From: Leptonema illini DSM 21528
Lineage (GTDB): Bacteria; Spirochaetota; Leptospiria; Leptospirales; Leptonemataceae
DNA: 64,000 nt
Direction of reading: 5' to 3'
Assembly: GCF_000243335.1 (NCBI RefSeq)
Contig: NZ_JH597773.1
Coordinates: forward strand, 3,528,156 to 3,592,155
Below are positions 1 through 64,000 of this stretch, piece by piece. Made by a program: the position numbers and the translations under genes. The notes beneath the pieces are model-generated. The model saw only the letters and a program-made list of their open reading frames with translations. It searched no databases and was not told where the DNA came from. Each line of letters begins with the position of its first letter. Position 1 is the stretch's first letter.

Positions 1-597
1 CTCGCGCTTTCCCTCAAGTTCCGCTCGCGCTCTGCTGATGTAAACGGCATTCTGCCCGGCATACGTTCCAAACAGGTCAAGAACCTCCATGCTGCGAACG
101 ATCTCCTCAACATCGATTCGTTTCTCATAAAGCCAGGGATAGGCGGGATGTGTGGAATACGCCATCTCTCCCTGCATCGTCGGATCCTTGAAATGCCTGT
201 AATGCCATTCCGCGTTTCGCAAGTCCGATTCGCGCCATAGATCAGGGCCCGTTCGCTTTGAGCCCCACAGGAACGGACGATCATAAACGTACTCGCCGGC
301 CGTTGAGTACACGTTCTCGTCATTATCGTCCCGTCCAAAGCGAACGGCCTCCCAGTGAAACGGTCGGATCATCTGCGAATGACATCCGCTGCATCCTTCT
401 CGTATATAGATATCGCGACCGGCCAGCTCGAGCGCCGAATAAGGCTTCACGCCGGGCTCAGCGGGAACGCTGGATCGTATAAAAAGAGGCGGAATGATTT
501 CAATCATGCCGCCTATGGCAATGGCAACGGTCACTCCTATCGTCAAAAGCAGGCCGTTTATCTCAAGACGCTGATGCTTCTTCAGTAGCTGTTCCAC
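1..597 (-). CDS. ccoO: cbb3-type cytochrome c oxidase subunit II (partial, runs off left edge)
   Basis: Membrane-anchored monohaem cytochrome c subunit of the cbb3 terminal oxidase, which passes electrons to CcoN. The translation has one N-terminal membrane segment (about residues 18-42, ending GGMIEIIPPLF), the haem c motif CSGCH in REGCSGCHSQMIRPF, and the CcoO hallmark block with YVYDRPFLWGSKRTGPDL. The GTG start at 597 is preceded by GAGGT (606-610), and an in-frame TAA lies three codons upstream, so the start is well fixed. The stop codon is outside the window. It is divergent from ccoN instead of following it, which is unusual. Identification rests on conserved motifs and is firm. Confidence 0.93.
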   Translation of the reverse strand, partial: MEQLLKKHQRLEINGLLLTIGVTVAIAIGGMIEIIPPLFIRSSVPAEPGVKPYSALELAGRDIYIREGCSGCHSQMIRPFHWEAVRFGRDDNDENVYSTAGEYVYDRPFLWGSKRTGPDLWRESDLRNAEWHYRHFKDPTMQGEMAYSTHPAYPWLYEKRIDVEEIVRSMEVLDLFGTYAGQNAVYISRARAELEGKRE

Positions 598-646
598 AGG
601 ATCTTACCTCAGGCACCATCTCTACTCTGAAAGCTGCTCATTGTAA

Positions 647-660
647 GTGACAACGGTCAC
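647..660. promoter_or_regulatory. CRP/FNR-family box 1 in the ccoO-ccoN divergent region
   Basis: GTGA-N6-TCAC palindrome (GTGACAACGGTCAC). Its centre is about 56 bp upstream of the ccoO start. CRP-family proteins commonly bind TGTGA-N6-TCACA, so a cAMP, redox or oxygen responsive regulator of this family is the likely ligand. The regulator itself is not in the window. Confidence 0.6.
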
Positions 661-690
661 GAACGAAAGACTTCTTTTTGTTTTATCTAT

Positions 691-704
691 GTGACCGGAA
701 TCAC
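691..704. promoter_or_regulatory. CRP/FNR-family box 2 in the ccoO-ccoN divergent region
   Basis: Second GTGA-N6-TCAC palindrome (GTGACCGGAATCAC, with a T before it giving TGTGA). It is centred 44 bp from box 1, about four helical turns, so both lie on the same DNA face. It is 48 bp upstream of the ccoN start chosen here. Confidence 0.62.
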
Positions 705-751
705 GGTTTCGTCCGAAGATCTATGGCACGATGCCTGTCATGAGGTACATC

Positions 752-2161
752 ATGCAAGCATTTGCCAGGCTCAGACAGCATCCGAACCTGCCGTTAATCG
801 GATTTCTTTTCAGCGCAATCTTCTGGGGCGGCCTGTCCGGATTCAGCGGACTCTCCGTTGCGATGAAACTTCTCATCCCCGGCGTCGAGCTTGCCGGTGA
901 GTATTTATCGTTCGGACGGTTCCGCACGATTCACACGCACGTAGTTCTCCTCGGTTTTGCCGTTTCCATCATCTTTGCCGGTATCTATCATTCAATGCCG
1001 GCCTTACTTCGCACTTCGATGTACTCGCGAAAGCTTGGACTGATTCATGTCATTATGTATAACGCCGTCGTGCTTGCCGGAACGGTAAGCTTTGCGCTCG
1101 GTATCAATCAGGGAAAAGAATATGCTGAGATGGAATGGCCGTTCGATATCGCCTTTATCGTCATGTGGATCGTCTTTGCCGTGAATTTCTTCGGAACGAT
1201 CGCCATCAGAAAAGAGAAGCATTTTTACGTATCTATCTGGTTCTATCTGGGATTCGTCGTAACCGTTCCCATTATGTTTGCCATAAACAATCTCGCCGTT
1301 CCCGTAACGCTCTGGAAATCCTATTCTCTCTATGCCGGCAGTACGGACGCCAACATCCAGTGGTGGTATGGCCATAACGGAGTGGCTTTTATTCTGACGA
1401 CTCCGTTTCTTGGACTTCTGTATTATTATCTGCCAAAGCAGATACAGAGTCCGGTTTATTCCCATCGCTTTTCCATCATTCATTTCTGGTCGCTGATCTT
1501 CTTCTACGTATGGGCCGGCCCGCATCATCTGCTCTATTCTCCGTTGCCGGAATGGGTGCAGATGCTCGGCATGGCCTTCAGCGTGATGCTCATCCTTCCG
1601 TCCTGGCTTGGCATCTTCAACGGCTTCCTGACACTCACACATGCGAAGCGTCGCGTCGTCTATGATCCAATCGTGAAATTTATCGTCATAGCCATGTCGT
1701 TCTATCTTGTAACGACGATGGAAGGAAGCCTGCTCGCGATAAAGAGCATCAACGCACGCCTGCACTACACCGACTGGATGATCGCGCATGTGCATGCCGG
1801 CGGGCTTGGCTGGGTCAGCGGAATCAGCTTTGCCATGCTGTACTATATCGTGCCGCGTCTGGTGAAGAAGCCTTTGTATTCTATGGAGCTGGCCGACACG
1901 CACGCATGGATGACCTTTCTGGCCGCCTTTCTGTATGCTGCTGCAATCTGGCTCTCCGGCATCGGTGAAGGGACGATCTGGAGCACGCTCTCATACGACA
2001 GAGAAACGAAACAGCTGATCCCTTTGAACTGGGGACATCTCGCAGAGTTGTTAGCCATCTTCAGGCAGGTTCGCAGCATAGCGGGAGCGATCTTTATGAC
2101 GGGCTATGCGCTGCTTCTATATAACCTGATGAGGACGGTTTTCGGCGGGGAACGGGATTAG
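752..2161 (+). CDS. ccoN: cbb3-type cytochrome c oxidase subunit I
   Basis: Catalytic subunit of the high-affinity cbb3 oxidase (haem b, haem b3-CuB), a polytopic inner-membrane protein of about 12 helices. Visible ligands: HTH near residue 61 (low-spin haem), WWYGHNGVAF and WAGPHHLLYSPLPEW (CuB histidines), and DWMIAHVHAGGLGW (haem ligands). The helix with IIHFWSLIFFYVWAG is where cbb3 enzymes carry the cross-linked tyrosine. GAGGT at 742-746 supports ATG 752; ATGs at 731 and 740 are alternatives. Length (about 469 aa) is normal. No ccoO or ccoP follows on this strand; ccoO is divergent, so assembly would need co-regulated expression from both strands. Confidence 0.93.
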   Translation: MQAFARLRQHPNLPLIGFLFSAIFWGGLSGFSGLSVAMKLLIPGVELAGEYLSFGRFRTIHTHVVLLGFAVSIIFAGIYHSMPALLRTSMYSRKLGLIHVIMYNAVVLAGTVSFALGINQGKEYAEMEWPFDIAFIVMWIVFAVNFFGTIAIRKEKHFYVSIWFYLGFVVTVPIMFAINNLAVPVTLWKSYSLYAGSTDANIQWWYGHNGVAFILTTPFLGLLYYYLPKQIQSPVYSHRFSIIHFWSLIFFYVWAGPHHLLYSPLPEWVQMLGMAFSVMLILPSWLGIFNGFLTLTHAKRRVVYDPIVKFIVIAMSFYLVTTMEGSLLAIKSINARLHYTDWMIAHVHAGGLGWVSGISFAMLYYIVPRLVKKPLYSMELADTHAWMTFLAAFLYAAAIWLSGIGEGTIWSTLSYDRETKQLIPLNWGHLAELLAIFRQVRSIAGAIFMTGYALLLYNLMRTVFGGERD

Positions 2162-2462
2162 CGTTAACCGAAAAGTGCCTCCATCCTGTTCTACAGCAGG
2201 ATGGAATCGGACCATCCGAGCTGTATATCTTTTTTGAAACGCCTTTCTTTGCATCTTCGACCCAGCCTTCATTCTTAAAAGCAGCCCAGATGGCCATGCT
2301 ATGACCGTGGCCTAAGTCAAAGTCCTCTTTCAGCCACTTCACGAGGTCACCTGCCTTCAATCCGGGCTTAAGTAATCCTTTCTGTCTGGCCAGCTTTCGA
2401 AAATCTTCAGGTGTTTTGCCTGTCTTTGTTTTGATATTGTCGATGTACGCCTGAAATGACAT
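2094..2462 (-). CDS. DUF4287 domain protein with an odd C-terminal tail
   Basis: Residues 1-60 (MSFQAYIDNIKTKTGKTPED, then KGLLKPGLKAGDLVKWLKED and GHGHSMAIWAAFK) match the small soluble DUF4287 family, whose function is not known to me. Family members often end near residue 75. Here the frame continues for about 45 unrelated, Ser/Pro/Arg-rich residues and overlaps the 3' end of ccoN tail to tail by 68 bp. The tail may be read-through sequence after loss of the original stop. The gene is 8 bp downstream of the DoxX-like gene and probably co-transcribed with it. Confidence 0.8.
   Translation of the reverse strand: MSFQAYIDNIKTKTGKTPEDFRKLARQKGLLKPGLKAGDLVKWLKEDFDLGHGHSMAIWAAFKNEGWVEDAKKGVSKKIYSSDGPIPSCCRTGWRHFSVNANPVPRRKPSSSGYIEAAHSPS
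2181..2204. terminator. Hairpin after ccoN (weak terminator candidate)
   Basis: CCATCCTG and CAGGATGG form a perfect 8-bp stem with an 8-nt loop, 20 bp after the ccoN stop. No T-run follows on either strand, so intrinsic termination is uncertain. It lies inside the tail of the DUF4287 reading frame. Confidence 0.4.
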
Positions 2463-2470
2463 AGAGCCTC

Positions 2471-2863
2471 CTATCGCGACCAGAAGAAGCGCAGGATGCG
2501 CGAATCACGAAGAGCGAGACCGGCCCAGGCAAGTACTCCGACATAGACGGGGAAGACCGTATGCGTAAAGAGCGGATTGTCGACACGCAGATGCGTTACG
2601 ACCGCTCCGCCGAGATAGCCCGTCAGCAAAACGGCGCCGATGCGAGATGTGGCCGGCACGGCATACAGGATGGTGCACAATAAAAGAATCAGTCCGATGT
2701 GCAGGATTGTAGCCTCAAAAAAACCCAGCTCCTGGGCGCTTTTCAGGACCGGCTCGACCCGGGCAAGCTTCCCGGCTGCGTCAAAAAGCAGGAAGGCAAC
2801 AACCAGCCCGCTAAGAACTCGCCCTGTCCAAATTCGGGCACGTGAATCGTTCTGTTTTTCCAT
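2471..2863 (-). CDS. DoxX-like four-helix membrane protein
   Basis: A 130-residue inner-membrane protein with four hydrophobic segments (about residues 14-32, 48-66, 73-92, 100-118). The pattern around LSGLVVAFLLFDAAGKL and the HLRVDNPLFTHTVFPVYVG region is that of DoxX-family proteins, a broad group with mostly unknown substrates. It is divergent from a TetR gene, and a perfect palindrome sits between them, so repression by that regulator is likely. First gene of a two-gene unit with the DUF4287 gene. Confidence 0.78.
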   Translation of the reverse strand: MEKQNDSRARIWTGRVLSGLVVAFLLFDAAGKLARVEPVLKSAQELGFFEATILHIGLILLLCTILYAVPATSRIGAVLLTGYLGGAVVTHLRVDNPLFTHTVFPVYVGVLAWAGLALRDSRILRFFWSR

Positions 2864-2912
2864 AAGTCTCGTCGGCCCTCTTCAGGCCCCTCCAGAAATG
2901 ATGTCTCTAAAA

Positions 2913-2932
2913 AACATATCACTTGATATGTT
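2913..2932. promoter_or_regulatory. Probable TetR operator
   Basis: Perfect inverted repeat AACATATCA-CT-TGATATGTT between the divergent DoxX-like and TetR genes. It touches a TTGACA hexamer (2932-2937 read on the minus strand), so a bound repressor would block transcription of the DoxX-like gene. Confidence 0.65.
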
Positions 2933-2998
2933 GTCAAGCCCCTGAAACCTGGAAAAATCAGGACAAATGGTCAGATGCTCGTATAATGGAAAAAGACG

Positions 2999-3592
2999 AT
3001 GGGCAAGCAGGAAGAAACGAGGCAGAGGATTATCGAGGCTGCCTTCTGGCAAATCTACGAGCACGGCTTTCAGGGGGTCGGAGTCCGTGAAATCGCTCAG
3101 AAGGCCGATCTGACGATCGGGGCATTCTTCTATCATTTCAAGACGAAAAACGACGTCGGCTATGCCATCATCGACGAATACCTCGCAGCCGGAATTCACG
3201 AACGCTGGATCGCTCCTCTAAAAGACTTCGAGAATCCCATTCAGGGCATGATCGAAATCTACAAAAAGACATTCGACGAGTGGCCCGATGAGTTCGTATC
3301 ACGAGGATGCCCTTTGAATAACCTCGGTCAGGAGATGTCGGCCATCGACGAGAAGTTTCAGGCAAAGGCGGCACGGCTGCTTGCCGACTGGATCCATAAG
3401 ACCAGGCACTACCTTGAGATTGCTCGCGAGAAGGGAATCCTGAAGCCAGAAACGGATACTGCGGCGTTAGCCGAGTTCATTGTTACGTTTCAGGAGGCGA
3501 CGTTCGCCATGGGCAAGGTAATGAACGATCGAAAGGTCTACTCGTCTCTGTTCCACTCGTTTAAAGAGCATCTATTGAATCAGTGCGTTTGA
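2999..3592 (+). CDS. TetR/AcrR-family transcriptional regulator
   Basis: DNA-binding repressor, 197 aa. Residues 5-50 form the TetR helix-turn-helix (RQRIIEAAFWQIYEHGFQ, then IAQKADLTIGAFFYHFKTK). The rest is the helical ligand-binding and dimerisation domain, with the CPLNNLGQEMS stretch found in YxaF/TetR_C-type members. Its divergent neighbour and the palindrome at 2913-2932 suggest it controls the DoxX-like/DUF4287 unit and itself. The ligand is unknown. Confidence 0.9.
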   Translation: MGKQEETRQRIIEAAFWQIYEHGFQGVGVREIAQKADLTIGAFFYHFKTKNDVGYAIIDEYLAAGIHERWIAPLKDFENPIQGMIEIYKKTFDEWPDEFVSRGCPLNNLGQEMSAIDEKFQAKAARLLADWIHKTRHYLEIAREKGILKPETDTAALAEFIVTFQEATFAMGKVMNDRKVYSSLFHSFKEHLLNQCV

Positions 3593-3671
3593 CGGGGAGC
3601 GGGTTGGATCGCAGAACCGATTCGCGAACCGCAGAGGTCGAGCAAATCAACTTCGACTCTTTTAGAGGGAG

Positions 3672-4259
3672 TCACGCTTCCGCTTCAATCATCGAAAAAT
3701 CCACATCTTCGTAAAGAGCGCGCATCGGTACAGTGAGGTCGATGCTCCTGAATTGCACGTTTGCATCTTCGCCGGTGAAAGCCACAAATTCCCAGCGGCC
3801 GTCGGGCTCACGACGAAATATATCGACTCGATGCTCTCGCGAATCAATCAGCGCATACTCCGTCAGACTACCGATCTCTCGATAATGGGCGAATTTTCCA
3901 CCTCGGTCAAAGGCCTCTGTGGCCGGCGAAAGCACCTCAATGATGAGCTTCGGATGATCTTTAAAATAACTACGTTGCCGATCCGACGGATCGCAGCTGA
4001 CCATCACATCCGGATAAAAGAAGGCTTCGCCCTCGTTGCAACGCACCTTCATATCTGCCATGTAAACACGACAATCCGAACCACGCAGATGAGCCTTCAA
4101 TAAAGCAAAGGCGTTTCCGCTCACGGTAACATGAGCGTCAGATGCACCGGCCATCGCATAGAGTTCTCCGAGAACGTACTCATGGCGTGTCGGCGCGTCT
4201 CGTTCACCGGCGAGGTATCCCTCCGGTGTCATCCTTCGCTGTCTGGCCGCACCTGACAT
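3672..4259 (-). CDS. Uma2-family (DUF820) PD-(D/E)XK nuclease-like protein
   Basis: 195 aa. Matches Uma2 family proteins, which adopt a restriction-endonuclease-like fold and are often present in many genomic copies with unknown roles. Family features: RMTPEGYLAGERDAPTRHEY with LGELYAMAGAS at the N-terminus, the central FFYPDVMVSCDP (metal-binding Asp), and KLIIEVLSPATEAFDRGGK with the (D/E)XK-type Glu and Lys. Stand-alone gene tail to tail with the TetR gene. Nuclease activity is inferred from the fold only. Confidence 0.85.
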   Translation of the reverse strand: MSGAARQRRMTPEGYLAGERDAPTRHEYVLGELYAMAGASDAHVTVSGNAFALLKAHLRGSDCRVYMADMKVRCNEGEAFFYPDVMVSCDPSDRQRSYFKDHPKLIIEVLSPATEAFDRGGKFAHYREIGSLTEYALIDSREHRVDIFRREPDGRWEFVAFTGEDANVQFRSIDLTVPMRALYEDVDFSMIEAEA

Positions 4260-4410
4260 CGCTCTACTTTATGAGAGAGCTACAGTAACGTCAAGGGAAT
4301 TCATGCGGGATGTCGCGCCCGTAGGTCTGAATAAGAAAACTGGCAGCTTTCCAAGCCAGGAAGAAAACCTCCCGCGCCATCTAAAATTTCCCGCTCCGTT
4401 AGCCTACCGA

Positions 4411-4439
4411 TTGACAAGCAGACACGAATCGCCTACGCT
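4411..4439 (+). promoter_or_regulatory. Sigma-70-like promoter of the SulP gene
   Basis: TTGACA at 4411-4416, a 17-bp spacer, then TACGCT at 4434-4439. The predicted transcription start falls close to the ATGs at 4442 and 4448, and there is no Shine-Dalgarno sequence, so a leaderless or nearly leaderless message is possible. Confidence 0.45.
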
Positions 4440-4441
4440 GG

Positions 4442-6601
4442 ATGAAGATGGCTTCACGATCCCTGCGAGAAATACCGGGCGGCGTTCTGGCGACCCTGCT
4501 CGGCATTCCCAAAAGCATCGCCCTGGGGATCGTCGCCCTCGCCCCTCTGGGCTCTGCCTTTACGGCCGTCGGCCCATTTGCCGGATTGGTTTCGCTTGCC
4601 GCCGGTAATTTCGCCACGCCCAGCCGCCGCGGCGGCTCCGTCGTCAACAGCGGGCCCTATTCCGTCTCGGCGCTGATGCTCGCCTCGGCGGCGACTACGT
4701 TTTCGCTCACGCATCCGCCCGACGTCGCCTTCCAGCTTCTTCTGCTCGTCGTGCTTTTATCGGGTGTGATTCAGCTGCTCCTGGGCCTGCTGCGTTTCGG
4801 CACGATTGCCAAGTATATTCCGTATCCGGTTTTCTCTGGCCTGATGAACGGCAGCGCCATCCTCATCCTTCTGCCGCAGGTGAAGCCTATCTTCAATGCG
4901 ACGCCGGCCCTTCTGTTAAAAGATCCTTCGGTTCTGCTTTCGCAGACGACGCTGCTATCGGTCGCAGCCGCTACGTTAACCGTCCTCGCATACGCCCTTA
5001 CGAGACGTCTGAATCGCTCGGCCGTACCGCCTGCCTTTATTGCCGTCATCGTCGGATCGCTCGGTTTTCACGCCGCTGCGTATCTCGGCAGCATCTCCGT
5101 TAGCGAACTGTTAGTCGGACGAATTCCAACGGGCATTCCACTGCCCCGCCTGTTTGCATCTGCCTCAGAGGATCTTCTCTCACTACAGACATGGCAGACG
5201 CTTGCGCTTCCGGTCGCCTCTTTTGCGACCAGTATTGCGCTCATTAATAGTCTGAGCTCGTTTCTTGCGCAGAGCTTCTCTGATACCTTGTGTCGCGAGC
5301 GAACCGATCCAAACGCCGAGCTGCTAAACCAGGGATCGGCTAACCTTCTCTCTGCCGTATTCGGCGGCCTGCCCGCTGCCGGATCCTCCAGCCGCTCGAA
5401 AGCCGCCTACGATTACGGCGCACGCACGCGAGCCTCTCGCCTTGCGGGCGGACTTTTCGCCGTCCTTGTCCTCGTCTGGGCCGGACCGCTTTTTGCGCCC
5501 ATCCCGCTTTCCGTAATGGGTGGCGTGCTTCTGATTCTCGCCTATGGCCTCTTTGATCGCTGGCTGCTGCTACAGATCGTCGAGCTTATGAAACAGCGCG
5601 ATCGTCGTGAGATTGCGACGAACATCGGCATCTCGCTTCTCGTCACGGTCGTCATGGTCGCCGTCGGCATGGTCGAGGCCGTCGTTACCGGAGTTCTGCT
5701 CTCCGTCGTCATCTTCGTAACGACGATGAGCCGCGGGATTATCCGAAGGGAGTTCTCGGGCCTCAGCATGCGATCCAATACGGAGCGTCCGCGTCGCGAA
5801 ACGGACATCCTCGACCGAGAAGGCGACGCCATCCGCATCATCGAACTGGAAGGCTACCTCTATTTCGGAACGGCCGACGATTTCCTGCTGCGCACCGACG
5901 TCCTCTTACGAGAAGGCGCTCGTCACATCATCCTTGACGTTCATCATCTGAAAAGCGTCGACATCTCGGGCCTTGTCGTCGTCGATCAGGCATACGAACG
6001 CTGCCGCGATGCCGGGGCCCGTCTTGCCATCGTCTCGCCCGTGCGCTCTCCGCTTCGCGAGAAGTCTCAGCTCAGCGGTCTTGTGTATGATTACCTTGAC
6101 GATGCCCTGGCCGCCGCCGAAGATCTGTTGATCGACAGCGCCGGCGAAAGCGAGCACGACACATCGATCACGCTTGCAGAGGTCGACATCCTCTCAGAAT
6201 TCACGCCCGCCGAGCTCGCGCAGCTTGAGCCGTATCTGACGTTTCAGAGCTATGCGGACGGCACGAAAGTATTAACCGAAGGAGAGGCCGGCGACTCCGT
6301 ATTTATGATCGCCGCAGGCCGGGCCGAGCTGTACACGACGACGGATGGCCTGTATCATTGCTATTATCGCCTGAGTCGGGGCACCGTTTTCGGCGAGATG
6401 GCGATGATCGACGGCCGCCCCCGCTCGGCCGACGTGCTTGCTGCAGGCACGCTCAGCTGCTGGGTGCTGACGATGGAACGCCTGAACCGGCTAAAGCAGG
6501 AGCATCCGGATGTCGCCTACCGCGTCATGACGGGCGTCGCCGCGCTGCTTTCACGCAGAATACGGATCAATCTGAATATTATTTCGCAGTACAGGAAGTA
6601 G
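4442..6601 (+). CDS. SulP-family anion transporter with STAS and cyclic-nucleotide-binding domains
   Basis: 719 aa, three parts. Residues about 10-430 are the SulP membrane domain (GIPKSIALGIVALAPLG near the N-terminus, YIPYPVFSGLMNGSAILIL, then FGGLPAAGSSSRSKA). Residues about 460-570 are a STAS domain (RIIELEGYLYFGTADDF and HHLKSVDISGLVVVDQ). Residues about 585-715 are a Crp-type cNMP fold (GTKVLTEGEAGDSVFMIAAG, GTVFGEMAMIDGRPRSADV). Known SulP proteins carry sulfate, bicarbonate or dicarboxylates; the substrate here is not predictable. The C-terminal domain suggests gating by cAMP or a similar ligand. Start near 4442 or 4448. Tail to tail with the restriction gene. Confidence 0.9.
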   Translation: MKMASRSLREIPGGVLATLLGIPKSIALGIVALAPLGSAFTAVGPFAGLVSLAAGNFATPSRRGGSVVNSGPYSVSALMLASAATTFSLTHPPDVAFQLLLLVVLLSGVIQLLLGLLRFGTIAKYIPYPVFSGLMNGSAILILLPQVKPIFNATPALLLKDPSVLLSQTTLLSVAAATLTVLAYALTRRLNRSAVPPAFIAVIVGSLGFHAAAYLGSISVSELLVGRIPTGIPLPRLFASASEDLLSLQTWQTLALPVASFATSIALINSLSSFLAQSFSDTLCRERTDPNAELLNQGSANLLSAVFGGLPAAGSSSRSKAAYDYGARTRASRLAGGLFAVLVLVWAGPLFAPIPLSVMGGVLLILAYGLFDRWLLLQIVELMKQRDRREIATNIGISLLVTVVMVAVGMVEAVVTGVLLSVVIFVTTMSRGIIRREFSGLSMRSNTERPRRETDILDREGDAIRIIELEGYLYFGTADDFLLRTDVLLREGARHIILDVHHLKSVDISGLVVVDQAYERCRDAGARLAIVSPVRSPLREKSQLSGLVYDYLDDALAAAEDLLIDSAGESEHDTSITLAEVDILSEFTPAELAQLEPYLTFQSYADGTKVLTEGEAGDSVFMIAAGRAELYTTTDGLYHCYYRLSRGTVFGEMAMIDGRPRSADVLAAGTLSCWVLTMERLNRLKQEHPDVAYRVMTGVAALLSRRIRINLNIISQYRK

Positions 6602-6602
6602 G

Positions 6603-7343
6603 TTAACGTCGCATATCACGATTCTGAATGAATGCCGTGATGGCGCCGATGAACGAAGCGCTGAATTGAATGAAATCGAGGCCCGTTGACGGCTCGGTAA
6701 AATCGCCGCTCCGACCGGTCGACTCGGCCGAAAAAAGCAGACATGCAGAATCGTACAGGCCTTCGAGCACAAGACGCCTGCAAAACTCTACGTATCGCCG
6801 CTGATATGACGCCTCTTTAAAATCCGGCAAAACCGGAAAGTAAGGCTCACGGACCTTGACCGGCGTCGCCGATTTCGGATGATCTTCAAGAAGCATAAAA
6901 TAGCCCATCCACGGTTTGATGGACTGCTTCATCGCTCCTTCTCGATAGGCGGTTCTCAGATCCGTTGCGCTACCGAGCGCCTCTTCGACTCTGTTATTGA
7001 AATTGTTTCCGAACGATGGGCCGATATGCGATTTGAATTCGACCGAGGCGATCAGATCCCCGTCTGCATACAACACGAGATCCCACTCCTTTGTCGGACG
7101 ATAGTAGCCCGGCAGCGTCGTTTCTTTCATATGTATCTCGGAATCGGTTAAACCTGAATCCCTGGCGATCTTTGCGAACAGCTCGATAAATCCGTCAAGC
7201 TGCGCCCCGCCCGTTACGGAACTGCGATTGCCGGCATCCTTCGTTCCGCTCGCCTCGCCCTGCTTTTCTGATTGCACCGTCCGTTTCTTCCAGAAATAAG
7301 CGACCGCTTCGGCAAGCTCGTTCTTATAATTCCGTGCCTTCAT
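6603..7343 (-). CDS. Type II restriction endonuclease, PaeR7I/XhoI family
   Basis: 246 aa. Family hallmarks: RSSVTGGAQLDGF, TTLPGYYRPTKEWDLVLYAD, the catalytic D...ExK in WDL...SVEFKSH, then GPSFGNNFNNRVEEALGSA, the most diagnostic block. PaeR7I and XhoI cut C^TCGAG, so the same or a related specificity is expected. Its ATG directly abuts the TAG of the methyltransferase gene, implying translational coupling so that modification is made first. Several CTCGAG sites occur in this window, so the host would need protection if the enzyme is active. Confidence 0.9.
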   Translation of the reverse strand: MKARNYKNELAEAVAYFWKKRTVQSEKQGEASGTKDAGNRSSVTGGAQLDGFIELFAKIARDSGLTDSEIHMKETTLPGYYRPTKEWDLVLYADGDLIASVEFKSHIGPSFGNNFNNRVEEALGSATDLRTAYREGAMKQSIKPWMGYFMLLEDHPKSATPVKVREPYFPVLPDFKEASYQRRYVEFCRRLVLEGLYDSACLLFSAESTGRSGDFTEPSTGLDFIQFSASFIGAITAFIQNRDMRR

Positions 7344-8300
7344 CTATGCGATCTTTTTTATCGTCGTGCGGTTAAACAGGCCAGTCGTCTCTTTCTGTAT
7401 ACGATCGGCGGCCATCTTGAAGTACTCCGGATCAATCTCCACGCCGATGCTGTTCCGGCCGCTCTTCGCCGCTGCAATGCTTGTCGTGCCCGACCCGAGA
7501 AACGGATCGATGACCGTATCCCCGACGAAGCTGAACATGCGGATCAGCCTCTCTGCAAGCACGACCGGATAAGGAGCCGGATGATTCTTCGTCGAAGCTC
7601 CGGTAATGCCGCTCCAGATCTGCTGGAACCATTCCTTATGCGACTTGTCGGGGATGATACTGAGTAGCCTTTCTTCGAGCGACGGCTTACGGTAGCCGCC
7701 GGGCTTGCGCAGCATCAGAATATATTCAATGTCGTTTTTGATGACGCCATTCGGCTCGTAAGGCTTCCCGAGAAAACGGGAGTTCCCCTCAACTTCATAC
7801 TTTGCGTTAGCGATCTTATGCCAGATAATCGGCGCCAGATTCGAGTATCCGATACGACGGCACCGCTCCTGAATCGACGAATGCAGCGGAAAAACGACAT
7901 GCTCACCGTTATTATTGCGACGTGACAGACATACGTCGCCGACGACGCAGACCAGACGTCCGCCTGGAACAAGGGCATCATAGATCTGCTGCCAGACCTT
8001 ATCAAGCTCGTCCAGAAAGGCCTCGTAATCCTTGATGATGCCGAGCTGACCTCTTCCCCCGTTATAGGGCTTCAGGTTCCAGTAAGGAGGCGAGGTTAAC
8101 GCAAGATGCACGCTGTTCGGCGTGAGAAAATCCATCTGCCGGCAGTCCTTTCGGTAAAGCGTGTGCGTGGTCGGAATCGACTGGAGGGCATTTGCGATGT
8201 CGGCCATCAGGATGTCGTTCTTGGCCATTTCGGGAATGAGGTCCTGACTGTATTTACTCTTCTTAAGGGACGCCGGGACAAATTCAGCCAGATCTTTCAT
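7344..8300 (-). CDS. DNA methyltransferase (SPPY class) of the restriction-modification pair
   Basis: 318 aa AdoMet-dependent amino-methyltransferase. The catalytic motif LTSPPYWNLKP is at about residue 69 and the AdoMet-binding motif DPFLGSGTTSIAAAKSGR, followed by GVEIDPEY, is near the C-terminus. That order (catalytic motif first) is the beta class, giving N4-methylcytosine or N6-methyladenine. There is no large specificity domain. The known PaeR7I/XhoI methylases are, as I recall, larger gamma-class enzymes, so this pairing is unusual. Promoter at 8311-8339. No Shine-Dalgarno sequence is seen before ATG 8300. Confidence 0.88.
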   Translation of the reverse strand: MKDLAEFVPASLKKSKYSQDLIPEMAKNDILMADIANALQSIPTTHTLYRKDCRQMDFLTPNSVHLALTSPPYWNLKPYNGGRGQLGIIKDYEAFLDELDKVWQQIYDALVPGGRLVCVVGDVCLSRRNNNGEHVVFPLHSSIQERCRRIGYSNLAPIIWHKIANAKYEVEGNSRFLGKPYEPNGVIKNDIEYILMLRKPGGYRKPSLEERLLSIIPDKSHKEWFQQIWSGITGASTKNHPAPYPVVLAERLIRMFSFVGDTVIDPFLGSGTTSIAAAKSGRNSIGVEIDPEYFKMAADRIQKETTGLFNRTTIKKIA

Positions 8301-8310
8301 CGCAAGGTTG

Positions 8311-8339
8311 ATAAGATGGGATCACTTATTTTTTGTCAA
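8311..8339 (-). promoter_or_regulatory. Promoter of the methyltransferase-restriction operon
   Basis: On the minus strand TTGACA (8339-8334), a 17-bp spacer and TCTTAT (8316-8311). The -10 is only about 10 bp before the start codon, so the transcript should be leaderless or nearly so. ATAAG and CTTAT half-sites overlap the -10 and could be an operator. Upstream, 8340-8695 holds no gene that I can support. Confidence 0.5.
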
Positions 8340-8695
8340 GTATATTGCGGGAGGGTGAGATCTACTGTCATTCACAGCGACCCAAGAGTGAAGAAAACTG
8401 AGGCCATGCTCCAAAAAATTGAGACTCAAAAGCGGCGTTATGCCCCGCTTTAAGCATGAATGGGTCGGAAAGGGCTTGAATCTATGATCATTTTTTGCTT
8501 GATTGTTGTTTCTGCCGGAAAAAATAAAGCAGGATCATGGAAAAGAGGCGAATAGTTGGTAAACAGCCAATTGGTGAACGCCACCGATGACACAGACTTT
8601 GCCAAGATGGAAAACTATCAAGGATCTGGTTGGCTTACAAACTTATAGGAACTAAGTGGAGACAGCGTAACTCGTCAGACATTTGGAGAAAGGCA

Positions 8696-8992
8696 ATGGC
8701 GAATTCAATCATCCGTAAGGCAAAAAGCGCCCAAAAGGGGAGCGCAGGTGAGAACTTGGAACTCCCACTGCCGGCAGAGTTACGTCACAATATCTTCCGT
8801 GAAGTGACCGGTTCCGATAAAGTGCCGAGCTCAACTATTGAGGCTTGGGAAATCTTGACAAGAAACAGCAAAATCAAAGTCCAGGGCAAGCCCTACGGCA
8901 ACAAGCTGGTTATCCAAGAGGGAAGTGTTTTCAACCATCGTCGGTATTCAGACGATATTGAGAAAGAGATCGATACTGCCTTAAAGCTGTGA
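8696..8992 (+). CDS. Small protein of unknown function
   Basis: 98 aa, rich in Lys and Glu, no membrane segment or signal. GGAG at 8685-8688 selects ATG 8696 over an earlier ATG at 8630. I recognise no family; the stretch PAELRHNIFREVTGSD followed by STIEAWEILTRNSKIK looks like a small helical domain. It begins a three-gene set with the next two genes beside the restriction-modification locus, suggesting an accessory role, possibly defence. That is inference from position only. Confidence 0.6.
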   Translation: MANSIIRKAKSAQKGSAGENLELPLPAELRHNIFREVTGSDKVPSSTIEAWEILTRNSKIKVQGKPYGNKLVIQEGSVFNHRRYSDDIEKEIDTALKL

Positions 8993-9002
8993 CCATCATC
9001 CT

Positions 9003-9593
9003 GTGGCAACCCGACAAGAATTCCTAAGTCTTTACCGCGACAAATTCTTGCCGGTATACTCAGATCTGGTCAGCTTTCTCGGTGATAAACCCCAAGAATT
9101 ACTCGTTCAGTTTGAGAACATTAACTCACACCTGATATGTGTCCTTGAATATGGCAAGAGCCAAAAGGGTCAGGAAAACCTCGACAAGGCCTACAATCAT
9201 CTCACGCGTGCAACATTGGATAGCAGCAAGCTCCTCTGGATAACCATCAACGCAAAACTCGACGCTTTGCTGCTGGACGAGACTAGCCGAACCTTCGGTT
9301 TCAGTTTATCCCAGAAGGATCTTCGTAACGGATATGGATTGTTCAAGGAGCTCGGTCGAATTGCAAGAACGGTTGAAATGCAATACGTAGGTGACGATCC
9401 CCTAATGTCCTTGCCTTACTATCGAGGTGCGATCGATACAGGCTTTGGCATTCTCAAACATGAGGACAAGGAAAGAGTTCAAAAAATCAGAAATCTGTCG
9501 TTTATCGCATTGATAAAATCGCAAATCATCGGCTTTTTTCTGGGGATAATCGCAAGCATCATTGCGTCCATCTTGTGGAAAGCATTCGAATAG
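9003..9593 (+). CDS. Unknown protein with C-terminal membrane anchor
   Basis: 196 aa. Residues 1-165 are a soluble, mainly helical region of no family known to me. The last about 25 residues (IIGFFLGIIASIIASILW) form one membrane helix with almost nothing after it, so this is a tail-anchored protein facing the cytoplasm. The GTG start at 9003 lies 10 bp after the previous stop and has no clear Shine-Dalgarno sequence, so translation probably depends on coupling. Confidence 0.65.
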   Translation: MATRQEFLSLYRDKFLPVYSDLVSFLGDKPQELLVQFENINSHLICVLEYGKSQKGQENLDKAYNHLTRATLDSSKLLWITINAKLDALLLDETSRTFGFSLSQKDLRNGYGLFKELGRIARTVEMQYVGDDPLMSLPYYRGAIDTGFGILKHEDKERVQKIRNLSFIALIKSQIIGFFLGIIASIIASILWKAFE

Positions 9594-9625
9594 CCATCGA
9601 TTCTGCCTGAAGGAGTTTCCACAAG

Positions 9626-10024
9626 ATGGCCTTCGAACGGATTCGCATCTCTCTCAGGATAGCAAGTCAGGTGCGTTCTCCTGAAGATATCGTCACGTTA
9701 CTCAAGATCGAGCCTACCGTGGTTCACAGAATCGGAGAGAAGATGTCGATGCGAAATCCATCGAGTACAACAAGGCAGGAAAATCTTGTTCTAATCGAAT
9801 TCACCTCGATAAGGGACACAGATTTTTCGGAGGAGCTTCTTGGGGTAATCCGTTCTCTAAGCGAGAAACGATTGGAGCTAACAACGCTGAAGCGTGATTG
9901 CGACATTGAGATCTTCTGCGGGCTTTTTTCCGACAACGGACAGGGTGGCTTCACTCTGAGCTCAGATAGCGTGGCAGCATTGCATGCTCTCGGCATCGAT
10001 GTCGTTTTCGATTTCTATGCTTGA
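9626..10024 (+). CDS. DUF4279-like protein
   Basis: 132 aa. The N-terminus (RIRISLRIASQVRSPEDIVT, LLKIEPT) and the C-terminal GLFSDNGQGGFTLSSDSVAA with LGIDVVFDFYA fit the DUF4279 pattern. Function of the family is not established; members often sit in accessory loci. AAGGAG lies upstream of the ATG at 9626. Third gene of the small set next to the restriction-modification pair. Confidence 0.72.
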   Translation: MAFERIRISLRIASQVRSPEDIVTLLKIEPTVVHRIGEKMSMRNPSSTTRQENLVLIEFTSIRDTDFSEELLGVIRSLSEKRLELTTLKRDCDIEIFCGLFSDNGQGGFTLSSDSVAALHALGIDVVFDFYA

Positions 10025-10109
10025 GCTCATTCAAACTCATCCACTCTGTCGCAAGCTCTTTTCCCGCCCGCCCCTTCCCTGTTAACGCCTCGCCGCTTCC
10101 GCACATCCC

Positions 10110-10133
10110 GCGAACATAATTTTCTTATGTCGC
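10110..10133. repeat. Palindromic element, copy 1
   Basis: GCGAACATAA-N5-TTATGTCGC, nearly perfect dyad. An almost identical copy lies 175 bp downstream. Both are in the 443-bp C/T-rich gap (10025-10467) before flgN, which otherwise holds no gene that I can support. They could be operators for flgN-flgK-flgL or paired protein-binding sites. Confidence 0.6.
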
Positions 10134-10284
10134 ATAATCCACTCCCGGTTGCCTCCAATTACTCCCGCCTTCCCGTAGCCCTTCGAATACTCCCGCCCTT
10201 CCATTTGCCCTTCCGTACTCCCACTCCCCCGAACGCATTCCCGCCACGCTCGCTTCTCCTCCCGCACGCTGCCTCGCACGTTAG

Positions 10285-10308
10285 GCGAACATAACAATAT
10301 TATGTCGC
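10285..10308. repeat. Palindromic element, copy 2
   Basis: Second GCGAACATAA-N5-TTATGTCGC. The arms match copy 1 exactly while the 5-nt centre differs (CAATA against TTTTC). That pattern is expected when the arms, not the loop, are under selection. It is about 160 bp before flgN. Confidence 0.6.
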
Positions 10309-10467
10309 GCTCGTTCATATTGGCCTTTCATTCACCGCGCACCCGTTCACATTACCCCTTCATTCACCGTAGCACCCGCCGTCCCATCCCCTTTCTGCCC
10401 TTCCTTTACCGGAACTTTTTCTTTTTTCCTGTAGCAAACACAGCAATCTTCCGATTCTTGCACTATC

Positions 10468-11013
10468 ATGATCCTCGAGCAGCTCAGGGATGCCTTCGAC
10501 TCCGAAGCCGACGTTCTTACCGAAGCCCTTTCTCTGGAAAGGGAGAAAACTCCTGCCATCTTGCAGGCGCGCGGCAAGCGTCTGAAGGAGCTTTCGGATC
10601 GCTCTGATACGCTGCTGGCCGATCTGGCAAGGCTTGAAGAGGAGCGGCATGAGCTGTTCCAGAGTTTCATCACGCAGAATCGTCAGGCCTTCAACGATCC
10701 GGCTCCGGGCATCGAGAGCTTCGTCACAGCGTTAAGCACCTTTAAAGAAGCGCCTGACGTTCGCATCTCGAACGCCGAATGGGCGTCGCTTCTCGACGAT
10801 CTCATCCTTTCCGTTTCGCACTTTCGCGACACGGCCGTCAATCTGAAGAAAGAGGTGCATGCGAATCAGCAGCTGCTGAGCCGTACGCGTCGCGTGATTC
10901 AGAATCTGATGGACGATCTGGACAAGCCTTCGCCGGCCTATACGCCGCAGGCGAAACAGAAGCCACGTGCAGCGGGAGGACCGAGTCCGCTCGTCTTGAA
11001 TACGAACGCCTGA
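10468..11013 (+). CDS. flgN: FlgN-like flagellar export chaperone
   Basis: 181 aa, almost entirely helical. In flagellated bacteria FlgN holds the hook-filament junction proteins FlgK and FlgL in the cytoplasm before export. Sequence conservation in the family is low, but the long coiled-coil-like helices (LLADLARLEEERHELFQ; VNLKKEVHANQQLLSRTR) and the position directly before flgK are typical. The C-terminus is a basic, disordered tail. Only 94 bp separate it from flgK. Confidence 0.8.
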   Translation: MILEQLRDAFDSEADVLTEALSLEREKTPAILQARGKRLKELSDRSDTLLADLARLEEERHELFQSFITQNRQAFNDPAPGIESFVTALSTFKEAPDVRISNAEWASLLDDLILSVSHFRDTAVNLKKEVHANQQLLSRTRRVIQNLMDDLDKPSPAYTPQAKQKPRAAGGPSPLVLNTNA

Positions 11014-11107
11014 CGTTTTTTCTCCGCCTCCGAAAAAAATTCTCTAATAATCCCGGAATCGACCGATGGGACAATAGAGCCGCGTCTGCGCGCTCAGGAG
11101 GTTCGAT

Positions 11108-13045
11108 ATGGGTTCCACTTTCGGAGGCATTGAAATCGGTAAGAGAGGGCTGAATGTGCATCAGACGGCCATTCAGACGACCGGTCATAACATATCGAAC
11201 GCCGATAACGAGAACTACGCTCGTCAGCGCGTCACGATGGAAAGCATGGATCCGCTCTATGATCCTTCGCTGAACCGTGCCGCCGGACCGGGCCAGATCG
11301 GACAGGGCGTGCAGATCTCGCAGATCGAGCGCATCCGCGATACCTTCTATGACGACCAGATCGCCCTCACCTCCAACGAGAAGGAGTTCTGGGAGTCTTC
11401 GCGCAATTATCTCTACCAGATGGAAAAGATCTTCAACGAGCCCTCCGACAATACGCTGCGCTCGCTGACGGATAACTTCTGGGCAAGCTGGCAGGATCTT
11501 TCGTCCTATCCATCCGATCTCGCTCACCGCGAAGTCGTGCTCGAACGCGCAAACGGACTTGTGACGCGCATCCACGACATCCACTCCAAGCTCAGCGATC
11601 TTCGCGAGCGCGCGGATAAAGAGGTCGTACAGACCGTCGAGCGGATCAACGGACTGTCTTCTGAGATTCGAGAGCTGAACGAAAAGATCCTGAAGCTGCA
11701 GGCGCTGGGCGATAATCCGAACGACCTGATGGACCGTCGCGACGCCGCCGTCGAGCGTCTTTCGTCGCTGGTAAACATTCGCGTCGGACGCGGCGATAAA
11801 GACGAGGTTTTCGTTTTCATCGGAGAGCAGGCGCTCGTGCAGGGCGTTATCCAGCGTAAACTGAAGGCGAATCCGAATCCGGCGAACGACGGCATGGCCC
11901 GCGTCGCCTTCGAGCATAACGATCGCGACGTCGTTCTCGGCGGAGGCAAGCTGCTCGGATTGATCGAGATGCGCGATAAGGCGATCATCGAACGCATCAA
12001 CCGCACGAGCGAATTCGCCCTGAACCTTGCCGATATTGTGAACGAAGTGCACCGCGATGGCTTCGGACTGAACGGATCGACGAACCGCGACTTCTTTCGC
12101 ATGCGTGCGCTGACCGAGGATGCCGGCGGCGCTTATACGGTGCAGAATGCCCGCGGCGACTTCGACCTGAACGGAGACGGCACGGCCGATATGACGGCCA
12201 TCTTTCGCGTGACGGGAACGAATACGATCGATCCGACGAAGCGCGTGGGCGTGGACGGTACGATCACGCTGCACCGACCCGACGCGAATAACACGCCGGT
12301 ACGCATCGACTACTCCCGCGACGAGACGCTCGAACAGGTGATCCGCAAGATCAACGACGCGAAGGCCGGTGTCGTCGCCTACATGACGCATGACAATCAG
12401 CTTGCGCTGAAGGCCGTCGTAAACGATTCCGATCGTCGACTGAATTTCATGATCAATCACGTCGAGGATTCGGGCGAGCTGCTTGTGGGTTATACGGGCC
12501 TGCTTGTTGCCTCGGGCGAGAACGGAGCGTTTGATTCCCGCCGCACGGGCGAGATGGTGAAGCTGCGCTCTCCTCTGTCGGATGTAACGCTGACGCCGGT
12601 CTTTCATCCAGCGGCGCATCTGCGCGTCGATGAGGCGCTCGTGCGCGACCCGGCTTCTATTGCGGCGGCCCGCGGCAAGGACGAAGGCGGCACAGGCGAT
12701 TATAACATCGCAAACGGCATGGCCGACGGCTCAAACGCCCTCTTGATCGCGAAGGCCTTAAAGCAGGGTCAGAACCGCTTCGGATACGCCGAGAACGCCG
12801 AGGCCTTTTATAACGCCCTGATCTCTAAGCTGGGTACGGAGTCCCGCACCGCTGAGGACGCCGTGCAGCGTCAGAGCGAGAATCTCGTTTCGCTGAAAAA
12901 CCTGCGTCAGAGCGTGATGGGCGTGAATCTCGACGAAGAGATGGCGAATATGGTGCAGTTCCAGCACGCATATAACGCATCGGCCCGTACGATCAACACG
13001 TGGGATCAGATGCTCGACGTGATCATCAACCGACTCAAGTCGTAA
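11108..13045 (+). CDS. flgK: Flagellar hook-associated protein 1 (FlgK)
   Basis: 645 aa, exported first hook-filament junction protein; in spirochaetes it acts in the periplasmic flagellum. The N-terminus ([20 protein letters not shown], then [17 protein letters not shown]) is the classic FlgK/rod-hook helix. The C-terminus ([37 protein letters not shown]) is the matching coiled coil. The middle (about 330-480) is a variable domain. AGGAGG at 11096-11101 fixes the start. Cotranscribed with flgN and flgL. Confidence 0.96.
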
Positions 13046-13089
13046 GCGAAAAACTCGATACTGAATAAGACGACATCAGGGTAAAGACC

Positions 13090-14355
13090 ATGCGCATCAC
13101 CGGACTCATGCAAAACCAATCGACCGTTCGCACGCTGAACCGCCATCAATACGAGATGGATAAGATTCAGACGCAACTGGCGACGGGACAGAAGATTCAG
13201 ACGCCGAAGGATGATCCGGCGGCGGCGACGAATCAGATGTTTTTTCGCACTCGCATTAACGAACTCGACCAGTTTGACCGCAACATCAGCGACGGCACGG
13301 CACGTCTGAACCTGATGGACGGCGAGCTCGGTCGCATCACCGATATCATGCAGCGTATTCGCGTCTTAACCGTACAGGCCTCAAACGGTACGTATCAGGG
13401 CGATAACGCCTTCGAATTAAAGAATGCCATCGCAAGCGAGATCGATCAGCATCTTCGCGCACTCATCGACATAGGAAACGGCAAAGACGCTACGGGGCTT
13501 CCGCTTTTTGGCGGTTATACGGTGGAGCGTGCTCCTTTTGAGCCCATCGTTTCAAACGTAAAAGGGCTGAAGGGCCTCGAACTCGAGAATCAGATCGTCG
13601 GCGTCGAATACAGGGGCGACATCGGCAAACGACTGCTTGAGGTGGAGCGCTCACAGTACATCGACGTGAATATGCCGGGCAACCAGGCCCTCTGGGGAAC
13701 GAACTTCACGATTACGGGCTCGGTGGATAACTCGGGCTACATCGCCTCGTCGGACCAGGCGTTCAAGATCGACGGCGTCGAGATTCGCGTGCAGGCCGGC
13801 GATACGGTCGATGACATCATCGACAAGATCAACCATGCAGGGCTCGACGTGAAGGCGTCCAAGATCGGACAGGACTTCGTTTCGCTGCATTCGACGGCTC
13901 CGCATCAAATCTGGCTTGAAGACATGGAGGGTGGGACGGTTCTGAAAGATATCGGACTCGTCAGCGCCGATCGCACCCGTCCGCCGAATAACTACGCCGA
14001 TACGGCTCGCGTCTCAGGGCTTTCGCTTTTTGACGTCGTCATCAAGCTGCGCAACGATCTGCTTGCAGGGGACCAGCTCGAAATCTCGGGCCGCGATCTC
14101 GGCAACCTCGATGAGGCCATGGATAACGTTCTGCGTCACCGGGCTCAGATCGGCGCTCGTCAGAACCGACTCGAAGAGCATACGAAACGCGTCTCATGGG
14201 ATAAGAACTACATGACCGAGCTGCTTGCCTCGAACGAAGGCATCGACGTGGCCGAGACGGTTATGAACCTGAAGTGGATCGAGTCGGTTCATTCCTATGC
14301 CCTGAACGTCGGGGCGCGCATCATCAAGCCGACGCTGATGGATTTTCTGAGATAG
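13090..14355 (+). CDS. flgL: Flagellar hook-associated protein 3 (FlgL)
   Basis: 421 aa flagellin-like junction protein joining FlgK to the filament. The N-terminus (MRITGLMQNQSTVRTLNRHQ, then MDKIQTQLATGQKIQTPKDD) and the C-terminus (RQNRLEEHTKRVSWDKNYMT) carry the paired flagellin-type coiled coils. The centre has a FlgL/flagellin-like domain. 44 bp after flgK, clearly the same operon. Confidence 0.95.
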   Translation: MRITGLMQNQSTVRTLNRHQYEMDKIQTQLATGQKIQTPKDDPAAATNQMFFRTRINELDQFDRNISDGTARLNLMDGELGRITDIMQRIRVLTVQASNGTYQGDNAFELKNAIASEIDQHLRALIDIGNGKDATGLPLFGGYTVERAPFEPIVSNVKGLKGLELENQIVGVEYRGDIGKRLLEVERSQYIDVNMPGNQALWGTNFTITGSVDNSGYIASSDQAFKIDGVEIRVQAGDTVDDIIDKINHAGLDVKASKIGQDFVSLHSTAPHQIWLEDMEGGTVLKDIGLVSADRTRPPNNYADTARVSGLSLFDVVIKLRNDLLAGDQLEISGRDLGNLDEAMDNVLRHRAQIGARQNRLEEHTKRVSWDKNYMTELLASNEGIDVAETVMNLKWIESVHSYALNVGARIIKPTLMDFLR

Positions 14356-14446
14356 GTTGATACGTAGATTTAGTTTCAGAACGACATCTGACTCGAACTT
14401 CGTGTTCAGTTCCTGGCAGAATTGACTTGCTTTTTTCACCTGATAC

Positions 14447-14482
14447 GTTTGTGTCGACGTATGGAAAACCGTCGACACAAAC
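14447..14482. promoter_or_regulatory. 12-bp inverted repeat flanking the protease start codon
   Basis: GTTTGTGTCGAC (14447-14458) and GTCGACACAAAC (14471-14482) are perfect complements with a 12-nt loop that holds the ATG at 14461. No Shine-Dalgarno sequence precedes this ATG. In RNA this would put the start codon in a hairpin loop; in DNA it could be an operator. Confidence 0.6.
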
Positions 14483-16038
14483 TACTCCTGCTTCCATCCG
14501 CGCTTTTTCTCTCTCTGCTCTCCTGCGGCGGCGGTGGAGGCGATGATGACTCTTCACTGCTCTTTTTCCTGCTCGCGTCGGGCAATGGCGCCTGCACTGC
14601 CGAACCTTTGTTCGGCGATCAATGGCATCTACTGAATTCCGGCCAATCAGGCGGCACATCGGGAGAAGATGCCGGCGTGACGGGAGCGTGGGATGCAGGC
14701 TACACGGGTAGCGGCGTAACGATTGCCATCGTCGACGACGGTATCGACATCCTGCATGAAGATCTCAGGGCGAACATCAATACCTCGCGGAATTACAACT
14801 ATGTGGAATCCAGCACAGACCTGGCTCCGCACTTTCTCTATGCAACACACGGGACGTCTGTTGCCGGTGTCAGCGCCGCCGATTGTAACGGCAAAGGCGT
14901 ATCAGGGGTCGCTCCTGACGCTACGATGGTCGGCTACAACCTGCTGCTGACGAACAGCGATGCCAACAACGCCGATGCGATGACGCGGAACGGTGACATC
15001 GTCGCCGTCTCGAACAATAGCTGGGGAGCGCCTGACCTTCTGGGTACCCTGAATGATAGCCTCTCCAGTAGCCTGTGGCGGACGGCCATCCTTGACGGCA
15101 TCAATAACCAGCGCAACGGAAAGGGCATCATCTATGCCTGGGCGGCCGGCAACGGCCAGAATTCAACCACAAACCGAATCGATAACTCGAACTATGACGG
15201 CCAGGCGAACTTTCGCGGCGTCATGGCCATCTGCGCCGTTAGCAACGCCGGCAAGCAGTCTTCTTATTCCGAAAGGGGCGCCAATCTCTGGGTCTGTGCA
15301 CCGTCAAACGGCGGTTCGCTTGGTATTACGACGACCGATATACGCGACAACTACGGCTATACAACCTCCGATTATACAGATGATTTCGGTGGAACATCGT
15401 CGGCCTCGCCGCTTGTAGCCGGCGTTGTTGCCCTGATGCTTCAGGCCAATCCCGACCTGACATGGCGCGATGTGCGCTACATCCTCGCCCGAACCGCTCG
15501 CAAGGTCGACCCCACCGACACAGATTGGATTAATAATGACGCGGGCATTCCCGTTAACCACAAATACGGATTTGGCGTCGTCGATGCCTCCGCTGCGGTT
15601 ACGATGGCCAGAACCTTCACGAGTATAGGCGGAAGCTCGACTCTTAAATCAAAGGCATCGAACACCGATTCCCCTGCAGCCGCAATCCCCGACAATGACG
15701 TCAACGGTATCAGTCGGACAGTTACGGTGAGCTCGTCGGGGATTACTGATATTGAATGGGTCGATATTGAGGTAACCTTCGTCCATACCTACGCCGGCGA
15801 TCTGAATTTTGTGCTGACTTCGCCGGACGGAACAACGGCCCACCTTTCTGAAAAGCATGTCTGCACTGATGGAACCAATATCACCGCCACCTGCCCGTTC
15901 AATGGTACCTGGCGCTTTGGTGCCGCTCGCTTCCTTGATGAAACGGCCGACGGCACCTGGACCTTAAAAGTAACAGACGGAGCAGCCGACGACACAGGCA
16001 CACTGAACTCATGGAGCGTTACCGTCTACGGACGCTGA
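14461..16038 (+). CDS. Lipoprotein subtilisin-like serine protease (S8) with P/Homo B domain
   Basis: 525 aa. Signal peptide with lipobox LLSC, then CGGGGGDDDSSLLFFLL. Catalytic triad: Asp in VTIAIVDDGIDILHEDL, His in YATHGTSVAGVSAA, Ser in GGTSSASPLVAGVVAL; oxyanion Asn in AWAAGNGQN. Residues about 400-525 form a P domain (ITDIEWVDIEVTFVHTYAGD, LNFVLTSPDGT, ADGTWTLKVTD), as in kexin/proprotein-convertase relatives. There is no propeptide between the lipobox and the catalytic domain; the next gene encodes a prodomain-like protein. Start 14461 is chosen because the signal peptide begins there. Probably outer-surface or periplasmic. Confidence 0.93.
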   Translation: MENRRHKLLLLPSALFLSLLSCGGGGGDDDSSLLFFLLASGNGACTAEPLFGDQWHLLNSGQSGGTSGEDAGVTGAWDAGYTGSGVTIAIVDDGIDILHEDLRANINTSRNYNYVESSTDLAPHFLYATHGTSVAGVSAADCNGKGVSGVAPDATMVGYNLLLTNSDANNADAMTRNGDIVAVSNNSWGAPDLLGTLNDSLSSSLWRTAILDGINNQRNGKGIIYAWAAGNGQNSTTNRIDNSNYDGQANFRGVMAICAVSNAGKQSSYSERGANLWVCAPSNGGSLGITTTDIRDNYGYTTSDYTDDFGGTSSASPLVAGVVALMLQANPDLTWRDVRYILARTARKVDPTDTDWINNDAGIPVNHKYGFGVVDASAAVTMARTFTSIGGSSTLKSKASNTDSPAAAIPDNDVNGISRTVTVSSSGITDIEWVDIEVTFVHTYAGDLNFVLTSPDGTTAHLSEKHVCTDGTNITATCPFNGTWRFGAARFLDETADGTWTLKVTDGAADDTGTLNSWSVTVYGR

Positions 16039-16062
16039 GACGAGTACATAAGGAGAATAGCA

Positions 16063-16668
16063 ATGCACAGCAAGAAAATCATACTGCTTCTGACCGCGCT
16101 CAGCGTGGTCGCCCTGAAATGTTCGAGTGTCATGGCCAAACCAGGTGAAACGACTGCCGAGGCCCTGCCGTATGTGTACTATGACGGCGATACACAGCGA
16201 ACCATCTATCTGCGGCCCGATCTGCTTGCGGAGTTCGGCGATTCAAAGGCCGTTACAAAAGCCGATCCATCGGCGTCACCGCTTAAAAATCAGGGAATGG
16301 CCGTGATCTATCGCGTCAGCGATTCCGGCGTGAAGACAAAGATCCGTCAGGGCACGTTCAGTCGTTCCATCAATGGCGCCGTCGTATCTGAGGTCTTCAG
16401 TTCTTCGCCCGGCGGCGGCGCTCTTTCGGCGCTTCCCGGCAATATCATCATTCAGTTCAAAGACGACCAGACCCGAACGCAGATCAATGCATTCCTGCAA
16501 GCGCGCTCGTTGCCGGTCGTCAGAACGATGCAGATTGGCGTGAGTGAATTCTACGTCGTCAAATCGACTCCGGGCATAGCGTCGCTTGAAACGGCGAACC
16601 AGCTTCGTCTGCTGCCCGAAGTGAAAAGCGCTCAGCCGGACTGGTGGAGAGAGGTTTCCCGGCGCTGA
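16063..16668 (+). CDS. Secreted stand-alone protease prodomain/inhibitor-like protein
   Basis: 201 aa with a cleavable signal peptide (KKIILLLTALSVVAL, cleavage after SSVMA). Residues about 120-195 (ALPGNIIIQFKDDQTRTQIN, SEFYVVKSTPGIASLETANQ, LPEVKSAQPDWW) have the pattern of subtilase N-terminal prodomains (Inhibitor I9/Fervidolysin-N type), which normally end in a peptide such as VxxAEPD. It lies 24 bp after the protease gene, with an AAGGAG ribosome site. I infer that it folds or inhibits the preceding S8 protease in trans. Residues 30-110 are unassigned. Confidence 0.7.
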   Translation: MHSKKIILLLTALSVVALKCSSVMAKPGETTAEALPYVYYDGDTQRTIYLRPDLLAEFGDSKAVTKADPSASPLKNQGMAVIYRVSDSGVKTKIRQGTFSRSINGAVVSEVFSSSPGGGALSALPGNIIIQFKDDQTRTQINAFLQARSLPVVRTMQIGVSEFYVVKSTPGIASLETANQLRLLPEVKSAQPDWWREVSRR

Positions 16669-16779
16669 TATTTGCCGCAGGCTACTCTGAGGAAAGGGTG
16701 GCCTGCTTTTCCGGAAAGCGAGAAGTTTATTCATGGAATCGGCCATTCCGCCGATAATGCATCCAGGATGATTGCAGAG

Positions 16780-17241
16780 ATGAAGACACTCGCCACGAAA
16801 GCCTTTGGAACGATCGAGATAGACTCTGGAGCCATCTATACCTTCTCCGACGGCCTTTACGGCTTCGCCGAAGAGACGGAGTTCGCGCTGCTTGCAGGCA
16901 AATCCGACTCGCCGTTTCTGTGGCTTCAGTCGACGAAAGACGAGCACCTGGCCTTTATCCTGATTGATCCGCGTTCGCTGATTTCTGACTATACGCCGAA
17001 GACGCTGAAAAGCGACCTTGAAGCGCTTGAGATCGAATCTGTGGACGATTGCCGCATCTTCACTATCGTAACCATCCCGCAGAACGCACCGGAAGAGATG
17101 ACGGTTAACCTCCAGGGCCCCGTTCTCTTGAACGATAAAAACCGAAAAGGCCGACAGGTCATCTCTGACGACGACCGCCACGGAGTACGCATGCCCGTAC
17201 TCAAGCTGATGGAGGCAGGCCGTGCTGATTCTGGCGCGTAA
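16780..17241 (+). CDS. fliW: Flagellar assembly factor FliW
   Basis: 153 aa. In known systems FliW binds flagellin and the regulator CsrA, relieving CsrA repression as flagellin is exported. The FliW pattern is clear: ATKAFGTIEIDSGAIYTFSD, GLYGF, FLWLQSTKDEHLAFILIDP, and near the end NLQGPVLLNDKNRKGRQ. ATG 16780 fits family N-termini; ATG 16768 is an alternative. The 3' end overlaps csrA by 20 bp, so the two proteins are translationally coupled. Confidence 0.94.
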   Translation: MKTLATKAFGTIEIDSGAIYTFSDGLYGFAEETEFALLAGKSDSPFLWLQSTKDEHLAFILIDPRSLISDYTPKTLKSDLEALEIESVDDCRIFTIVTIPQNAPEEMTVNLQGPVLLNDKNRKGRQVISDDDRHGVRMPVLKLMEAGRADSGA

Positions 17242-17464
17242 GTTAAACGAATCCATCATGATCGGCGACGATGTAGAAATCGTCGTCGTCGAGATCAAAG
17301 GCGACCAGGTAAAGCTGGGCATCCGTGCTCCGCGCAACGTCGCCGTGCACCGGACCGAGATCTATAAAGAGATCCGTGATCAGAACACGCGCGCCGCTGA
17401 GACTCCGGCTCCGGAATCGCTCGATAGCCTGGCGTCGTTGATCAAGAAAAAGAAGCCGAAATAG
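17222..17464 (+). CDS. csrA: Carbon storage regulator CsrA
   Basis: 80 aa RNA-binding dimer that represses translation by covering ribosome sites (GGA motifs). Core: MLILARKLNESIMIGDDVEI, VKLGIRAPRNVAVHR, EIYKEI. The C-terminal 25 residues, ending LASLIKKKKPK, are longer and more basic than in minimal CsrA proteins. The GTG start at 17222 lies inside fliW. The 3' part of this gene and its downstream flank occur again at 19076-19310. Confidence 0.95.
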   Translation: MLILARKLNESIMIGDDVEIVVVEIKGDQVKLGIRAPRNVAVHRTEIYKEIRDQNTRAAETPAPESLDSLASLIKKKKPK

Positions 17465-17613
17465 CAAAAAGCTCCTCTGCGTTTCGCAGAATCAGCACCA
17501 GGCGATTGAGAGCTTAATGATTCCGTAGCGCCTGCACCTTGCGTCCGCGAAAGCGCTCGAAGAGCACGCCCAAAAAAACGGCGGCAGAGAATTCCCACGC
17601 CGCCACGAGGTTC
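17465..17613. repeat. csrA-downstream segment, copy 1, with acyltransferase-end remnant
   Basis: Together with the csrA 3' end this is closely repeated at 19094-19310. Read on the minus strand, about 17514-17600 encodes FLGVLFERFRGRKVQALR, matching the C-terminal FGGLLFERVRGRKVQELR of the acyltransferase gene at 21262. So the segment preserves an old csrA/acyltransferase tail-to-tail junction. It also contains hairpins (TCTGCG-TTT-CGCAGA; GGCGGC...GCCGCC). Confidence 0.65.
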
Positions 17614-17638
17614 AGGCTCACAAACCACAAGTGAGCCT
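17614..17638 (-). terminator. Hairpin after the lipoprotein gene at 17657
   Basis: AGGCTCAC and GTGAGCCT, perfect 8-bp stem with a 9-nt loop, just after the stop of the minus-strand lipoprotein gene. No strong T-run. The position matches similar GGCTCA...TGAGCC hairpins at 19307 and 21079. Confidence 0.5.
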
Positions 17639-17656
17639 CTGGAAAAAATAGTGGAG

Positions 17657-18793
17657 CTACTCCTGGATCTGAAAGCCTGGCGCATTCAATATCAGATTTC
17701 GACGGGAGCTGTCTTTCAGGTTACGCTCGGACGTAGAAGAGTAGGCCCCTGCGTCCGTAACATCGGGGCGATCACCGGAGCTGCTTTCGGGAGAGAAGAC
17801 CTGGTCGCCATCATCGCTATCAAAGAACAGCATGTTCTCACGAATCACTTCGATAGTGATACCGTTCGGCTTCTTTGAAAGTGTCGATACCGGCAATACG
17901 ACAACGTAAGCCTGATCGTAACCAAACCGGGAAATATCTGCCGGCAGATTGAACGACACCGCGTCATTACTTGATAGATATGCTGATTGCGTATGCTGCA
18001 TAGGGAACAATGGCGTTTGAGATTCGTAAAGAGCGCCCATCTTCCCATCTGCTACTGCGATCCGGGGCGATTCAGAGGTCTGGCAACTCCAATCTCCCAT
18101 TGTTGCACCCGCCATGATATCCACTAACGCGCCATTACTGGCAAGCTCCGCCGGACAGCTATCGAGTAGAACGGTATGAGTAACAAGTCCGCGCTCAATA
18201 AACCAATTATCATAAGCGTAATAATTGGAATAATAAGCCTGCCAGTAGCGCCTGTTGGGATCAGAGACTTTTTCGGGAGGAAAGAATACGTTGACCGATT
18301 TCAGGACGAGTCCTATACGATCGTAGGTGGTTCCCATTTCAGAAAGATCAGCGCCGTAAATATAACCCAGCTCTCCCTCACGAATGGCAACATGGAAGCC
18401 CATGACGCAATCCCGTCCATTCGCATAAACCCCGCTACTCGGGTCCACAATGCTGACGCCGTTCTCAAATGTCTCGGTCCCGGGCGCGGGCCCACCTTCA
18501 GATTCAGGAAGGAAACCGACCACATCGCAAACAACCAGCGACATGACGGAAGGCGTCAGGAATACGTCAGGGAATCCGTCCCCCGTACCGTCACCTTCCG
18601 ACCGCGAAGCGGCAGCCGGATGGGAAGAAGTGCTCGCACGCGAAGAAGAAGCAAACTGAAAATTCAACCCGGAAAAGGGCATGAAACCCAGAAGCATGAA
18701 CATCGACAGGGTATCGTCGTCCTTCGACTTCCCACAACTGAGGAATTGGCTCATAGTGAAAAGCGTCAGAAGAAAGGTACTGAATCGTCTCAT
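17657..18793 (-). CDS. Putative lipoprotein of unknown function
   Basis: 378 aa. Signal peptide MRRFSTFLLTLFTMSQFLSC with lipobox FLSC, then GKSKDDDTLSMFMLLGF, a D-rich stretch followed by a second hydrophobic patch that other lipoproteins in this window share. The mature part is acidic, Ser/Tyr-rich, with four or more Cys and no domain that I recognise. Surface or periplasmic location is inferred. The gene is bracketed by the two csrA-flank copies, suggesting it arrived by insertion or by duplication of the flank. Confidence 0.75.
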   Translation of the reverse strand: MRRFSTFLLTLFTMSQFLSCGKSKDDDTLSMFMLLGFMPFSGLNFQFASSSRASTSSHPAAASRSEGDGTGDGFPDVFLTPSVMSLVVCDVVGFLPESEGGPAPGTETFENGVSIVDPSSGVYANGRDCVMGFHVAIREGELGYIYGADLSEMGTTYDRIGLVLKSVNVFFPPEKVSDPNRRYWQAYYSNYYAYDNWFIERGLVTHTVLLDSCPAELASNGALVDIMAGATMGDWSCQTSESPRIAVADGKMGALYESQTPLFPMQHTQSAYLSSNDAVSFNLPADISRFGYDQAYVVVLPVSTLSKKPNGITIEVIRENMLFFDSDDGDQVFSPESSSGDRPDVTDAGAYSSTSERNLKDSSRRNLILNAPGFQIQE

Positions 18794-18870
18794 CTTTTCA
18801 ATACTCCTTTAAATAAGGCTATCTCAAGAACTAACAGCAACTTTGGTTTCTCAGGGCTATTCGCATGACC

Positions 18871-18901
18871 TTTAGAGGCCATCTCAAGAGTGGCCTCTAA
18901 A
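18871..18901. promoter_or_regulatory. 11-bp perfect inverted repeat upstream of the lipoprotein gene
   Basis: TTTAGAGGCCA and TGGCCTCTAAA with a 9-nt loop, 78 bp before the start at 18793. It could be an operator or attenuator for that gene. The rest of 18794-19075 holds no gene that I can support. Confidence 0.45.
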
Positions 18902-19075
18902 CAAATCCAGCAACATCAAAGCAATCCTGACTCACACATCAAGTCACTTCGAAGGCAACACCCCATTTATACACTAAATGTCCAATATTAAGTCAAGACT
19001 GCAACAAACAACAATTGATGCAATCATTTTTTGCTCGCGCCTGAACAGCCACCATGGTTTTGGCTTTCCGCTATC

Positions 19076-19159
19076 ATGATCGGCGACGATGTCGAAACTC
19101 CGGCACCGGAATCGCTGGATAGCGTGGCGTCGCTGATCAAGAAAAAGAAGCCGAAATAA
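19076..19159 (+). pseudogene. csrA: Deleted csrA copy
   Basis: A 27-codon remnant: MIGDDVE (csrA residues 13-19) joined in frame to TPAPESLDSVASLIKKKKPK (the csrA C-terminus). About 40 central codons, including the whole RNA-binding core, are missing, so it cannot be a working CsrA. The join keeps the frame and a stop codon. It marks the left side of the second flank copy. Confidence 0.8.
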
Positions 19160-19306
19160 CAAAAAGCTCCTTTGCGTTTCGCAGAATCAGCACCAGGCGA
19201 TTGAGAGCTTAATGATTCCGTAGCCCTCACCTTGCGTCCGCGAAAGCGTTCGAAGAGCAGGTCAAAAAAAAAGGCGGCAGGGAATTCCCACGCCGCCAGG
19301 CGGTTC
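19160..19306. repeat. csrA-downstream segment, copy 2
   Basis: Close repeat of 17465-17613, with the same TTTCGCAGAATCAGCACCAG block and a matching acyltransferase-end remnant (minus strand) around 19220-19290. It differs from copy 1 by scattered substitutions and small indels, so the duplication is not brand new. Confidence 0.7.
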
Positions 19307-19338
19307 AGGCTCAGAAATCACAGAATGATTCTGAGCCT
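19307..19338. terminator. Hairpin after the beta-propeller lipoprotein gene
   Basis: AGGCTCAGAA and TTCTGAGCCT form a perfect 10-bp stem with a 12-nt loop, 10 bp past the stop at 19348. The central 30 bp recur without change at 21079-21108. Confidence 0.6.
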
Positions 19339-19347
19339 TTGAATATA

Positions 19348-20886
19348 TCAGTTATATCGGACGAGAACCCCGTTAACGCCGGAGTATACCGCTTCTACGC
19401 TGACATTATCAAACGTGTAGCTTCCAGCACCACGGATAGTTCCACCTGCATAGACCGCACCGCTTGGATCAACGGAAAGCGTAGTGAAATAAGAGAAATC
19501 ATATCCATCTCCGGATTTTGCCACAGCTGCATTCCCCGAGCCATCGTACTTCAACAGAAGGGGGCTATAGCAGCCTGTACACTGCGTGGTTACGCTTGCA
19601 TTGTTGCCGAACGAAACGGAGTTGTTATCGTACGCTGCTCCTGCGGCAAACAGACTACCGCCTGCATCCAGTCCTATTGCACGAATATCGGTCGAAGCCG
19701 AAGACTCTGTTGTGGTCTTCGCCCATACAGGCGATCCAGACGCATCGTATTTCACTACCAGTGCATTCAAACCACCGGCATAGGCGCCCTGCGGGCTGAC
19801 GGAATTTCCTAAACCGACCGCAGCTCCACCGTTCAGCCAACCGCCCACGTAGACGGCACCGGATGCATCCACTGCAACAGACGAGAAGGCGGTGGAGGTT
19901 TCGCCTGATTCAGTGGATCGTGCCCACTGGGCGGTACCGGCCGAGTTATATTTTACAAGCAAAGCGTTGGAATCGTTTGCATCTCCAGAGACGGTCACAC
20001 CGTTTCCAAAGTTAAAAGGGAGGGCAGAATCGACGTTGCCCGCAGCGTAGATATTCCCACTTGAATCCAGAGCAACATCGGTAAAAGATGCATCGTCAAA
20101 TCCGGTGTCGGCAAGCGTTCGTGCCAACTGTGCAACGCCGGCCGAGCTATACTTTACAAGAAGTACACCGTGCCCATAGGATGGGCCTCCTGTATCGGGG
20201 ACTTCTCCTGTCACGGTCACGCTATTGCCGAAATTATAAGTCCCGGTACCGACGACGCTCCCAACGACGTAAATAGCGCCGGCAGAATCCACTGCCAGTG
20301 CATTGAAGGAAGAATCGTCCGGTCCTGTTGCGAGCGTCCTGGCCCATTGTGCGGCACCGTTCGAATCATACTTTATCAACACACCATGAGACGGAAAAGC
20401 CGATGGGCCTTGCAGGGTCACACCATTCCCACAATTCAAAGCAGTATTGCCCGTTACTGTACCGACAACGTAAACATTCCCCGCGCTATCCGCGGCCACA
20501 TCAGAGAGTGATACCGACGCCCCACAAACGGTTGTTGCCCATTGAGCAACACCCGATGCATTGTATTTAACCAGAAGCGAAGTGTTCGCATAGGCTACAT
20601 TGAAGGATGCTTGAACACTGTTCCCAAAATCATACGTACCGCTAATCCCTCCGTATGTCACGATATAGACGTTCCCGGCCGAATCCACTGCCGATCCCCG
20701 ATACTCCGATGCGCCCGTTGTTGCCTCTGCGGGAGCGGCGGCCCAGCTCGCATTGAGCGATGACCCGGCAGAAGAAAGAAGGAAGAACAGAAGTCCTTCA
20801 TTTCCATCGCCGTCCTTACCTCCGCAAGCAGAGGCGAAATTGAACATCAGAAGCGCCCCCAATAGTATTCCTGATAGTCGTTTCAT
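19348..20886 (-). CDS. Lipoprotein with seven SBBP-type beta-propeller repeats
   Basis: 512 aa. Signal peptide with lipobox ASAC, then GGKDGDGNEGLLFFLLSSAG. The rest is about seven repeats of 60-65 residues with the pattern (A/V)DSAGNVYVVG ... FGNxVTxxG ... LLVKYxxxGxAQWAxT. That is the SBBP (beta-propeller repeat) family, so one seven-bladed propeller on the cell surface or in the periplasm is expected. The ligand is unknown. A perfect TGTGA-N6-TCACA box lies 29 bp upstream. Confidence 0.88.
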   Translation of the reverse strand: MKRLSGILLGALLMFNFASACGGKDGDGNEGLLFFLLSSAGSSLNASWAAAPAEATTGASEYRGSAVDSAGNVYIVTYGGISGTYDFGNSVQASFNVAYANTSLLVKYNASGVAQWATTVCGASVSLSDVAADSAGNVYVVGTVTGNTALNCGNGVTLQGPSAFPSHGVLIKYDSNGAAQWARTLATGPDDSSFNALAVDSAGAIYVVGSVVGTGTYNFGNSVTVTGEVPDTGGPSYGHGVLLVKYSSAGVAQLARTLADTGFDDASFTDVALDSSGNIYAAGNVDSALPFNFGNGVTVSGDANDSNALLVKYNSAGTAQWARSTESGETSTAFSSVAVDASGAVYVGGWLNGGAAVGLGNSVSPQGAYAGGLNALVVKYDASGSPVWAKTTTESSASTDIRAIGLDAGGSLFAAGAAYDNNSVSFGNNASVTTQCTGCYSPLLLKYDGSGNAAVAKSGDGYDFSYFTTLSVDPSGAVYAGGTIRGAGSYTFDNVSVEAVYSGVNGVLVRYN

Positions 20887-20914
20887 TATTTCCTCCTGTT
20901 TCGCAGTGCTCCGA

Positions 20915-20930
20915 TGTGACGAAAATCACA
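20915..20930. promoter_or_regulatory. Perfect CRP-type box
   Basis: TGTGACGAAAATCACA, an exact TGTGA-N6-TCACA palindrome, 29 bp before the beta-propeller lipoprotein start. It has the same half-sites and spacing as the two boxes between ccoO and ccoN. So close to the start it could block or activate transcription. 20931-21261 otherwise holds only the hairpin at 21079. Confidence 0.65.
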
Positions 20931-21078
20931 GGATCAGAAAGCACTCACCGTGACTGCACCCGGTCCAATCCCTGACAAACATCACACTATAGCACCAGAC
21001 ACACGATGAACGACATCGAGTCAATAATATTTCCCAGTCCAGATTCATTCAGATGGCTCCCGTTCTCACAATGGCTCC

Positions 21079-21108
21079 GGCTCAGAAATCACAGAATGAT
21101 TCTGAGCC
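21079..21108. terminator. Hairpin identical to the one at 19308
   Basis: Thirty bases identical to 19308-19337, with arms GGCTCAGAA and TTCTGAGCC. It is 154 bp beyond the stop of the minus-strand acyltransferase gene. It is the third sign of repeated sequence in this neighbourhood. Confidence 0.55.
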
Positions 21109-21261
21109 TCCTGAAAACTGAGGAATGATGGCGAGACCGTAGATATCAGAAAGACGCGACTGTGGGGAGGCTGACGCCGGCCCGGGAGAGGCTATCAAGA
21201 GTTCTGAAAGCCCCTGTCGAGCGGTTTGTTTAAGCCACACCCCAGAAGCACATTCTCTCGC

Positions 21262-22866
21262 TCAATACTCGGCCAGTATAACGTCCATCGTGTCGATGAT
21301 CTCATAGCGCAGCTCTCGCAGCTCCTGAACCTTGCGTCCGCGAACGCGTTCGAAGAGCAGGCCGCCGAAGAAGGCAAGGGCGGCCTTGAGGCGTCGGCCA
21401 TGAAAGACCGAGAATCGCCAGAGACGGCCCATCATATAAACCATGATCACGGCGACGACGCTTGCAAAGAAGGCGGGATTCTCGCGAATCCAGACCGGAT
21501 CAGCCCAGCTCAGGTGTGTCGCTGCCTGTGTCGCATACTCCGGCCCGAAATGCAAAACAGCATAAAAGATGCCGACTCCAAAGAGCGGATACGTGATCAA
21601 GGCGACGATGAACGCCGCAATGATGGCCTGTTCGTCTCCGTCCACCTGAGCGCCCTTCTTTACATCGACGACTCTGTAGCGCATGAAGCCGGCGGCGCGA
21701 CGCGGAAGCCAGTTCGCCAGATAACCATAGGCGATGAAAGGAAGCAGCAGGATGCCTTTGAACAGAGCGATGAGATGATGACCGATGGCTTCAAGGTTAA
21801 CCTGCCGCCGGATGGTCTCGTCGTCAAGACGCATGGCCTTCAGCTTTCGTCTGTATTCCTGAATCAGACGCTGTAGCTTCTCTATGACCTTGCGCCCGTC
21901 TGCGTCCTGACTCGCCGCCTGGATGCTTTCGGCGACGCTCTTGCTGAGAACGTACTTCTCTTTTACGTTCTCAAACGTTCCCATGTACTTTTGCGAGCTT
22001 CGCACAAATAGATCGGTGGCATCATCGATCAGCGGGACCAGGCTTTCCTCGGGAATACTGATGATCAGCCGTTCGATGTCGGCCTGGAGTCGATTCTTGC
22101 CGGCGAGCATCAGACTTTTTTCGAGCTGAACGCGCTCCTTCTCGCTCAAAGACGAATAGTCCAGTTTGCGATCCTTCATAAGATCTTTCAGCTTGAAGGG
22201 CTTGCCGAAGATGATGCAGACGGAGCTCTGAAACTTGTTGATACGATCGTAGAAATACCCATAAGGAACGATGCGCAGGTTCAGGTTATAATCGAACTCC
22301 TTTTCGGCAGCGAGGGCGAGCATCATAAAGCCGAGCTTGATCTTGTTCAGTTTACGACTGTCTGTGGAGCGCCCTTCGGCATAGATATTAAAAAGTCGGC
22401 CCGTTACAAGGCGCTCTACGGCATCATCGATCATAGCCTCATTGGCCTTCAGGCGTTCCTCTTCGCTGATTCCGCTTTCGCCCTTATCCTGCGCTCGCGA
22501 AACGGGCACCATCAGGGCATAGTTCTTCAAGATGTAACCGAGGACGGGGATGTTCGTGATCGTATCTTTTGCCGCCGTCGCCACCGGATGACGCACGACG
22601 GTTAGCAGATTGAAGAAGTCGAGCAGCGAATTGGGATGATTCCCGACAAGAAAGACGGCGCCATCGGGCGGGATGTTCTCCAGGCCGATGGCCTCGATTT
22701 CAGAATGCTGCGTTCTGGCAACCGTACGGAAGAGAGAACGTAGAGGATAATAGAACAGACTGGCGCTGCGTCGCACCGATTCAATGCCATGATAGATCCG
22801 GCCGCTCTTAGAATGAGGGCTGTGGAAAAAACGTCCGATAAGCGGTAGCTTGCTGAATAGACTCAT
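21262..22866 (-). CDS. PlsC-like 1-acylglycerol-phosphate acyltransferase family protein
   Basis: 534 aa. The acyltransferase domain is near the N-terminus: NHPNSLLDFF (catalytic His and Asp) at about residue 76, FNIYAEGRSTDSRKL (the EGRS substrate-binding block), then a long helical region. Hydrophobic segments at about 360-380, 410-440 and 465-485 make the C-terminal half membrane-embedded, larger than simple PlsC. A role in phospholipid or lipid A precursor acylation is likely, substrate unknown. The C-terminal residues (LLFERVRGRKVQELRELRYE) have decayed copies near 17550 and 19250. Confidence 0.85.
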   Translation of the reverse strand: MSLFSKLPLIGRFFHSPHSKSGRIYHGIESVRRSASLFYYPLRSLFRTVARTQHSEIEAIGLENIPPDGAVFLVGNHPNSLLDFFNLLTVVRHPVATAAKDTITNIPVLGYILKNYALMVPVSRAQDKGESGISEEERLKANEAMIDDAVERLVTGRLFNIYAEGRSTDSRKLNKIKLGFMMLALAAEKEFDYNLNLRIVPYGYFYDRINKFQSSVCIIFGKPFKLKDLMKDRKLDYSSLSEKERVQLEKSLMLAGKNRLQADIERLIISIPEESLVPLIDDATDLFVRSSQKYMGTFENVKEKYVLSKSVAESIQAASQDADGRKVIEKLQRLIQEYRRKLKAMRLDDETIRRQVNLEAIGHHLIALFKGILLLPFIAYGYLANWLPRRAAGFMRYRVVDVKKGAQVDGDEQAIIAAFIVALITYPLFGVGIFYAVLHFGPEYATQAATHLSWADPVWIRENPAFFASVVAVIMVYMMGRLWRFSVFHGRRLKAALAFFGGLLFERVRGRKVQELRELRYEIIDTMDVILAEY

Positions 22867-22981
22867 GTTCCGTTCCCTGAACCGTGAAGTCGGCGTCAGA
22901 TTCCGACATCAAGTGCTGTGGATATTCTGCACCGTGCATCTATAGATCAACCAACAAAATCAGGGCAAAAAATCTTTCCAT

Positions 22982-23149
22982 ATGAAGCCCGATGACTCGG
23001 TGCTGTCAGGAGGAGAACGGGGCGACCCGGAGACGACGCTTAGCCTCGCCGACCGGAGCCACTTTTGCGGTGGCTGCGACAACTGTTGCAGGAAAGCAAC
23101 ACAGATCGGCCAGCAGATCGAGGTCTCAGGAATATTTTCCTCACGATAA
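22982..23149 (+). CDS. Possible small Cys-rich protein
   Basis: A 55-codon frame with the cluster HFCGGCDNCC near its middle, which could bind a metal. There is no Shine-Dalgarno sequence. The same stretch can form two hairpins (AGCCAC/GTGGCT and GTTGC/GCAAC), so a structured RNA is an equal alternative. Otherwise 22867-23340 has no gene that I can support except the inverted repeat at 23207. Confidence 0.25.
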   Translation: MKPDDSVLSGGERGDPETTLSLADRSHFCGGCDNCCRKATQIGQQIEVSGIFSSR

Positions 23150-23206
23150 AAAATGGAAGGACCGGTAGATTGCGAATTACTGAATGGGTTTCAAGTAGGA
23201 AGAACA

Positions 23207-23252
23207 CATCACAAGCGACCTCAAAACCCGGGTTCTCAGATCGCTTGTGATG
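23207..23252. promoter_or_regulatory. 12-bp inverted repeat upstream of thiolase
   Basis: CATCACAAGCGA and TCGCTTGTGATG are perfect complements around a 22-nt loop that itself contains AACCCGGGTT. It lies 88 bp before the thiolase start. It may be an operator or a 5' leader hairpin. There is no T-run, so termination is less likely. Confidence 0.5.
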
Positions 23253-23340
23253 CGTATGAGTTTTCCTTAAAAGGGCACGTTTTCGGACGCGCTCCTGAGT
23301 TTATTTTCAGCGAGAGCTGAATTGAAAAAGGGAGAATACA

Positions 23341-24690
23341 ATGAAATTTGATCGAGATGGCGACCGCCTGGTCATAGCAGGCGCAACACGGACTCCGATC
23401 GGACAGGCCGGCAAGAGCCTGACCGAGTACGACTCCTTCCAGCTGGGCGATATGGTCCTTGCGGAAATCATTAAACGTACCGGTGTAGACAGGAACAAAG
23501 TAGACGGTCTGATCGCCGGTGAAATCGGCCAGAGCTCCAAGGCTCCGAACGTGGCGCGCGTTATGGCCGTTAAGGCAGACCTGAAACTCGAAGGTTCCGC
23601 GGTAACCGTCGCCAACAACTGTGTTTCCGGATATGAAGCCATCAATGAAGCGGCCCGTCGCATTCTGCTCGGCGAGAACGACGTGGTAGCGGTGATCGGA
23701 CAGGAGTCCATGACCAACTACGGCTATTATCTGAATAACGCAAAGCGCGTCGCAAAGACCGCCTCGCTCGATAAGCTGAAGCAGAACTGGAACGAGATTC
23801 CCGGAATGGAAGAGGTCACCATCGTTGATGCCGTTGTGGAAGGTCTGACCGACCCGGTTCGCGACGCGATGATGATTGATACGGCCGAGGTTGTGGCCCA
23901 GAAACTGGGATTGGACAAAGCCACGCTCGACAAATACGCTCACGGTTCTTACAAAAAGGCATACGAGGCGCTGGAAGGCGGCAAGTACGATCCTTACCTG
24001 ATGCCCGTGAAGCACAGCAAAGGCGTGCTGGACAAAGACGAATATATCATGTCGAAAAAAGGCTTCGTAGAGAAGCCCGACCGTTTCGAAAAAGCGGGCG
24101 CCATCTTCGAGCATCCTGAAATGGGCGGCATGAAGAAGTTCTACGACCGTTACGGCAAATACATCGGTAAAAGCTATAGCGACGGCGTGCAGGGCGCGGT
24201 GAGTCTGTTCAATGCCTGTCCTCAGTCCGACGGAGCAGGCGGATGCATCGTCACCACCGAAAGCAAGGCTAAAGAACTCGGCCTGACTCCTCAGGCTTAT
24301 ATTAAAGGTTGGGGTAACTATGGCGTCGATCCCGTTATCATGGGCCTGGGCATCGCCTATGCCATGAAAAAGGCTCTGGAAAACACCGGCCTGAAGTGGG
24401 ACGATATCGGTAATTTCGAGATTCACGAAGCCTTTGCCGCAACCGCTCTGGGCAGCATGGTCGTCGTGCGCGATGAGTTCGGTTACGACCTCGTGGCTCG
24501 CCTGGAAAAAGGGGATGTTAACCCTCACGGCGGCACGCTGGCCCTGGGCCATCCGCTCGGAGCTACCGGTCTGCGTGTCCTGATCAATCAGATCATGGGA
24601 CTGAACGCAAGCGGCGCCCGCTACTCCATGGGTTCCATCTGTGCCGGCGGCGGCGTAGGCGGATCGTTAATCCTGGAAAAATTCGGCTAA
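23341..24690 (+). CDS. Thiolase (acetyl-CoA C-acetyltransferase family)
   Basis: 449 aa. Condenses two acyl-CoA or cleaves 3-ketoacyl-CoA. The nucleophilic Cys is in NNCVSGYEA (about residue 99), the catalytic His residues are in FEIHEAFAAT and GGTLALGHPLGATG, and the second active Cys is in SICAGGGVGGS. All are present, so activity is expected. AGGGAGA precedes the ATG. It is longer than typical 390-aa thiolases, mainly in the loop region (about 195-255). Isolated gene with its own terminator; a TetR gene follows tail to tail. Confidence 0.95.
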   Translation: MKFDRDGDRLVIAGATRTPIGQAGKSLTEYDSFQLGDMVLAEIIKRTGVDRNKVDGLIAGEIGQSSKAPNVARVMAVKADLKLEGSAVTVANNCVSGYEAINEAARRILLGENDVVAVIGQESMTNYGYYLNNAKRVAKTASLDKLKQNWNEIPGMEEVTIVDAVVEGLTDPVRDAMMIDTAEVVAQKLGLDKATLDKYAHGSYKKAYEALEGGKYDPYLMPVKHSKGVLDKDEYIMSKKGFVEKPDRFEKAGAIFEHPEMGGMKKFYDRYGKYIGKSYSDGVQGAVSLFNACPQSDGAGGCIVTTESKAKELGLTPQAYIKGWGNYGVDPVIMGLGIAYAMKKALENTGLKWDDIGNFEIHEAFAATALGSMVVVRDEFGYDLVARLEKGDVNPHGGTLALGHPLGATGLRVLINQIMGLNASGARYSMGSICAGGGVGGSLILEKFG

Positions 24691-24710
24691 GAAATTCGAA
24701 ACCTCTGATG

Positions 24711-24748
24711 AAAGGGGAGGCGTCCGATGGGCGGCTCCCCTTTTTGTT
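24711..24748 (+). terminator. Rho-independent terminator of thiolase
   Basis: AAAGGGGAG (24711-24719) pairs with CTCCCCTTT (24735-24743), followed by more T residues. Strong intrinsic terminator 20 bp after the stop. Confidence 0.85.
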
Positions 24749-24796
24749 GCTATCGAACGCCCGCTCTACTTTGCAGGCGAATCACTGGCAGACCGA

Positions 24797-25444
24797 TCAG
24801 GCTTTCAAATAGGTGCCGAGATAGGCGACAACGGCTCGCTTCGCTTCCTGTACTAACGGCTCGATCAGATCAGCATGCTTTCGATACGAGAAGCGAAGCA
24901 CACTGTCGCCGATAGCAAGGCCGATGCTTGCAATCTCTTCTTCTCGATCGAAGGGCTCGATACCGAAATGCTGATGCAGGCCGTCAAGACTGACGCGAGC
25001 CATGCGCGTATCGATGTCCTGACCGAGCTCGCGAGCTCCGCTGAGCATCGCACCGTATCCGTATACAAGACGCGGAAAGGCGGTTTCGCTTTTGGTAACG
25101 TCGACGGCGACATCGATGAAGCGCTCGATATAGGCCTGCCAGTTCTTGAACTTCTCGCTTTCCAGATCGGTGGCCTGCTCGATCAGCATCTCACCATGGA
25201 GCATGCGGATGCCAAGAAAAATGGCCTCGATGTTGGGGAAGAAATGATACGCAGACGGACGCGGAATCTCGGCGCGTTCGCAGACCATCGCAAGCGTGAT
25301 CTCTTCGGGCGCTTTCTCCCGTAAAAGTTCAAGCGCCGAAGCAAGCAGCGTCGCCCGACGCGTGCGGCCCTGCTTGCTTGTGAATTTAAAAGGACGCGGA
25401 GCAAGCTCCGGAAGAAGAGAGGCATCAACAAGTTTCGTATCCAT
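24797..25444 (-). CDS. TetR-family transcriptional regulator
   Basis: 215 aa from ATG 25444 (AGGAGG upstream). Helix-turn-helix at about residues 25-70 (TRRATLLASALELLREKAPE, then MVCERAEIPRPSAYHFFPN). The C-terminal ligand domain is typical and gives no ligand clue. It lies between thiolase and the ion channel gene and is divergent from the latter. Its target is not evident from sequence. Confidence 0.88.
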   Translation of the reverse strand: MDTKLVDASLLPELAPRPFKFTSKQGRTRRATLLASALELLREKAPEEITLAMVCERAEIPRPSAYHFFPNIEAIFLGIRMLHGEMLIEQATDLESEKFKNWQAYIERFIDVAVDVTKSETAFPRLVYGYGAMLSGARELGQDIDTRMARVSLDGLHQHFGIEPFDREEEIASIGLAIGDSVLRFSYRKHADLIEPLVQEAKRAVVAYLGTYLKA

Positions 25445-25595
25445 TAGAAATGGAATCCTCCTTTGAAAAAAGCCTGGTGTCAATCAGGAACTGCAAAAAA
25501 GGACAGGTCGAACAGCTCAGCGAGCAAAACAGCCCGATTAGCGAAGCAGGAAAAAGGGTTGAACCAGAGCGCGCTTCCCGTAGAAACCGCTCAGC

Positions 25596-26501
25596 ATGAT
25601 TGATATGACGAAAAAAATAACAGAATCCTCTCTCTTTCAGAACTTTATCACGGCCGTTATTCTGCTAACTGCCTTACTGGTCGGTCTGGAAACATACCCG
25701 TCGATGATCGACGCCTACGGGCCGTTGCTGCACACGCTCGATCTTCTGATCCTTGCCATCTTTGTGACTGAGATTGCCCTGAAGCTTGTCGCTCGCTGGC
25801 CGCGGCCCGAACTCTTCTTTATCGATCCCTGGAACGTTTTCGATTTTGTCATCGTTGCCGCCGCATTTTTGCCCATCGATGCGCAGTACGTAACGGTGCT
25901 TCGACTCCTGCGACTGCTGCGGGTGCTTCGCCTGGTTCGGGCGCTTCCTCAGCTGCGTATCCTCGTCTCGGCGCTTCTGAAAAGCATCCCCTCGATGTTT
26001 TATGTGGGTATCTTTCTCTTTCTGCTTTTCTACATCTATGCTGTGGCCTCGGTCTTTCTTTTTTCGGCGAACGATCCCGTTCACTTCAAAGACCTTCCGC
26101 TCGCCTTCATCACTCTATTCAGAGTGGTCACGCTTGAGGGCTGGACGGAGATCATGTACATCCAGTCCTACGGATGCGATAACTATGGTTATGACGGCAT
26201 GGAAGCGTTATGCACGCATCCCACTGCCTATCCCGTTCTCAGTCCGCTATTCTTCATCAGCTTCGTATTGATCGGCACGATGGTCGTACTGAACCTGTTC
26301 ATCGGCGTCATCATGAACGGTATGGATGAAGCGAAAGAAGAGACCGAGGCGGAAGCGATGCTTAATCCGCAAACGCCGTCAGCTCTCGAAGAATGGAAGC
26401 AGCTGACCAAAGACATGAAGGCCATGGAGCACCGCATGGCCGCCATCCGCAAGGCGCTGGAGGCTCAGGGCCCTCGCAAGTCTTCAAAGAAAGCCCGATA
26501 A
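25596..26501 (+). CDS. Voltage-gated sodium/calcium channel (NaChBac-type single domain)
   Basis: 301 aa, six membrane segments; four subunits make a channel. S4 carries regularly spaced Arg (LRLLRLLRVLRLVRALPQLR). The pore helix and filter read FRVVTLEGWTEIM, against TLESW in NaChBac. The S6 region is FVLIGTMVVLNLFIGVIMNG. After S6 comes a coiled coil (LEEWKQLTKDMKAMEHRMAA) typical of tetramerisation. A long loop with two Cys (YGCDNYGYDG...ALCTHP) sits between filter and S6 and is unusual. The Gly at filter position 4 may favour calcium. Confidence 0.9.
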   Translation: MIDMTKKITESSLFQNFITAVILLTALLVGLETYPSMIDAYGPLLHTLDLLILAIFVTEIALKLVARWPRPELFFIDPWNVFDFVIVAAAFLPIDAQYVTVLRLLRLLRVLRLVRALPQLRILVSALLKSIPSMFYVGIFLFLLFYIYAVASVFLFSANDPVHFKDLPLAFITLFRVVTLEGWTEIMYIQSYGCDNYGYDGMEALCTHPTAYPVLSPLFFISFVLIGTMVVLNLFIGVIMNGMDEAKEETEAEAMLNPQTPSALEEWKQLTKDMKAMEHRMAAIRKALEAQGPRKSSKKAR

Positions 26502-26504
26502 AAA

Positions 26505-26531
26505 AAGGCCGGACTGTGCGTCCGGCCTTAT
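26505..26531 (+). terminator. Rho-independent terminator of the channel gene
   Basis: AAGGCCGGAC (26505-26514), loop TGTGC, GTCCGGCCTT (26520-26529). A ten-bp GC-rich stem directly after the stop codon. Confidence 0.8.
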
Positions 26532-26630
26532 CAGGAATTTTGTCAACGTTATACAGGGCCGGCTTCGGCCCGTTTTCAGTCCATTCTCCAACCGCCCATG
26601 GTTCTTATCGGGCCCGGTTGCGTTTCTCTC

Positions 26631-28751
26631 TTATAAAACGGTGAAGTTGCGGCTCACACCCTGATAGGATTTGATCGCTCCCGTCCATCCCGATTTCCAA
26701 TGCCCGCGATGGCGGATGCGATAGGTGCCCGGCGCAAGGTCCGACGTATCGACCGAGACCGTGACCTTCGAATAGGCGATGCCGTCGCGCTGCCAGCGAT
26801 AGATCGTCGCCGGATCGTTATCGCGGAGCACCGTTATCCATTGCCCGTTTACAAGACGCTCGATATCGCCGTAGCTGCTTCGAATGAGCGGGTCGTTCTT
26901 CGGATGTCCGCCCCAGAAGACAGCTTTAGCGATGGCGCCGCGATTATACGATGTGGCGGGCTGCTCGACGATATCGCCGAAGTTCTTGAACCAGGGCACA
27001 TCGTCGAATACGACGCCCGTTTGCAGAGTCGTCTGATAGTCGGTCAGATCGGGGGGCACCGGACCGGGCGAAACGGACGTTCCGGCCTGGAGGGAGTCGG
27101 CTAACTTCGCGAACTCCTGCTCGTATGCGGGCAGCGTGTTCGGTCCGAACTGCGTCGACGCTCCTTCGTAATGCTGCAGGGCGTATTCTTCAGGCGTCGT
27201 TACATAGGATGTGTAGGCGTTTGAGAGCCCGGCGACGACGACGATATCATCGGCATTGCGCTTCACGGCGTTTCGCAGACGACGTCCGGCCATTGTGGTG
27301 ATCTCGGCGGGTACGGCGGCGATTTTTAGCTGACCGATCTGAACGATCTGAAACGGAATGATCGGCGGAGTCCACGGATTGCCGTCAAACGACGCCTCTC
27401 CCGTCGGAATCAGGATGGGCTTCTTTTCATGACAGGCGACATAGGCCGGATCAAGCGTAGAAGGCCAGGCGATGGACAGGAAGCCCGACAGGAAACTATG
27501 AAGAAAGGCGTTGCGCGAATTCTCATTCCACTCGACGGAATCGACCGTTACGCCTTCGTCGAAAAGATCGAGCGAGACGGCGTTATCCTCGGTGGAGCCG
27601 GCAGAGAACGAAGCTCCCATGGCCGCCTTACAGGTCGACTTGCCGACGCTATCGACAAACGTGTTATACATATTCACGTGTTTGTGACGAAAGTCGATCG
27701 GGCCTTCAAGGCGTACGGTGGCCGTATCAAAAAGCTCGCGGGCCTTATCGTACTGACGGTCGGCGATGATATTCTCGCGCTCGTAATCATGAACGCCGTC
27801 GGCCGGGCCCCAGAGGTTAGGCGATACGTCGCCGGCATTGGACTGGGCAAAGGCGGCTACAAACGTCGAATCGGCCGTATAGCTCGTTCCTCCGTCCTTT
27901 TCAAAGAAATAGGAGGCGAGGCCCTTGTTATCGCCGCCGATCAGCTTATTCGTCGGCCCGACGCTCGTCGGATGCACGGCAAACCAGTTGATCATGCCGA
28001 TATCGGTGCCGTTCTGCCTTTGCAGTCGAAGCAGCGTCATCTTCGTGTCGACGTTCGACGCATACTGCGACCTTTCAGAGGCGGGGTTGTTCTCATAGGC
28101 GATAGGCGAACGATTCATGCTTGCGTTTGCAAGATCGCCCTGATTCACGAAGATGCGGCCCGGAGCGACGTTCTGATGGGCGAGCTTGATCGACCGATAG
28201 ATACCGTCGACGATGACTTCGTAGTTTTCACGAATGAAGCCCATCGTCGTAACGTTATACATGAAGTAATGCGAATATCCGCCAGGGCCGCTGTGTGTAT
28301 GCGTGGCCGAGAGAAGAACGTTCGCCTCGTTATAATAAGGAGCAAGATCGGGATCGGCGGCGATCTTACGGGATACGCCCTGCTTCACCGATTGAAAGAT
28401 CATGCCAAGGTCGGCCGAAACGAAGACGACGCGCTTCGCACCGTCCCCGATAACGAAGGCTCGCGACCACAGTCGCATATAAATACCTTCGGTCTTCTGG
28501 TCGGTTTCGGCGAATCCCATCATACCTACTTCGGCGGCCGGGCCCGTAATATCGTACAGACCTGCTCCGATCAGGTAGAGCGGTTCGCCGCTTTGAAGCG
28601 ACATCGCCTGCAGATTCGCCTCGGGCGTATCTGCAATGCTATCCGTTAATGGAAGCAACAGGCTTCCATCAGAGTCCTTTTTCCCGCAGCTTACCAGCAT
28701 TACGAGGGCGACAAGCGCCATGCATTTGCTGCGGAGGATGGTTTTTTTCAT
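26631..28751 (-). CDS. Neutral ceramidase lipoprotein
   Basis: 706 aa from ATG 28751 (AGGAGG 8 bp upstream). Lipobox LVSC followed by GKKDSDGSLLLPL. Neutral/alkaline ceramidases hydrolyse ceramide to sphingosine and fatty acid. Family motifs: GAGLYDITGPAAEVGMMGF, zinc-site HTHSGPGGYSHYF, the catalytic-serine block MNRSPIAYENNP, and AVHPTSVGPTNKLIGGDNKG. The C-terminal 140 residues fit the immunoglobulin-like domain of the family. The substrate may be host or environmental sphingolipids. Single gene, divergent from the kinase operon. Confidence 0.93.
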   Translation of the reverse strand: MKKTILRSKCMALVALVMLVSCGKKDSDGSLLLPLTDSIADTPEANLQAMSLQSGEPLYLIGAGLYDITGPAAEVGMMGFAETDQKTEGIYMRLWSRAFVIGDGAKRVVFVSADLGMIFQSVKQGVSRKIAADPDLAPYYNEANVLLSATHTHSGPGGYSHYFMYNVTTMGFIRENYEVIVDGIYRSIKLAHQNVAPGRIFVNQGDLANASMNRSPIAYENNPASERSQYASNVDTKMTLLRLQRQNGTDIGMINWFAVHPTSVGPTNKLIGGDNKGLASYFFEKDGGTSYTADSTFVAAFAQSNAGDVSPNLWGPADGVHDYERENIIADRQYDKARELFDTATVRLEGPIDFRHKHVNMYNTFVDSVGKSTCKAAMGASFSAGSTEDNAVSLDLFDEGVTVDSVEWNENSRNAFLHSFLSGFLSIAWPSTLDPAYVACHEKKPILIPTGEASFDGNPWTPPIIPFQIVQIGQLKIAAVPAEITTMAGRRLRNAVKRNADDIVVVAGLSNAYTSYVTTPEEYALQHYEGASTQFGPNTLPAYEQEFAKLADSLQAGTSVSPGPVPPDLTDYQTTLQTGVVFDDVPWFKNFGDIVEQPATSYNRGAIAKAVFWGGHPKNDPLIRSSYGDIERLVNGQWITVLRDNDPATIYRWQRDGIAYSKVTVSVDTSDLAPGTYRIRHRGHWKSGWTGAIKSYQGVSRNFTVL

Positions 28752-28964
28752 GTGAGTATCCTCCTTGTTTTTCGCAAGCGACCTTCTGAGGGGTCGTGAA
28801 GCTATCTGTACACATGGGCAAAAAACTTGCAACTATTAATGAACATTAGTTGACTATTTTTTTCGCATTGATAAAACTATCCTGTAGATCGATTGCCTTT
28901 TGTCGGAGGATGGGGCACGATGAGCTGAACCCATTGTCGAGGGAAAAAGCTTCAGGAGATAGCG

Positions 28965-30587
28965 ATGTCGGATCACAGAAAGAAAAGTCCTCTTGTCCTG
29001 GCCGTCGATCTGGGCACCTCGGGCTGTAAAACGGCCCTTGTGGCGCTTGGCGGAAAGGGCGACAACGGCGAAATAGAATCGGCCAGCGTCATCGGCTTTG
29101 AATTCGCCCCGGTCGAGCTTGTTCTTCCGCCCGGCGGCGGCTGTGAGCAGCGTCCCGAGGACTGGTGGCAGGCCTTTTTGATCACGGCAGAGCGTCTTTT
29201 GAAGAAGCAGAGCCATTATCGCGAACAGATCGTCGCCATCTGCTGCTCGACGCAGGGTGAAGGCACCGTCTGCGTCGACGAAAAGGGAGAGGTCCTTGGC
29301 AACGCCATCCTCTGGCTCGACATGCGAGGCGCTCCCTATGTTGAAAAGCTGGCCGGCGGCTGGCCTTCCGTCTCGGGTTACGGGGCGGCGAAGCTCTGGC
29401 GCTGGATCCGACTGACCGGCGGAGCACCGGCACTGTCGGGCAAAGACCCGGCGGCGCATATGCTTCTTATCAAGCATGAGCATCCCGATCTCTATCGTCG
29501 CACTCATAAATTCCTGAACGTCATCGACTATATGAATCTGCGGTTAACGGGTCGGGCCGCCGCCACGTCCGACTCCATTCTCACCTCATGGGTGACGGAT
29601 AACCGTGACCCCGCGAACATCCGCTACGACGACGGCCTTGTGAAGATGAGCGGCATCGAAAAAGCCAAGCTGCCCGACATCGTTAAATGCACGGATGTCG
29701 TGGGTATGCTTCGCGCCGACGTAGCGCAGCAGCTCAAGTTGCCGCAGCTTCCCGTCGTCGCCGGTTCGATCGATAACACCGCCTCGGCGCTCGGTTCGGG
29801 ATGTGTGGATTTCGGCGATGCACATCTTTACATTGGAACATCTTCCTGGATCGCCGCCCATGTGCCGAAGAAAAAGACCGACGTCTTTTCGTCTGTGGCC
29901 GCCGTTCCCTGCGCCCTTGACGATCGCTATCTGATGACGGCGCTGCAATCGTCGGCCGGTTCTAACCTGAGCTATCTGAAAGATCGCATCCTCTATCATG
30001 AAGACGAGCTGCTGCGCGAAGAGCATGTGCCCGACGTCTATAAGATTCTCGATCGTATCGCCGAGCGCACCGAGGCAGGCAGCGGCGGTCTCATCTATAT
30101 GCCCTGGCTGTACGGCGAACGCGTGCCCGTCGAAGATCGCACGCTGCGCGCCGGACTTTTCAATCTATCGCTCGAACATAATCGATCGCATATTATTCGC
30201 GCCTTTTTCGAAGGCGTCGCATTGAACACGCGGTGGATGCTAACCCCCGTCGAGAAATTTCTCGGCAAGAAGCTCGACCGCATCACCATCGTCGGCGGAG
30301 GAGCGACGTCGAACGTATGGTGCAGCATCTTCGCCGATACACTCGGCATTTCCGTGCGTCAGCTCGATCAGCCCGTGCAGGCGAATGCGCTCGGTTCGGC
30401 CTTTATGGCCGGACTTGCACTCAATCTTATCAAGCGCAGCGACATCTCCGAACGCACGCGCATCCGCGCCACATATCAGCCCGATCCCGACCGGCGTACC
30501 GTCATGAATCGTTCGTTTGAAACGTTTCTCGAACTGCACCGGCGGCTCGCCCCCGTCTATCATCGCATACGAGGTTTAAAGAAATGA
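28965..30587 (+). CDS. FGGY-family carbohydrate kinase
   Basis: 540 aa. Phosphorylates a sugar or polyol with ATP. N-terminal fold: LVLAVDLGTSGCKTALV; second domain: HLYIGTSSWIAAH and the adenosine site IVGGGATSNVWCSIFADTLG. The closest look is xylulokinase-like, but substrate specificity in FGGY kinases cannot be read from motifs. First gene of a tight five-gene operon; its stop overlaps the next start by 4 bp (ATGA). TTGACT about 110 bp upstream may be its -35. Confidence 0.9.
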   Translation: MSDHRKKSPLVLAVDLGTSGCKTALVALGGKGDNGEIESASVIGFEFAPVELVLPPGGGCEQRPEDWWQAFLITAERLLKKQSHYREQIVAICCSTQGEGTVCVDEKGEVLGNAILWLDMRGAPYVEKLAGGWPSVSGYGAAKLWRWIRLTGGAPALSGKDPAAHMLLIKHEHPDLYRRTHKFLNVIDYMNLRLTGRAAATSDSILTSWVTDNRDPANIRYDDGLVKMSGIEKAKLPDIVKCTDVVGMLRADVAQQLKLPQLPVVAGSIDNTASALGSGCVDFGDAHLYIGTSSWIAAHVPKKKTDVFSSVAAVPCALDDRYLMTALQSSAGSNLSYLKDRILYHEDELLREEHVPDVYKILDRIAERTEAGSGGLIYMPWLYGERVPVEDRTLRAGLFNLSLEHNRSHIIRAFFEGVALNTRWMLTPVEKFLGKKLDRITIVGGGATSNVWCSIFADTLGISVRQLDQPVQANALGSAFMAGLALNLIKRSDISERTRIRATYQPDPDRRTVMNRSFETFLELHRRLAPVYHRIRGLKK

Positions 30588-31258
30588 AAACAGCTACAAC
30601 TAAGATCGCCTACGCGAAAGAGCGACAGTCCATCGTCGATCTCTGCATCGAACTCTCTCACATCGGATTCCTTGCCGGCGTCGGCGGTAACGTCGCCCTG
30701 CGCCTGTCGGATTCTGAATTCGCCGTCACGCCGTCAGCGGCCGATTATTACACGATGAAGGCCGAAGACATCTGTCTGCTCAATATTCGCACGCTTGAAC
30801 GTCTCGATTCGGATAACTCCTTCACACCCTCAGTCGAAAGCGGGCTTCATGCAGCATTGCTTCTGCGTCGCCCCGATCTGAAGGCATCGGTGCACACGCA
30901 TCAGCCGCTGGCCAGCGCCGCCGCTCTGCTGCACCGACCGATTCCGCTGAAAGGCGAGGATCGGGCGCTGCTCGGTAAAGAGGTCGCCCTTGTGAACTAC
31001 GGTCCATCGGGCTCGTCTCTTCTCGTCTCGGCGCTGAAAAAAGCGCTTCGCGACGACGTGAACTCCTATCTGCTTCGTAATCATGGCCTTGTCTGCGCCG
31101 CTCCTACGCTTGCGCTCGGCCTGGACGGAGTGCGCCGCATCGAGAAGGCGTCGGCCGACTTCATGCTCGAACTGATCCACGCAAATAAAACGACGGCGCT
31201 CTCACCGGCTCTGCTCTCGCATATTGAGGGCCTTCTAAAAGACGCGCTGCACGCATAA
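30584..31258 (+). CDS. Class II aldolase/adducin family protein (active-site residues kept)
   Basis: 224 aa. Zinc-dependent aldolases or epimerases of the fuculose-phosphate/ribulose-phosphate group. Catalytic Glu in SVESGLHAALL, zinc ligands in SVHTHQPLAS and LLRNHGLVCAA, substrate block GGNVALRLS and AVTPSAADYY. Expected to split the kinase product into a three-carbon fragment and an aldehyde. It overlaps the kinase gene, implying coupled function. Confidence 0.88.
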   Translation: MKTATTKIAYAKERQSIVDLCIELSHIGFLAGVGGNVALRLSDSEFAVTPSAADYYTMKAEDICLLNIRTLERLDSDNSFTPSVESGLHAALLLRRPDLKASVHTHQPLASAAALLHRPIPLKGEDRALLGKEVALVNYGPSGSSLLVSALKKALRDDVNSYLLRNHGLVCAAPTLALGLDGVRRIEKASADFMLELIHANKTTALSPALLSHIEGLLKDALHA

Positions 31259-31279
31259 CTACTATCGAAAAAGGAAAGA

Positions 31280-32764
31280 ATGATGAAGACATTGGAAACA
31301 CCGAAGAGACCGAAAACAGAAACCTCACAGCAGGAGTATGCCATCTCGGAGTGGCATGATACCGACGCAATCCACGATAAACTGAAGGCGCTATTAAAGC
31401 AGCCGCCACGCGCCATCCGCCGTGATAAAATGGAGCAGGTTCTCGCCTATTTCGAGAAGAAATGCCGCAAATCAAAGGCCATTGCCGACGAGGCGCAGCG
31501 CTTTATTCCCGGCGGCGTACAGCATAACCTTGCCTTCAACCATCCGTTTCCTATCGCCATCGACGAGGCGAACGGATCCTTCCTGAAAGACGTCGATGGC
31601 AACCGCTACATTGACTTCCTCCAGGCCGGAGGTCCCACCCTTCTCGGTTCGAACTACGCTCCGGTGCGCAAGAAGATCATCGAGCTGCTTGAAACCTGCG
31701 GCCCCGTCACCGGCCTTCTTCATGAATACGAGCATAAGCTCGCCGAAGAGATCAACCGTCACATGCCCGGCATCGAGATGTTTCGTATGCTCGGCTCGGG
31801 CACGGAAGGCGTCATGGCAGCCATCCGACTGGCAAGGGGTTATACAGGTAAAAAGAAGATCATCAAAGTCGGCGGCGCCTATCATGGATGGTCCGATCAG
31901 ATGGTGTATGGCATGCGCATTCCAGGAACGGGCCGACGTGAGGCGACGGGAATTCCGGGCGGCTCAACCGCTCATACGCAGGAATGCTTTCCGAACGATA
32001 TCGGCGCCCTGCGTCGCATGATGATGCTGAACCGTCTGCGCGGCGGGACGGCGGCCGTCATCGTCGAGCCGCTCGGTCCGGAAAGCGGCACACGCCCCAT
32101 CTACAAAAACTACAACGCCGAACTGCGCAAACTCTGCGACGAATTCGGCGCCCTGCTGATCTTCGACGAAGTCGTAACAGGCTTTCGTCTGGGCATGGGC
32201 GGCGCTCAGGGTTATTTTGGCGTTAACCCCGACATCACGGTTTTTGGAAAATGCCTGACCGGAGGGTATCCGATGGCCGGCGGCATCGGCGGACGTCGCG
32301 ACGTTATGATGCTTCTTGCCGGCGGTATCAGCGCCATGGGCAAGCGCGTCTTTGTCGGCGGCACGCTTTCGGCCAATCCGCTTTCCTGCGCGGCGGGCTA
32401 TTACACGATTAAAGAGATGGCTCGTACAAACGCCGCCGTTAAGGCGGGCCAGGCCGGGGATCGTCTGAGAAAAGGGCTGGAAGATATCGTCGACCGCCTG
32501 GGCCTCCCCTATGTCGTGTATAACCAGGGATCGATCGTGCATCTGCAAACGTCGGCCGTGCTGCTCATGAGCATGCGCAATCCGATCAAGGTGCTGAAAG
32601 AAGCGAAAGACCGCAAGCATCTCATGGAAGAGATGGGAGCGGCCTATATGTCTCAGGGCATCATCACGCTGGCCGGAAGCCGCATCTATACGAGCATGGC
32701 GACGACCGATCGCATCGTCGACGACGCCCTCGATCGCTTTGAAACCGTCTTCAAGATGGTCTGA
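31280..32764 (+). CDS. Class III aminotransferase, glutamate-1-semialdehyde aminomutase-like
   Basis: 494 aa PLP enzyme. Core motifs: RFIPGGVQHNL and DVDGNRYIDF, the PLP-phosphate site GSGTEGVMAAIRLAR, LLIFDEVVTGFRLG (Asp binding the pyridine), and the Schiff-base Lys in VFGKCLTGGYPMAGGIGG. About 70 residues at the N-terminus are extra compared with HemL. Operon context with kinase and aldolase suggests an amino-sugar or amino-polyol substrate, not tetrapyrrole synthesis. AAAGGA precedes the two ATGs at 31280 and 31283. Confidence 0.9.
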   Translation: MMKTLETPKRPKTETSQQEYAISEWHDTDAIHDKLKALLKQPPRAIRRDKMEQVLAYFEKKCRKSKAIADEAQRFIPGGVQHNLAFNHPFPIAIDEANGSFLKDVDGNRYIDFLQAGGPTLLGSNYAPVRKKIIELLETCGPVTGLLHEYEHKLAEEINRHMPGIEMFRMLGSGTEGVMAAIRLARGYTGKKKIIKVGGAYHGWSDQMVYGMRIPGTGRREATGIPGGSTAHTQECFPNDIGALRRMMMLNRLRGGTAAVIVEPLGPESGTRPIYKNYNAELRKLCDEFGALLIFDEVVTGFRLGMGGAQGYFGVNPDITVFGKCLTGGYPMAGGIGGRRDVMMLLAGGISAMGKRVFVGGTLSANPLSCAAGYYTIKEMARTNAAVKAGQAGDRLRKGLEDIVDRLGLPYVVYNQGSIVHLQTSAVLLMSMRNPIKVLKEAKDRKHLMEEMGAAYMSQGIITLAGSRIYTSMATTDRIVDDALDRFETVFKMV

Positions 32765-32772
32765 GGAAACGT

Positions 32773-33465
32773 ATGAAAAAGCACAATCCACACGAAGCGG
32801 ACTGGATGCATGCAGCGGAGCGGCTGCTTGAGAAGTCCATAGTCAAAGCCGGATCAGACGAGGCGATGTCGCTTCGCCTGCCCGGCGAGGCGAAGATGCT
32901 CGGCGGCACGTTTAACAAAAAGCTGTCGATCGTCGACCTGAACGGCGCAGAACGAACCGAAGATGCGGGGGCCTTCCCGGCCTCTCATCTGCATGCGGCC
33001 ATCTATCGCGCACGGCCCGACGTCGGCGCCATCTTATTCAGCCGTCAGGACTGGGGCTCGTCGCTGAATCAGGGCACCGAACCGATGCCGGGCATCTTCG
33101 ACGAGCAGGTACGACAGCTCGGTCGCTCCGTCGCACAGTTAAAAGGCGTGCCGCAGCAGATATCGACCTTTCGCGGCAACCTCGGCTCGGCGACGCTCTC
33201 GCAACTCAAGGCCGGCGAGCAGATCTTTCTCGTTTCGGGCGGCCTCTTGATCCTCGGGCATACGGTAGAACGGGTCGTCTTTAACGCCGAACTGGTCGAG
33301 AAATGCGCGAAGGCCTATCTGATCGCCCGTGCAACAGGGTTATCCGTGAAGAAGGTTCCGCTGTACGTGCGCATCATCGCCAACATGCGTCTGCACAAAG
33401 ACCAGAAGCGATCGGCGGCCTCGTATGCGGCCGGCGAGATACCGGCAGGTTTCAAGGCTTATTGA
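32773..33465 (+). CDS. Degenerate class II aldolase-like protein (zinc site lost)
   Basis: 230 aa. Same fold pattern as the earlier aldolase gene in this operon: AFPASHLHAAIYRARPDVGA corresponds to SVESGLHAALLLRRPDLKA. The catalytic Glu has become Ala, the HTH zinc ligands are replaced (AILFSRQDWG), and the NHG ligand is SGG (VSGGLLILGHT). It is therefore likely a non-catalytic partner or a differently acting enzyme. GAGGAAACGT lies just before the ATG. Kept intact within the operon. Confidence 0.75.
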   Translation: MKKHNPHEADWMHAAERLLEKSIVKAGSDEAMSLRLPGEAKMLGGTFNKKLSIVDLNGAERTEDAGAFPASHLHAAIYRARPDVGAILFSRQDWGSSLNQGTEPMPGIFDEQVRQLGRSVAQLKGVPQQISTFRGNLGSATLSQLKAGEQIFLVSGGLLILGHTVERVVFNAELVEKCAKAYLIARATGLSVKKVPLYVRIIANMRLHKDQKRSAASYAAGEIPAGFKAY

Positions 33466-33544
33466 TTCTGGATCAGAAATCGTTTTACAGATAACCAGGA
33501 AGAAACGTTCAATATACCGTTACACTCGCATCAAGGAAGAGTTC

Positions 33545-34756
33545 ATGCAACATAGAAAATGGATCGTACTCGGCGCCTTCATGGGCGTCGCCGCCGTCAG
33601 TCAGATGCTCTGGCTGAACTTCGCTCCCGTACAGACGCTGATCATGGAACGCTACGGCGTCTCGGAATTCATGGCCGGCTTTCTCACCTTCTGCTTCCCG
33701 CTTCTTTACGTCTTCTTCTCCATGCCGGCCGGAGCCATGACGGACCGTCGCGGCTATCGCTTCACTATCGGCTGGAGCTCCGTACTCATGGCCGTCGGCG
33801 CCGTCATCCGCATCTATGAGGCGTCGTTTTATGCCCTGTTAATCGGACAGCTTGCCATCGCCGTCGCACAGCCCTACGTGATGAACGGCATCACGAAGTT
33901 AGCCGCCGACTGGTTTCCCGAAGACGAACAGGCCGCCGCCACCGGGCTCGGCACGGCCGGTATGTTCATCGGTATGGCCGCCGGCATGGCGACGTCGGCT
34001 CCTCTAACAGAGGCTTACGGCCTCGGCGGGGCGATGCTGATCTTCGCCGTAATCAGTATCGTAGCCGCCGCCTTCTTTCTGCTTTTCGCGAAAGAGAACG
34101 GACAGGAGATGACGCTGGAGCAGAGAGCGAAGACGTCCCGGATTGCCGGGCTGACCGCAATGGAGGAATTCAAGCATCTGATCAAGGATCGATCGCTGAC
34201 GCTGATCTTTATTCTCTCGTTTCTGGCGCTGGGCTTCTTCAACGGACTGGCCACCTGGCTTGAAGGCATCCTTGGCGAAAACGGCGTTGAGCCTACAGAC
34301 GCCGGACTTGTCGGCGGCGCCATGATCATCGGCGGTATCGTCGGTTCGATCATCATCCCCGCTATCTCTGATAAGATACAACGTCGCAAGCCGTTCCTGA
34401 TCTTCTGCGGCCTCGCCGGCGCTGCGCTTGCGTATCCGCTCTGCACGTCGTCTAACCTGACGCTGCTCTATTCGCTCGGGGCGCTTCTGGGCGTCCTCTT
34501 TCTTCCCGGATACGCCCTGCTGCTTGCCATGTCCGAGGAGATGGCCGGTAAGGAACGGGCAGGCGGCGCGGCGGGTCTGCTCATGCTTGCCGGGAACGGC
34601 GGCGGTGTCGTCGTCTCTCTCCTGATGGAGGCTCTGCATAACGATAGCTGGTCGACGCCCATTCTGCTTCTCATGGCGGTGATGGCCCTGATCGTCGTGC
34701 TCGCTTTTTTTGCTCCGGAAAGCGCTGCAGCCCACAGGTCGGAACTCCGAACTTGA
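33545..34756 (+). CDS. MFS transporter
   Basis: 403 aa, 12 membrane segments. Conserved MFS loop GAMTDRRGYRFTIG between helices 2 and 3, and the central cytoplasmic linker at about 190-215. The N-terminal LNFAPVQTLIMERYGVSEFM resembles FLVCR-like and related small-solute carriers. AAGGAAGAG precedes ATG 33545; longer frames upstream overlap the previous gene and lack support. As the last gene of the catabolic operon it probably imports the substrate. Confidence 0.88.
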   Translation: MQHRKWIVLGAFMGVAAVSQMLWLNFAPVQTLIMERYGVSEFMAGFLTFCFPLLYVFFSMPAGAMTDRRGYRFTIGWSSVLMAVGAVIRIYEASFYALLIGQLAIAVAQPYVMNGITKLAADWFPEDEQAAATGLGTAGMFIGMAAGMATSAPLTEAYGLGGAMLIFAVISIVAAAFFLLFAKENGQEMTLEQRAKTSRIAGLTAMEEFKHLIKDRSLTLIFILSFLALGFFNGLATWLEGILGENGVEPTDAGLVGGAMIIGGIVGSIIIPAISDKIQRRKPFLIFCGLAGAALAYPLCTSSNLTLLYSLGALLGVLFLPGYALLLAMSEEMAGKERAGGAAGLLMLAGNGGGVVVSLLMEALHNDSWSTPILLLMAVMALIVVLAFFAPESAAAHRSELRT

Positions 34757-34759
34757 AAT

Positions 34760-35197
34760 GTGGTACCACAGATGACGGGCAGGCCGGCACGACAGCCGGC
34801 CGCTCTTCAGCAAACAGCTCTGCTCACAGCTCTGCTGCTATTCCCGCTCTCCATCCCAGGATCTCTGATCGGAGAGCCAGCCTATCCGCCTGTTTCGTCG
34901 ACGTTTGATCTGATGATCGTAAACCGTCGCTTCGTATCTCATATTGCGTTCGAGAATACGGATGGTCGGAACTATCTGACGCTGATCGTCACGCATGCTC
35001 CGGCGTATCATGCCTTTCATGCGACGTCGCATCCACTGCACTACGACTGCGCCACGCCCCGCCACTGTTACGAAGAGGCAAAGAAGCTGAACCGGCATCT
35101 GCAATCCGGTTGGAATATCGGACTGGCGCTGAACGGCTCGACTATCGAAGAGATCGTCTACCTTGAAGGTTCGTTGGAAGAAAGGCCTGAACCCTGA
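34760..35197 (+). CDS. Small exported protein of unknown function
   Basis: 145 aa with an N-terminal hydrophobic segment (LLTALLLFPLSIPGSLIG), probably a signal peptide. No known domain. The mature part has an odd His-rich stretch (THAPAYHAFHATSHPLHYD) and a CATPRHC pair. GTG 34760 is 4 bp after the MFS stop; ATG 34772 is an alternative and a 12-bp palindrome (TGTGGTACCACA, 34759-34770) overlaps the region. It may be the tail of the catabolic operon. Confidence 0.55.
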   Translation: MVPQMTGRPARQPAALQQTALLTALLLFPLSIPGSLIGEPAYPPVSSTFDLMIVNRRFVSHIAFENTDGRNYLTLIVTHAPAYHAFHATSHPLHYDCATPRHCYEEAKKLNRHLQSGWNIGLALNGSTIEEIVYLEGSLEERPEP

Positions 35198-35288
35198 GCT
35201 GAGCCATGACCGGAACCCGGACCGAAATGCAGCGAGCAATTCAAGAACGCGCTGGATTTTCTGGCGAAACCGTATAAACTTGCGCAAG

Positions 35289-36686
35289 ATGCGACCCGCG
35301 CTCCTATGGCTAACCGGGCTTCTGTGGCTTCCGGCGCTTTCCGCAGAACCGCACATTCTGCGGACCATCTATGCCGTAAACGTGCGACGGTTTTTCCGTC
35401 TGGCCATCGTGATGACGGTCGTGCATGCCATTCACGTCGCCGCCTTCGCTCTGAAAGACGTTACCGGCGCCGACGCAAGGGTGCTTCTGTGGCGGGATGG
35501 CATCATCTACTCGCATGCTCTGCTCGCTCTCGTCACGCTCATCTTTGCGCTGCTCTGTCGTCCGGGCCGTCGGCAATCCGACGCGGAGGCATCGGCCTAT
35601 TCTACGTTCGCCGTCGCCCTTTATCTAACGTTCGGAGCCGTCGTCGCCGCCATCGACCAGCTTGTAACGCCGGCAGTCACGCCGTTTCTTGTCGCCTCTC
35701 TCGGCATCGGCGCGACGGTTCTTCTGCCGCCTTTGCGCAGCTTCCCGCTTTTCGTCGGAGCCATCGCACTCGTCGCTATCGCGGCGGGTTATACACAGGA
35801 ATCGCCCGAGAAGCTGCTGTCGCTGCGCGTCAATGCGCTTTCGATGGGGCTGATCGGCGCCGGGCTGAACTGGGCTCTTTTCTCGGGCAAGGTGCGCGAG
35901 CTGCGGCATCTGCATACGATCGAACAGCAGAGAGAGGATCTCGCTTTAAAAAACCGAGCCCTTGTGCGCATGAACGAGGCGCGCGATCGCTTTCTGGCCA
36001 TTATCGCTCACGATCTGCGCGGACCGGTCGGCAGCCAGGCCGACGCCATCGACGTACTTGCAAACGAATACGGCGATATGAACGACGAGGAGCGGCGCAG
36101 CATGCTTCAGTCGCTGCAACGTTCCTCGAGAAGAAGCTACGAACTTCTGGAAGAGCTTCTGAAATGGGCCCGTTCGCAGACCGGTCGCATCCCTTTCCGG
36201 CCCGAGACCTTTTCGTTAACCGAGTTGATTCGCGAAACGATCGATCTTGTATCAGACAGAGCAAGGAAGAAAGATATTCAGGTCTCTCTCGAAGTCGCCG
36301 GCGATCCCGAGGTCTTCGCCGATCGATCCATGATTCATTCCGTTCTCGGGAATCTGATCGGCAACGCCATCAAATTCACGCCGCATCATGGATGCGTGAC
36401 CGTCATCGTCGAAAGCGCCGATGATTTTCATACCGTAAGCGTCGTCGATTCCGGCATCGGAGTTCCGCGCGAACAACAGGATCGTCTCTTTCAGGAAGGC
36501 GAACCCGTACGCACGACGGGCACCGACGGCGAACGCGGCACGGGCCTGGGACTTGTGCTGAGCAAGCAGTTCGTCGAGCGCAACGGCGGCCATATCGGCG
36601 TTGAAAGTATGCCCTTCTCGGGCAGCCGCTTTTATTTTACGGTGCAATCTGCGCGGCAGAGAGCTCAGGGCGTTTCAAGCGAGTGA
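35289..36686 (+). CDS. Membrane-bound sensor histidine kinase
   Basis: 465 aa. Five or six N-terminal membrane helices (residues about 1-215) form the sensor region, then a short coiled coil, the dimerisation box FLAIIAHDLRGPVGSQ with the phospho-accepting His, and an ATPase domain: N box NLIGNAIKFTP, G1 VVDSGIGVP, G2 GTGLGLVLSKQF. No receiver domain or adjacent response regulator is seen, so it is an orphan kinase. The ATG at 35289 is favoured because the frame before it overlaps the preceding gene. Confidence 0.88.
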   Translation: MRPALLWLTGLLWLPALSAEPHILRTIYAVNVRRFFRLAIVMTVVHAIHVAAFALKDVTGADARVLLWRDGIIYSHALLALVTLIFALLCRPGRRQSDAEASAYSTFAVALYLTFGAVVAAIDQLVTPAVTPFLVASLGIGATVLLPPLRSFPLFVGAIALVAIAAGYTQESPEKLLSLRVNALSMGLIGAGLNWALFSGKVRELRHLHTIEQQREDLALKNRALVRMNEARDRFLAIIAHDLRGPVGSQADAIDVLANEYGDMNDEERRSMLQSLQRSSRRSYELLEELLKWARSQTGRIPFRPETFSLTELIRETIDLVSDRARKKDIQVSLEVAGDPEVFADRSMIHSVLGNLIGNAIKFTPHHGCVTVIVESADDFHTVSVVDSGIGVPREQQDRLFQEGEPVRTTGTDGERGTGLGLVLSKQFVERNGGHIGVESMPFSGSRFYFTVQSARQRAQGVSSE

Positions 36687-37186
36687 ACGAGCGCCTCTCC
36701 GCTTCGATCGATTTTCACGACGATACGACTGTTGCCCTGACGCACGATGCGATCGAGCTCTTCGGCCTTGCCTTCGTTGATATAATAACGTTCCAGACCG
36801 GCGGTGAAGCGACCCCGTTCGCAGCGGCCTTTTAAGACGGCCACACAATCGCTATCGGGCTTCTCTTCACAGGTGTATTCGTAATTTGCGGGCGGCACTT
36901 CGCTCACATCGGTTAAACAGAGACAGACCGGATCGCCGGCCGACGCTCCGTAGCGAGCCGGCATGTCGTTTTCGGCGCAGACGGCGTCCGTCCCGTAATC
37001 CACTCTATAGATGAGATAATGGCCGGCGATGATATCGCGCGGATCATAGCCGTCGATAGGGAATCGTACTTCGACGCCCTGCGCATAAATGCGGGCCTTC
37101 TGAAAGGCGACGAAGCCGAGAACGATAACGGGTATTAGAACGGATATTGCAAGCAGGATCCGTCCGGGGCGCGCTGTCAGATCCAT
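36665..37186 (-). CDS. GDYXXLXY-type membrane-anchored protein
   Basis: 173 aa. One N-terminal membrane helix (LLAISVLIPVIVLGFVAF), then an external domain with AGHYLIYRVDY, the variant here of the GDYxxLxY motif. Four Cys in the middle may form disulfides. This family almost always follows DUF2157 proteins, as here, with a 10-bp gene overlap. GAGGA supports ATG 37186. Function unknown; the pair is thought to act together in the membrane. Confidence 0.85.
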   Translation of the reverse strand: MDLTARPGRILLAISVLIPVIVLGFVAFQKARIYAQGVEVRFPIDGYDPRDIIAGHYLIYRVDYGTDAVCAENDMPARYGASAGDPVCLCLTDVSEVPPANYEYTCEEKPDSDCVAVLKGRCERGRFTAGLERYYINEGKAEELDRIVRQGNSRIVVKIDRSGEALVHSLETP

Positions 37187-38283
37187 CGGCTGATTCCTCT
37201 CATTAGCGGTTCTCGTATCTTGATGTATAACCATACGGCGCCGAGGATCATAAATCCCGACACGATCAGGCCGAAGCCCGTCGCCGCCAGATCCCCCAGC
37301 ACCTGAAAATAAACGACCAGGAAGCGTATGCCTATGCCGACGAGGCAGAGCTCGAAAAGGCGGCGATGCTCGGTCGCCAGGGCGAAGAATGCAAAGAAGA
37401 GCCAGACTGCGATAAAAAGAACGGCCGCCAGGAAGTCGGAATCAAGCAGCAAAAACTGCGGTGAAAGAAAAAGCGTGTAGAGGGCGACGGCGACGCTGAA
37501 AAAGACCGACTGCTTTTTTGTAAGACCCGGTGCGACGAAGGACAGGCCGATCGTCAGTAGCGACGACACAAGAAGAGCCGTATAAAGAAACGACTCTGAG
37601 CTCGATTCGGGTAACGATTTCTCGCCGACGAAGAAAGAGGCGGCGATCGTTCCGGCCGCATACAGAGCGCCCGCCCAGGGGATGGCCGCAGTTCGGTGCA
37701 CGTCGAAGTGGCCGTGAAAGCGAGAGAGCAGAGCGATCGTAGCGAAAAGAGCGGGCGTAACGGCGAAGAGAATCAGGAAATCGTCGTCCGTGTGGATCAG
37801 ATAATCCATCGTCATGGCAAGAAGGCCGGCAAACCACAGATGCAAGGGAAGGCGTCCGCCAAGAACCAGCACAAGCGGAAGCGTGACGCTCGTCCACAAA
37901 AGCAGCGCCTCATAGAGCTCTCCGCCTGTGTGAAAGATCTGACTGATGAGACCGATGCTGCCGAGGATCAATCCGAAGAAGATGACGACGGCGATCTGCG
38001 AAAGCGCCTGGCGCCCCGTCATCGCCGTAAAGAGGATGATGGCCCCGACGATCGCAAGCAGCGAGAAATCGGCGCCTAACTTTATTGCGTCGGATATCTC
38101 ATCCCAGTTGAAGGCGATCAGCGACACGATGCCGATAGCGATGGCAAGGGCGCCGAGGCCGAGAAAGCCATACAGCGCATACGACGGGCGGCTGCCCTGT
38201 TCGTAATCCAGAATCTTCTGCGCCTGATCCTCTGTGATCAGGCCGGCCTTCTGCCATCGACTCAGTCGCTCTGCCAGTTTCAT
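37177..38283 (-). CDS. DUF2157 membrane protein
   Basis: 368 aa. An N-terminal cytoplasmic helical part (LSRWQKAGLITEDQAQKILD) is typical of DUF2157, followed by about ten membrane helices. Its function is not established. First gene of the pair with the GDYXXLXY protein; it starts 32 bp after the MaoC gene on the same strand, so all three may be one transcript. Confidence 0.87.
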   Translation of the reverse strand: MKLAERLSRWQKAGLITEDQAQKILDYEQGSRPSYALYGFLGLGALAIAIGIVSLIAFNWDEISDAIKLGADFSLLAIVGAIILFTAMTGRQALSQIAVVIFFGLILGSIGLISQIFHTGGELYEALLLWTSVTLPLVLVLGGRLPLHLWFAGLLAMTMDYLIHTDDDFLILFAVTPALFATIALLSRFHGHFDVHRTAAIPWAGALYAAGTIAASFFVGEKSLPESSSESFLYTALLVSSLLTIGLSFVAPGLTKKQSVFFSVAVALYTLFLSPQFLLLDSDFLAAVLFIAVWLFFAFFALATEHRRLFELCLVGIGIRFLVVYFQVLGDLAATGFGLIVSGFMILGAVWLYIKIREPLMRGISRWI

Positions 38284-38315
38284 GCTCAGGCTTTATCGCG
38301 CAGGCGCTGCATCTG

Positions 38316-38753
38316 TCAAGAGGAAGGATTTCTTTGAGGCGGAAGCACCGTGCACGTCCCTTTGCTCACCGTCGTGCCGGCCTGATTCGTCCAGAGGATC
38401 TTCATCTCGACGGCTTTGAGACGCTCCACCTTTCCCGTAACCTGCACCTCGCACGTAATCGTGTCGCCCGGATACACGGGCGCCCTGTACTTCTGCGTCA
38501 CCTCAAGGGCGACCGTGCCCAGTCCGGGCAGCTTCATGCCAAGAACGGGCGCAAGCAGAGATCCGGCAAGGCCGCCGTGGGCGATGCGCCTGCCAAACGG
38601 CGTCGTCTTCGCATACTCTTCGTCGATATGCACCGGATTGAAATCCCCGCTGATTCCGGCATAGAGATAGACGTCCGTTTCGCTGATCGTCTTTGTGAAG
38701 CTGGCTCGATCGCCGACTGAGATCTCTTCGTAGGTGCGCCCCAGGTTGTACAT
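38316..38753 (-). CDS. MaoC-like (R)-specific enoyl-CoA hydratase
   Basis: 145 aa hot-dog-fold enzyme. Catalytic Asp and His sit in the hydratase-2 motif YAGISGDFNPVHIDEEYAKT, followed by GRRIAHGGLAGSL. It hydrates trans-2-enoyl-CoA to (R)-3-hydroxyacyl-CoA, as PhaJ does, in fatty acid metabolism. ATG 38753 begins the conserved part. A dyad at 38771-38788 sits just upstream. Confidence 0.88.
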   Translation of the reverse strand: MYNLGRTYEEISVGDRASFTKTISETDVYLYAGISGDFNPVHIDEEYAKTTPFGRRIAHGGLAGSLLAPVLGMKLPGLGTVALEVTQKYRAPVYPGDTITCEVQVTGKVERLKAVEMKILWTNQAGTTVSKGTCTVLPPQRNPSS

Positions 38754-38770
38754 GCATGCAGCTTGAATAA

Positions 38771-38788
38771 ATTGACTCAAATGTCAAT
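38771..38788. promoter_or_regulatory. Operator-like dyad upstream of the MaoC gene
   Basis: ATTGAC-TCAAAT-GTCAAT, perfect 6-bp arms. On the minus strand the left part supplies a TTGACA-like -35, so a bound protein would compete with polymerase. Confidence 0.4.
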
Positions 38789-38809
38789 CTGGAAATGCGG
38801 GAGGTGGGA

Positions 38810-39115
38810 TCAGGCGCTCACTACATCTTTATAATTTCTAATCTTAGCGAGTTCTTTTCCAAGCTTTTCTCGCTGCTCACGGATTTCAAATTCGTCCTGA
38901 ATACCCATCCAGAAATCTACGGAATTCCCGAAAAATTTCGAGAATCGCAGCGCCGTATCAGCAGAGATACCCCGCTTCCCATTAATAATATCGCTGACCC
39001 TTGTAGCGGGAATCCTTGTTTCCTTGGCCAATCTGTATGGAGTGATTTCCATCGGTTTTAGAAATTCTTCACTGAGAATTTCGCCGGGATGAACATTTGG
39101 AATCTTGTTCTTCAT
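38810..39115 (-). CDS. higA: HigA-type antitoxin (XRE family)
   Basis: 101 aa. Starts NVHPGEILSEEFLKPMEITP, the standard HigA entry, then the helix-turn-helix YRLAKETRIPATRVSDIING, and ends with FWMGIQDEFEIREQ. In HigBA systems this binds its own operator and neutralises HigB. The upstream HigB frame is damaged, so this antitoxin may now be an orphan. The two genes are 9 bp apart. Confidence 0.9.
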   Translation of the reverse strand: MKNKIPNVHPGEILSEEFLKPMEITPYRLAKETRIPATRVSDIINGKRGISADTALRFSKFFGNSVDFWMGIQDEFEIREQREKLGKELAKIRNYKDVVSA

Positions 39116-39124
39116 AATGAACCC

Positions 39125-39313
39125 TCAATGATAGTCTTCAATGGAGACGTCGAAGGCGTTGCCTTCGCTGAATTTGAAACAGATTCTCCATTGATCGTTT
39201 ATTCTGATACTGTATTGACCCCTTCGATTTCCCTTGAGTCGCGATTTCCGCGTGTAGAACGACGCAAGACCGCTAAACGGATTCCAATGAGCCCGGCAGA
39301 GAGGGCAGGTCAA
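39125..39313 (-). pseudogene. higB: HigB toxin remnant (N-terminus lost)
   Basis: The C-terminal about 45 residues (RKSRLKGNRRGQYSIRINDQ, WRICFKFSEG, AFDVSIEDYH) match HigB/RelE-type mRNA interferases well. The 25 residues before them have no HigB character, and normal HigB is about 92 aa. The first half has been replaced or frameshifted, so toxicity is doubtful. It keeps the normal higB-higA order. Confidence 0.75.
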
Positions 39314-39414
39314 TCCGCTTTGTTCTTCGGACCGAAGCGATCGATGAAGTAACGATTCTTGAAAAGAGGCAATACGGCGTGCACAAAAACGAGAACGTAT
39401 CCCGTAAATCTCAT
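39310..39414 (-). CDS. Possible small hydrophobic peptide
   Basis: 34 codons (MRFTGYVLVFVHAVLPLFKN ...). GAGGA lies 6-8 nt before the ATG at 39414, the best ribosome site in this gap. It overlaps the next-upstream small frame by ATGA. It could be a real micropeptide or debris of a deleted gene. Confidence 0.3.
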   Translation of the reverse strand: MRFTGYVLVFVHAVLPLFKNRYFIDRFGPKNKAD

Positions 39415-39539
39415 TTCAATTCCTCATGCTTTGAATAGAATCTAAGAAGTTGCCGGTATGCTCCCTCAAGGCCGCCGCTCGAACGGAGAGCTTCGGACAG
39501 GCGGACCGCATCTGGCTGATATGAGGTGAGCTTTTCCAT
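39411..39539 (-). CDS. Possible small protein
   Basis: 42 codons beginning MEKLTSYQPDAVRLSEALRS and ending in a basic helix (YRQLLRFYSKHEELK). Its stop overlaps the next small start, suggesting coupling. No Shine-Dalgarno sequence and no known family. It may be gene debris beside the toxin remnant. Confidence 0.25.
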   Translation of the reverse strand: MEKLTSYQPDAVRLSEALRSSGGLEGAYRQLLRFYSKHEELK

Positions 39540-39627
39540 CGTATCTAACAACCACGAAGACGAATACCGCCCTGCTCATTCTGCCGAAGTCCGGTACCTG
39601 CGTTGGCAAGTCTTTGAAGCAAGAGTT

Positions 39628-40629
39628 TTACCTCATTTTAAGAACGACCTTGCCTTTCACGCGGCCGCTCTCGACGTACGCCAGAGCTTCGTCGAGCATC
39701 TCAAACGGGAAGACTTTATCGACAACCGGTCGAATTTTGCCCGATTCAATCAGTGAGGTTATCCTGTCTAATTGAGCTCCCTGTGCCCGCATGAAAAGAA
39801 ATGAGTAACTTACCCCCCGTCTTTTTGCTTTTCGTCTGATGCCAAGACTCAGCACCTTGAAGACAGATTTCAACAGCCATGACGCTCCGATTTCATTGGC
39901 AAAGTCCGCATCAGGAGGACCGGAGATTGAGACCAGTTTGCCGCCGCGTTTCAAAACGCTCAGAGATTTTTCAAGCGTCGCTGCGTCCTGACTGTTCAGA
40001 ACAACATCGAAGTCTTTCAGTTTCTCTTCAAAGTCTTCTTGCCTGTAATCAATGACTATGTCGGCGCCAAGGCTTTGCACCATCTCAAAATTTGCTGCAC
40101 CGGCCGTGGTGGCCACCGTGGCCCCCAGATATTTTGCCAGCTGAACAGCAAATGCACCCACGCCTCCCGAGCCGGCCTGAATAAAGACTTTCTGACCTTC
40201 TGTAAGGCCTGCCTTCTCAATGAGTGCCTGCCAGGCGGTCAGGCCAACCAGGGGAATCGAGGCTGCTTCTTCCATTGTCAGGTTCTTCGGCATGATGGCC
40301 GCGTCGTCTTCATGGATTGCGATCAACTCCGCGAAGGCGCCGATTCTATGATCTGCAGGTCGTGAGTAGACTCTGTCGCCCACCTGGAACTTATGCACGC
40401 GCGAACCGATTCTGATGACTTCGCCGGCTACGTCATGCCCCAGAACCAGCGGCAGTTTATACGGAAGAATCAGTTTGAAATCTCCATTCTTTATCTTAGA
40501 ATCCAGTGGATTTAAAGCCGCCGAATGAACTCGAACCAGTATGTCGTTATCGCTTAATAACGGTTCCGGTAGTTCGACAAGTTGAAGATGTTCCTTCTTA
40601 CCATACTTCTTGATAATATAGGCTTTCAT
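39628..40629 (-). CDS. NAD(P)-dependent alcohol dehydrogenase/quinone oxidoreductase (MDR family)
   Basis: 333 aa. Medium-chain reductase without the catalytic zinc: GHDVAGEVIRIGSRVHKFQV, GDRVYS, then the nucleotide site IQAGSGGVGAFAVQLAKYLG and the substrate-region end VVDKVFPFEMLDEALAYVES. Probably reduces a quinone or an activated alkene. AGGTG supports ATG 40629, 9 bp after the SDR gene stop. Shares a transcript with the SDR gene and is probably under the divergent TetR regulator. Confidence 0.9.
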   Translation of the reverse strand: MKAYIIKKYGKKEHLQLVELPEPLLSDNDILVRVHSAALNPLDSKIKNGDFKLILPYKLPLVLGHDVAGEVIRIGSRVHKFQVGDRVYSRPADHRIGAFAELIAIHEDDAAIMPKNLTMEEAASIPLVGLTAWQALIEKAGLTEGQKVFIQAGSGGVGAFAVQLAKYLGATVATTAGAANFEMVQSLGADIVIDYRQEDFEEKLKDFDVVLNSQDAATLEKSLSVLKRGGKLVSISGPPDADFANEIGASWLLKSVFKVLSLGIRRKAKRRGVSYSFLFMRAQGAQLDRITSLIESGKIRPVVDKVFPFEMLDEALAYVESGRVKGKVVLKMR

Positions 40630-40638
40630 ATTCTGCAC

Positions 40639-41442
40639 CTATTTTGCGTTGCGCATCCTTTTCAGAATCACGCCTTCAAAGACTTTATATGCAAAGTGTT
40701 GCATGAAAAGAATGAAGGAAGCCCCCTTCCCGACGGGGAAATGGAACCCGGGGTCTTTCCGGTCTATGATCTTCATTACTGCTCTGACGACCGGCTCCGG
40801 CGTAGGGGCAGTATCGAACTCTTCTTTTGTGAAGGCATTCGCTTGCTTTCGGATCGCGTCATAGTCCTCAATTCTTACCGTTGATGCTACGGCGCTGCCT
40901 CCGATATTTGTCTTGAAGCCCATCGGTTCAACCATGCTGACTTTTATATTGAAATCCGAAAGCTCAAAACGCAGCGCTTTAAAATAGCCTTCAAGCGAAT
41001 GCTTTGAGGCCGAATAGTAAGCAACGGCGGGAAGGCCGATTAATCCGAGAAAGGACCCTACGGTGATGATTTTTCCATACCTTTGCCTTCTGAAATACGG
41101 CAATAGTTGGTTGGTAACGCCGACTGTGCCCCAGAAATTCGTTTCGAACTGTTCTCTGCCCAGATCCAATGGAGTCTCTTCAGCAAGTCCTGTTACCAGG
41201 TAACCTGCGTTGTTTATGAGAACGTCCAATCGATCAATCTCATTGAACAGCCGTGTACCGAACGATTTGATAGATCCAGGTGAAGAAAGATCTAACTCTA
41301 TGATTTTAAACGGTAATCTGGCCATGTGCTTTTCCGGATCGCGGCTTGTGCCGATTACCATATATCCGTCCTGGTGAAGTCTGTCGGCGATAAGACGGCC
41401 GATGCCCGAGGAAGCCCCCGTTATCAGAATTGTCTGTTTCAT
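40639..41442 (-). CDS. Short-chain dehydrogenase/reductase
   Basis: 267 aa. Cofactor motif TILITGASSGIGRLIADRL, NNAG in LINNAGYLVTG, and the catalytic triad with Ser in ITVGSFLG and YSASK (Tyr, Lys). AAGGA precedes ATG 41442. Substrate unknown. First gene of the two-gene SDR-MDR operon; the perfect palindrome at 41461-41490 covers its promoter. Confidence 0.9.
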   Translation of the reverse strand: MKQTILITGASSGIGRLIADRLHQDGYMVIGTSRDPEKHMARLPFKIIELDLSSPGSIKSFGTRLFNEIDRLDVLINNAGYLVTGLAEETPLDLGREQFETNFWGTVGVTNQLLPYFRRQRYGKIITVGSFLGLIGLPAVAYYSASKHSLEGYFKALRFELSDFNIKVSMVEPMGFKTNIGGSAVASTVRIEDYDAIRKQANAFTKEEFDTAPTPEPVVRAVMKIIDRKDPGFHFPVGKGASFILFMQHFAYKVFEGVILKRMRNAK

Positions 41443-41460
41443 TATTTGCATCCTTGAAGT

Positions 41461-41490
41461 TCTATTATATTATGATCATAATATAATAGA
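41461..41490. promoter_or_regulatory. Perfect 30-bp palindrome, probable TetR operator
   Basis: The 15-bp half site TCTATTATATTATGA is followed directly by its exact complement. It contains TATAAT in both directions (41482-41487 and 41464-41469), so one site can control both the SDR-MDR operon and the divergent TetR gene. Confidence 0.8.
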
Positions 41491-41563
41491 CCCGATACGA
41501 ACCGGCGAGAAAATATCTGCTTTAATACTTGATTTGCGGCTGTCGGCTGAGTATCTTCGCCGC

Positions 41564-42130
41564 ATGCGCTACGCTGAAGGGCACAAAGACCAGACTCGAA
41601 AGAAGATCCTTGAGGTGGCAGGCAAAAAATTCCGCAAGGACGGAGTTGGAGCGGTCGGTCTGGCGACGCTGATGGCAGATGCCGGTCTGACAAACGGCGC
41701 TTTTTACGCGCATTTTAAGTCCAAGGAAGATCTGCTTAAGAACGTAGTTTGCAGTATCTTCGATGAAAGCGAGACATCGCTTCAGGAGATTGCAAGAGTC
41801 AACGGTCTGGAATCTGCGTTGCGAGCCTATCTCTCCCCTCAGCACCGCGACAATCCGAGTCAGGGTTGCCCGACGGCTGCCCTGGTATCAGAAATAGCGC
41901 GTCATCCCAGGGCAACTCGGACCATTTATACGAAAAAGATAGAAGAGGTTCTGGAACAGCTCGCCTCGCTGCTTGCAGAGAAAGACCCGGCTACACGTAA
42001 ACAAACGGCCATCGCCCTTTACAGCCTGCTCGTCGGAGCAGTGCAGCTGGCGCGGGCCGTTACAGACAAAGAGCTTTCGGATGAGATCATGGACAGCGCG
42101 CTGGCCGGTGCGCTCTCCCTCATTGGGTGA
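41564..42130 (+). CDS. TetR-family regulator of the SDR-MDR operon
   Basis: 188 aa. Helix-turn-helix in KKILEVAGKKFRKDGVGAVG followed by TLMADAGLTNGAFYAHFKSK; the C-terminal part (QGCPTAALVSEIARHPRATR) is of the TetR_C type. ATG 41564 starts the domain; longer frames read through the palindrome and are unlikely. It likely represses itself and the divergent redox pair, possibly in response to an electrophile. Confidence 0.9.
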   Translation: MRYAEGHKDQTRKKILEVAGKKFRKDGVGAVGLATLMADAGLTNGAFYAHFKSKEDLLKNVVCSIFDESETSLQEIARVNGLESALRAYLSPQHRDNPSQGCPTAALVSEIARHPRATRTIYTKKIEEVLEQLASLLAEKDPATRKQTAIALYSLLVGAVQLARAVTDKELSDEIMDSALAGALSLIG

Positions 42131-42273
42131 GTCGAGATGGTGTCGAGAAGGGCAGGGACTTCAGCGACGGAACCTGCAATTGTTTTCTTGCGTCATTGCT
42201 TCAGTAATATTCAAAATGCATCAAACTGATTACAATCGTCTACCATTTCGGGCGCTCGGCCCTCCTTGCCTTA

Positions 42274-42906
42274 TTAGATGATGCCCGGCGCGTCCGCTAT
42301 CTCCTTACCTGCAGCATCATACATTCTAACAGGAATACCACTCCTCATTCTCTCATATTCGCTTCTGTACAGAATCCACACCATAGAATCTCTAAATTCA
42401 TTTTCAAAGGTTACGTCCGTTCGTTTTCTTATCGTTTCCAACGTAAAACCGAGCTTCTTCGGAACCTTTATGCTGGCCGTGTTCGCCGGGTTCACATGGA
42501 TTTCAATTCTATCTATCCCTTCAACCTCGAATCCTGCTTTAACCAGAGCGCTTGAGACTTCTGTTGCATATCCGTTCCCGATAAAGTCTTTTGCAATCCA
42601 GTATCCAATTTCAAAAGCGCATTTACCAATTCTTGTATGAAGTCCTGTTGATCCTATCAGGAGCTTCTCTTCTCTATCAAAGATTCCATAGAAGAAGTCT
42701 TTTGATAAATCAAAATTCGCTCGAAAACCCCTCAGCAATTCTATCTTCTCTTCGATCTCTGTTGGTTCGTTCAATGACCATGGCATCCATGGCCTTAGAT
42801 GATCAATACTCTTATCAATAGCTTCCTTTAACAAGGGTGCATCCTCTGGATGATAACACCTGAGAACCAATCTTTCTGTTTCTATTCTGTACGCTGGATA
42901 TTTCAT
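42274..42906 (-). CDS. GNAT acetyltransferase (RimJ/RimL type)
   Basis: 210 aa. N-terminus RIETERLVLRCYHPEDAPLL, acetyl-CoA region YWIAKDFIGNGYATEVSSAL, then HVNPANTASIKVPKKLGF (usual NxxS/KLGF block). Acetylates an amino group on a protein, antibiotic or metabolite; the target cannot be told. Stand-alone gene in an accessory stretch. Confidence 0.9.
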   Translation of the reverse strand: MKYPAYRIETERLVLRCYHPEDAPLLKEAIDKSIDHLRPWMPWSLNEPTEIEEKIELLRGFRANFDLSKDFFYGIFDREEKLLIGSTGLHTRIGKCAFEIGYWIAKDFIGNGYATEVSSALVKAGFEVEGIDRIEIHVNPANTASIKVPKKLGFTLETIRKRTDVTFENEFRDSMVWILYRSEYERMRSGIPVRMYDAAGKEIADAPGII

Positions 42907-43050
42907 AGAGTGTCTTTTTATGTGGGATCGATTTCGGATAAGGTCCTGGAATATTCACAACGGAAAAAGAATGGCCGAGGGAGGTCTCTTGCGGCTCGTG
43001 TGGCGAGGCCAAATCTCACTGTAGCCCACAGCTATCAGCGACTAAAAAAG

Positions 43051-43350
43051 CTATGCCGTTCCGGAAATAGAATGAATCTTCTGTAATACCTCTTTAAGTT
43101 CATCCTTCTTGTTTCTGACCTCAATGTCGGACTGAATATTTATCCAGAATTTTTCAGATGTCCCGAAATATTTTGAAAGCTTGAGCGCCATTTCAATCGA
43201 CAACTTCCGTCTATCGTTCAGAATATCAAGAACCGTACTTGTTGAAACATTGAGATCTTTCGCCATCCTGTATGCCGTGATGGAAAGAGGCTCAAGAAAC
43301 TCTGTCCGTAGAATTTCACCAATAGTCGGAGTAGGGATTTTCTTATTCAC
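43051..43350 (-). CDS. higA: HigA-type antitoxin, second copy
   Basis: 99 aa, related to the HigA at 38810 (TPTIGEILRTEFLEPLSITA, YRMAKDLNVSTSTVLDILND, FWINIQSDIEVRN). The start is GTG at 43350. The toxin frame upstream is cut short, so this too appears to be an orphan antitoxin. The two loci look like independent or duplicated HigBA systems in decay. Confidence 0.88.
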   Translation of the reverse strand: MNKKIPTPTIGEILRTEFLEPLSITAYRMAKDLNVSTSTVLDILNDRRKLSIEMALKLSKYFGTSEKFWINIQSDIEVRNKKDELKEVLQKIHSISGTA

Positions 43351-43359
43351 AATGAACCC

Positions 43360-43563
43360 TCAATGATAGTCCTCAATGGAGACATCCGTTGCGTCGCCAT
43401 TCTTAAACCTGAAACAGATTCTCCATTGATCATTAATACTGATGGAAAACTCATCTTTTCTTTTGCCTTCGAGACGTTTGAAACGGTTTCCGGGCGGCGA
43501 ATCCAGATCAGCTTCTTTTTCGGCGGCATTGCGAATAATGCTCGGGACTGCCGGAGGTTGATA
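43360..43563 (-). pseudogene. higB: HigB toxin remnant, 5' end replaced
   Basis: Frame without a start codon: it opens right after the TAA of the Phd gene and reads LDSPPGNRFKRLEGKRKDEF, then SINDQWRICFRF and DATDVSIEDYH. This is the HigB C-terminal two thirds. The missing N-terminus coincides exactly with the 3' end of the Phd gene, so a recombination joined the two systems. Confidence 0.75.
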
Positions 43564-43791
43564 TTACTTCGTTGCATCCCTCTCAAGGTTTAGAGGCGCT
43601 ATGATATCTTCATTGATCTGGATTTTCTTATCAAGGAAGCCGAACAATGGCTTTTCAGGAGCTGCGGTGACTGGAACGAGCCTCGCTACAGGTTTTCCAT
43701 GCTTGGTAATGATAACTTCTTCATGGAATTCATTCACGTGATCCATAAGGCTCAGGCATTTAGCTTTGAATTCTGCGGCAGAGATTATCAT
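43564..43791 (-). CDS. Phd/YefM-family antitoxin (no toxin partner)
   Basis: 75 aa from ATG 43791 (GGAGG 5-6 nt upstream). N-terminal Phd fold: MIISAAEFKAKCLSLMDHVN, VIITKHGKPVARLVPV; the C-terminal toxin-binding tail (DEDIIAPL-like, here NEDIIAPLNLE) is of the VapC-partner type. No PIN toxin follows; instead the HigB remnant begins at its stop codon. Orphan antitoxin, possibly after deletion of its toxin. Confidence 0.85.
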   Translation of the reverse strand: MIISAAEFKAKCLSLMDHVNEFHEEVIITKHGKPVARLVPVTAAPEKPLFGFLDKKIQINEDIIAPLNLERDATK

Positions 43792-43878
43792 ACTGGCCTC
43801 CAGTAGTCTTAATAGCATGGTCATATAGTATCAATAAAAGCTTTATACACAGGAAGCTCCAGTACTCAGACGTGTGGA

Positions 43879-44649
43879 TCAAACATGTCTGATGACCGAA
43901 GTATCGCGACCGAATAAACTGCCCAAATACTCTTCGATGTCAATTCTAATCGGCATCAAATACGTATTCAGCCCGTTCTTCTTACAGTAGCCAATTACAT
44001 CTTTTGCAAAAGATGTATTCCAATCCATCGTTAGCTTGAAGTCTTTCGGAAAATAGGCTCGATTTCTTGATTCCCAGTAGCTTTGAGACTTCTCCGTTAT
44101 TACGGGGCTGACTCCAATATAGACTTCCGTTCCGTGAAGTTTTTCTGTAAAAATATCTATAAGTCGTAAATCAAAGAATGGCTGCGTTAAAAAACCATCG
44201 GCTCCGGCGTCCTTTTTCATTTCGATATAATCAAATTCGTCTCTGATCCCTGCACGATACTGATCAACGGCAGCATAGACTTTTAATGAGGGGATTTCTT
44301 TCTTCAGCTTTTTTATCAGCTTTATGGATGTCGTAGGGAAGACCTTTTTTGACATATCAGCGGGTGGATCGCCTTTGATTACAACCACAGATGATATCTG
44401 GTTTTCACGAAGAAAAGTGATGATAGGATCGCAATTGTTAATATCAAAATCAATGGCACGAATGTGAGGGATAACATTGGAGAAAACAGATTTAACCGCC
44501 ACCGCTGCTTCCCAGCTTCGAGTCTCAAACCTCAACAGATCAGGGATATTTATTCCAGAAATCTGGCTGTAACTATTCTTAACGTAGCTTACTTCATTGA
44601 GAAGTGTGTTTACCTCTCTTGGAATAACTTCGAGCAGTATTTTATTCAT
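43879..44649 (-). CDS. Methylenetetrahydrofolate reductase family protein
   Basis: 256 aa TIM barrel. MetF-like blocks: LEVIPREVNTLLNEV (normally with the catalytic Glu), ISSVVVIKGDPP, then DAGADGFLTQPFFDLRLIDI. It is shorter and more divergent than MetF and may act on another folate or be a distant paralogue. It is more AT-rich than the core genes. It lies next to the cassette array (its start is 44 bp from an attC-like element) and may itself be a cassette. Confidence 0.8.
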   Translation of the reverse strand: MNKILLEVIPREVNTLLNEVSYVKNSYSQISGINIPDLLRFETRSWEAAVAVKSVFSNVIPHIRAIDFDINNCDPIITFLRENQISSVVVIKGDPPADMSKKVFPTTSIKLIKKLKKEIPSLKVYAAVDQYRAGIRDEFDYIEMKKDAGADGFLTQPFFDLRLIDIFTEKLHGTEVYIGVSPVITEKSQSYWESRNRAYFPKDFKLTMDWNTSFAKDVIGYCKKNGLNTYLMPIRIDIEEYLGSLFGRDTSVIRHV

Positions 44650-44692
44650 GGAGCATCCTTTTTATGTAATGAATTCTTTTTGAGATGGGGCC

Positions 44693-44767
44693 TTCGCATA
44701 TCGTTCTGGAACCCCCGAAGCAATGGACTACCGACTCGATCGGAGCGGGGGATTATTGAGTTTTGGG
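44693..44767 (-). repeat. attC-like recombination element 1
   Basis: Read on the minus strand: AAAACTCAATAATCCCCCGC at one end and GGGGGTTCCAGAACGATATG at the other, inverted CCCCCG/CGGGGG arms, 75 bp. The ends match those of the other attC-like elements at 45757-51209. The core is less perfect (GATATGC in place of GTTATGC). Confidence 0.6.
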
Positions 44768-44805
44768 AAGATACTGGCAATAATATGAAGCCATATAATT
44801 GTCAA

Positions 44806-45699
44806 CTATTTAGCCCCATATGCTGTTAAAAGCTCCTTTATCCTGGGATGCGTTTTGTTGGTTACATACTTCCACAATGACTTTGCAAATTCAATATTAT
44901 CAATATTAGCGCCGGCTTCTAACAAGGCTGATACTGCAAATAAAGAGTTGGATTTAATAGCATTCTCCAAAGGTGTTCCGGATATATCTTTAAAATTGAG
45001 ATCAGCGCCTCGTTCAATTGCCATTCTTAACAAGTCATTGTCTTTTGCCCAGATGGCTCGGTTGGTGAATGCAACATGATGAGTAAATACGTTGACATCA
45101 GCGCCACTTGACACTAAAGTTTTGGCCATTTCATATTCTCCAAGAGCCATTGCCCATATTAGCGGAGCCGGAAGTCCAGTCGGATGGTTGGGAAGGTAGA
45201 TGTTTAGGTTTGCTTCTAATGCGATTATTGTCTCCAGCATTACCATATTCTTATTGGTAATTGAACAGAGGATGCATGAGAGTCCTCGAAAATTCATTTG
45301 GTTGATATCAGCGCCCGCCTTATGCAGAATTTTGATAATTTCGATTCGATTGTTCATGGTAGCGGCGAGTATCGGGGTTATTCCATACTCATCTTGTTCG
45401 TTGACATCAGCCCCATGCCTTATCAGCAAGGAAACAATCTCACTGAAACCGTTAGCTGCAGCATAACTGAGAGGTGATCGGCCAATCACATCTTTTTGAT
45501 GAATATTGCCACCTCGGGAAATGAAAAGTTCGACGAGCTCATAGTATCCTTTTTCTGGCAAAACAGCAGCGATTAGCGGCGAAACGCCAGCAGAATCTTG
45601 AAAATTGACATCTGCCCCCTCTGTAATCAAAGATCTACATTTATTCAGGTTTCCCTTCTTTGCATACCGTAGCAGAGCCCGATTCTTAAGGAATAGCAT
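44806..45699 (-). CDS. Ankyrin-repeat protein
   Basis: 297 aa, about eight ankyrin repeats of 33 residues with the usual consensus (GRSPLSYAAANGFSEIVSLL, IRHGADVNEQDEYGITPILA). No signal peptide or extra domain. Mediates a protein contact; partner unknown. It is an unrelated single gene between two attC-like elements, as expected of an integron cassette. AT-rich compared with the flanking core genes. Confidence 0.88.
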   Translation of the reverse strand: MLFLKNRALLRYAKKGNLNKCRSLITEGADVNFQDSAGVSPLIAAVLPEKGYYELVELFISRGGNIHQKDVIGRSPLSYAAANGFSEIVSLLIRHGADVNEQDEYGITPILAATMNNRIEIIKILHKAGADINQMNFRGLSCILCSITNKNMVMLETIIALEANLNIYLPNHPTGLPAPLIWAMALGEYEMAKTLVSSGADVNVFTHHVAFTNRAIWAKDNDLLRMAIERGADLNFKDISGTPLENAIKSNSLFAVSALLEAGANIDNIEFAKSLWKYVTNKTHPRIKELLTAYGAK

Positions 45700-45756
45700 T
45701 GTTATCGATCTCCAGGTTATTACTTCAGTCTACGACGGAAATAAACCAAAACTTTT

Positions 45757-45840
45757 GCATTATGACCTGGATTACCGGAAGTTGGCCGGCCGAACAAGAA
45801 TGCCAGTGCCGACCCGAGCGGACAATCTCGGGGTTATACG
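45757..45840 (-). repeat. attC-like recombination element 2
   Basis: 84 bp. Minus strand: GTATAACCCCGAGATTGTCC ... CCGGTAATCCAGGTCATAAT. It shares the GATT...CCGGTAATCCAG arms with the others and lies 15 bp after the stop at 45855. Confidence 0.65.
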
Positions 45841-45854
45841 AAGCTTCAATATCC

Positions 45855-46544
45855 TTAATCCAACCCGATAGCATTTCCATAGACCCACCCACAATCATAA
45901 AATAAATTGCCCGCCATCTGCTCTCCGGGAAAACAAACATGATACCAGAAGTGCTGTAATCCATGTACGCTATCCTTTTCGTAGGATTGATAATCTATGA
46001 AGCCCACGACGCTCTTTTGATTCTTCAGCAGCTTTCTTTTAAAGACTATCTTTGATTTTGCGGATGGATCTTCGCGAAATAATGCCGTACCGATCAGAGT
46101 TATTTCTGTCTCTGAATGCGCATCGCCGTCAAGAACAACAATGGGAGTAGAGCCCCAGTATCGAATAGAGCCGACAGCCGGTTCGGAATCGTCGGCTCCA
46201 AAACGAATTTGAGCGAGGTTGCAGACCAAAAAGACCGTAAAGAGTCTGTGCCGAGAATCCTCGGCTATGCGGCATTCAAGCGTGCCGTGTTTCTTGAATG
46301 GCTCCCAGAGCCTGAGATCCGGACTTGCTGTTAAAAGAACCACATCCGAATGTATTTCGAAGGCACCTGAACCAAGCTGGCCAAAGGGACCTTGAGCAAG
46401 GAAGGTGCCATCCTGGTTAAAAGTAATTGATTCGGCGTCGCCAACCCATGCTCGCCCCAGCAGGTACTCTTCGTTCAGGACCGGCCGGGCCTGAAGGCGA
46501 CTTGAGAGTGCAAGAAGGAGTATGAGGGACCATTTGATTTTCAT
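45855..46544 (-). CDS. Exported protein of unknown function
   Basis: 229 aa from ATG 46544. Signal peptide KIKWSLILLLALSSRLQA. The mature part contains repeated beta-strand patterns (ESITFNQDGTFLAQGPFGQL, GSGAFEIHSDVVLLT) and five Cys; no family recognised. A single gene in the cassette array, same strand as its neighbours. Confidence 0.65.
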   Translation of the reverse strand: MKIKWSLILLLALSSRLQARPVLNEEYLLGRAWVGDAESITFNQDGTFLAQGPFGQLGSGAFEIHSDVVLLTASPDLRLWEPFKKHGTLECRIAEDSRHRLFTVFLVCNLAQIRFGADDSEPAVGSIRYWGSTPIVVLDGDAHSETEITLIGTALFREDPSAKSKIVFKRKLLKNQKSVVGFIDYQSYEKDSVHGLQHFWYHVCFPGEQMAGNLFYDCGWVYGNAIGLD

Positions 46545-46894
46545 GGATATCGAATGCCGCATTGCCGGACGAGACTGAGGGCTGACTGCCGGAGGCCGCA
46601 GCGGCAAAATTCCGTTTATGCGAAGTTTCGTCATAAACTTCTAATAATGAGCCCGGACTTGAGTGAGCGGTGATCCCACCACCTTACCAAGTCTCTGTAA
46701 CTCTTCCTCATTTAGATTTCTCGCAATATTTGAGTCATGAATGGCAATTTCAAAAGAGGCAAATCCCGCAGGCCATTCCAATATGAGGCGAATGAAAGCA
46801 ATTTCATTATTACAGCATGGCATGGTAATGTGGTGGGTTGGCAGGTCAGATTCGTCTATTACGTCTACAGCTGTGTACCACCAGTCTGAAATCT

Positions 46895-48272
46895 GATTAT
46901 GTCCCGAATTTAGTTAGAGTTTGAAAAGGCGGAACCCTGGCCCAAAGTGGGCCGAACACCACATTCCCTTACGGAGGGTTCCAGATGAAGAAGAACGAAC
47001 GGGCAGAAACCAGTCAAACACAAAGCCTTACGGCCGAAGGTTTTCGGGATTATATTCGAACCAGCCTCGATGCTCGAGTGCGCGAATTTGCACTCGGTTA
47101 CGTAGGAGCTTTGATTCTCGAAGAAATCGAAACGTTATGCGGCAAGACAGGGGAGCATAAGAGAGGCCGTGGTCTTGCCCATCGAGGCGGCAGCCAGCGT
47201 GGTTCCATTGTGCTCGATGGTGAAAGGGTGGCCATCCAGAGGCCCAGAGCTCGAAGCAATGGCAAGGAAGTGAAGCTGGAGCGATATGAGATCCTTCAGG
47301 ATCGCTCTGATCTTCGCGAGCATGTTGAGCGCCTGATGCTGGCAGGCATCAGCACCCGGAACTATGAAAAGACGCTGAGAAAGACAGAAGCCTCTCTCGG
47401 CCTTTCGCGGAGTGCGGTTTCGCGGGAGTTTGTGAAGTCCAGCCGTGAGTCGCTCAATCATTTGAATTCACGCAGGTTTCCTGATCAGACATTCTGGTGT
47501 ATTGTTCTTGATGGCATCGTATTCGGCGGCTCTGTCGTAATCGTTGCTCTCGGGGTCGATACGGCCGGAAACAAGCATTTTCTGGGCATTTCTGAGGGGT
47601 CTACAGAGAATGCTGATAGCGCACTCAGTGTCCTTCAATCAATCGAGAGCCGTGATATCCGCTTCACAGATCGTGTGCTTGTCGTCATGGATGGATCAAA
47701 GGCTCTTGAAAAAGCGGCCAGAGAGTTCTTCGGAAAGAAGGCAGAGATCCAACTCTGCTACCTTCATAAACAGAGAAATGTTCTTGCCAAGCTCCCACGA
47801 AAGTATCATACAGAATTCTGCAAGAGATACAAGCAGGCATTCAGTGCAAACAGTTACGAAGATGTCGCAAGCGAGATGCGGTCCGTTCTATCATGGCTCG
47901 AATCCATCAGCTACAGTGCCTCCCAGAGCCTTCAGGAGGGCTTAGAGACGCTGTTAACGCTGCATCGCATCAATATGCCGCCGAAGTTGAGAACATCCTT
48001 CTACACAACCAATCTGATCGATTCGGCATTTTCGAATCCCAGGTCTCAGCTTAACCGGGTTAAACGGTCAAGGCCGCAGACAGACCAGGTGCTCCGATGG
48101 GTCGGTAGTCTCCTGCTATCACAGGAGGAACAATTCCGTAAGGTGCGGTCATACACTCACATCCATGAGTTCTTAAACACCTTCCTGGATAAAAAGATTG
48201 ACGAGCGGATCTCGGCATAGGATGCATTCAGTGGGTCCCGCCTCAAAGTCTAACTATCACTGGGACATAGTC
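46895..48272 (+). mobile_element. IS256-family insertion sequence
   Basis: About 1378 bp. Terminal inverted repeats share TATGTCCC and, further in, TAGTTAGA-TTTGA-GGCGG-ACC. Direct repeats CTGAAATCT lie at 46886-46894 and 48273-48281. One transposase gene. Complete and probably mobile. Confidence 0.92.
46985..48220 (+). CDS. IS256-family transposase
   Basis: 411 aa DDE transposase of the mutator type. Catalytic Asp residues in FWCIVLDGIVFGG and VLVVMDGSKALEKA; the conserved CYLHKQRNVLAKLP block follows, and the C-terminal Glu region is in the segment with FYTTNLIDSAFSNPR. GGAGG lies 7 bp before the ATG. Intact, so it could move itself. Confidence 0.93.
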   Translation: MKKNERAETSQTQSLTAEGFRDYIRTSLDARVREFALGYVGALILEEIETLCGKTGEHKRGRGLAHRGGSQRGSIVLDGERVAIQRPRARSNGKEVKLERYEILQDRSDLREHVERLMLAGISTRNYEKTLRKTEASLGLSRSAVSREFVKSSRESLNHLNSRRFPDQTFWCIVLDGIVFGGSVVIVALGVDTAGNKHFLGISEGSTENADSALSVLQSIESRDIRFTDRVLVVMDGSKALEKAAREFFGKKAEIQLCYLHKQRNVLAKLPRKYHTEFCKRYKQAFSANSYEDVASEMRSVLSWLESISYSASQSLQEGLETLLTLHRINMPPKLRTSFYTTNLIDSAFSNPRSQLNRVKRSRPQTDQVLRWVGSLLLSQEEQFRKVRSYTHIHEFLNTFLDKKIDERISA

Positions 48273-48630
48273 CTGAAATCTTCTCATCATGTAACTCCAG
48301 CTTCGAACGACACTCAGGGCAGATCACTCTTTCGAAATTTTCCCCCTGATCGATGAATCGCATTTTATTGTAGAAATCGATCTCGATTTCGCCGGCGTCG
48401 GGCAGCATGTTTTCCACCAGCTCGCGAAGTCGGCTTTCAACATCTCTTGTCGGGATGTAGTGGGGACCTATAGGAATAACTCGAAGCATATCAAGTGACA
48501 TTACTTTCCTCCGAATGACTTTCGAATAACGACCTGACTTCCCGACGGCCCACCTTCCGGCTGTGGTCGGAACCCGGGCGGCCCGTGCCGCATAGCCGGC
48601 ATCCGTTGGCATAGACGAAGCGCCACCCAA

Positions 48631-49035
48631 CTAAACAAAGTATCCCTGTGTAGCAACACGCTTGATAAAGCCACTAAAAGAACTGCCTAAAACAATAATA
48701 TCATTGTAGTCGAACATAAAAGGTATCAGGACATAATCTATCCGATTTTCGTCTCTCAAGTCGAACGCTAAGGCTTCACCTCCACCGTTGGATCCAAAAA
48801 GAAATATTCCTGGAGCATTTTCGTCAACATGATATTCGGCATTTGTTTGCATTAAGTCCTCGCCCCGGTAAAGGATCATATACTCTGCACCAACGAAGCC
48901 TTCACCACCGTTTGAGATCTTAAGAAATTCTATATAGTCAGGGGGCAGCGTTTTAGGAAGCTTGAGTCTATCAAGACGCTCAGAGTCGACACCTTCATTC
49001 CTGCGAAAGTCCCTTAAGTATTCTATATAATCCAT
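48631..49035 (-). CDS. SMI1/KNR4 family protein
   Basis: 134 aa. Fold features: LPKTLPPDYIEFLKISNGGE, then LFGSNGGGEALAFDL and FMFDYNDIIVLGSSFSGFIK. In bacteria SUKH-type proteins of this group often act as immunity proteins against secreted toxins; no toxin gene is next to it here. A cassette-like single gene in the array. Confidence 0.85.
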   Translation of the reverse strand: MDYIEYLRDFRRNEGVDSERLDRLKLPKTLPPDYIEFLKISNGGEGFVGAEYMILYRGEDLMQTNAEYHVDENAPGIFLFGSNGGGEALAFDLRDENRIDYVLIPFMFDYNDIIVLGSSFSGFIKRVATQGYFV

Positions 49036-49060
49036 GGTTGCCTATTATTACCAACTATTT

Positions 49061-49167
49061 GCGTAACCGATATTGGTCGCCCGCTGGCGGACCGTTTGTT
49101 TGCCGCCCGCGCCGTTGTCCCGAAGCGAGAGGGACCTGAGCGGAGCGGGTAATCTTTGAGTTACCCG
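49061..49167 (-). repeat. attC-like recombination element 3
   Basis: 107 bp. Minus strand begins GGGTAACTCAAAGATTACCC and ends GACCAATATCGGTTACGC. The 18 bases AACTCAAAGATTACCCGC are identical to elements 4 and 6. It lies between the SMI1 gene and the next cassette gene. Confidence 0.7.
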
Positions 49168-49248
49168 TATATGTGAATGAAATCCATCGTTAACTAAATT
49201 AATCATGTTACAATTGAAAGATCGTTGTTCCTGTACTCTTGCTTCCAG

Positions 49249-49590
49249 TCACATTTTAAAATTTGTATCAACAAACATCTGAACAAACTGCATCGGTGTA
49301 AGTTCTAAGTTCTTTTCTCTGGCAATCTTTTGATTGTTTTGCCTCATCGCATTTATTATATCCTTAATATTGTCTGGAAGTTGAAGCTCTTGAATAATGA
49401 CCTCTTCCCATGTTCCATTCTTAGAAAATGTTTGTTGCAATTTGGGAGTCATTTCAACCAACAAAGCCTCCTGAGATGGATCTAATTCATTTATGCTTTT
49501 CAGCACAAATGAATCTACTATCTTTAGTAACGGCTTTCCGGCATATCGATCCACAATTTCTTCTTTTTTCCCAAAGTCGAATAGTCCCAT
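49249..49590 (-). CDS. Small soluble protein of unknown function
   Basis: 113 aa, helical, no signal peptide. Starts GLFDFGKKEEIVDRYAGKPL, followed by amphipathic helices; no family recognised. AT-rich. Cassette position between elements 3 and 4. Confidence 0.65.
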   Translation of the reverse strand: MGLFDFGKKEEIVDRYAGKPLLKIVDSFVLKSINELDPSQEALLVEMTPKLQQTFSKNGTWEEVIIQELQLPDNIKDIINAMRQNNQKIAREKNLELTPMQFVQMFVDTNFKM

Positions 49591-49647
49591 TCAGTTTCTC
49601 CGTTTGTACTTTATTTAAACAATTAAAAATGCTATAGTTCACACTTT

Positions 49648-49731
49648 CGTCTAACGTTCTGGATTACCCAAAGTCGCCCGCCCACCGTGCAGAGAATTTG
49701 TCTGCGGCGCGGGTAATCTTTGAGTTATGCG
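49648..49731 (-). repeat. attC-like recombination element 4
   Basis: 84 bp and the most typical copy. Minus strand: GCATAACTCAAAGATTACCC at the 5' end, GGGTAATCCAGAACGTTAGAC at the 3' end. GTTAGAC fits the attC core GTTRRRY exactly. GATTACCC/GGGTAATC form the inner arms. Confidence 0.78.
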
Positions 49732-49753
49732 CAGTCACAGGCTTCTTCCGTTA

Positions 49754-50440
49754 TCACTGACAATTAGATATGATCAATTTGGGATCGATGGTTTTGAAAA
49801 CATGTCGGTATTTCTCCGTAAAGGATTTTGCTTCATGGCATTCCCCCAGAAAGGCAAGGCTCGATATAATGGATTGGGCAAGAAATTCAGACGAAGGATG
49901 CTTTGAAAATTCTGCCCTCGCCCATTTAACGCGCTCATAGTGGACCTTTGCGTAATCAAGACTGACAGGGTTAGATTTTTCAATGATGGCATTCATAGTA
50001 GCTGGTTCAGGAGAGTAAATCCCAAGTGAAAGTGAATCAACGAATTCTTGATTCAATGAAGCTACACCTAAGACAGTATTATCAAAGCCTATGGCAATTT
50101 GTTTTCCATTATTGTTTTTGCTAAAGTTCCAGACTTTCGTGTATGACTCAGGTTTAAAAAAGAAAGAAATCCGTATCCTATCAGGAGATCCCTCAATCGG
50201 ATATTTCGGTGCTTCGGTGATGTCAATGTACTGAATGTCATGGGATTCAATGGCAGAATTTATCAGGCTATATTTTGTTCCTTTTGAGTCGATTTTTGTA
50301 CCCGTTTCAGTTTCATATACCATTCCAATAAAGTACTTGAGATTGTTCGGGATATAGGAGCCGTATGGAGCTTTATTGGTCCCAGCGCAAGAAGATGCAA
50401 AAATCATTAAGAGGATAAATGGTTTTATGGCTTTTTTCAT
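49754..50440 (-). CDS. Putative lipoprotein
   Basis: 228 aa. Signal peptide KKAIKPFILLMIFASSC with lipobox ASSC. The mature part has no domain known to me; Cys residues near the C-terminus (LGECHEAKS, SNC) may pair. AT-rich cassette gene between elements 4 and 5. Confidence 0.7.
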   Translation of the reverse strand: MKKAIKPFILLMIFASSCAGTNKAPYGSYIPNNLKYFIGMVYETETGTKIDSKGTKYSLINSAIESHDIQYIDITEAPKYPIEGSPDRIRISFFFKPESYTKVWNFSKNNNGKQIAIGFDNTVLGVASLNQEFVDSLSLGIYSPEPATMNAIIEKSNPVSLDYAKVHYERVKWARAEFSKHPSSEFLAQSIISSLAFLGECHEAKSFTEKYRHVFKTIDPKLIISNCQ

Positions 50441-50458
50441 AATTTCTACCTGTGATTG

Positions 50459-50620
50459 CGTTTAACGTTATGGTTTTATATGACGTTTTGCGTCCCGCAG
50501 GGTTGGCGCAGCTTTTGCTGTCCTACCCAATATTTATTCTATCACAAGCAAATGATGTGACAAGACAAAATGTGCCCGAAGGCCCAAGGCGAAGCCGCTG
50601 CATATAAATCCTGTTATGTG
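50459..50620 (-). repeat. attC-like recombination element 5
   Basis: 162 bp. Minus strand: CATAACAGGATTTATATG ... CATATAAAACCATAACGTTAAAC. The core GTTAAAC fits GTTRRRY, and the inner arms GGATTTATATG/CATATAAAACC pair with one mismatch. The inner arms differ from the other elements while the architecture is the same, as natural attC sites do. Confidence 0.7.
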
Positions 50621-50649
50621 ATTTTACCTGGCCGGACGTTGTGTGTTTA

Positions 50650-50982
50650 TCACAACAATCGATATTCAAGTAATGCATCATTCCAAATTAAATCTTGATT
50701 AATTCTTATATTTCTTAAAATAATTTCTCGTAATGATTCTTGATCATCAAGATGTTTTTCATAGATCTCTCTAAAAGTTTTGGAGTCATTTTCATCCATG
50801 GGTGCAGCTTTTTCAGGAAGCTGACAACAACCATAACCATCGAATGAAATTCTCTTTAGAATTATTAAATCATTTTGATGATCATTGAAATCAATAAATA
50901 CCGAGTCATCATAGCAACCTATACAATAGTCAGCAGGTCTTGATGGTGGCATTGATGCTATTCTAAATTGTTGATTGTTCAT
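50650..50982 (-). CDS. Small protein of unknown function
   Basis: 110 aa from ATG 50982. Cys-containing N-terminal part (YCIGCYDDSVFIDFNDHQND, YGCCQLPEKAAP) suggests a small metal-binding or immunity-type fold. No family assigned. Cassette position between elements 5 and 6. Confidence 0.6.
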   Translation of the reverse strand: MNNQQFRIASMPPSRPADYCIGCYDDSVFIDFNDHQNDLIILKRISFDGYGCCQLPEKAAPMDENDSKTFREIYEKHLDDQESLREIILRNIRINQDLIWNDALLEYRLL

Positions 50983-51026
50983 TTCATAATTGATCCTTTT
51001 TTGGAATAGAGCAGCCAAGTAATTTC

Positions 51027-51209
51027 ACATAACGTTCTGGATTACCCGAAGTTGACCGGCCGCAAGGCCGGACAATTTGTCTGTAGCGCGTTCCGGTGTG
51101 CGCCATTTGAATTTTCCCAATTGGCGCATATCCGGACCCCGCGAAGCGGGGAGCGCAAAGACCGGAGCGAAGGCGACCCGAGCGGAGCGGGTAATCTTTG
51201 AGTTATGCG
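51027..51209 (-). repeat. attC-like recombination element 6
   Basis: 183 bp. Minus strand: GCATAACTCAAAGATTACCC ... CGGGTAATCCAGAACGTTAT. Its ends are the same as those of element 4, with a longer middle that contains nested hairpins (CCCCGC/GCGGGG, CCGGCC/GGCCGG). Confidence 0.75.
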
Positions 51210-51215
51210 AAGTGT

Positions 51216-51833
51216 TCATTTGTTCAGCGGTATTTGTGGACTAAGGTATTTTTCGAAGGAGGTTATGTAATATTCATGGAAGTTCTCCAGGGATTGAAGA
51301 TCGAATGTAGATATGCTGTTGCTAACCATGAAGCATTTGTCGTTTCCACCTTTCAAAATGATGCGGATAGTATCATAGTATCGCGGTATTTCATCGTGCA
51401 ATAGTGTACTCCTTCGGAACTCGGCTTCGATAATAAGATTGTTCGGATCTTCAATTGTTAATTTGGACACAGCAATTGTTATGAACCTGTCATCAGGTTT
51501 CCGGTTTTCCTGGCCACCGTTGATCATTTCGCTGAAGCATTTGTTTTTCGGAACCTCGCTAATGTAGATCTGCCAATGGGTATCAACGATGCCAGGTTTT
51601 TGATGTCTGGGATCAAAGTTGAAAAGATAATAATGGTAGTTAGGGGGGGCAGGATTAGCCCATTTGTGTATTGTCCATGTATTCGGAGCTCTTATTTTAA
51701 AGGAAGGCGTGGGATACTTGCTATCGATTGATATTATTGTAGATGGTAAGTTGGGGTCGAGATACGGTGGATTCTCTGCGGAAAGGGGTACTGCAATGAA
51801 CGAAAAGAATAGAAGTGAGATTCTTAAATGCAT
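51216..51833 (-). CDS. Exported protein of unknown function
   Basis: 205 aa. Signal peptide HLRISLLFFSFIAVPLSA. Mature part with DPNLPSTIISIDSKYPTPSF and a Cys pair (NKCFSEM, DKCFMVS); no known family. First gene of the visible array on the minus strand. The stop is 6 bp before element 6. Confidence 0.65.
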   Translation of the reverse strand: MHLRISLLFFSFIAVPLSAENPPYLDPNLPSTIISIDSKYPTPSFKIRAPNTWTIHKWANPAPPNYHYYLFNFDPRHQKPGIVDTHWQIYISEVPKNKCFSEMINGGQENRKPDDRFITIAVSKLTIEDPNNLIIEAEFRRSTLLHDEIPRYYDTIRIILKGGNDKCFMVSNSISTFDLQSLENFHEYYITSFEKYLSPQIPLNK

Positions 51834-51895
51834 TTTGGAGCTCCATACCCTAAGGAATTGAATTTGTATTGATAATCCACTGATTGCTGAACATT

Positions 51896-51917
51896 GCGCA
51901 TAACTTGTCTTACCCGC
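51896..51917 (-). repeat. Half of an attC/attI-like site at the array end
   Basis: Minus strand GCGGGTAAGACAAGTTATGC, the right-hand end of the element type, with core GTTATGC. No matching left half is seen in 51918-52040, which is C-rich and featureless. It may be an attI remnant or a truncated attC. Confidence 0.5.
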
Positions 51918-52045
51918 ATTCCCCGCCCCCGCCTGACCCGCTCTCCAATCCTATCCTCTCTGCCCATCTCTGTCAATCACACTTTGCCCGATTGCCTGAC
52001 CCGCCCCATCCGCCCTGCCCTTTTTGCGTTTGACGCTCCTCTCGT

Positions 52046-52534
52046 ATGAGCAAGCCTCTCCTGACTGAGATGAATCCTCCTCCTCTGAACAGCTCGCGCA
52101 TTCTGCGAAGGCATCTGATCACCGGCCTGGCTCTGCTCATCCTGCCGATGGTGCTTCTTCATCAAACGGGCATCGCACGCCTGCCGCAGATCCTCGGCTG
52201 GGCGACGAGCCTCGGGCCGTACTGGCTGCTCTGGGGCGCCGTTTTGATCTTCAGCTCGTGGCTGGCCTTCTATATGGCCGATCGCCTCATCTGGCCCGGC
52301 TGGATGCGCCGTATCAACATCGATCTCTACGAAGGCGGACGTCTTCGCGATCTCTTTCGCAAATGGGCGCTCTGCTGGCGCTGCCTCGGCTACTGGTACG
52401 GCGGCATTGCCTCGTTTCTCTTATGGCTTGTCGTTCTGCCGGCCTGGTACGGGGCCTTCTATTTTGCGCTCGCCGGCGCCTCGCTTGGAGCGGCGATCAC
52501 CGCTCTCTTTGTCGCAAGCAGCGCGAAAGAATAG
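52046..52534 (+). CDS. Membrane protein of unknown function
   Basis: 162 aa with four hydrophobic segments (about 25-45, 60-80, 118-135, 137-155). Between segments 2 and 3 is a charged cytoplasmic stretch with two Cys (RKWALCWRCLGYWYGG). No family recognised. Codon use and GC content return to those of the core genes, so the array has ended. Confidence 0.6.
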   Translation: MSKPLLTEMNPPPLNSSRILRRHLITGLALLILPMVLLHQTGIARLPQILGWATSLGPYWLLWGAVLIFSSWLAFYMADRLIWPGWMRRINIDLYEGGRLRDLFRKWALCWRCLGYWYGGIASFLLWLVVLPAWYGAFYFALAGASLGAAITALFVASSAKE

Positions 52535-52597
52535 GCTGCACGAAAAAGCGTTAACAATTTTTGAAAAGCGGCGGACGTTCATTCGTTTTCATATACG

Positions 52598-53146
52598 ATG
52601 GACTTTCGATACATCGCCGCTCTTTGCATATTTGCGACATCCTGTCTGAGCCGGCAGGAAATCGTTAGCCGTGACCTTAAATACGATACCGATAAGCTGA
52701 CGGTAACGGACGCTCCGTATATTCAGGGCGACTTTATCATGATGGCGTTGAAGAAGCGCGATTTGAATAAAGGCGACACGGATGAGGTGATTCCGCTCTG
52801 CATTCCGCTGTATCGCACGCCGGCCTACGAGGAGTATCAAAAAGGGCATGCCTCTTCGCCGAACCATATCGCCTACGAAGAGCATCAGGATCGCGTCGAT
52901 GTCGTCGTCAGAGTCCCCTATAGCTTCAGAGGATGCGAGCTCGACGAGGCCCCGGCCGTTGAAGTGAAGCTCGGCCCGGCCAATCGCGGCGTCAGGCCGA
53001 CCGTCGTCGAGATCATGGGCCGGCGTTTTTCGTTTGAAGAGAGTATGGCGTCGTTCCTGTATTACTTCAATCTGACGTCGCGAAGGTTACCCTATCGAAT
53101 CCGACTGGAGCCTGCATTCAAGCAGAAGCGGCTGTTTGCGTTTTGA
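52598..53146 (+). CDS. Putative lipoprotein
   Basis: 182 aa. Signal peptide DFRYIAALCIFATSC with lipobox ATSC. The mature part is mixed alpha/beta with a Cys pair (LCIPLY, RGCELDE). No family recognised. 63 bp after the membrane protein gene, same strand. Confidence 0.7.
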   Translation: MDFRYIAALCIFATSCLSRQEIVSRDLKYDTDKLTVTDAPYIQGDFIMMALKKRDLNKGDTDEVIPLCIPLYRTPAYEEYQKGHASSPNHIAYEEHQDRVDVVVRVPYSFRGCELDEAPAVEVKLGPANRGVRPTVVEIMGRRFSFEESMASFLYYFNLTSRRLPYRIRLEPAFKQKRLFAF

Positions 53147-53199
53147 GGGGTTAGTCGGAATTCGGATAGGATAGAATTCAGATCAACGGAGCATCAATA

Positions 53200-53484
53200 T
53201 CAGAGATTCATAAACGCATTCACGACAACGAGTATCAGGACGCAACCCAGTTGAACACAAAGCGCTATCAAAAAGTCTTTACGATACTTGCTGGGACCGG
53301 GAAAAGCCTCTTGATGCAAACCGTATATGTAGAGTGGCTTTAATGGATACTTGATGAATACGGAAATCTGCTCTGATTCAGGACGGATGCTATTCAGCTC
53401 CCGGGTCATCTCCCACGTTAACTGAGCACCTACGAGGCCGGCTACTACTATAACTACAACGACAAAAATAACGAATACGATCAT
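53200..53484 (-). CDS. Small two-helix membrane protein
   Basis: 94 aa. A helix at the N-terminus (FVIFVVVVIVVAGLVGAQL) and one at the C-terminus (IALCVQLGCVLILVVVNAF), with a charged 45-residue loop. Function unknown. Its ATG overlaps the stop of a HigA fragment. Confidence 0.6.
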   Translation of the reverse strand: MIVFVIFVVVVIVVAGLVGAQLTWEMTRELNSIRPESEQISVFIKYPLKPLYIYGLHQEAFPGPSKYRKDFLIALCVQLGCVLILVVVNAFMNL

Positions 53485-53596
53485 ATACGATCATAAACAG
53501 CGGCGAAGCGGGTAACTCGCAGCTCCTTGTTTTGCAAAGCCTCCCATAGATCCAGCTTCGTCTGCATATTCAGCCAGCTCTCCGCACGCACCGCCA
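53481..53596 (-). pseudogene. C-terminal fragment of a HigA-type antitoxin
   Basis: Reads VRAESWLNMQTKLDLWEALQ and about 15 more residues to a stop. The SWLNMQTKxDLWEA block is the C-terminal signature of HigA-like XRE antitoxins. The helix-turn-helix half is absent; the preceding gene's stop lies at the junction. A third relic of this family in the window. Confidence 0.6.
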
Positions 53597-53872
53597 CTAT
53601 AACCACCATGGCACGATTTCAGATTTGTTCTTGCATTTGTTTTGGTTTAAGTATTCGACATACAAAAGACATTCCATAAGCCTCTGGTCGGCCTCTACGG
53701 AAGAACTCGCGTCGTCGGCAAGAACCACGCAGGAAAACTCATTGCCTTCTCTCTGCAACTCGTCCTCACAAACGTATCTCTGGCTAAGAGCGGGGCCGTA
53801 GCAACTGGTTTGAACGAGACAGGCCAACAATAGTCCTGCCGACAAAAACTTTACCTTTTCGTTTCGGATCAT
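53597..53872 (-). CDS. Small putative lipoprotein
   Basis: 91 aa. Signal peptide with lipobox QTSC, six further Cys or near-Cys positions in a 65-residue mature part. No family recognised. Confidence 0.6.
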   Translation of the reverse strand: MIRNEKVKFLSAGLLLACLVQTSCYGPALSQRYVCEDELQREGNEFSCVVLADDASSSVEADQRLMECLLYVEYLNQNKCKNKSEIVPWWL

Positions 53873-53968
53873 TTTGTCTCACTCCGCCTTTTTCCAGCAC
53901 TACGAGTTCAACCTCGGCCGATCCATCCACTTTTGTCAATCAAACTCCTGTCCCGCCAGTACCTCCGC

Positions 53969-54796
53969 TCAGCGCCCATTCAACGATTTCTCTTTGTCGG
54001 CACACTGGTGCAGCTCTTGAAAACCACGGTTTCGCTGTGAACAATACGCAAGACCTTCACGGTAGAGAGTCTTCGCATCCTGCTTCCCCGCTCGAACACA
54101 GCCTGAATTTGCGGGAGGCGTGAACTCTTTCTGTCTCGGGAAGTAGATACAATGCATGAGTTTATCTTGATACAGGAAAAAAACGAATGCTGCCGTTCCC
54201 CGTGCGCGGTATTCGATCAGCCTGTCGTACTGAAAATCACGAGATGACACGCTTACGCTTCGTGGAGTCAGGAATGTCATATAGAGATACGGACTGCCTT
54301 TGAAGAACGTCTGCACCTCAGCAGTCGTTGTCCGGTCGCGACGGACTCGTAAGCCACCGAGATATTTCACATCGGATTCGAAAGAGGTCGGATAATAGAT
54401 ATCCGTTTCAGAAAACGGCGGATCATGCTCCGCCTGATAGCGGTGATACTTTCTGGTATACTCTTGAGCAGCGACTGTATAGAATGGATGCGAACCACGA
54501 TAAACAAAGGCCTTTGCACCATCGAGGACTGCAATTAAGGTGATCACCTTGAGAACAGGGCGGAGAGGCAGCCTTGTAAGGACACCTAAAATGAGGAAAA
54601 TCAATAGTGGAAAGAGGATGATAGGATAAAGCAAGATATGGGCGGCGAAAGAAACGATGTAGATGATACCGGCCTCTCCTTGCGCTGCGGAAAATGCGAA
54701 GAAGATGAAGTCGGCAATATAGAGTGTCATGAATGCGCCGAACAATCCCCGGACGATCCGCAACCACAGATCGGTAATGAAGTCGTTTTTCATCAT
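53969..54796 (-). CDS. Four-helix membrane protein, paralogue of the gene at 55032
   Basis: 275 aa. N-terminal half with three or four helices (LFGAFMTLYIADFIFF; YIVSFAAHILLYPIILFPLL; VLKVITLIAVLDGAKAFVYR). C-terminal half is soluble (HPFYTVAAQEYTRKYHRYQA, FSETDIYYPTSFESDVKYLG). The same layout and many of the same residues recur in the gene at 55032. No known family. Confidence 0.7.
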   Translation of the reverse strand: MMKNDFITDLWLRIVRGLFGAFMTLYIADFIFFAFSAAQGEAGIIYIVSFAAHILLYPIILFPLLIFLILGVLTRLPLRPVLKVITLIAVLDGAKAFVYRGSHPFYTVAAQEYTRKYHRYQAEHDPPFSETDIYYPTSFESDVKYLGGLRVRRDRTTTAEVQTFFKGSPYLYMTFLTPRSVSVSSRDFQYDRLIEYRARGTAAFVFFLYQDKLMHCIYFPRQKEFTPPANSGCVRAGKQDAKTLYREGLAYCSQRNRGFQELHQCADKEKSLNGR

Positions 54797-54802
54797 GATT
54801 GC

Positions 54803-54985
54803 CTATCCGACGAGATCAAAAATATAGATCTGTTCTGTGACAGCTGCCACATATCTTCCACTTTCAGAGAATGCTACCTGGCCAATGGGGGGCAGCACAA
54901 CTCGCTCTTCTGCTTTGAGACTACCTGAGCTCTGAAGAAAAAGGGCGCAGACAGATAGAGTACAGGCCAGCGTGAAACTTTTCAT
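54803..54985 (-). CDS. Short exported protein, probably a truncated beta-propeller
   Basis: 60 aa. Signal peptide KSFTLACTLSVCALF, then VVLPPIGQVAFSESGRYVAA, like the first blade of a WD40/PD40 propeller, and an early stop. It lies between the two paralogues, so it may be what remains of a longer gene after the duplication event. Confidence 0.45.
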   Translation of the reverse strand: MKSFTLACTLSVCALFLQSSGSLKAEERVVLPPIGQVAFSESGRYVAAVTEQIYIFDLVG

Positions 54986-55031
54986 AGAACTCCACCTCAC
55001 CTTTCTGCAACTCTCCAATCTCTCTCCCCAT

Positions 55032-55841
55032 TCAAGGTAATTGCAGTGATTTTGCCTTTTCCGAGCATTTATGAATCATCTGGAAGCTCTGGTTTCTCTG
55101 AAAGCAGTAGGCGATGGTTTCAAGGAGGATGATCTGTTTCTGCCTCTCTGGCGATTGAACACAGTCAGCGTCTACGGGCAGAGACAATTTCACCGCTCCC
55201 GGAAAGTAAGTGCACTGCACGAGTTTATTTTGATAAAAGAAGAGAATGAATTCGGTGCTTCCGCCTAACCGATAGGCGAACAGCCTGTCATAGTAGAATG
55301 AACGAGACGATATGTTCACGTAACGAGGAAGCGAATAAGACAGAGACAGATAAGGACGCCCATAGAAAATCCTCCAGAGCTCATCCGTTGTCGTCTGGTT
55401 GCGGATAAAGGGGCGGTCGCCCAGATACCTTGCTACCGATAAGTGTTCGTCAGGATTGTAGATATCCGTATCTGAAAAAGGCGGATCCTTTTCCGCCTGA
55501 TCACGATGATACCGTTCCGCCAAAGAGTCTAACACGATCGAATAAAAAGGGTGATCACCGTTATAAGCGCTCACCTTTGCGACATCAAAGATAAATATGA
55601 GAACGACCACCTGCAAAACCGGACTGAGTGGTCGCTTCCCGACGGCACCGATAATGAGAAAGACAAGCAGCGAACAGAGCAGAACAGGATAAAAAACAAT
55701 GTGCACGACAAAGGACAGCATGTAAATAAGGCCAGCTTCCCCTTGCCTCTTAGCATAATCGTATAAGCTAAAATCCGCGATATATAGTATCAAGAATACC
55801 GCGAACACTCCCCATACAAGCATCCGCCATGAATCTTTCAT
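55032..55841 (-). CDS. Four-helix membrane protein, paralogue of the gene at 53969
   Basis: 269 aa from ATG 55841, aligned with the paralogue start. Shared blocks: FLILYIADFSLY, AKRQGEAGLIYMLSFVVHIV, GDHPFYSIVLDSLAERYHRD, PFSDTDIYNPD, FILFFYQNKLVQCTYFPGA. The C-terminus resembles the first copy (CFQRNQSFQMIHKCSEKAKS against CSQRNRGFQELHQCADKEKS). Function unknown. Confidence 0.7.
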   Translation of the reverse strand: MKDSWRMLVWGVFAVFLILYIADFSLYDYAKRQGEAGLIYMLSFVVHIVFYPVLLCSLLVFLIIGAVGKRPLSPVLQVVVLIFIFDVAKVSAYNGDHPFYSIVLDSLAERYHRDQAEKDPPFSDTDIYNPDEHLSVARYLGDRPFIRNQTTTDELWRIFYGRPYLSLSYSLPRYVNISSRSFYYDRLFAYRLGGSTEFILFFYQNKLVQCTYFPGAVKLSLPVDADCVQSPERQKQIILLETIAYCFQRNQSFQMIHKCSEKAKSLQLP

Positions 55842-55943
55842 AAGCCTGCCTTTCATCGCTTTCCGTATATCCCTGAGCTCGATCCTGCAATCTCTGCAAA
55901 CATCTGTCAATCAAACTTCATCCGCACAGGTAGCCTGCTCCTC

Positions 55944-56019
55944 TCTGCGCCTTCCTTCTCTGCGCCTTCCTTCTCTGCGCCTTCCTTCTCTGCGCCTTCC
56001 TTCTCTGCGCCCGCCTTCT
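55944..56019. repeat. Tandem 15-bp repeat
   Basis: CTGCGCCTTCCTTCT repeated four times in a row, then a diverged fifth unit, followed by a C/T-rich tract up to 56110. It lies between the membrane-protein pair and mnmE and codes for nothing that I can support. Confidence 0.8.
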
Positions 56020-56110
56020 CCGTGCCCGCCGCGCTCGCTGAGGTTTACCCCTCTCTCTGAGCCCCCGCCTTCTCCGCGCACTCTGCTCCCTCCGCGGTTA
56101 ACCCCTCCCC

Positions 56111-57508
56111 TCACTTACCCACACAGAAAACCGAGAAGATCCGCCCCAGGATATCTTCAGTCGTGATCTCGCCCGTAATATCGGCAGCATTCTGCAAGGC
56201 CGTATCGATCTCAAGGGCGCAGATCTCGTCGGGAGCGCCGTCAGACCAGAGCGAGAGCAGCCGTTGCAGCGCCTCTCGCATCGCCTGAAAGTGATGGCGA
56301 TGCCGCTCCTCAAGTAAAAAAGGATCGAGACCGCCCGGCTCTTCTTCAAGGTGCGAGACGATGCGCTTGTGCAGAAGGTCCACGCCCTCGCCGGTTTTAC
56401 ATGAGATGCGAATCAGCTCAAAAGTCCCGTTGCGGCGGATGCCGTCAAAATACGAATCCTCATGCGCCTTTTCATGCAGGATATCGACCTTGTTTAAAAC
56501 GTGGATGATCTTCTTCGATTCGGATGATTGAGAAAGTTCGTATTCGAGCGCCTCGTTAATCTCGATGCTTTCGCGCGATCCGTCGATCAGATGCAGAATC
56601 AGCTGGCTGCGCTTCATCTCTTCAATCGACCGTCGTATTCCCTCGCGCTCGATGCTATCTTCGGTTAGTCGAAGGCCTGCCGTATCGATAAAGCGCACGC
56701 GGAACTCGCCCAGCTCCACGTCTTCGCTCACATAGTCTCGCGTCGTGCCGTGAACGTCCGAGACGATAGAACGATCCCATCCGAGGAGGCGATTCAACAG
56801 AGAAGACTTGCCTGCATTTGTCACGCCGATCAGGGCGATGCGAAAGCCTTCGCTCACGCGCTGCGCCGCTCCGCTGCGGGCAAGAATATCGTCGATCTGT
56901 TGCAGCAGGTCATGCACGCGACGCCGGCGAGCGTCCTTCGATTCGAAGGTCAGGTCTTCGTCCGAGAAGTCGACTTCGGCCTCGGTCTCAGCCTTCAGAT
57001 TCATGAGCGCCGATCGGAATCTTGCGATCGAGCGCTTCAGCTCGCCGCTGTATAACCTCTGTGCGCCCTGGAGCTCGTATTGCGAACGCGCATCGATGAT
57101 GCGTCTGACCGACTCGGCCGTCGTCAGATCCATGCGTCCGTTTTGAAAGGCACGTCGCGTGAATTCTCCCGCAAGGGCGGGACGGATGCCCAGTTTCTCA
57201 GAAAGCTCGGTTAACAGTCGACGTACGATGAGCGGCGAACCGTGCAAGAAGATCTCGGCGCAATCTTCCCCCGTATAAGAGTGCGGTCCCGGAAAATAAA
57301 CGGCCAGGCCGTCGTCGATAAAGACGTCGTCAGAACGGACGTCCACCCGCGTCATCACGCGGGGTCGTTCGATAGCGGACGGGCCCTTCGTTATACAGAA
57401 GCGCCGCACCGCTTCGGCCGTCGCCGGCCCCGAGATGCGCACGACGGCGATGGCCCCTCTTCCGGGGGCCGTCGATAAGGCGGCGATCGTGTCTCGTTCC
57501 TGTATCAT
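56111..57508 (-). CDS. mnmE: tRNA modification GTPase MnmE
   Basis: 465 aa. With MnmG it makes the 5-(carboxymethyl)aminomethyl group on U34 of some tRNAs. N-terminal folate-binding domain (MIQERDTIAALSTAPGRGAI), then an inserted G domain: G1 GVTNAGKSSLLN, G2 TTRDYVSEDVEL, G3 DTAGLR, G4 NKVD, and the terminal CVGK whose Cys is essential in the family. Full length. Follows jag on the same strand after a hairpin terminator. Confidence 0.97.
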   Translation of the reverse strand: MIQERDTIAALSTAPGRGAIAVVRISGPATAEAVRRFCITKGPSAIERPRVMTRVDVRSDDVFIDDGLAVYFPGPHSYTGEDCAEIFLHGSPLIVRRLLTELSEKLGIRPALAGEFTRRAFQNGRMDLTTAESVRRIIDARSQYELQGAQRLYSGELKRSIARFRSALMNLKAETEAEVDFSDEDLTFESKDARRRRVHDLLQQIDDILARSGAAQRVSEGFRIALIGVTNAGKSSLLNRLLGWDRSIVSDVHGTTRDYVSEDVELGEFRVRFIDTAGLRLTEDSIEREGIRRSIEEMKRSQLILHLIDGSRESIEINEALEYELSQSSESKKIIHVLNKVDILHEKAHEDSYFDGIRRNGTFELIRISCKTGEGVDLLHKRIVSHLEEEPGGLDPFLLEERHRHHFQAMREALQRLLSLWSDGAPDEICALEIDTALQNAADITGEITTEDILGRIFSVFCVGK

Positions 57509-57577
57509 GGTGCCGAATGAATAAGCTGAGCGCTATACAGATAGGAATGCAATAAGATTAGATGGTTAACAGGAAAA

Positions 57578-57603
57578 AAAGAGGGGCTTTCGCCCCCTCT
57601 TTT
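57578..57603. terminator. Bidirectional terminator between jag and mnmE
   Basis: AAAGAGGGGC-TTTC-G-CCCCC-TCTTTT, a strong stem with T runs on both strands. It ends the yidC-jag transcript; mnmE may have its own promoter in 57509-57577. Confidence 0.8.
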
Positions 57604-58325
57604 CAATCATCGATGCGGTTGCCGATATTATCGTCATCCTCATCATAATCCTGGCTACGGTTACCGTTGCCTCCGCGTCGCTTCCGATTTCCCGGATTCT
57701 CGTCGATGCGCATGACGCGCACTCGCTTGTAGAGTCCGTTCCCTTCGGATTCCGTGGTGATCTTAGCATCGCCTTCCAGTTCGAGGTGGATGATGCGCCT
57801 TTCATAAGGGTTCATCGCCTCGAGAAGAAAGGATTTGCCGTTCTTCATCACGCGACCCGCTATGTTGCGGGCGAGTTTCTTCAGATAGTCCTTGCGACGT
57901 TCGCGATAACGAGCGACGTCCACAAGCACCCTTTTCTTCTTCTTCAGTTCCTTGTTCAGGAGCAGGTTGACCAGGAACTGAATGGCGTCCAGGGTACGTC
58001 CCTGACGGCCAATGAGGAATCCGGAATCTTCGGAATTCACGTGAGCAACGTAATTCTCGTCCGTTTCCTCGATCGTCTCGATCTCAGCTTCGACGCCGAG
58101 CCGGGCGATTACGGTTAACGTAACGCCTCGGATCAGAGCGTTGTCGCTGAGTTTCTTCTTGTCGTTCTTCACCCTGACGGTGACGGGTTTACGAGAGACA
58201 AGGCCCAGAAGAGAGGCACCTTCGGTGATGAAGGTGGCATCGTCCTCTCCGACGCCAAGCACGTCCATGGCCTTCCTGATGGCATCACCTTTCGTTTTGC
58301 CATCGGTCTCATACACGAAATTCAT
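57603..58325 (-). CDS. jag: Jag/KhpB RNA-binding protein (KH and R3H domains)
   Basis: 240 aa. Jag-N domain (VYETDGKTKGDAIRKAMDVL), KH domain (DSGFLIGRQGRTLDAIQFLV) and R3H domain (ARNIAGRVMKNGKSFLLEAM, NPYERRIIHLELE). The tail is an acidic, Asn/Asp-rich disordered region. In other bacteria KhpB binds RNA and affects cell division. Typical place next to yidC. Confidence 0.94.
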   Translation of the reverse strand: MNFVYETDGKTKGDAIRKAMDVLGVGEDDATFITEGASLLGLVSRKPVTVRVKNDKKKLSDNALIRGVTLTVIARLGVEAEIETIEETDENYVAHVNSEDSGFLIGRQGRTLDAIQFLVNLLLNKELKKKKRVLVDVARYRERRKDYLKKLARNIAGRVMKNGKSFLLEAMNPYERRIIHLELEGDAKITTESEGNGLYKRVRVMRIDENPGNRKRRGGNGNRSQDYDEDDDNIGNRIDD

Positions 58326-58353
58326 AAATCACCTCTTATGTATCATTGCAGGG

Positions 58354-60246
58354 TCAATCCTCCACCTTCGCAAAACGGTTCGCAGCAAGCTGCCACAGAA
58401 CGGAGATGATGTTCTGTACGGTCCAGTAAAGAGTCACACCGCTCGGCATGGACCAGAAGAAGAATATCATGATAAACGGCATCATATACATCAGCATCTT
58501 CTGCTGCGGATCCGATGCGACCGTCGTCAGCTTCTGCTGCGCGAACTGCGAAACGACCATGATAAGCGGTAGAATGTTGAACGTGAATCCCTGGATAATC
58601 CAGAAGTTAAGCGTGTAGACGGTATCGGGCTCCGAGAGGTCGTGCATCCACAGAATGAACGGCGAATGCCAGAGCTCGATCGATTCGGTGAAGGCCGAGT
58701 AAAGAGCGATGAAGATCGGAATCTGAATCAGAATCGGCAGACATCCCTTCGCCGGATTGATCTTATGCTTCTTATAGACCTCCATGATCTTCTTCTGGCG
58801 CTCATTCGGATCATCCTTGTACTTCTCGTTGATGACGTCCATCTCGGGCTTGAGGGCGTTCATCTTCTTCATCGTCTTCGCCTGCATCTGGTTCAGCGGA
58901 TACGTAACCAGCTTCCAGCCGACGGCGATGATGATAATGGCATAACCGTAGTTACCCACATAGGCCTCGACGAAACGAAGCAGCCAGATGATGCCGTCAC
59001 GGATCTTCGCAAACAGCGCGAGGAACGTCGACGAGTAGATGACGTCGCGCATCGCCGATTCCGGAGCCTCTTCGCCGAACTCGCCAGACGCTACGGACGG
59101 ATCGTTGAAGACGTGCTGATCGTCGGCTCGCAGTCCGGCGAAGACCTGCATGTTGATGACGACGGCATCGGTGCGGGCCTGATCGAGCTTCACCAGATCG
59201 GTAACGCGAGCGGCGCCGGGCTTCAGTTGCAGATCGGCATCATGCGCGGCGGCAAGCGTAAAGTTCTTATAAATACCGGTATAGAAGGCGTCGCTTTTCA
59301 GCGAAGGGTTATTCGTCACGACCGCTCCGTCCAGCGACGACAGCTTGCTGTCGGTGGAGAGGAATCGCGTATACATAATGAAATAGCGGCTATGAGCACC
59401 GAAATAACTGAGCGTATCGGGAGCTTCCAGATAGAGCGTAAACGGCCCTTTATCGCCGCCCGAGCATCCGAACCAGCCCGATCCACCGGCGCCGTAGCCA
59501 GGCAGTCGACTCAGGCTGTCGTTGTAGTTGATGAACCGGCCAAAATAAGCCATCTCGCGGCTGGAATCGCTTTCAGGCCCGGGACCGACGCCGGCAAAGG
59601 GCTTAAAGAAAAGATCGCCGCCAAGAGTAAAAGGACGGTTTTCAAGGTTTCGGATAACGGTGATCTGATGAAAGAAGCTCTCTTTTTCAAGAAAGCGAAA
59701 GACCTTGATCAATTCAAGGCGATGCTTCTTGAATTCCACAGGCAGGGTAAAGCGAACCTCGCGCACGCCCGTCGCCGGAGTCGACTCTTCTACTTTGAAG
59801 ATAGCGTCGTTAAGGCGGGGATGCGCAAGCGGCTCGGCTCCCTGACCGCCTGCACTGTAATAGATATGCGGCTGAAAGTCCATGCCGTTACCAAGCGTAA
59901 CCTCGAGGGCACGGCGATCCTTCTCGATCGCATCGGCGGACTCATTCAAAACGGCATCGGGCAGGCGCACGCTATCGCTGTGCTTGACGTAGACCCGTTC
60001 GATACGACCGCCCTGTGTGTTCAGAATATAAATATTCGGGCCGGCATCTACCTCGATAGAGCGTGCTTCACCACCAGCCTGAAATTCGAAGTCACTCAGA
60101 GATGATGTGCTCTGCGACGGTCCGGGCACCGGCTTTTGTTCGGGCTTCTTGCCGGGATCAAGTATCTGCATCATCAGAACGGCCCCGACGCCGAGGATAA
60201 CGATCGGCAACAGCGATGTTAGGGGGCTTTTATTTTCCTGACTCAT
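58354..60246 (-). CDS. yidC: Membrane protein insertase YidC
   Basis: 630 aa. N-terminal membrane helix (SLLPIVILGVGAVLMMQIL), a large periplasmic domain (about 60-400), then the five-helix insertase core: IIIIAVGWKLVTYPLNQMQA, MKKMNALKPEMDVINEKYKD, GCLPILIQIPIFIALYSAF and MMPFIMIFFFWSMPSGVTLY. Inserts membrane proteins with or without Sec. It overlaps yidD by 4 bp (ATGA), so translation is coupled. Confidence 0.97.
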   Translation of the reverse strand: MSQENKSPLTSLLPIVILGVGAVLMMQILDPGKKPEQKPVPGPSQSTSSLSDFEFQAGGEARSIEVDAGPNIYILNTQGGRIERVYVKHSDSVRLPDAVLNESADAIEKDRRALEVTLGNGMDFQPHIYYSAGGQGAEPLAHPRLNDAIFKVEESTPATGVREVRFTLPVEFKKHRLELIKVFRFLEKESFFHQITVIRNLENRPFTLGGDLFFKPFAGVGPGPESDSSREMAYFGRFINYNDSLSRLPGYGAGGSGWFGCSGGDKGPFTLYLEAPDTLSYFGAHSRYFIMYTRFLSTDSKLSSLDGAVVTNNPSLKSDAFYTGIYKNFTLAAAHDADLQLKPGAARVTDLVKLDQARTDAVVINMQVFAGLRADDQHVFNDPSVASGEFGEEAPESAMRDVIYSSTFLALFAKIRDGIIWLLRFVEAYVGNYGYAIIIIAVGWKLVTYPLNQMQAKTMKKMNALKPEMDVINEKYKDDPNERQKKIMEVYKKHKINPAKGCLPILIQIPIFIALYSAFTESIELWHSPFILWMHDLSEPDTVYTLNFWIIQGFTFNILPLIMVVSQFAQQKLTTVASDPQQKMLMYMMPFIMIFFFWSMPSGVTLYWTVQNIISVLWQLAANRFAKVED

Positions 60247-60509
60247 GGGTTCTCCTGTTCGGACGTTCGATCCTTCGCCTCCGGAATGACCGGATCAAAA
60301 TAGCCTTCATTGAAGGGATTGCAGCGAAGAATACGATAGGTTGATTTTGCAAGTGCTACGGGAAAGGGAAGGATCTCAAAGGCCTCTTTTGCATAGGCCG
60401 AGCAACTCGGATAAAAACGACAGCGCCCCGGCAGGAGCGGCGAGATGGCGGCTCGATAGAAGCCGATAAAAAGAAGAAAGAAGCGATTGATCAGGGCGGG
60501 CTCAGCCAT
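60243..60509 (-). CDS. yidD: Membrane protein insertion efficiency factor YidD
   Basis: 88 aa from ATG 60509. Motif LLPGRCRFYPSCSAYAKEAF with its three conserved Cys, and RILRCNPFNEGYFDPV. An amphipathic helix at the N-terminus puts it at the membrane face. Overlaps rnpA by 8 bp and yidC by 4 bp. Confidence 0.93.
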   Translation of the reverse strand: MAEPALINRFFLLFIGFYRAAISPLLPGRCRFYPSCSAYAKEAFEILPFPVALAKSTYRILRCNPFNEGYFDPVIPEAKDRTSEQENP

Positions 60510-60855
60510 GCGCCCCTCCAAGCATGCCGCGGGAGCGCAGCAGATCTTCAAGTTGTTCGGCAACGATCGTCGAAGTCAGGCCTTCTGTCTTGCCTGTCGG
60601 CAGTACAGCGATCACCCAGCCCTTCTGAATGCGCAGAAGGTACGGCATCAGAGCCGCCCGGAAGATCCGTTTCAAACGATTACGTTTCACGCTGTTGCCG
60701 AAGCGAACGGACACGCAGACCGCAAACCGTAGCTCTTCCGGTTTTCCGGGAACGAAGATCAGCTGAACATTTCTCGTGCTCTTCCTGATTCCCGTCCGGA
60801 AAAGACGGGCAAACTCACGGCGATCTGTGAGTACGTGCTCTTTGTATTCAGAGAT
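60502..60855 (-). CDS. rnpA: Ribonuclease P protein component (unusual start codon)
   Basis: About 117 aa. Signature VSVRFGNSVKRNRLKRIFRA and upstream conserved residues (LTDRREFARLFRTG, NVQLIFVPG). The only GTG in the conserved region is 60714, which would cut off the first 47 residues. Upstream in this frame, back to the TGA near 60898, there is no ATG, GTG or TTG. A strong GGAGG (60866-60862) is spaced 6 nt from an ATC (60855-60853); CTG at 60861 is an alternative. So the start is either non-standard or the locus is frameshifted. Confidence 0.85.
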   Translation of the reverse strand: MSEYKEHVLTDRREFARLFRTGIRKSTRNVQLIFVPGKPEELRFAVCVSVRFGNSVKRNRLKRIFRAALMPYLLRIQKGWVIAVLPTGKTEGLTSTIVAEQLEDLLRSRGMLGGAHG

Positions 60856-60868
60856 CGACAGCCTCCAA

Positions 60869-61024
60869 TCACTTACGATGCGTGGAGCTGGAAACGGTCA
60901 GACGCATACGGCCTTTTTTGCGACGGTTCGCAAGAACCTTGCGTCCGCCCGAAGTTGACATACGAGAACGGAAGCCATGCGTGCGCAGACGGGAGATATT
61001 ACCGGGTTGGAAAGTACGTTTCAT
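60869..61024 (-). CDS. rpmH: Ribosomal protein L34
   Basis: 51 aa: [40 protein letters not shown]. Typical L34, slightly longer than the usual 44-47 residues. The rnpA ribosome site follows its stop directly. Divergent from dnaA, as at many bacterial origins. Confidence 0.96.
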
Positions 61025-61202
61025 AGAAGACCTCTTAGAACAAACCGAGGGTTGGGTAGAATATAAACAGACACCTTTTTACGACCATGTACCGGGTCAA
61101 CAGCATATCGTTCAAGCATTGATTCAGAAATCGCATCAGGCCAATGGTAAAAAAAAGAAAACCCGACGTTCGTTTTGAGTTTTTGACTTGTAGGATCATC
61201 GG

Positions 61203-62333
61203 ATGTCGGGCGCCTTACATGGACGCCCCTATCCACCGGAGGAAACACGGTTGGCTCAAAGCGACCTATCACGGCCTACTTCAAAATCCGAACCGGACAG
61301 CCTCATTCGTCCGGCCGGATTGCCCGAGCGCGCCTCACCGCGCACGCTGCAGTCCCTCTATGTGGACCGACACGGCGCTCCTATCCTCGATACGTTGCAG
61401 ACGGCGCTCAAGAAACCGGGGCTGCTTTCTCCGATTATCTTTTATGGCCCGGCCGGCACGGGAAAGACGCATCTTTTACAGGGACTTGAAAGCGACGCCC
61501 GCAGCCGCAAGCTCAGCGTCTATCATCTGTCTTTTTCAAGCGGCATCGACACTCCGGCCGCATTGCATGATCTTCTTCTCATCGATGGCCTGCATCATTT
61601 CCCGACGCTCAGCGCCGAGAAGCAGGATGAGTTCTCTATTCTTTTTGAGCGACACTTTGAAAGCCGCAAACAGATCTTCGCATCCACCGAAATCGAAATC
61701 GGCGATCTCGAACTGCCCGACCGGCTTCAGAGCCGCATCCTATCCGGCCTGACGCTTGAGCTGCGACTTCCCGAAGGCGAAGACCGCTTTGACTTTATTC
61801 AGAAGCGCCTGGGCGAGTTCGATATGCAGATCCCCGCCGAGCGTCTGCGAGCCCTGAATCTTCCTGAGAATCTTTCGTATCGCGACCTGGAGTCCGTTTC
61901 GGCGATGATCTTTCTCTATTCAAGAAACGGATGGAGCGACGCCCGTCTTGCCGAGGCCTTGCAGAATCGTTTTGCTCCTCAGGCGCAGAAGGAGCGGCCC
62001 ATCATTACGATCGAGCAGATCCTCGAAACGGTTCTGAAGCGTTTTTCGGTGACCCGCGAAGACCTGCTTGGCAAATCGAGACGGGCCGAGCATACGCTGC
62101 CCCGCCATATCGCCATGACCCTGGCGCAGGAATTCACCGGACTCAATAAATCCTCGATTGCGCGATTCTTTCAGCGCAGCGATCACTCCGTCGTCATCCA
62201 CGCCGTGAAGAAGATGCAGGATTCCCTGCGCACAGAACCGACCTTGAAGCAGCTCTACGACAGGCTGCTCAAAGACCTCGGACTTTCCGTCAACGGCCGT
62301 CATGGCTCCCATGGCTCCAACGGAAGGCGTTGA
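61203..62333 (+). CDS. dnaA: Chromosomal replication initiator DnaA (short form)
   Basis: 376 aa, against about 440-470 in most bacteria. ATPase domain III: FYGPAGTGKTHLLQGLE (Walker A), LLLIDGLHHF (Walker B, where DD or DE is usual). Domain IV: GKSRRAEHTLPRHIAMTLAQ, IARFFQRSDHSVVIHAVKK, the DNA-binding helix. The first about 60 residues show nothing like domain I, which in other bacteria recruits helicase and DnaA partners. AGGA lies 8 nt before the ATG. Placement before dnaN confirms identity. Confidence 0.93.
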   Translation: MSGALHGRPYPPEETRLAQSDLSRPTSKSEPDSLIRPAGLPERASPRTLQSLYVDRHGAPILDTLQTALKKPGLLSPIIFYGPAGTGKTHLLQGLESDARSRKLSVYHLSFSSGIDTPAALHDLLLIDGLHHFPTLSAEKQDEFSILFERHFESRKQIFASTEIEIGDLELPDRLQSRILSGLTLELRLPEGEDRFDFIQKRLGEFDMQIPAERLRALNLPENLSYRDLESVSAMIFLYSRNGWSDARLAEALQNRFAPQAQKERPIITIEQILETVLKRFSVTREDLLGKSRRAEHTLPRHIAMTLAQEFTGLNKSSIARFFQRSDHSVVIHAVKKMQDSLRTEPTLKQLYDRLLKDLGLSVNGRHGSHGSNGRR

Positions 62334-62338
62334 AAACC

Positions 62339-62544
62339 TGTGAGATTCCTGCCTGCGATGTGAGATCTTCGGGTATCCCGTGTGACATAATGCAGCGGGC
62401 CCGAGTCATCACTGTGAGAGATTATGTCACACGGCTTGACTTCCAGCCTGTGTGAGTTTTTTTTCTCACAGCGATCTAACTTTCCATTGTGCGACGAATT
62501 CCCGGGAAAAACTTGGATCGGCCCTGTTTTCGGGATTTCTCACA
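62339..62544. repeat. TGTGAG-type iterons between dnaA and dnaN (candidate oriC)
   Basis: Eight TGTGA(G/C)-type units in 206 bp, on both strands: 62339, 62359, 62381, 62413, 62425-62431 (reverse), 62451, 62464-62470 (reverse), 62538-62544 (reverse). They are followed by an AT-rich stretch (62558-62580). I see no TTATCCACA DnaA box here. The position after dnaA fits an origin. Confidence 0.55.
62378..62434. repeat. 14-bp inverted repeat inside the dnaA-dnaN gap
   Basis: CCGTGTGACATAAT (62378-62391) and its exact complement ATTATGTCACACGG (62421-62434), 29 bp apart, with another TGTGAGA unit between them. Likely the core of the origin or of a dnaN operator. Confidence 0.6.
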
Positions 62545-62589
62545 AACTCACGGCATCAATAACAACAAATACAATAAACAGAGGATCCT

Positions 62590-63702
62590 ATGAAATTCAT
62601 TGTAAACAAACAGAACTTCCTCAAAGCCCTGTCTTCCATCGAAGGAATCATCTCATCGCGTGAAATCCGGTCTCCGATCGGCAACGTTCTTATCGAATCG
62701 AAGAAAGACGGCATCGATCTGACGTCGACCGACCTTGAGATGACGCTCAAGACGTCCACCGACGCCAACGTACTCGAACCCGGTAAGATCCTTCTGCCGG
62801 CGCGCAAGCTTTCGCAGACCATTCGCGAATTCCGTTACGAGAATATCGAGTTTCACGTAGAAGACGTGAAGGTTCGCATCCATGACGCCGACAGCAAAGG
62901 CAAGACAGAGATCGAGATCATGGGATCGCCCGCAGATGAGTTTCAGGTGAAGCTGAATCAGGATAACCTCAAATTCGTCTCGCTGCCCCCGACGCTTGTC
63001 GCCGAGATGATCGACCGCACCTCATACGCCGTCGCCGAAGAAGACAGCCGTTTCGCCTTTAACGGTCTCTACATCGAAGACCGTGACGGCAGCCTGAACG
63101 CCGTCGGCACAGACGGCCGCCGTCTGTCCTTTGCCACACGCAAACCAGGCGAGATCATCAGCACCGAAGGCGGTATCATCGTTCCGGTAAAGGCTGTGCG
63201 CGAGCTGCGCAAGCTGCTTTCGGCATCTGACGTCTTTGCTATGGCCGTCGAGAAATCCGAGAATACCGTGCATTTTCGTTTGAAAGACGTGATCTTTATT
63301 ACGCGACTGATCGATTCGAATTATCCGGATTATACGCAGGTCATTCCGAAAAAGGCCGAATACGCCATTCTGCTGAACCGCGAGGATTTCAGACTGGCGA
63401 TCAAACAGGCGTCGGTTCTGGCCGCCGAGCCATCGCGTCAGATTCAGCTTTCTTTCATTAAGGGAGAGGTGCGCGTCATCGCCTCCACACCCGACGTCGG
63501 ACGCGTCGAAGATACGGTTCCCTGCAATTATGAAGGCGAGCCGTTAACCATCGCCTTCAACTCCAACTTCCTCTCTGACGTGCTTGGCGTTATCAAATCC
63601 GAGCAGGTTGAGATGCATCTGAGTTCGTCTTCGGCGCCGGCCGTGATGATGGATATGGAAGATCGCGATTTCAAAGCCGTTATCATGCCGATGCGCCTGT
63701 AA
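62590..63702 (+). CDS. dnaN: DNA polymerase III beta subunit (sliding clamp)
   Basis: 370 aa. Three-domain clamp: MKFIVNKQNFLKALSSIEGI, RKLSQTIREFRYENIEFHVE, FNGLYIEDRDGSLNAVGTDG (RRLS), SNYPDYTQVIPKK, and the C-terminus PAVMMDMEDRDFKAVIMPMR. Holds polymerase on DNA. It follows the candidate origin. GAGGATCCT precedes the ATG. Confidence 0.97.
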   Translation: MKFIVNKQNFLKALSSIEGIISSREIRSPIGNVLIESKKDGIDLTSTDLEMTLKTSTDANVLEPGKILLPARKLSQTIREFRYENIEFHVEDVKVRIHDADSKGKTEIEIMGSPADEFQVKLNQDNLKFVSLPPTLVAEMIDRTSYAVAEEDSRFAFNGLYIEDRDGSLNAVGTDGRRLSFATRKPGEIISTEGGIIVPVKAVRELRKLLSASDVFAMAVEKSENTVHFRLKDVIFITRLIDSNYPDYTQVIPKKAEYAILLNREDFRLAIKQASVLAAEPSRQIQLSFIKGEVRVIASTPDVGRVEDTVPCNYEGEPLTIAFNSNFLSDVLGVIKSEQVEMHLSSSSAPAVMMDMEDRDFKAVIMPMRL

Positions 63703-63715
63703 GATTCGACCGTCT

Positions 63716-64000
63716 ATGGAGATACGCTCGCTCGAACTGCATAACTTCCGTAACTACGAGCGAGCCTCTCTGCGTTTTGAAGAAAAGCTCAACTTCTTCG
63801 TCGGCGAGAATGCTTCGGGTAAAACGTCGCTGCTTGAGGCCCTTGCCTATATATCTCTCGGTCGCTCGTTTCGCGGAGTCAACGACGCCGACCTGATACG
63901 GCAGGGCGAGAAGCATTTCTTTATTCGCTGTGAGCTGCGTGATCGAAACGATCACGTCACCCGTTTTGAGGTGGGCGTCGAAACGGGACCATCGTCACGT
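63716..64000 (+). CDS. recF: DNA replication and repair protein RecF (partial, runs off right edge)
   Basis: First 95 residues. LELHNFRNYERASLRFEEKL, Walker A GENASGKTSLLEALAYIS, then RSFRG, the usual RecF start. Loads RecA at gaps. 13 bp after dnaN, in the standard dnaA-dnaN-recF order. Confidence 0.95.
   Translation, partial: MEIRSLELHNFRNYERASLRFEEKLNFFVGENASGKTSLLEALAYISLGRSFRGVNDADLIRQGEKHFFIRCELRDRNDHVTRFEVGVETGPSSR

Follow-up and report, generated by a model that had tools for sequence, protein, structure and literature searches.

The dnaA1–dnaN intergenic region

The window analyzed here is a stretch of 64,000 nucleotides from the genome of Leptonema illini (4,522,760 bases in three contigs, of which contig 1 comprises 4,325,094). 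Near its right end lie rpmH (ribosomal protein bL34, 60881–61024, minus strand, assigned by sequence), dnaA1 (61203–62333, plus strand), dnaN (the DNA polymerase III beta clamp, 62590–63702, plus strand) and the start of recF (63716–64000, plus strand, cut by the window end and assigned by position and sequence). The origin-linked DnaA encoded by dnaA1 is, as a first-pass annotation of this DNA had noted, short and divergent: its 376 aa contain neither domain I nor the ISM helices, and its Walker B motif reads D-G. Further upstream in the window, the minus strand of 55911–56114 carries a low-complexity run of repeated RREGR in an ORF downstream of an mnmE-like gene, which probably encodes no protein.

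The 256-bp gap between dnaA1 and dnaN (62334–62589) contains eight TGTGA units in both orientations, a number obtained independently by recounting, with starts at 62339, 62359, 62381, 62413 and 62451 on the plus strand and, as TCACA, at 62427, 62466 and 62540 for the minus strand. The next letter is G or C in every case (TGTGAS). When the units are read as DnaA boxes, five lie on the minus strand: AATCTCACA (iteron 1, 62339–62347), GATCTCACA (iteron 2, 62359–62367), TATGTCACA (iteron 3, 62381–62389), TCTCTCACA (iteron 4, 62413–62421) and AAACTCACA (iteron 6, 62451–62459). The plus strand carries a second copy of TATGTCACA (iteron 5, 62423–62431) and two of TTTCTCACA (iteron 7, 62462–62470, and iteron 8, 62536–62544, the box closest to the AT-rich stretch that adjoins dnaN). 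Iterons 3 and 5 lie in the left and right arms (62378–62391 and 62421–62434) of a perfect 14-bp inverted repeat, CCGTGTGACATAAT / ATTATGTCACACGG, with a 29-nt spacer (62378–62434 overall); iteron 3 overlaps the word GACATAAT. The eight TGTGA(G/C) units, the exact inverted repeat holding two of them and the adjacent AT-rich stretch had all been described in the first-pass annotation and stand as described, save that the most AT-rich 35 bp (62555–62589) lie just beyond the segment it covered.

Such a density of units is peculiar to this site. The gap holds eight TCACA where 0.31 would be expected on the frequencies in an 878-kb sample of this genome, and six CTCACA where the genome sample predicts 0.06. 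The next richest 256-bp window of the 878-kb sample has five TCACA, or three when STCACA is counted, and none of 300 dinucleotide shuffles of the gap reached eight. Across the whole 4.52-Mb genome the pattern TGTGAS-N4-34-TGTGAS has 18 matches; five of them fall inside a stretch of about 130 bp in the dnaA1–dnaN gap, and elsewhere there is never more than one match per place. The evenly spaced direct repeats beside a rep gene that characterize a plasmid-type (Rep) iteron origin were not found, the spacings here being 20, 22, 32, 14, 24, 15 and 74 in mixed orientation and the neighbours being rpmH, dnaA, dnaN and recF.

Probable location of the chromosomal origin

GC skew was calculated for sampled segments amounting to about 1 Mb of sequence on the draft scaffold (contig 1), where the gap lies at 3.5905 Mb. 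Skew is negative in the sampled segments between 1.53 and 3.592 Mb, apart from one near zero. From 3.598 Mb on, the sampled segments up to the end of the scaffold are positive; skew at third codon positions runs in the same direction. The sign also switches at the dnaN-upstream region of three relatives (G005, G013 and G020). Because the sampled skew passes from negative to positive at the gap, as at a DnaA-dependent oriC, the dnaA1–dnaN gap is very probably the oriC of the L. illini chromosome, and the candidate origin proposed from the sequence, for which GC skew had been suggested as a check, is thereby upheld. The cluster of TCACA-type units, although non-consensus as boxes, is the second property of such an origin found here.

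Contig 1 carries two further sign changes, with a negative block from 0 to 1.18 Mb and a positive block from 1.19 to 1.52 Mb, which do not agree with a single origin and terminus. An inverted 1.18-Mb block or a scaffold misorder, whether real or a product of scaffolding, would explain the extra blocks, and inverting the 1.18-Mb block would make the two replication arms nearly equal in length. The skew change near 1.18 Mb was considered as a second origin and rejected, there being no iteron cluster at that place. The locus of the second dnaA gene described below was likewise discarded as an origin: no skew change occurs there in L. illini, G005, G013 or G020.

Relationship of the units to DnaA boxes

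Neither the dnaA1–dnaN gap nor the rpmH–dnaA gap contains a canonical DnaA box (no match to TTWTNCACA), as had been noticed at first reading. The units nevertheless look like DnaA boxes, to judge from their letters, since the CACA core and the T at position 5 are kept; TCACA, with T at position 5, is a form of the box proved in Epsilonproteobacteria (PMC5043019). In relatives, where conservation had been named as a check in the first-pass annotation, TCACA-type boxes are present upstream of dnaN, and within this same region they grade into normal DnaA boxes, with TTATCCACA in G006 and G008, TTATTCACA in G002, G018 and G020, TTTTTCACA in G010, G012 and the genomes of genus g2, and also AATTTCACA. 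What sets L. illini apart is position 4, which is C or G in all eight boxes as against 16 of 64 TCACA boxes from relatives, where T is found in 44 of 64 (Fisher p = 6e-5 for the shift, a guide only, as the boxes are not independent). The boxes of Helicobacter pylori and Arcobacter butzleri share T5, the TCAC core and a DnaA serine aligned with T435, but have T at position 4 (PMC5043019).

The change of DnaA recognition proposed in the first-pass annotation thus survives in reduced form. The move of position 4 to C/G is lineage-specific, while TCACA itself is a known form of the box and DnaA1 retains the residues aligned with E. coli R399, D433, H434 and H439. We regard the change as real but modest, small and confined to a single position, with no wholly new recognition sequence, and the TGTGAS units would work like DnaA boxes even though they lie outside the consensus.

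The same letters can be read as sites for other proteins. TGTGA is the CRP half-site and two L. illini proteins match the Crp HTH family, so that the units might be CRP/FNR-type half-sites regulating dnaN or dnaA, with no origin present, and binding by a CRP-type protein had been raised at first reading. We consider this highly improbable: the gap contains no TGTGA-N6-TCACA (facing units are 9 and 10 apart), all four such sites in the genome lie elsewhere, and the region coincides with the skew switch. A further alternative, compatible with an origin and in our estimate possible though on the unlikely side, is that a separate regulator recognizes GACATAAT and controls dnaA or dnaN, with the inverted repeat as an operator overlapping the DnaA boxes. 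Copies of GACATAAT/ATTATGTC precede dnaA2 in most of the family and several dnaA genes of the neighbouring family f2, and in both families the word is also present upstream of dnaN; of its 35 sampled occurrences in L. illini the majority fall between genes. An operator of this kind would, however, account for just two of the eight iterons, and its regulator is purely putative.

The two copies in the gap, both within the inverted repeat, lie at 62384–62391 and 62421–62428. Others are found at 6186–6193 and 6235–6242 of locus L033 and upstream of dnaN in L138 and L142, and in the two families they often form inverted pairs upstream of dnaA2 (or dnaA) and dnaN. The dnaN-upstream regions of family f2 contain no TCACA or CCACA boxes, TTATGTC words being present instead, and GACATAAT occurs there several times. 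The DnaA of this family (L068–L075, L138, L142) is missing the D433-aligned residue (-KHT). GACATAAT might be the sequence that f2 DnaA reads as its box, or it might belong to a different regulator, and the DnaA box of f2 has possibly changed more radically. Two longer words, GATTATGTCCCGAATTT and ATTCGGGACATAATC, recur in L. illini at 46896 and 48730 of the window, at L095 12694, L132 17371, L191 3416 and L196 3192, and at L201 9154 and 19322. In several cases the distance from the copy to an ORF end is 81 or 89 bp; the words may be the ends of a repeated or mobile element.

The AT-rich stretch next to dnaN

The candidate unwinding element is the most AT-rich 35 bp (62555–62589, 71% A+T), directly adjoining dnaN, and box 8 (62536–62544) is oriented toward it. 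The minus strand of 62558–62577 reads TTATT, TTGTA, TTGTT, TTGTT, TTATT. E. coli DnaA binds a single-stranded motif of this type, TT[G/A]T(T), on one strand (PMC10316083). Five TT[AG]T[AT] on the minus strand compare with a base-shuffle mean of 1.17, and 0.1% of shuffles reach five, a weak statistic in that the signal is driven by AT content; the stretch thus has both the AT richness and the known single-strand motif of an oriC unwinding element. The five motifs and the box facing them resemble the E. coli DUE, a system that uses IHF and the L/M/R repeats. At the place corresponding to box 8, relatives of genus g2 have TTTTTCACA-ATATCCACA (or similar)-GGCCC-AATAAAGTACAACAGTACA.

DnaA-trios were sought in the polarity given in PMC8235120 and PMC7561715, using the BUS test, for which three or more NAN trios of standard polarity must fall within 16 bp (PMC8287927). 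The longest run in the usual polarity (NTN) is one, and an eight-step NAN run is found in the opposite polarity, so the classic DnaA-trio was rejected. The region resembles oriC2 of B. subtilis in its rpmH-dnaA-dnaN-recF order, its skew switch and its box cluster followed by an AT-rich stretch adjoining dnaN, but differs in having no consensus box, no trio in the usual polarity and a degenerate linked DnaA.

Two DnaA proteins in L. illini

A second dnaA gene, dnaA2 (C1:2448323-2449639, 438 aa), lies 1.1 million bases from the gap. The two products differ in what each has kept. DnaA1 has a domain IV helix-turn-helix (PF08299, 73 bits against a cut-off of 31.5), but its AAA+ match covers 64 of 162 profile positions and scores 40.6 bits, and a profile search for domain I (PF11638, DnaA_N) gave no match. 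Alignment shows Walker A and the arginine finger to be kept; the ISM helices that should lie between the second and third strands are missing from alignment and model alike, and the AlphaFold2 model (mean pLDDT 81.8), whose best structural matches are DnaA structures, has only a loop at that place. DnaA1 has neither the ISM nor the Walker B DD of a complete AAA+ domain. Capture of single-stranded bases in B. subtilis is the task of the ISM, many of whose residues are essential (PMC10721633).

All three domains of DnaA2 score above cut-off (domain I 37.8, AAA+ 62.9 and domain IV 65.7 bits), and both the ISM segment and the Walker B DD are present, although an AAA+ score of 63 bits is low for a DnaA. 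Its domain IV has diverged, with K at the R399 position, Y at the H439 position and DHTG, and the recognition residues of DnaA1 are the more canonical. V at the T436 position (DHSVV) is unique to L. illini among the aligned DnaA1s of the family. This substitution was considered as the cause of the position-4 shift in the boxes and set aside, the association being a correlation and T436 not being among the listed base contacts (PMC5043019).

Chlamydiae are among the bacteria having two dnaA genes. They resemble L. illini in carrying two DnaA-family proteins per genome and differ in that here the origin-linked copy has decayed and is missing from the sister genus. The literature searched contained no report of two DnaAs in spirochetes, and dnaA goes unmentioned in the paper on the L. 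illini genome (PMC3746420).

DnaA1 and DnaA2 across the family

Origin-linked DnaA1 and unlinked DnaA2 are both present in 13 of the 20 other family members having a match, and a quickly built tree, in which some branches are very long, separates them into two supported groups. Their domains are of reciprocal quality: the AAA+ domain scores 97–163 bits in 12 of 14 family DnaA1s and 38–76 bits in the DnaA2s scanned, while a domain I (DnaA_N) match is found in 11 of 20 DnaA2s as against 2 of 14 DnaA1s. Since it is DnaA1 that has the better AAA+ domain in most relatives, it may have remained the initiator outside the Leptonema/g3 clade. In G005 the dnaA1 gene (G005:C2; L042 4159–5358) is similarly degraded, its product matching domain IV and, weakly, a generic AAA model but no DnaA AAA+ model; this is a second lineage with a decayed origin-linked DnaA.

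The sister of L. illini is genus g3, with support of 96 in the DnaN tree and 99 in the DnaA2 tree. The four g3 genomes and G010 yielded DnaA2 alone, with no DnaA1 found; rpmH directly adjoins dnaN in three of the four g3 genomes, and another gene lies upstream in the fourth. All four nonetheless keep 5–9 TCACA units upstream of dnaN, and in the one tested for skew (G020) the sign change remains at the dnaN-upstream region and is absent at dnaA2. The first-pass annotation had linked the unusual boxes with the short DnaA, a connection made doubtful both by the second, more complete DnaA and by these genomes, in which the units persist with the short protein gone. Genomes with a degraded or absent DnaA1 have 4–9 TCACA units and those with DnaA1 have 0–4 (Mann-Whitney p = 0.0006, for about three lineages, stretches of unequal length and one comparison genome with a DnaA1 fragment only), a difference that is suggestive only.

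A model for initiation in L. illini

The data presented above have led us to propose a model whereby the dnaA1–dnaN gap would serve as the DnaA-dependent oriC of the L. illini chromosome and the eight TGTGAS units as lineage-specific DnaA boxes, 5'-NWWSTCACA-3', in which position 4 has moved from T to C/G. DnaA bound to the boxes, the DUE-proximal one (62536–62544) facing 62555–62589, would open the duplex, probably by gripping the T-rich minus strand (TTATT/TTGTT/TTGTA). DnaA1 would be a decaying DnaA that has kept the box-binding domain IV and lost the helicase-contacting domain I and the ssDNA-gripping ISM. Opening and helicase loading would most likely be performed by DnaA2, DnaA1 being no more than a partner or competitor that binds the boxes. 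We infer that DnaA2 reads the boxes and opens the origin because DnaA1 has lost domain I, the ISM and one Walker B acid, and because the sister genus without dnaA1 keeps the TGTGA units, with the skew turning there in the one genome tested. The altered recognition helix of DnaA2 (K for R399, Y for H439, DHTG), its low AAA+ score and the more canonical recognition residues of DnaA1 argue against this assignment. The model as a whole, an oriC with variant boxes, opened by DnaA2 while DnaA1 decays, is in our judgment moderately probable.

Two other assignments of the proteins to the same origin have to be weighed. DnaA1 could itself be the initiator, co-evolved with its boxes as position 4 moved to C/G, leaving DnaA2 as an accessory protein or regulator. 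The origin-linked position of its gene, the retained R399-, D433-, H434- and H439-aligned residues, Walker A and arginine finger, and the coincidence of its unique V at the T436 position with the only box set that has S throughout at position 4 all accord with this, and B. subtilis DnaA fragments without domains I–II still separate strands (PMC10721633). That DnaA1 lacks the ISM helices and a Walker B acid, that T436 falls outside the base-contacting list cited above and that relatives without DnaA1 retain the units upstream of dnaN make this assignment decidedly unlikely. Alternatively, the two proteins could form a mixed complex in which DnaA1 docks on the boxes and DnaA2 supplies the ISM and domain I. 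The strong AAA+ domains of DnaA1s and the more frequent DnaA_N of DnaA2s accord with such a division of labour, but DnaA2 is the only DnaA found in g3 and G010, so that a partner is not universally needed, and we hold a mixed complex to be rather unlikely.

Within the preferred model, in which DnaA2 opens the origin, we tentatively suggest, at somewhat less than even confidence, that Leptonema is in the midst of initiator replacement: the linked DnaA has lost its ssDNA and helicase parts, its place at the unchanged origin and boxes has passed to a distant paralogue, and the sister genus has already deleted the old gene from its position next to dnaN. DnaA is usually treated as one protein per cell, encoded beside the origin. 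To assume that the dnaN-linked DnaA is the initiator, or to search for TTATCCACA, would both mislead in L. illini. If this spirochete family indeed has two differently decayed DnaAs, its members would be natural experiments on the domains that an origin needs, on the sharing of one origin by two DnaAs and on the exchange of an initiator while the origin stays in place.
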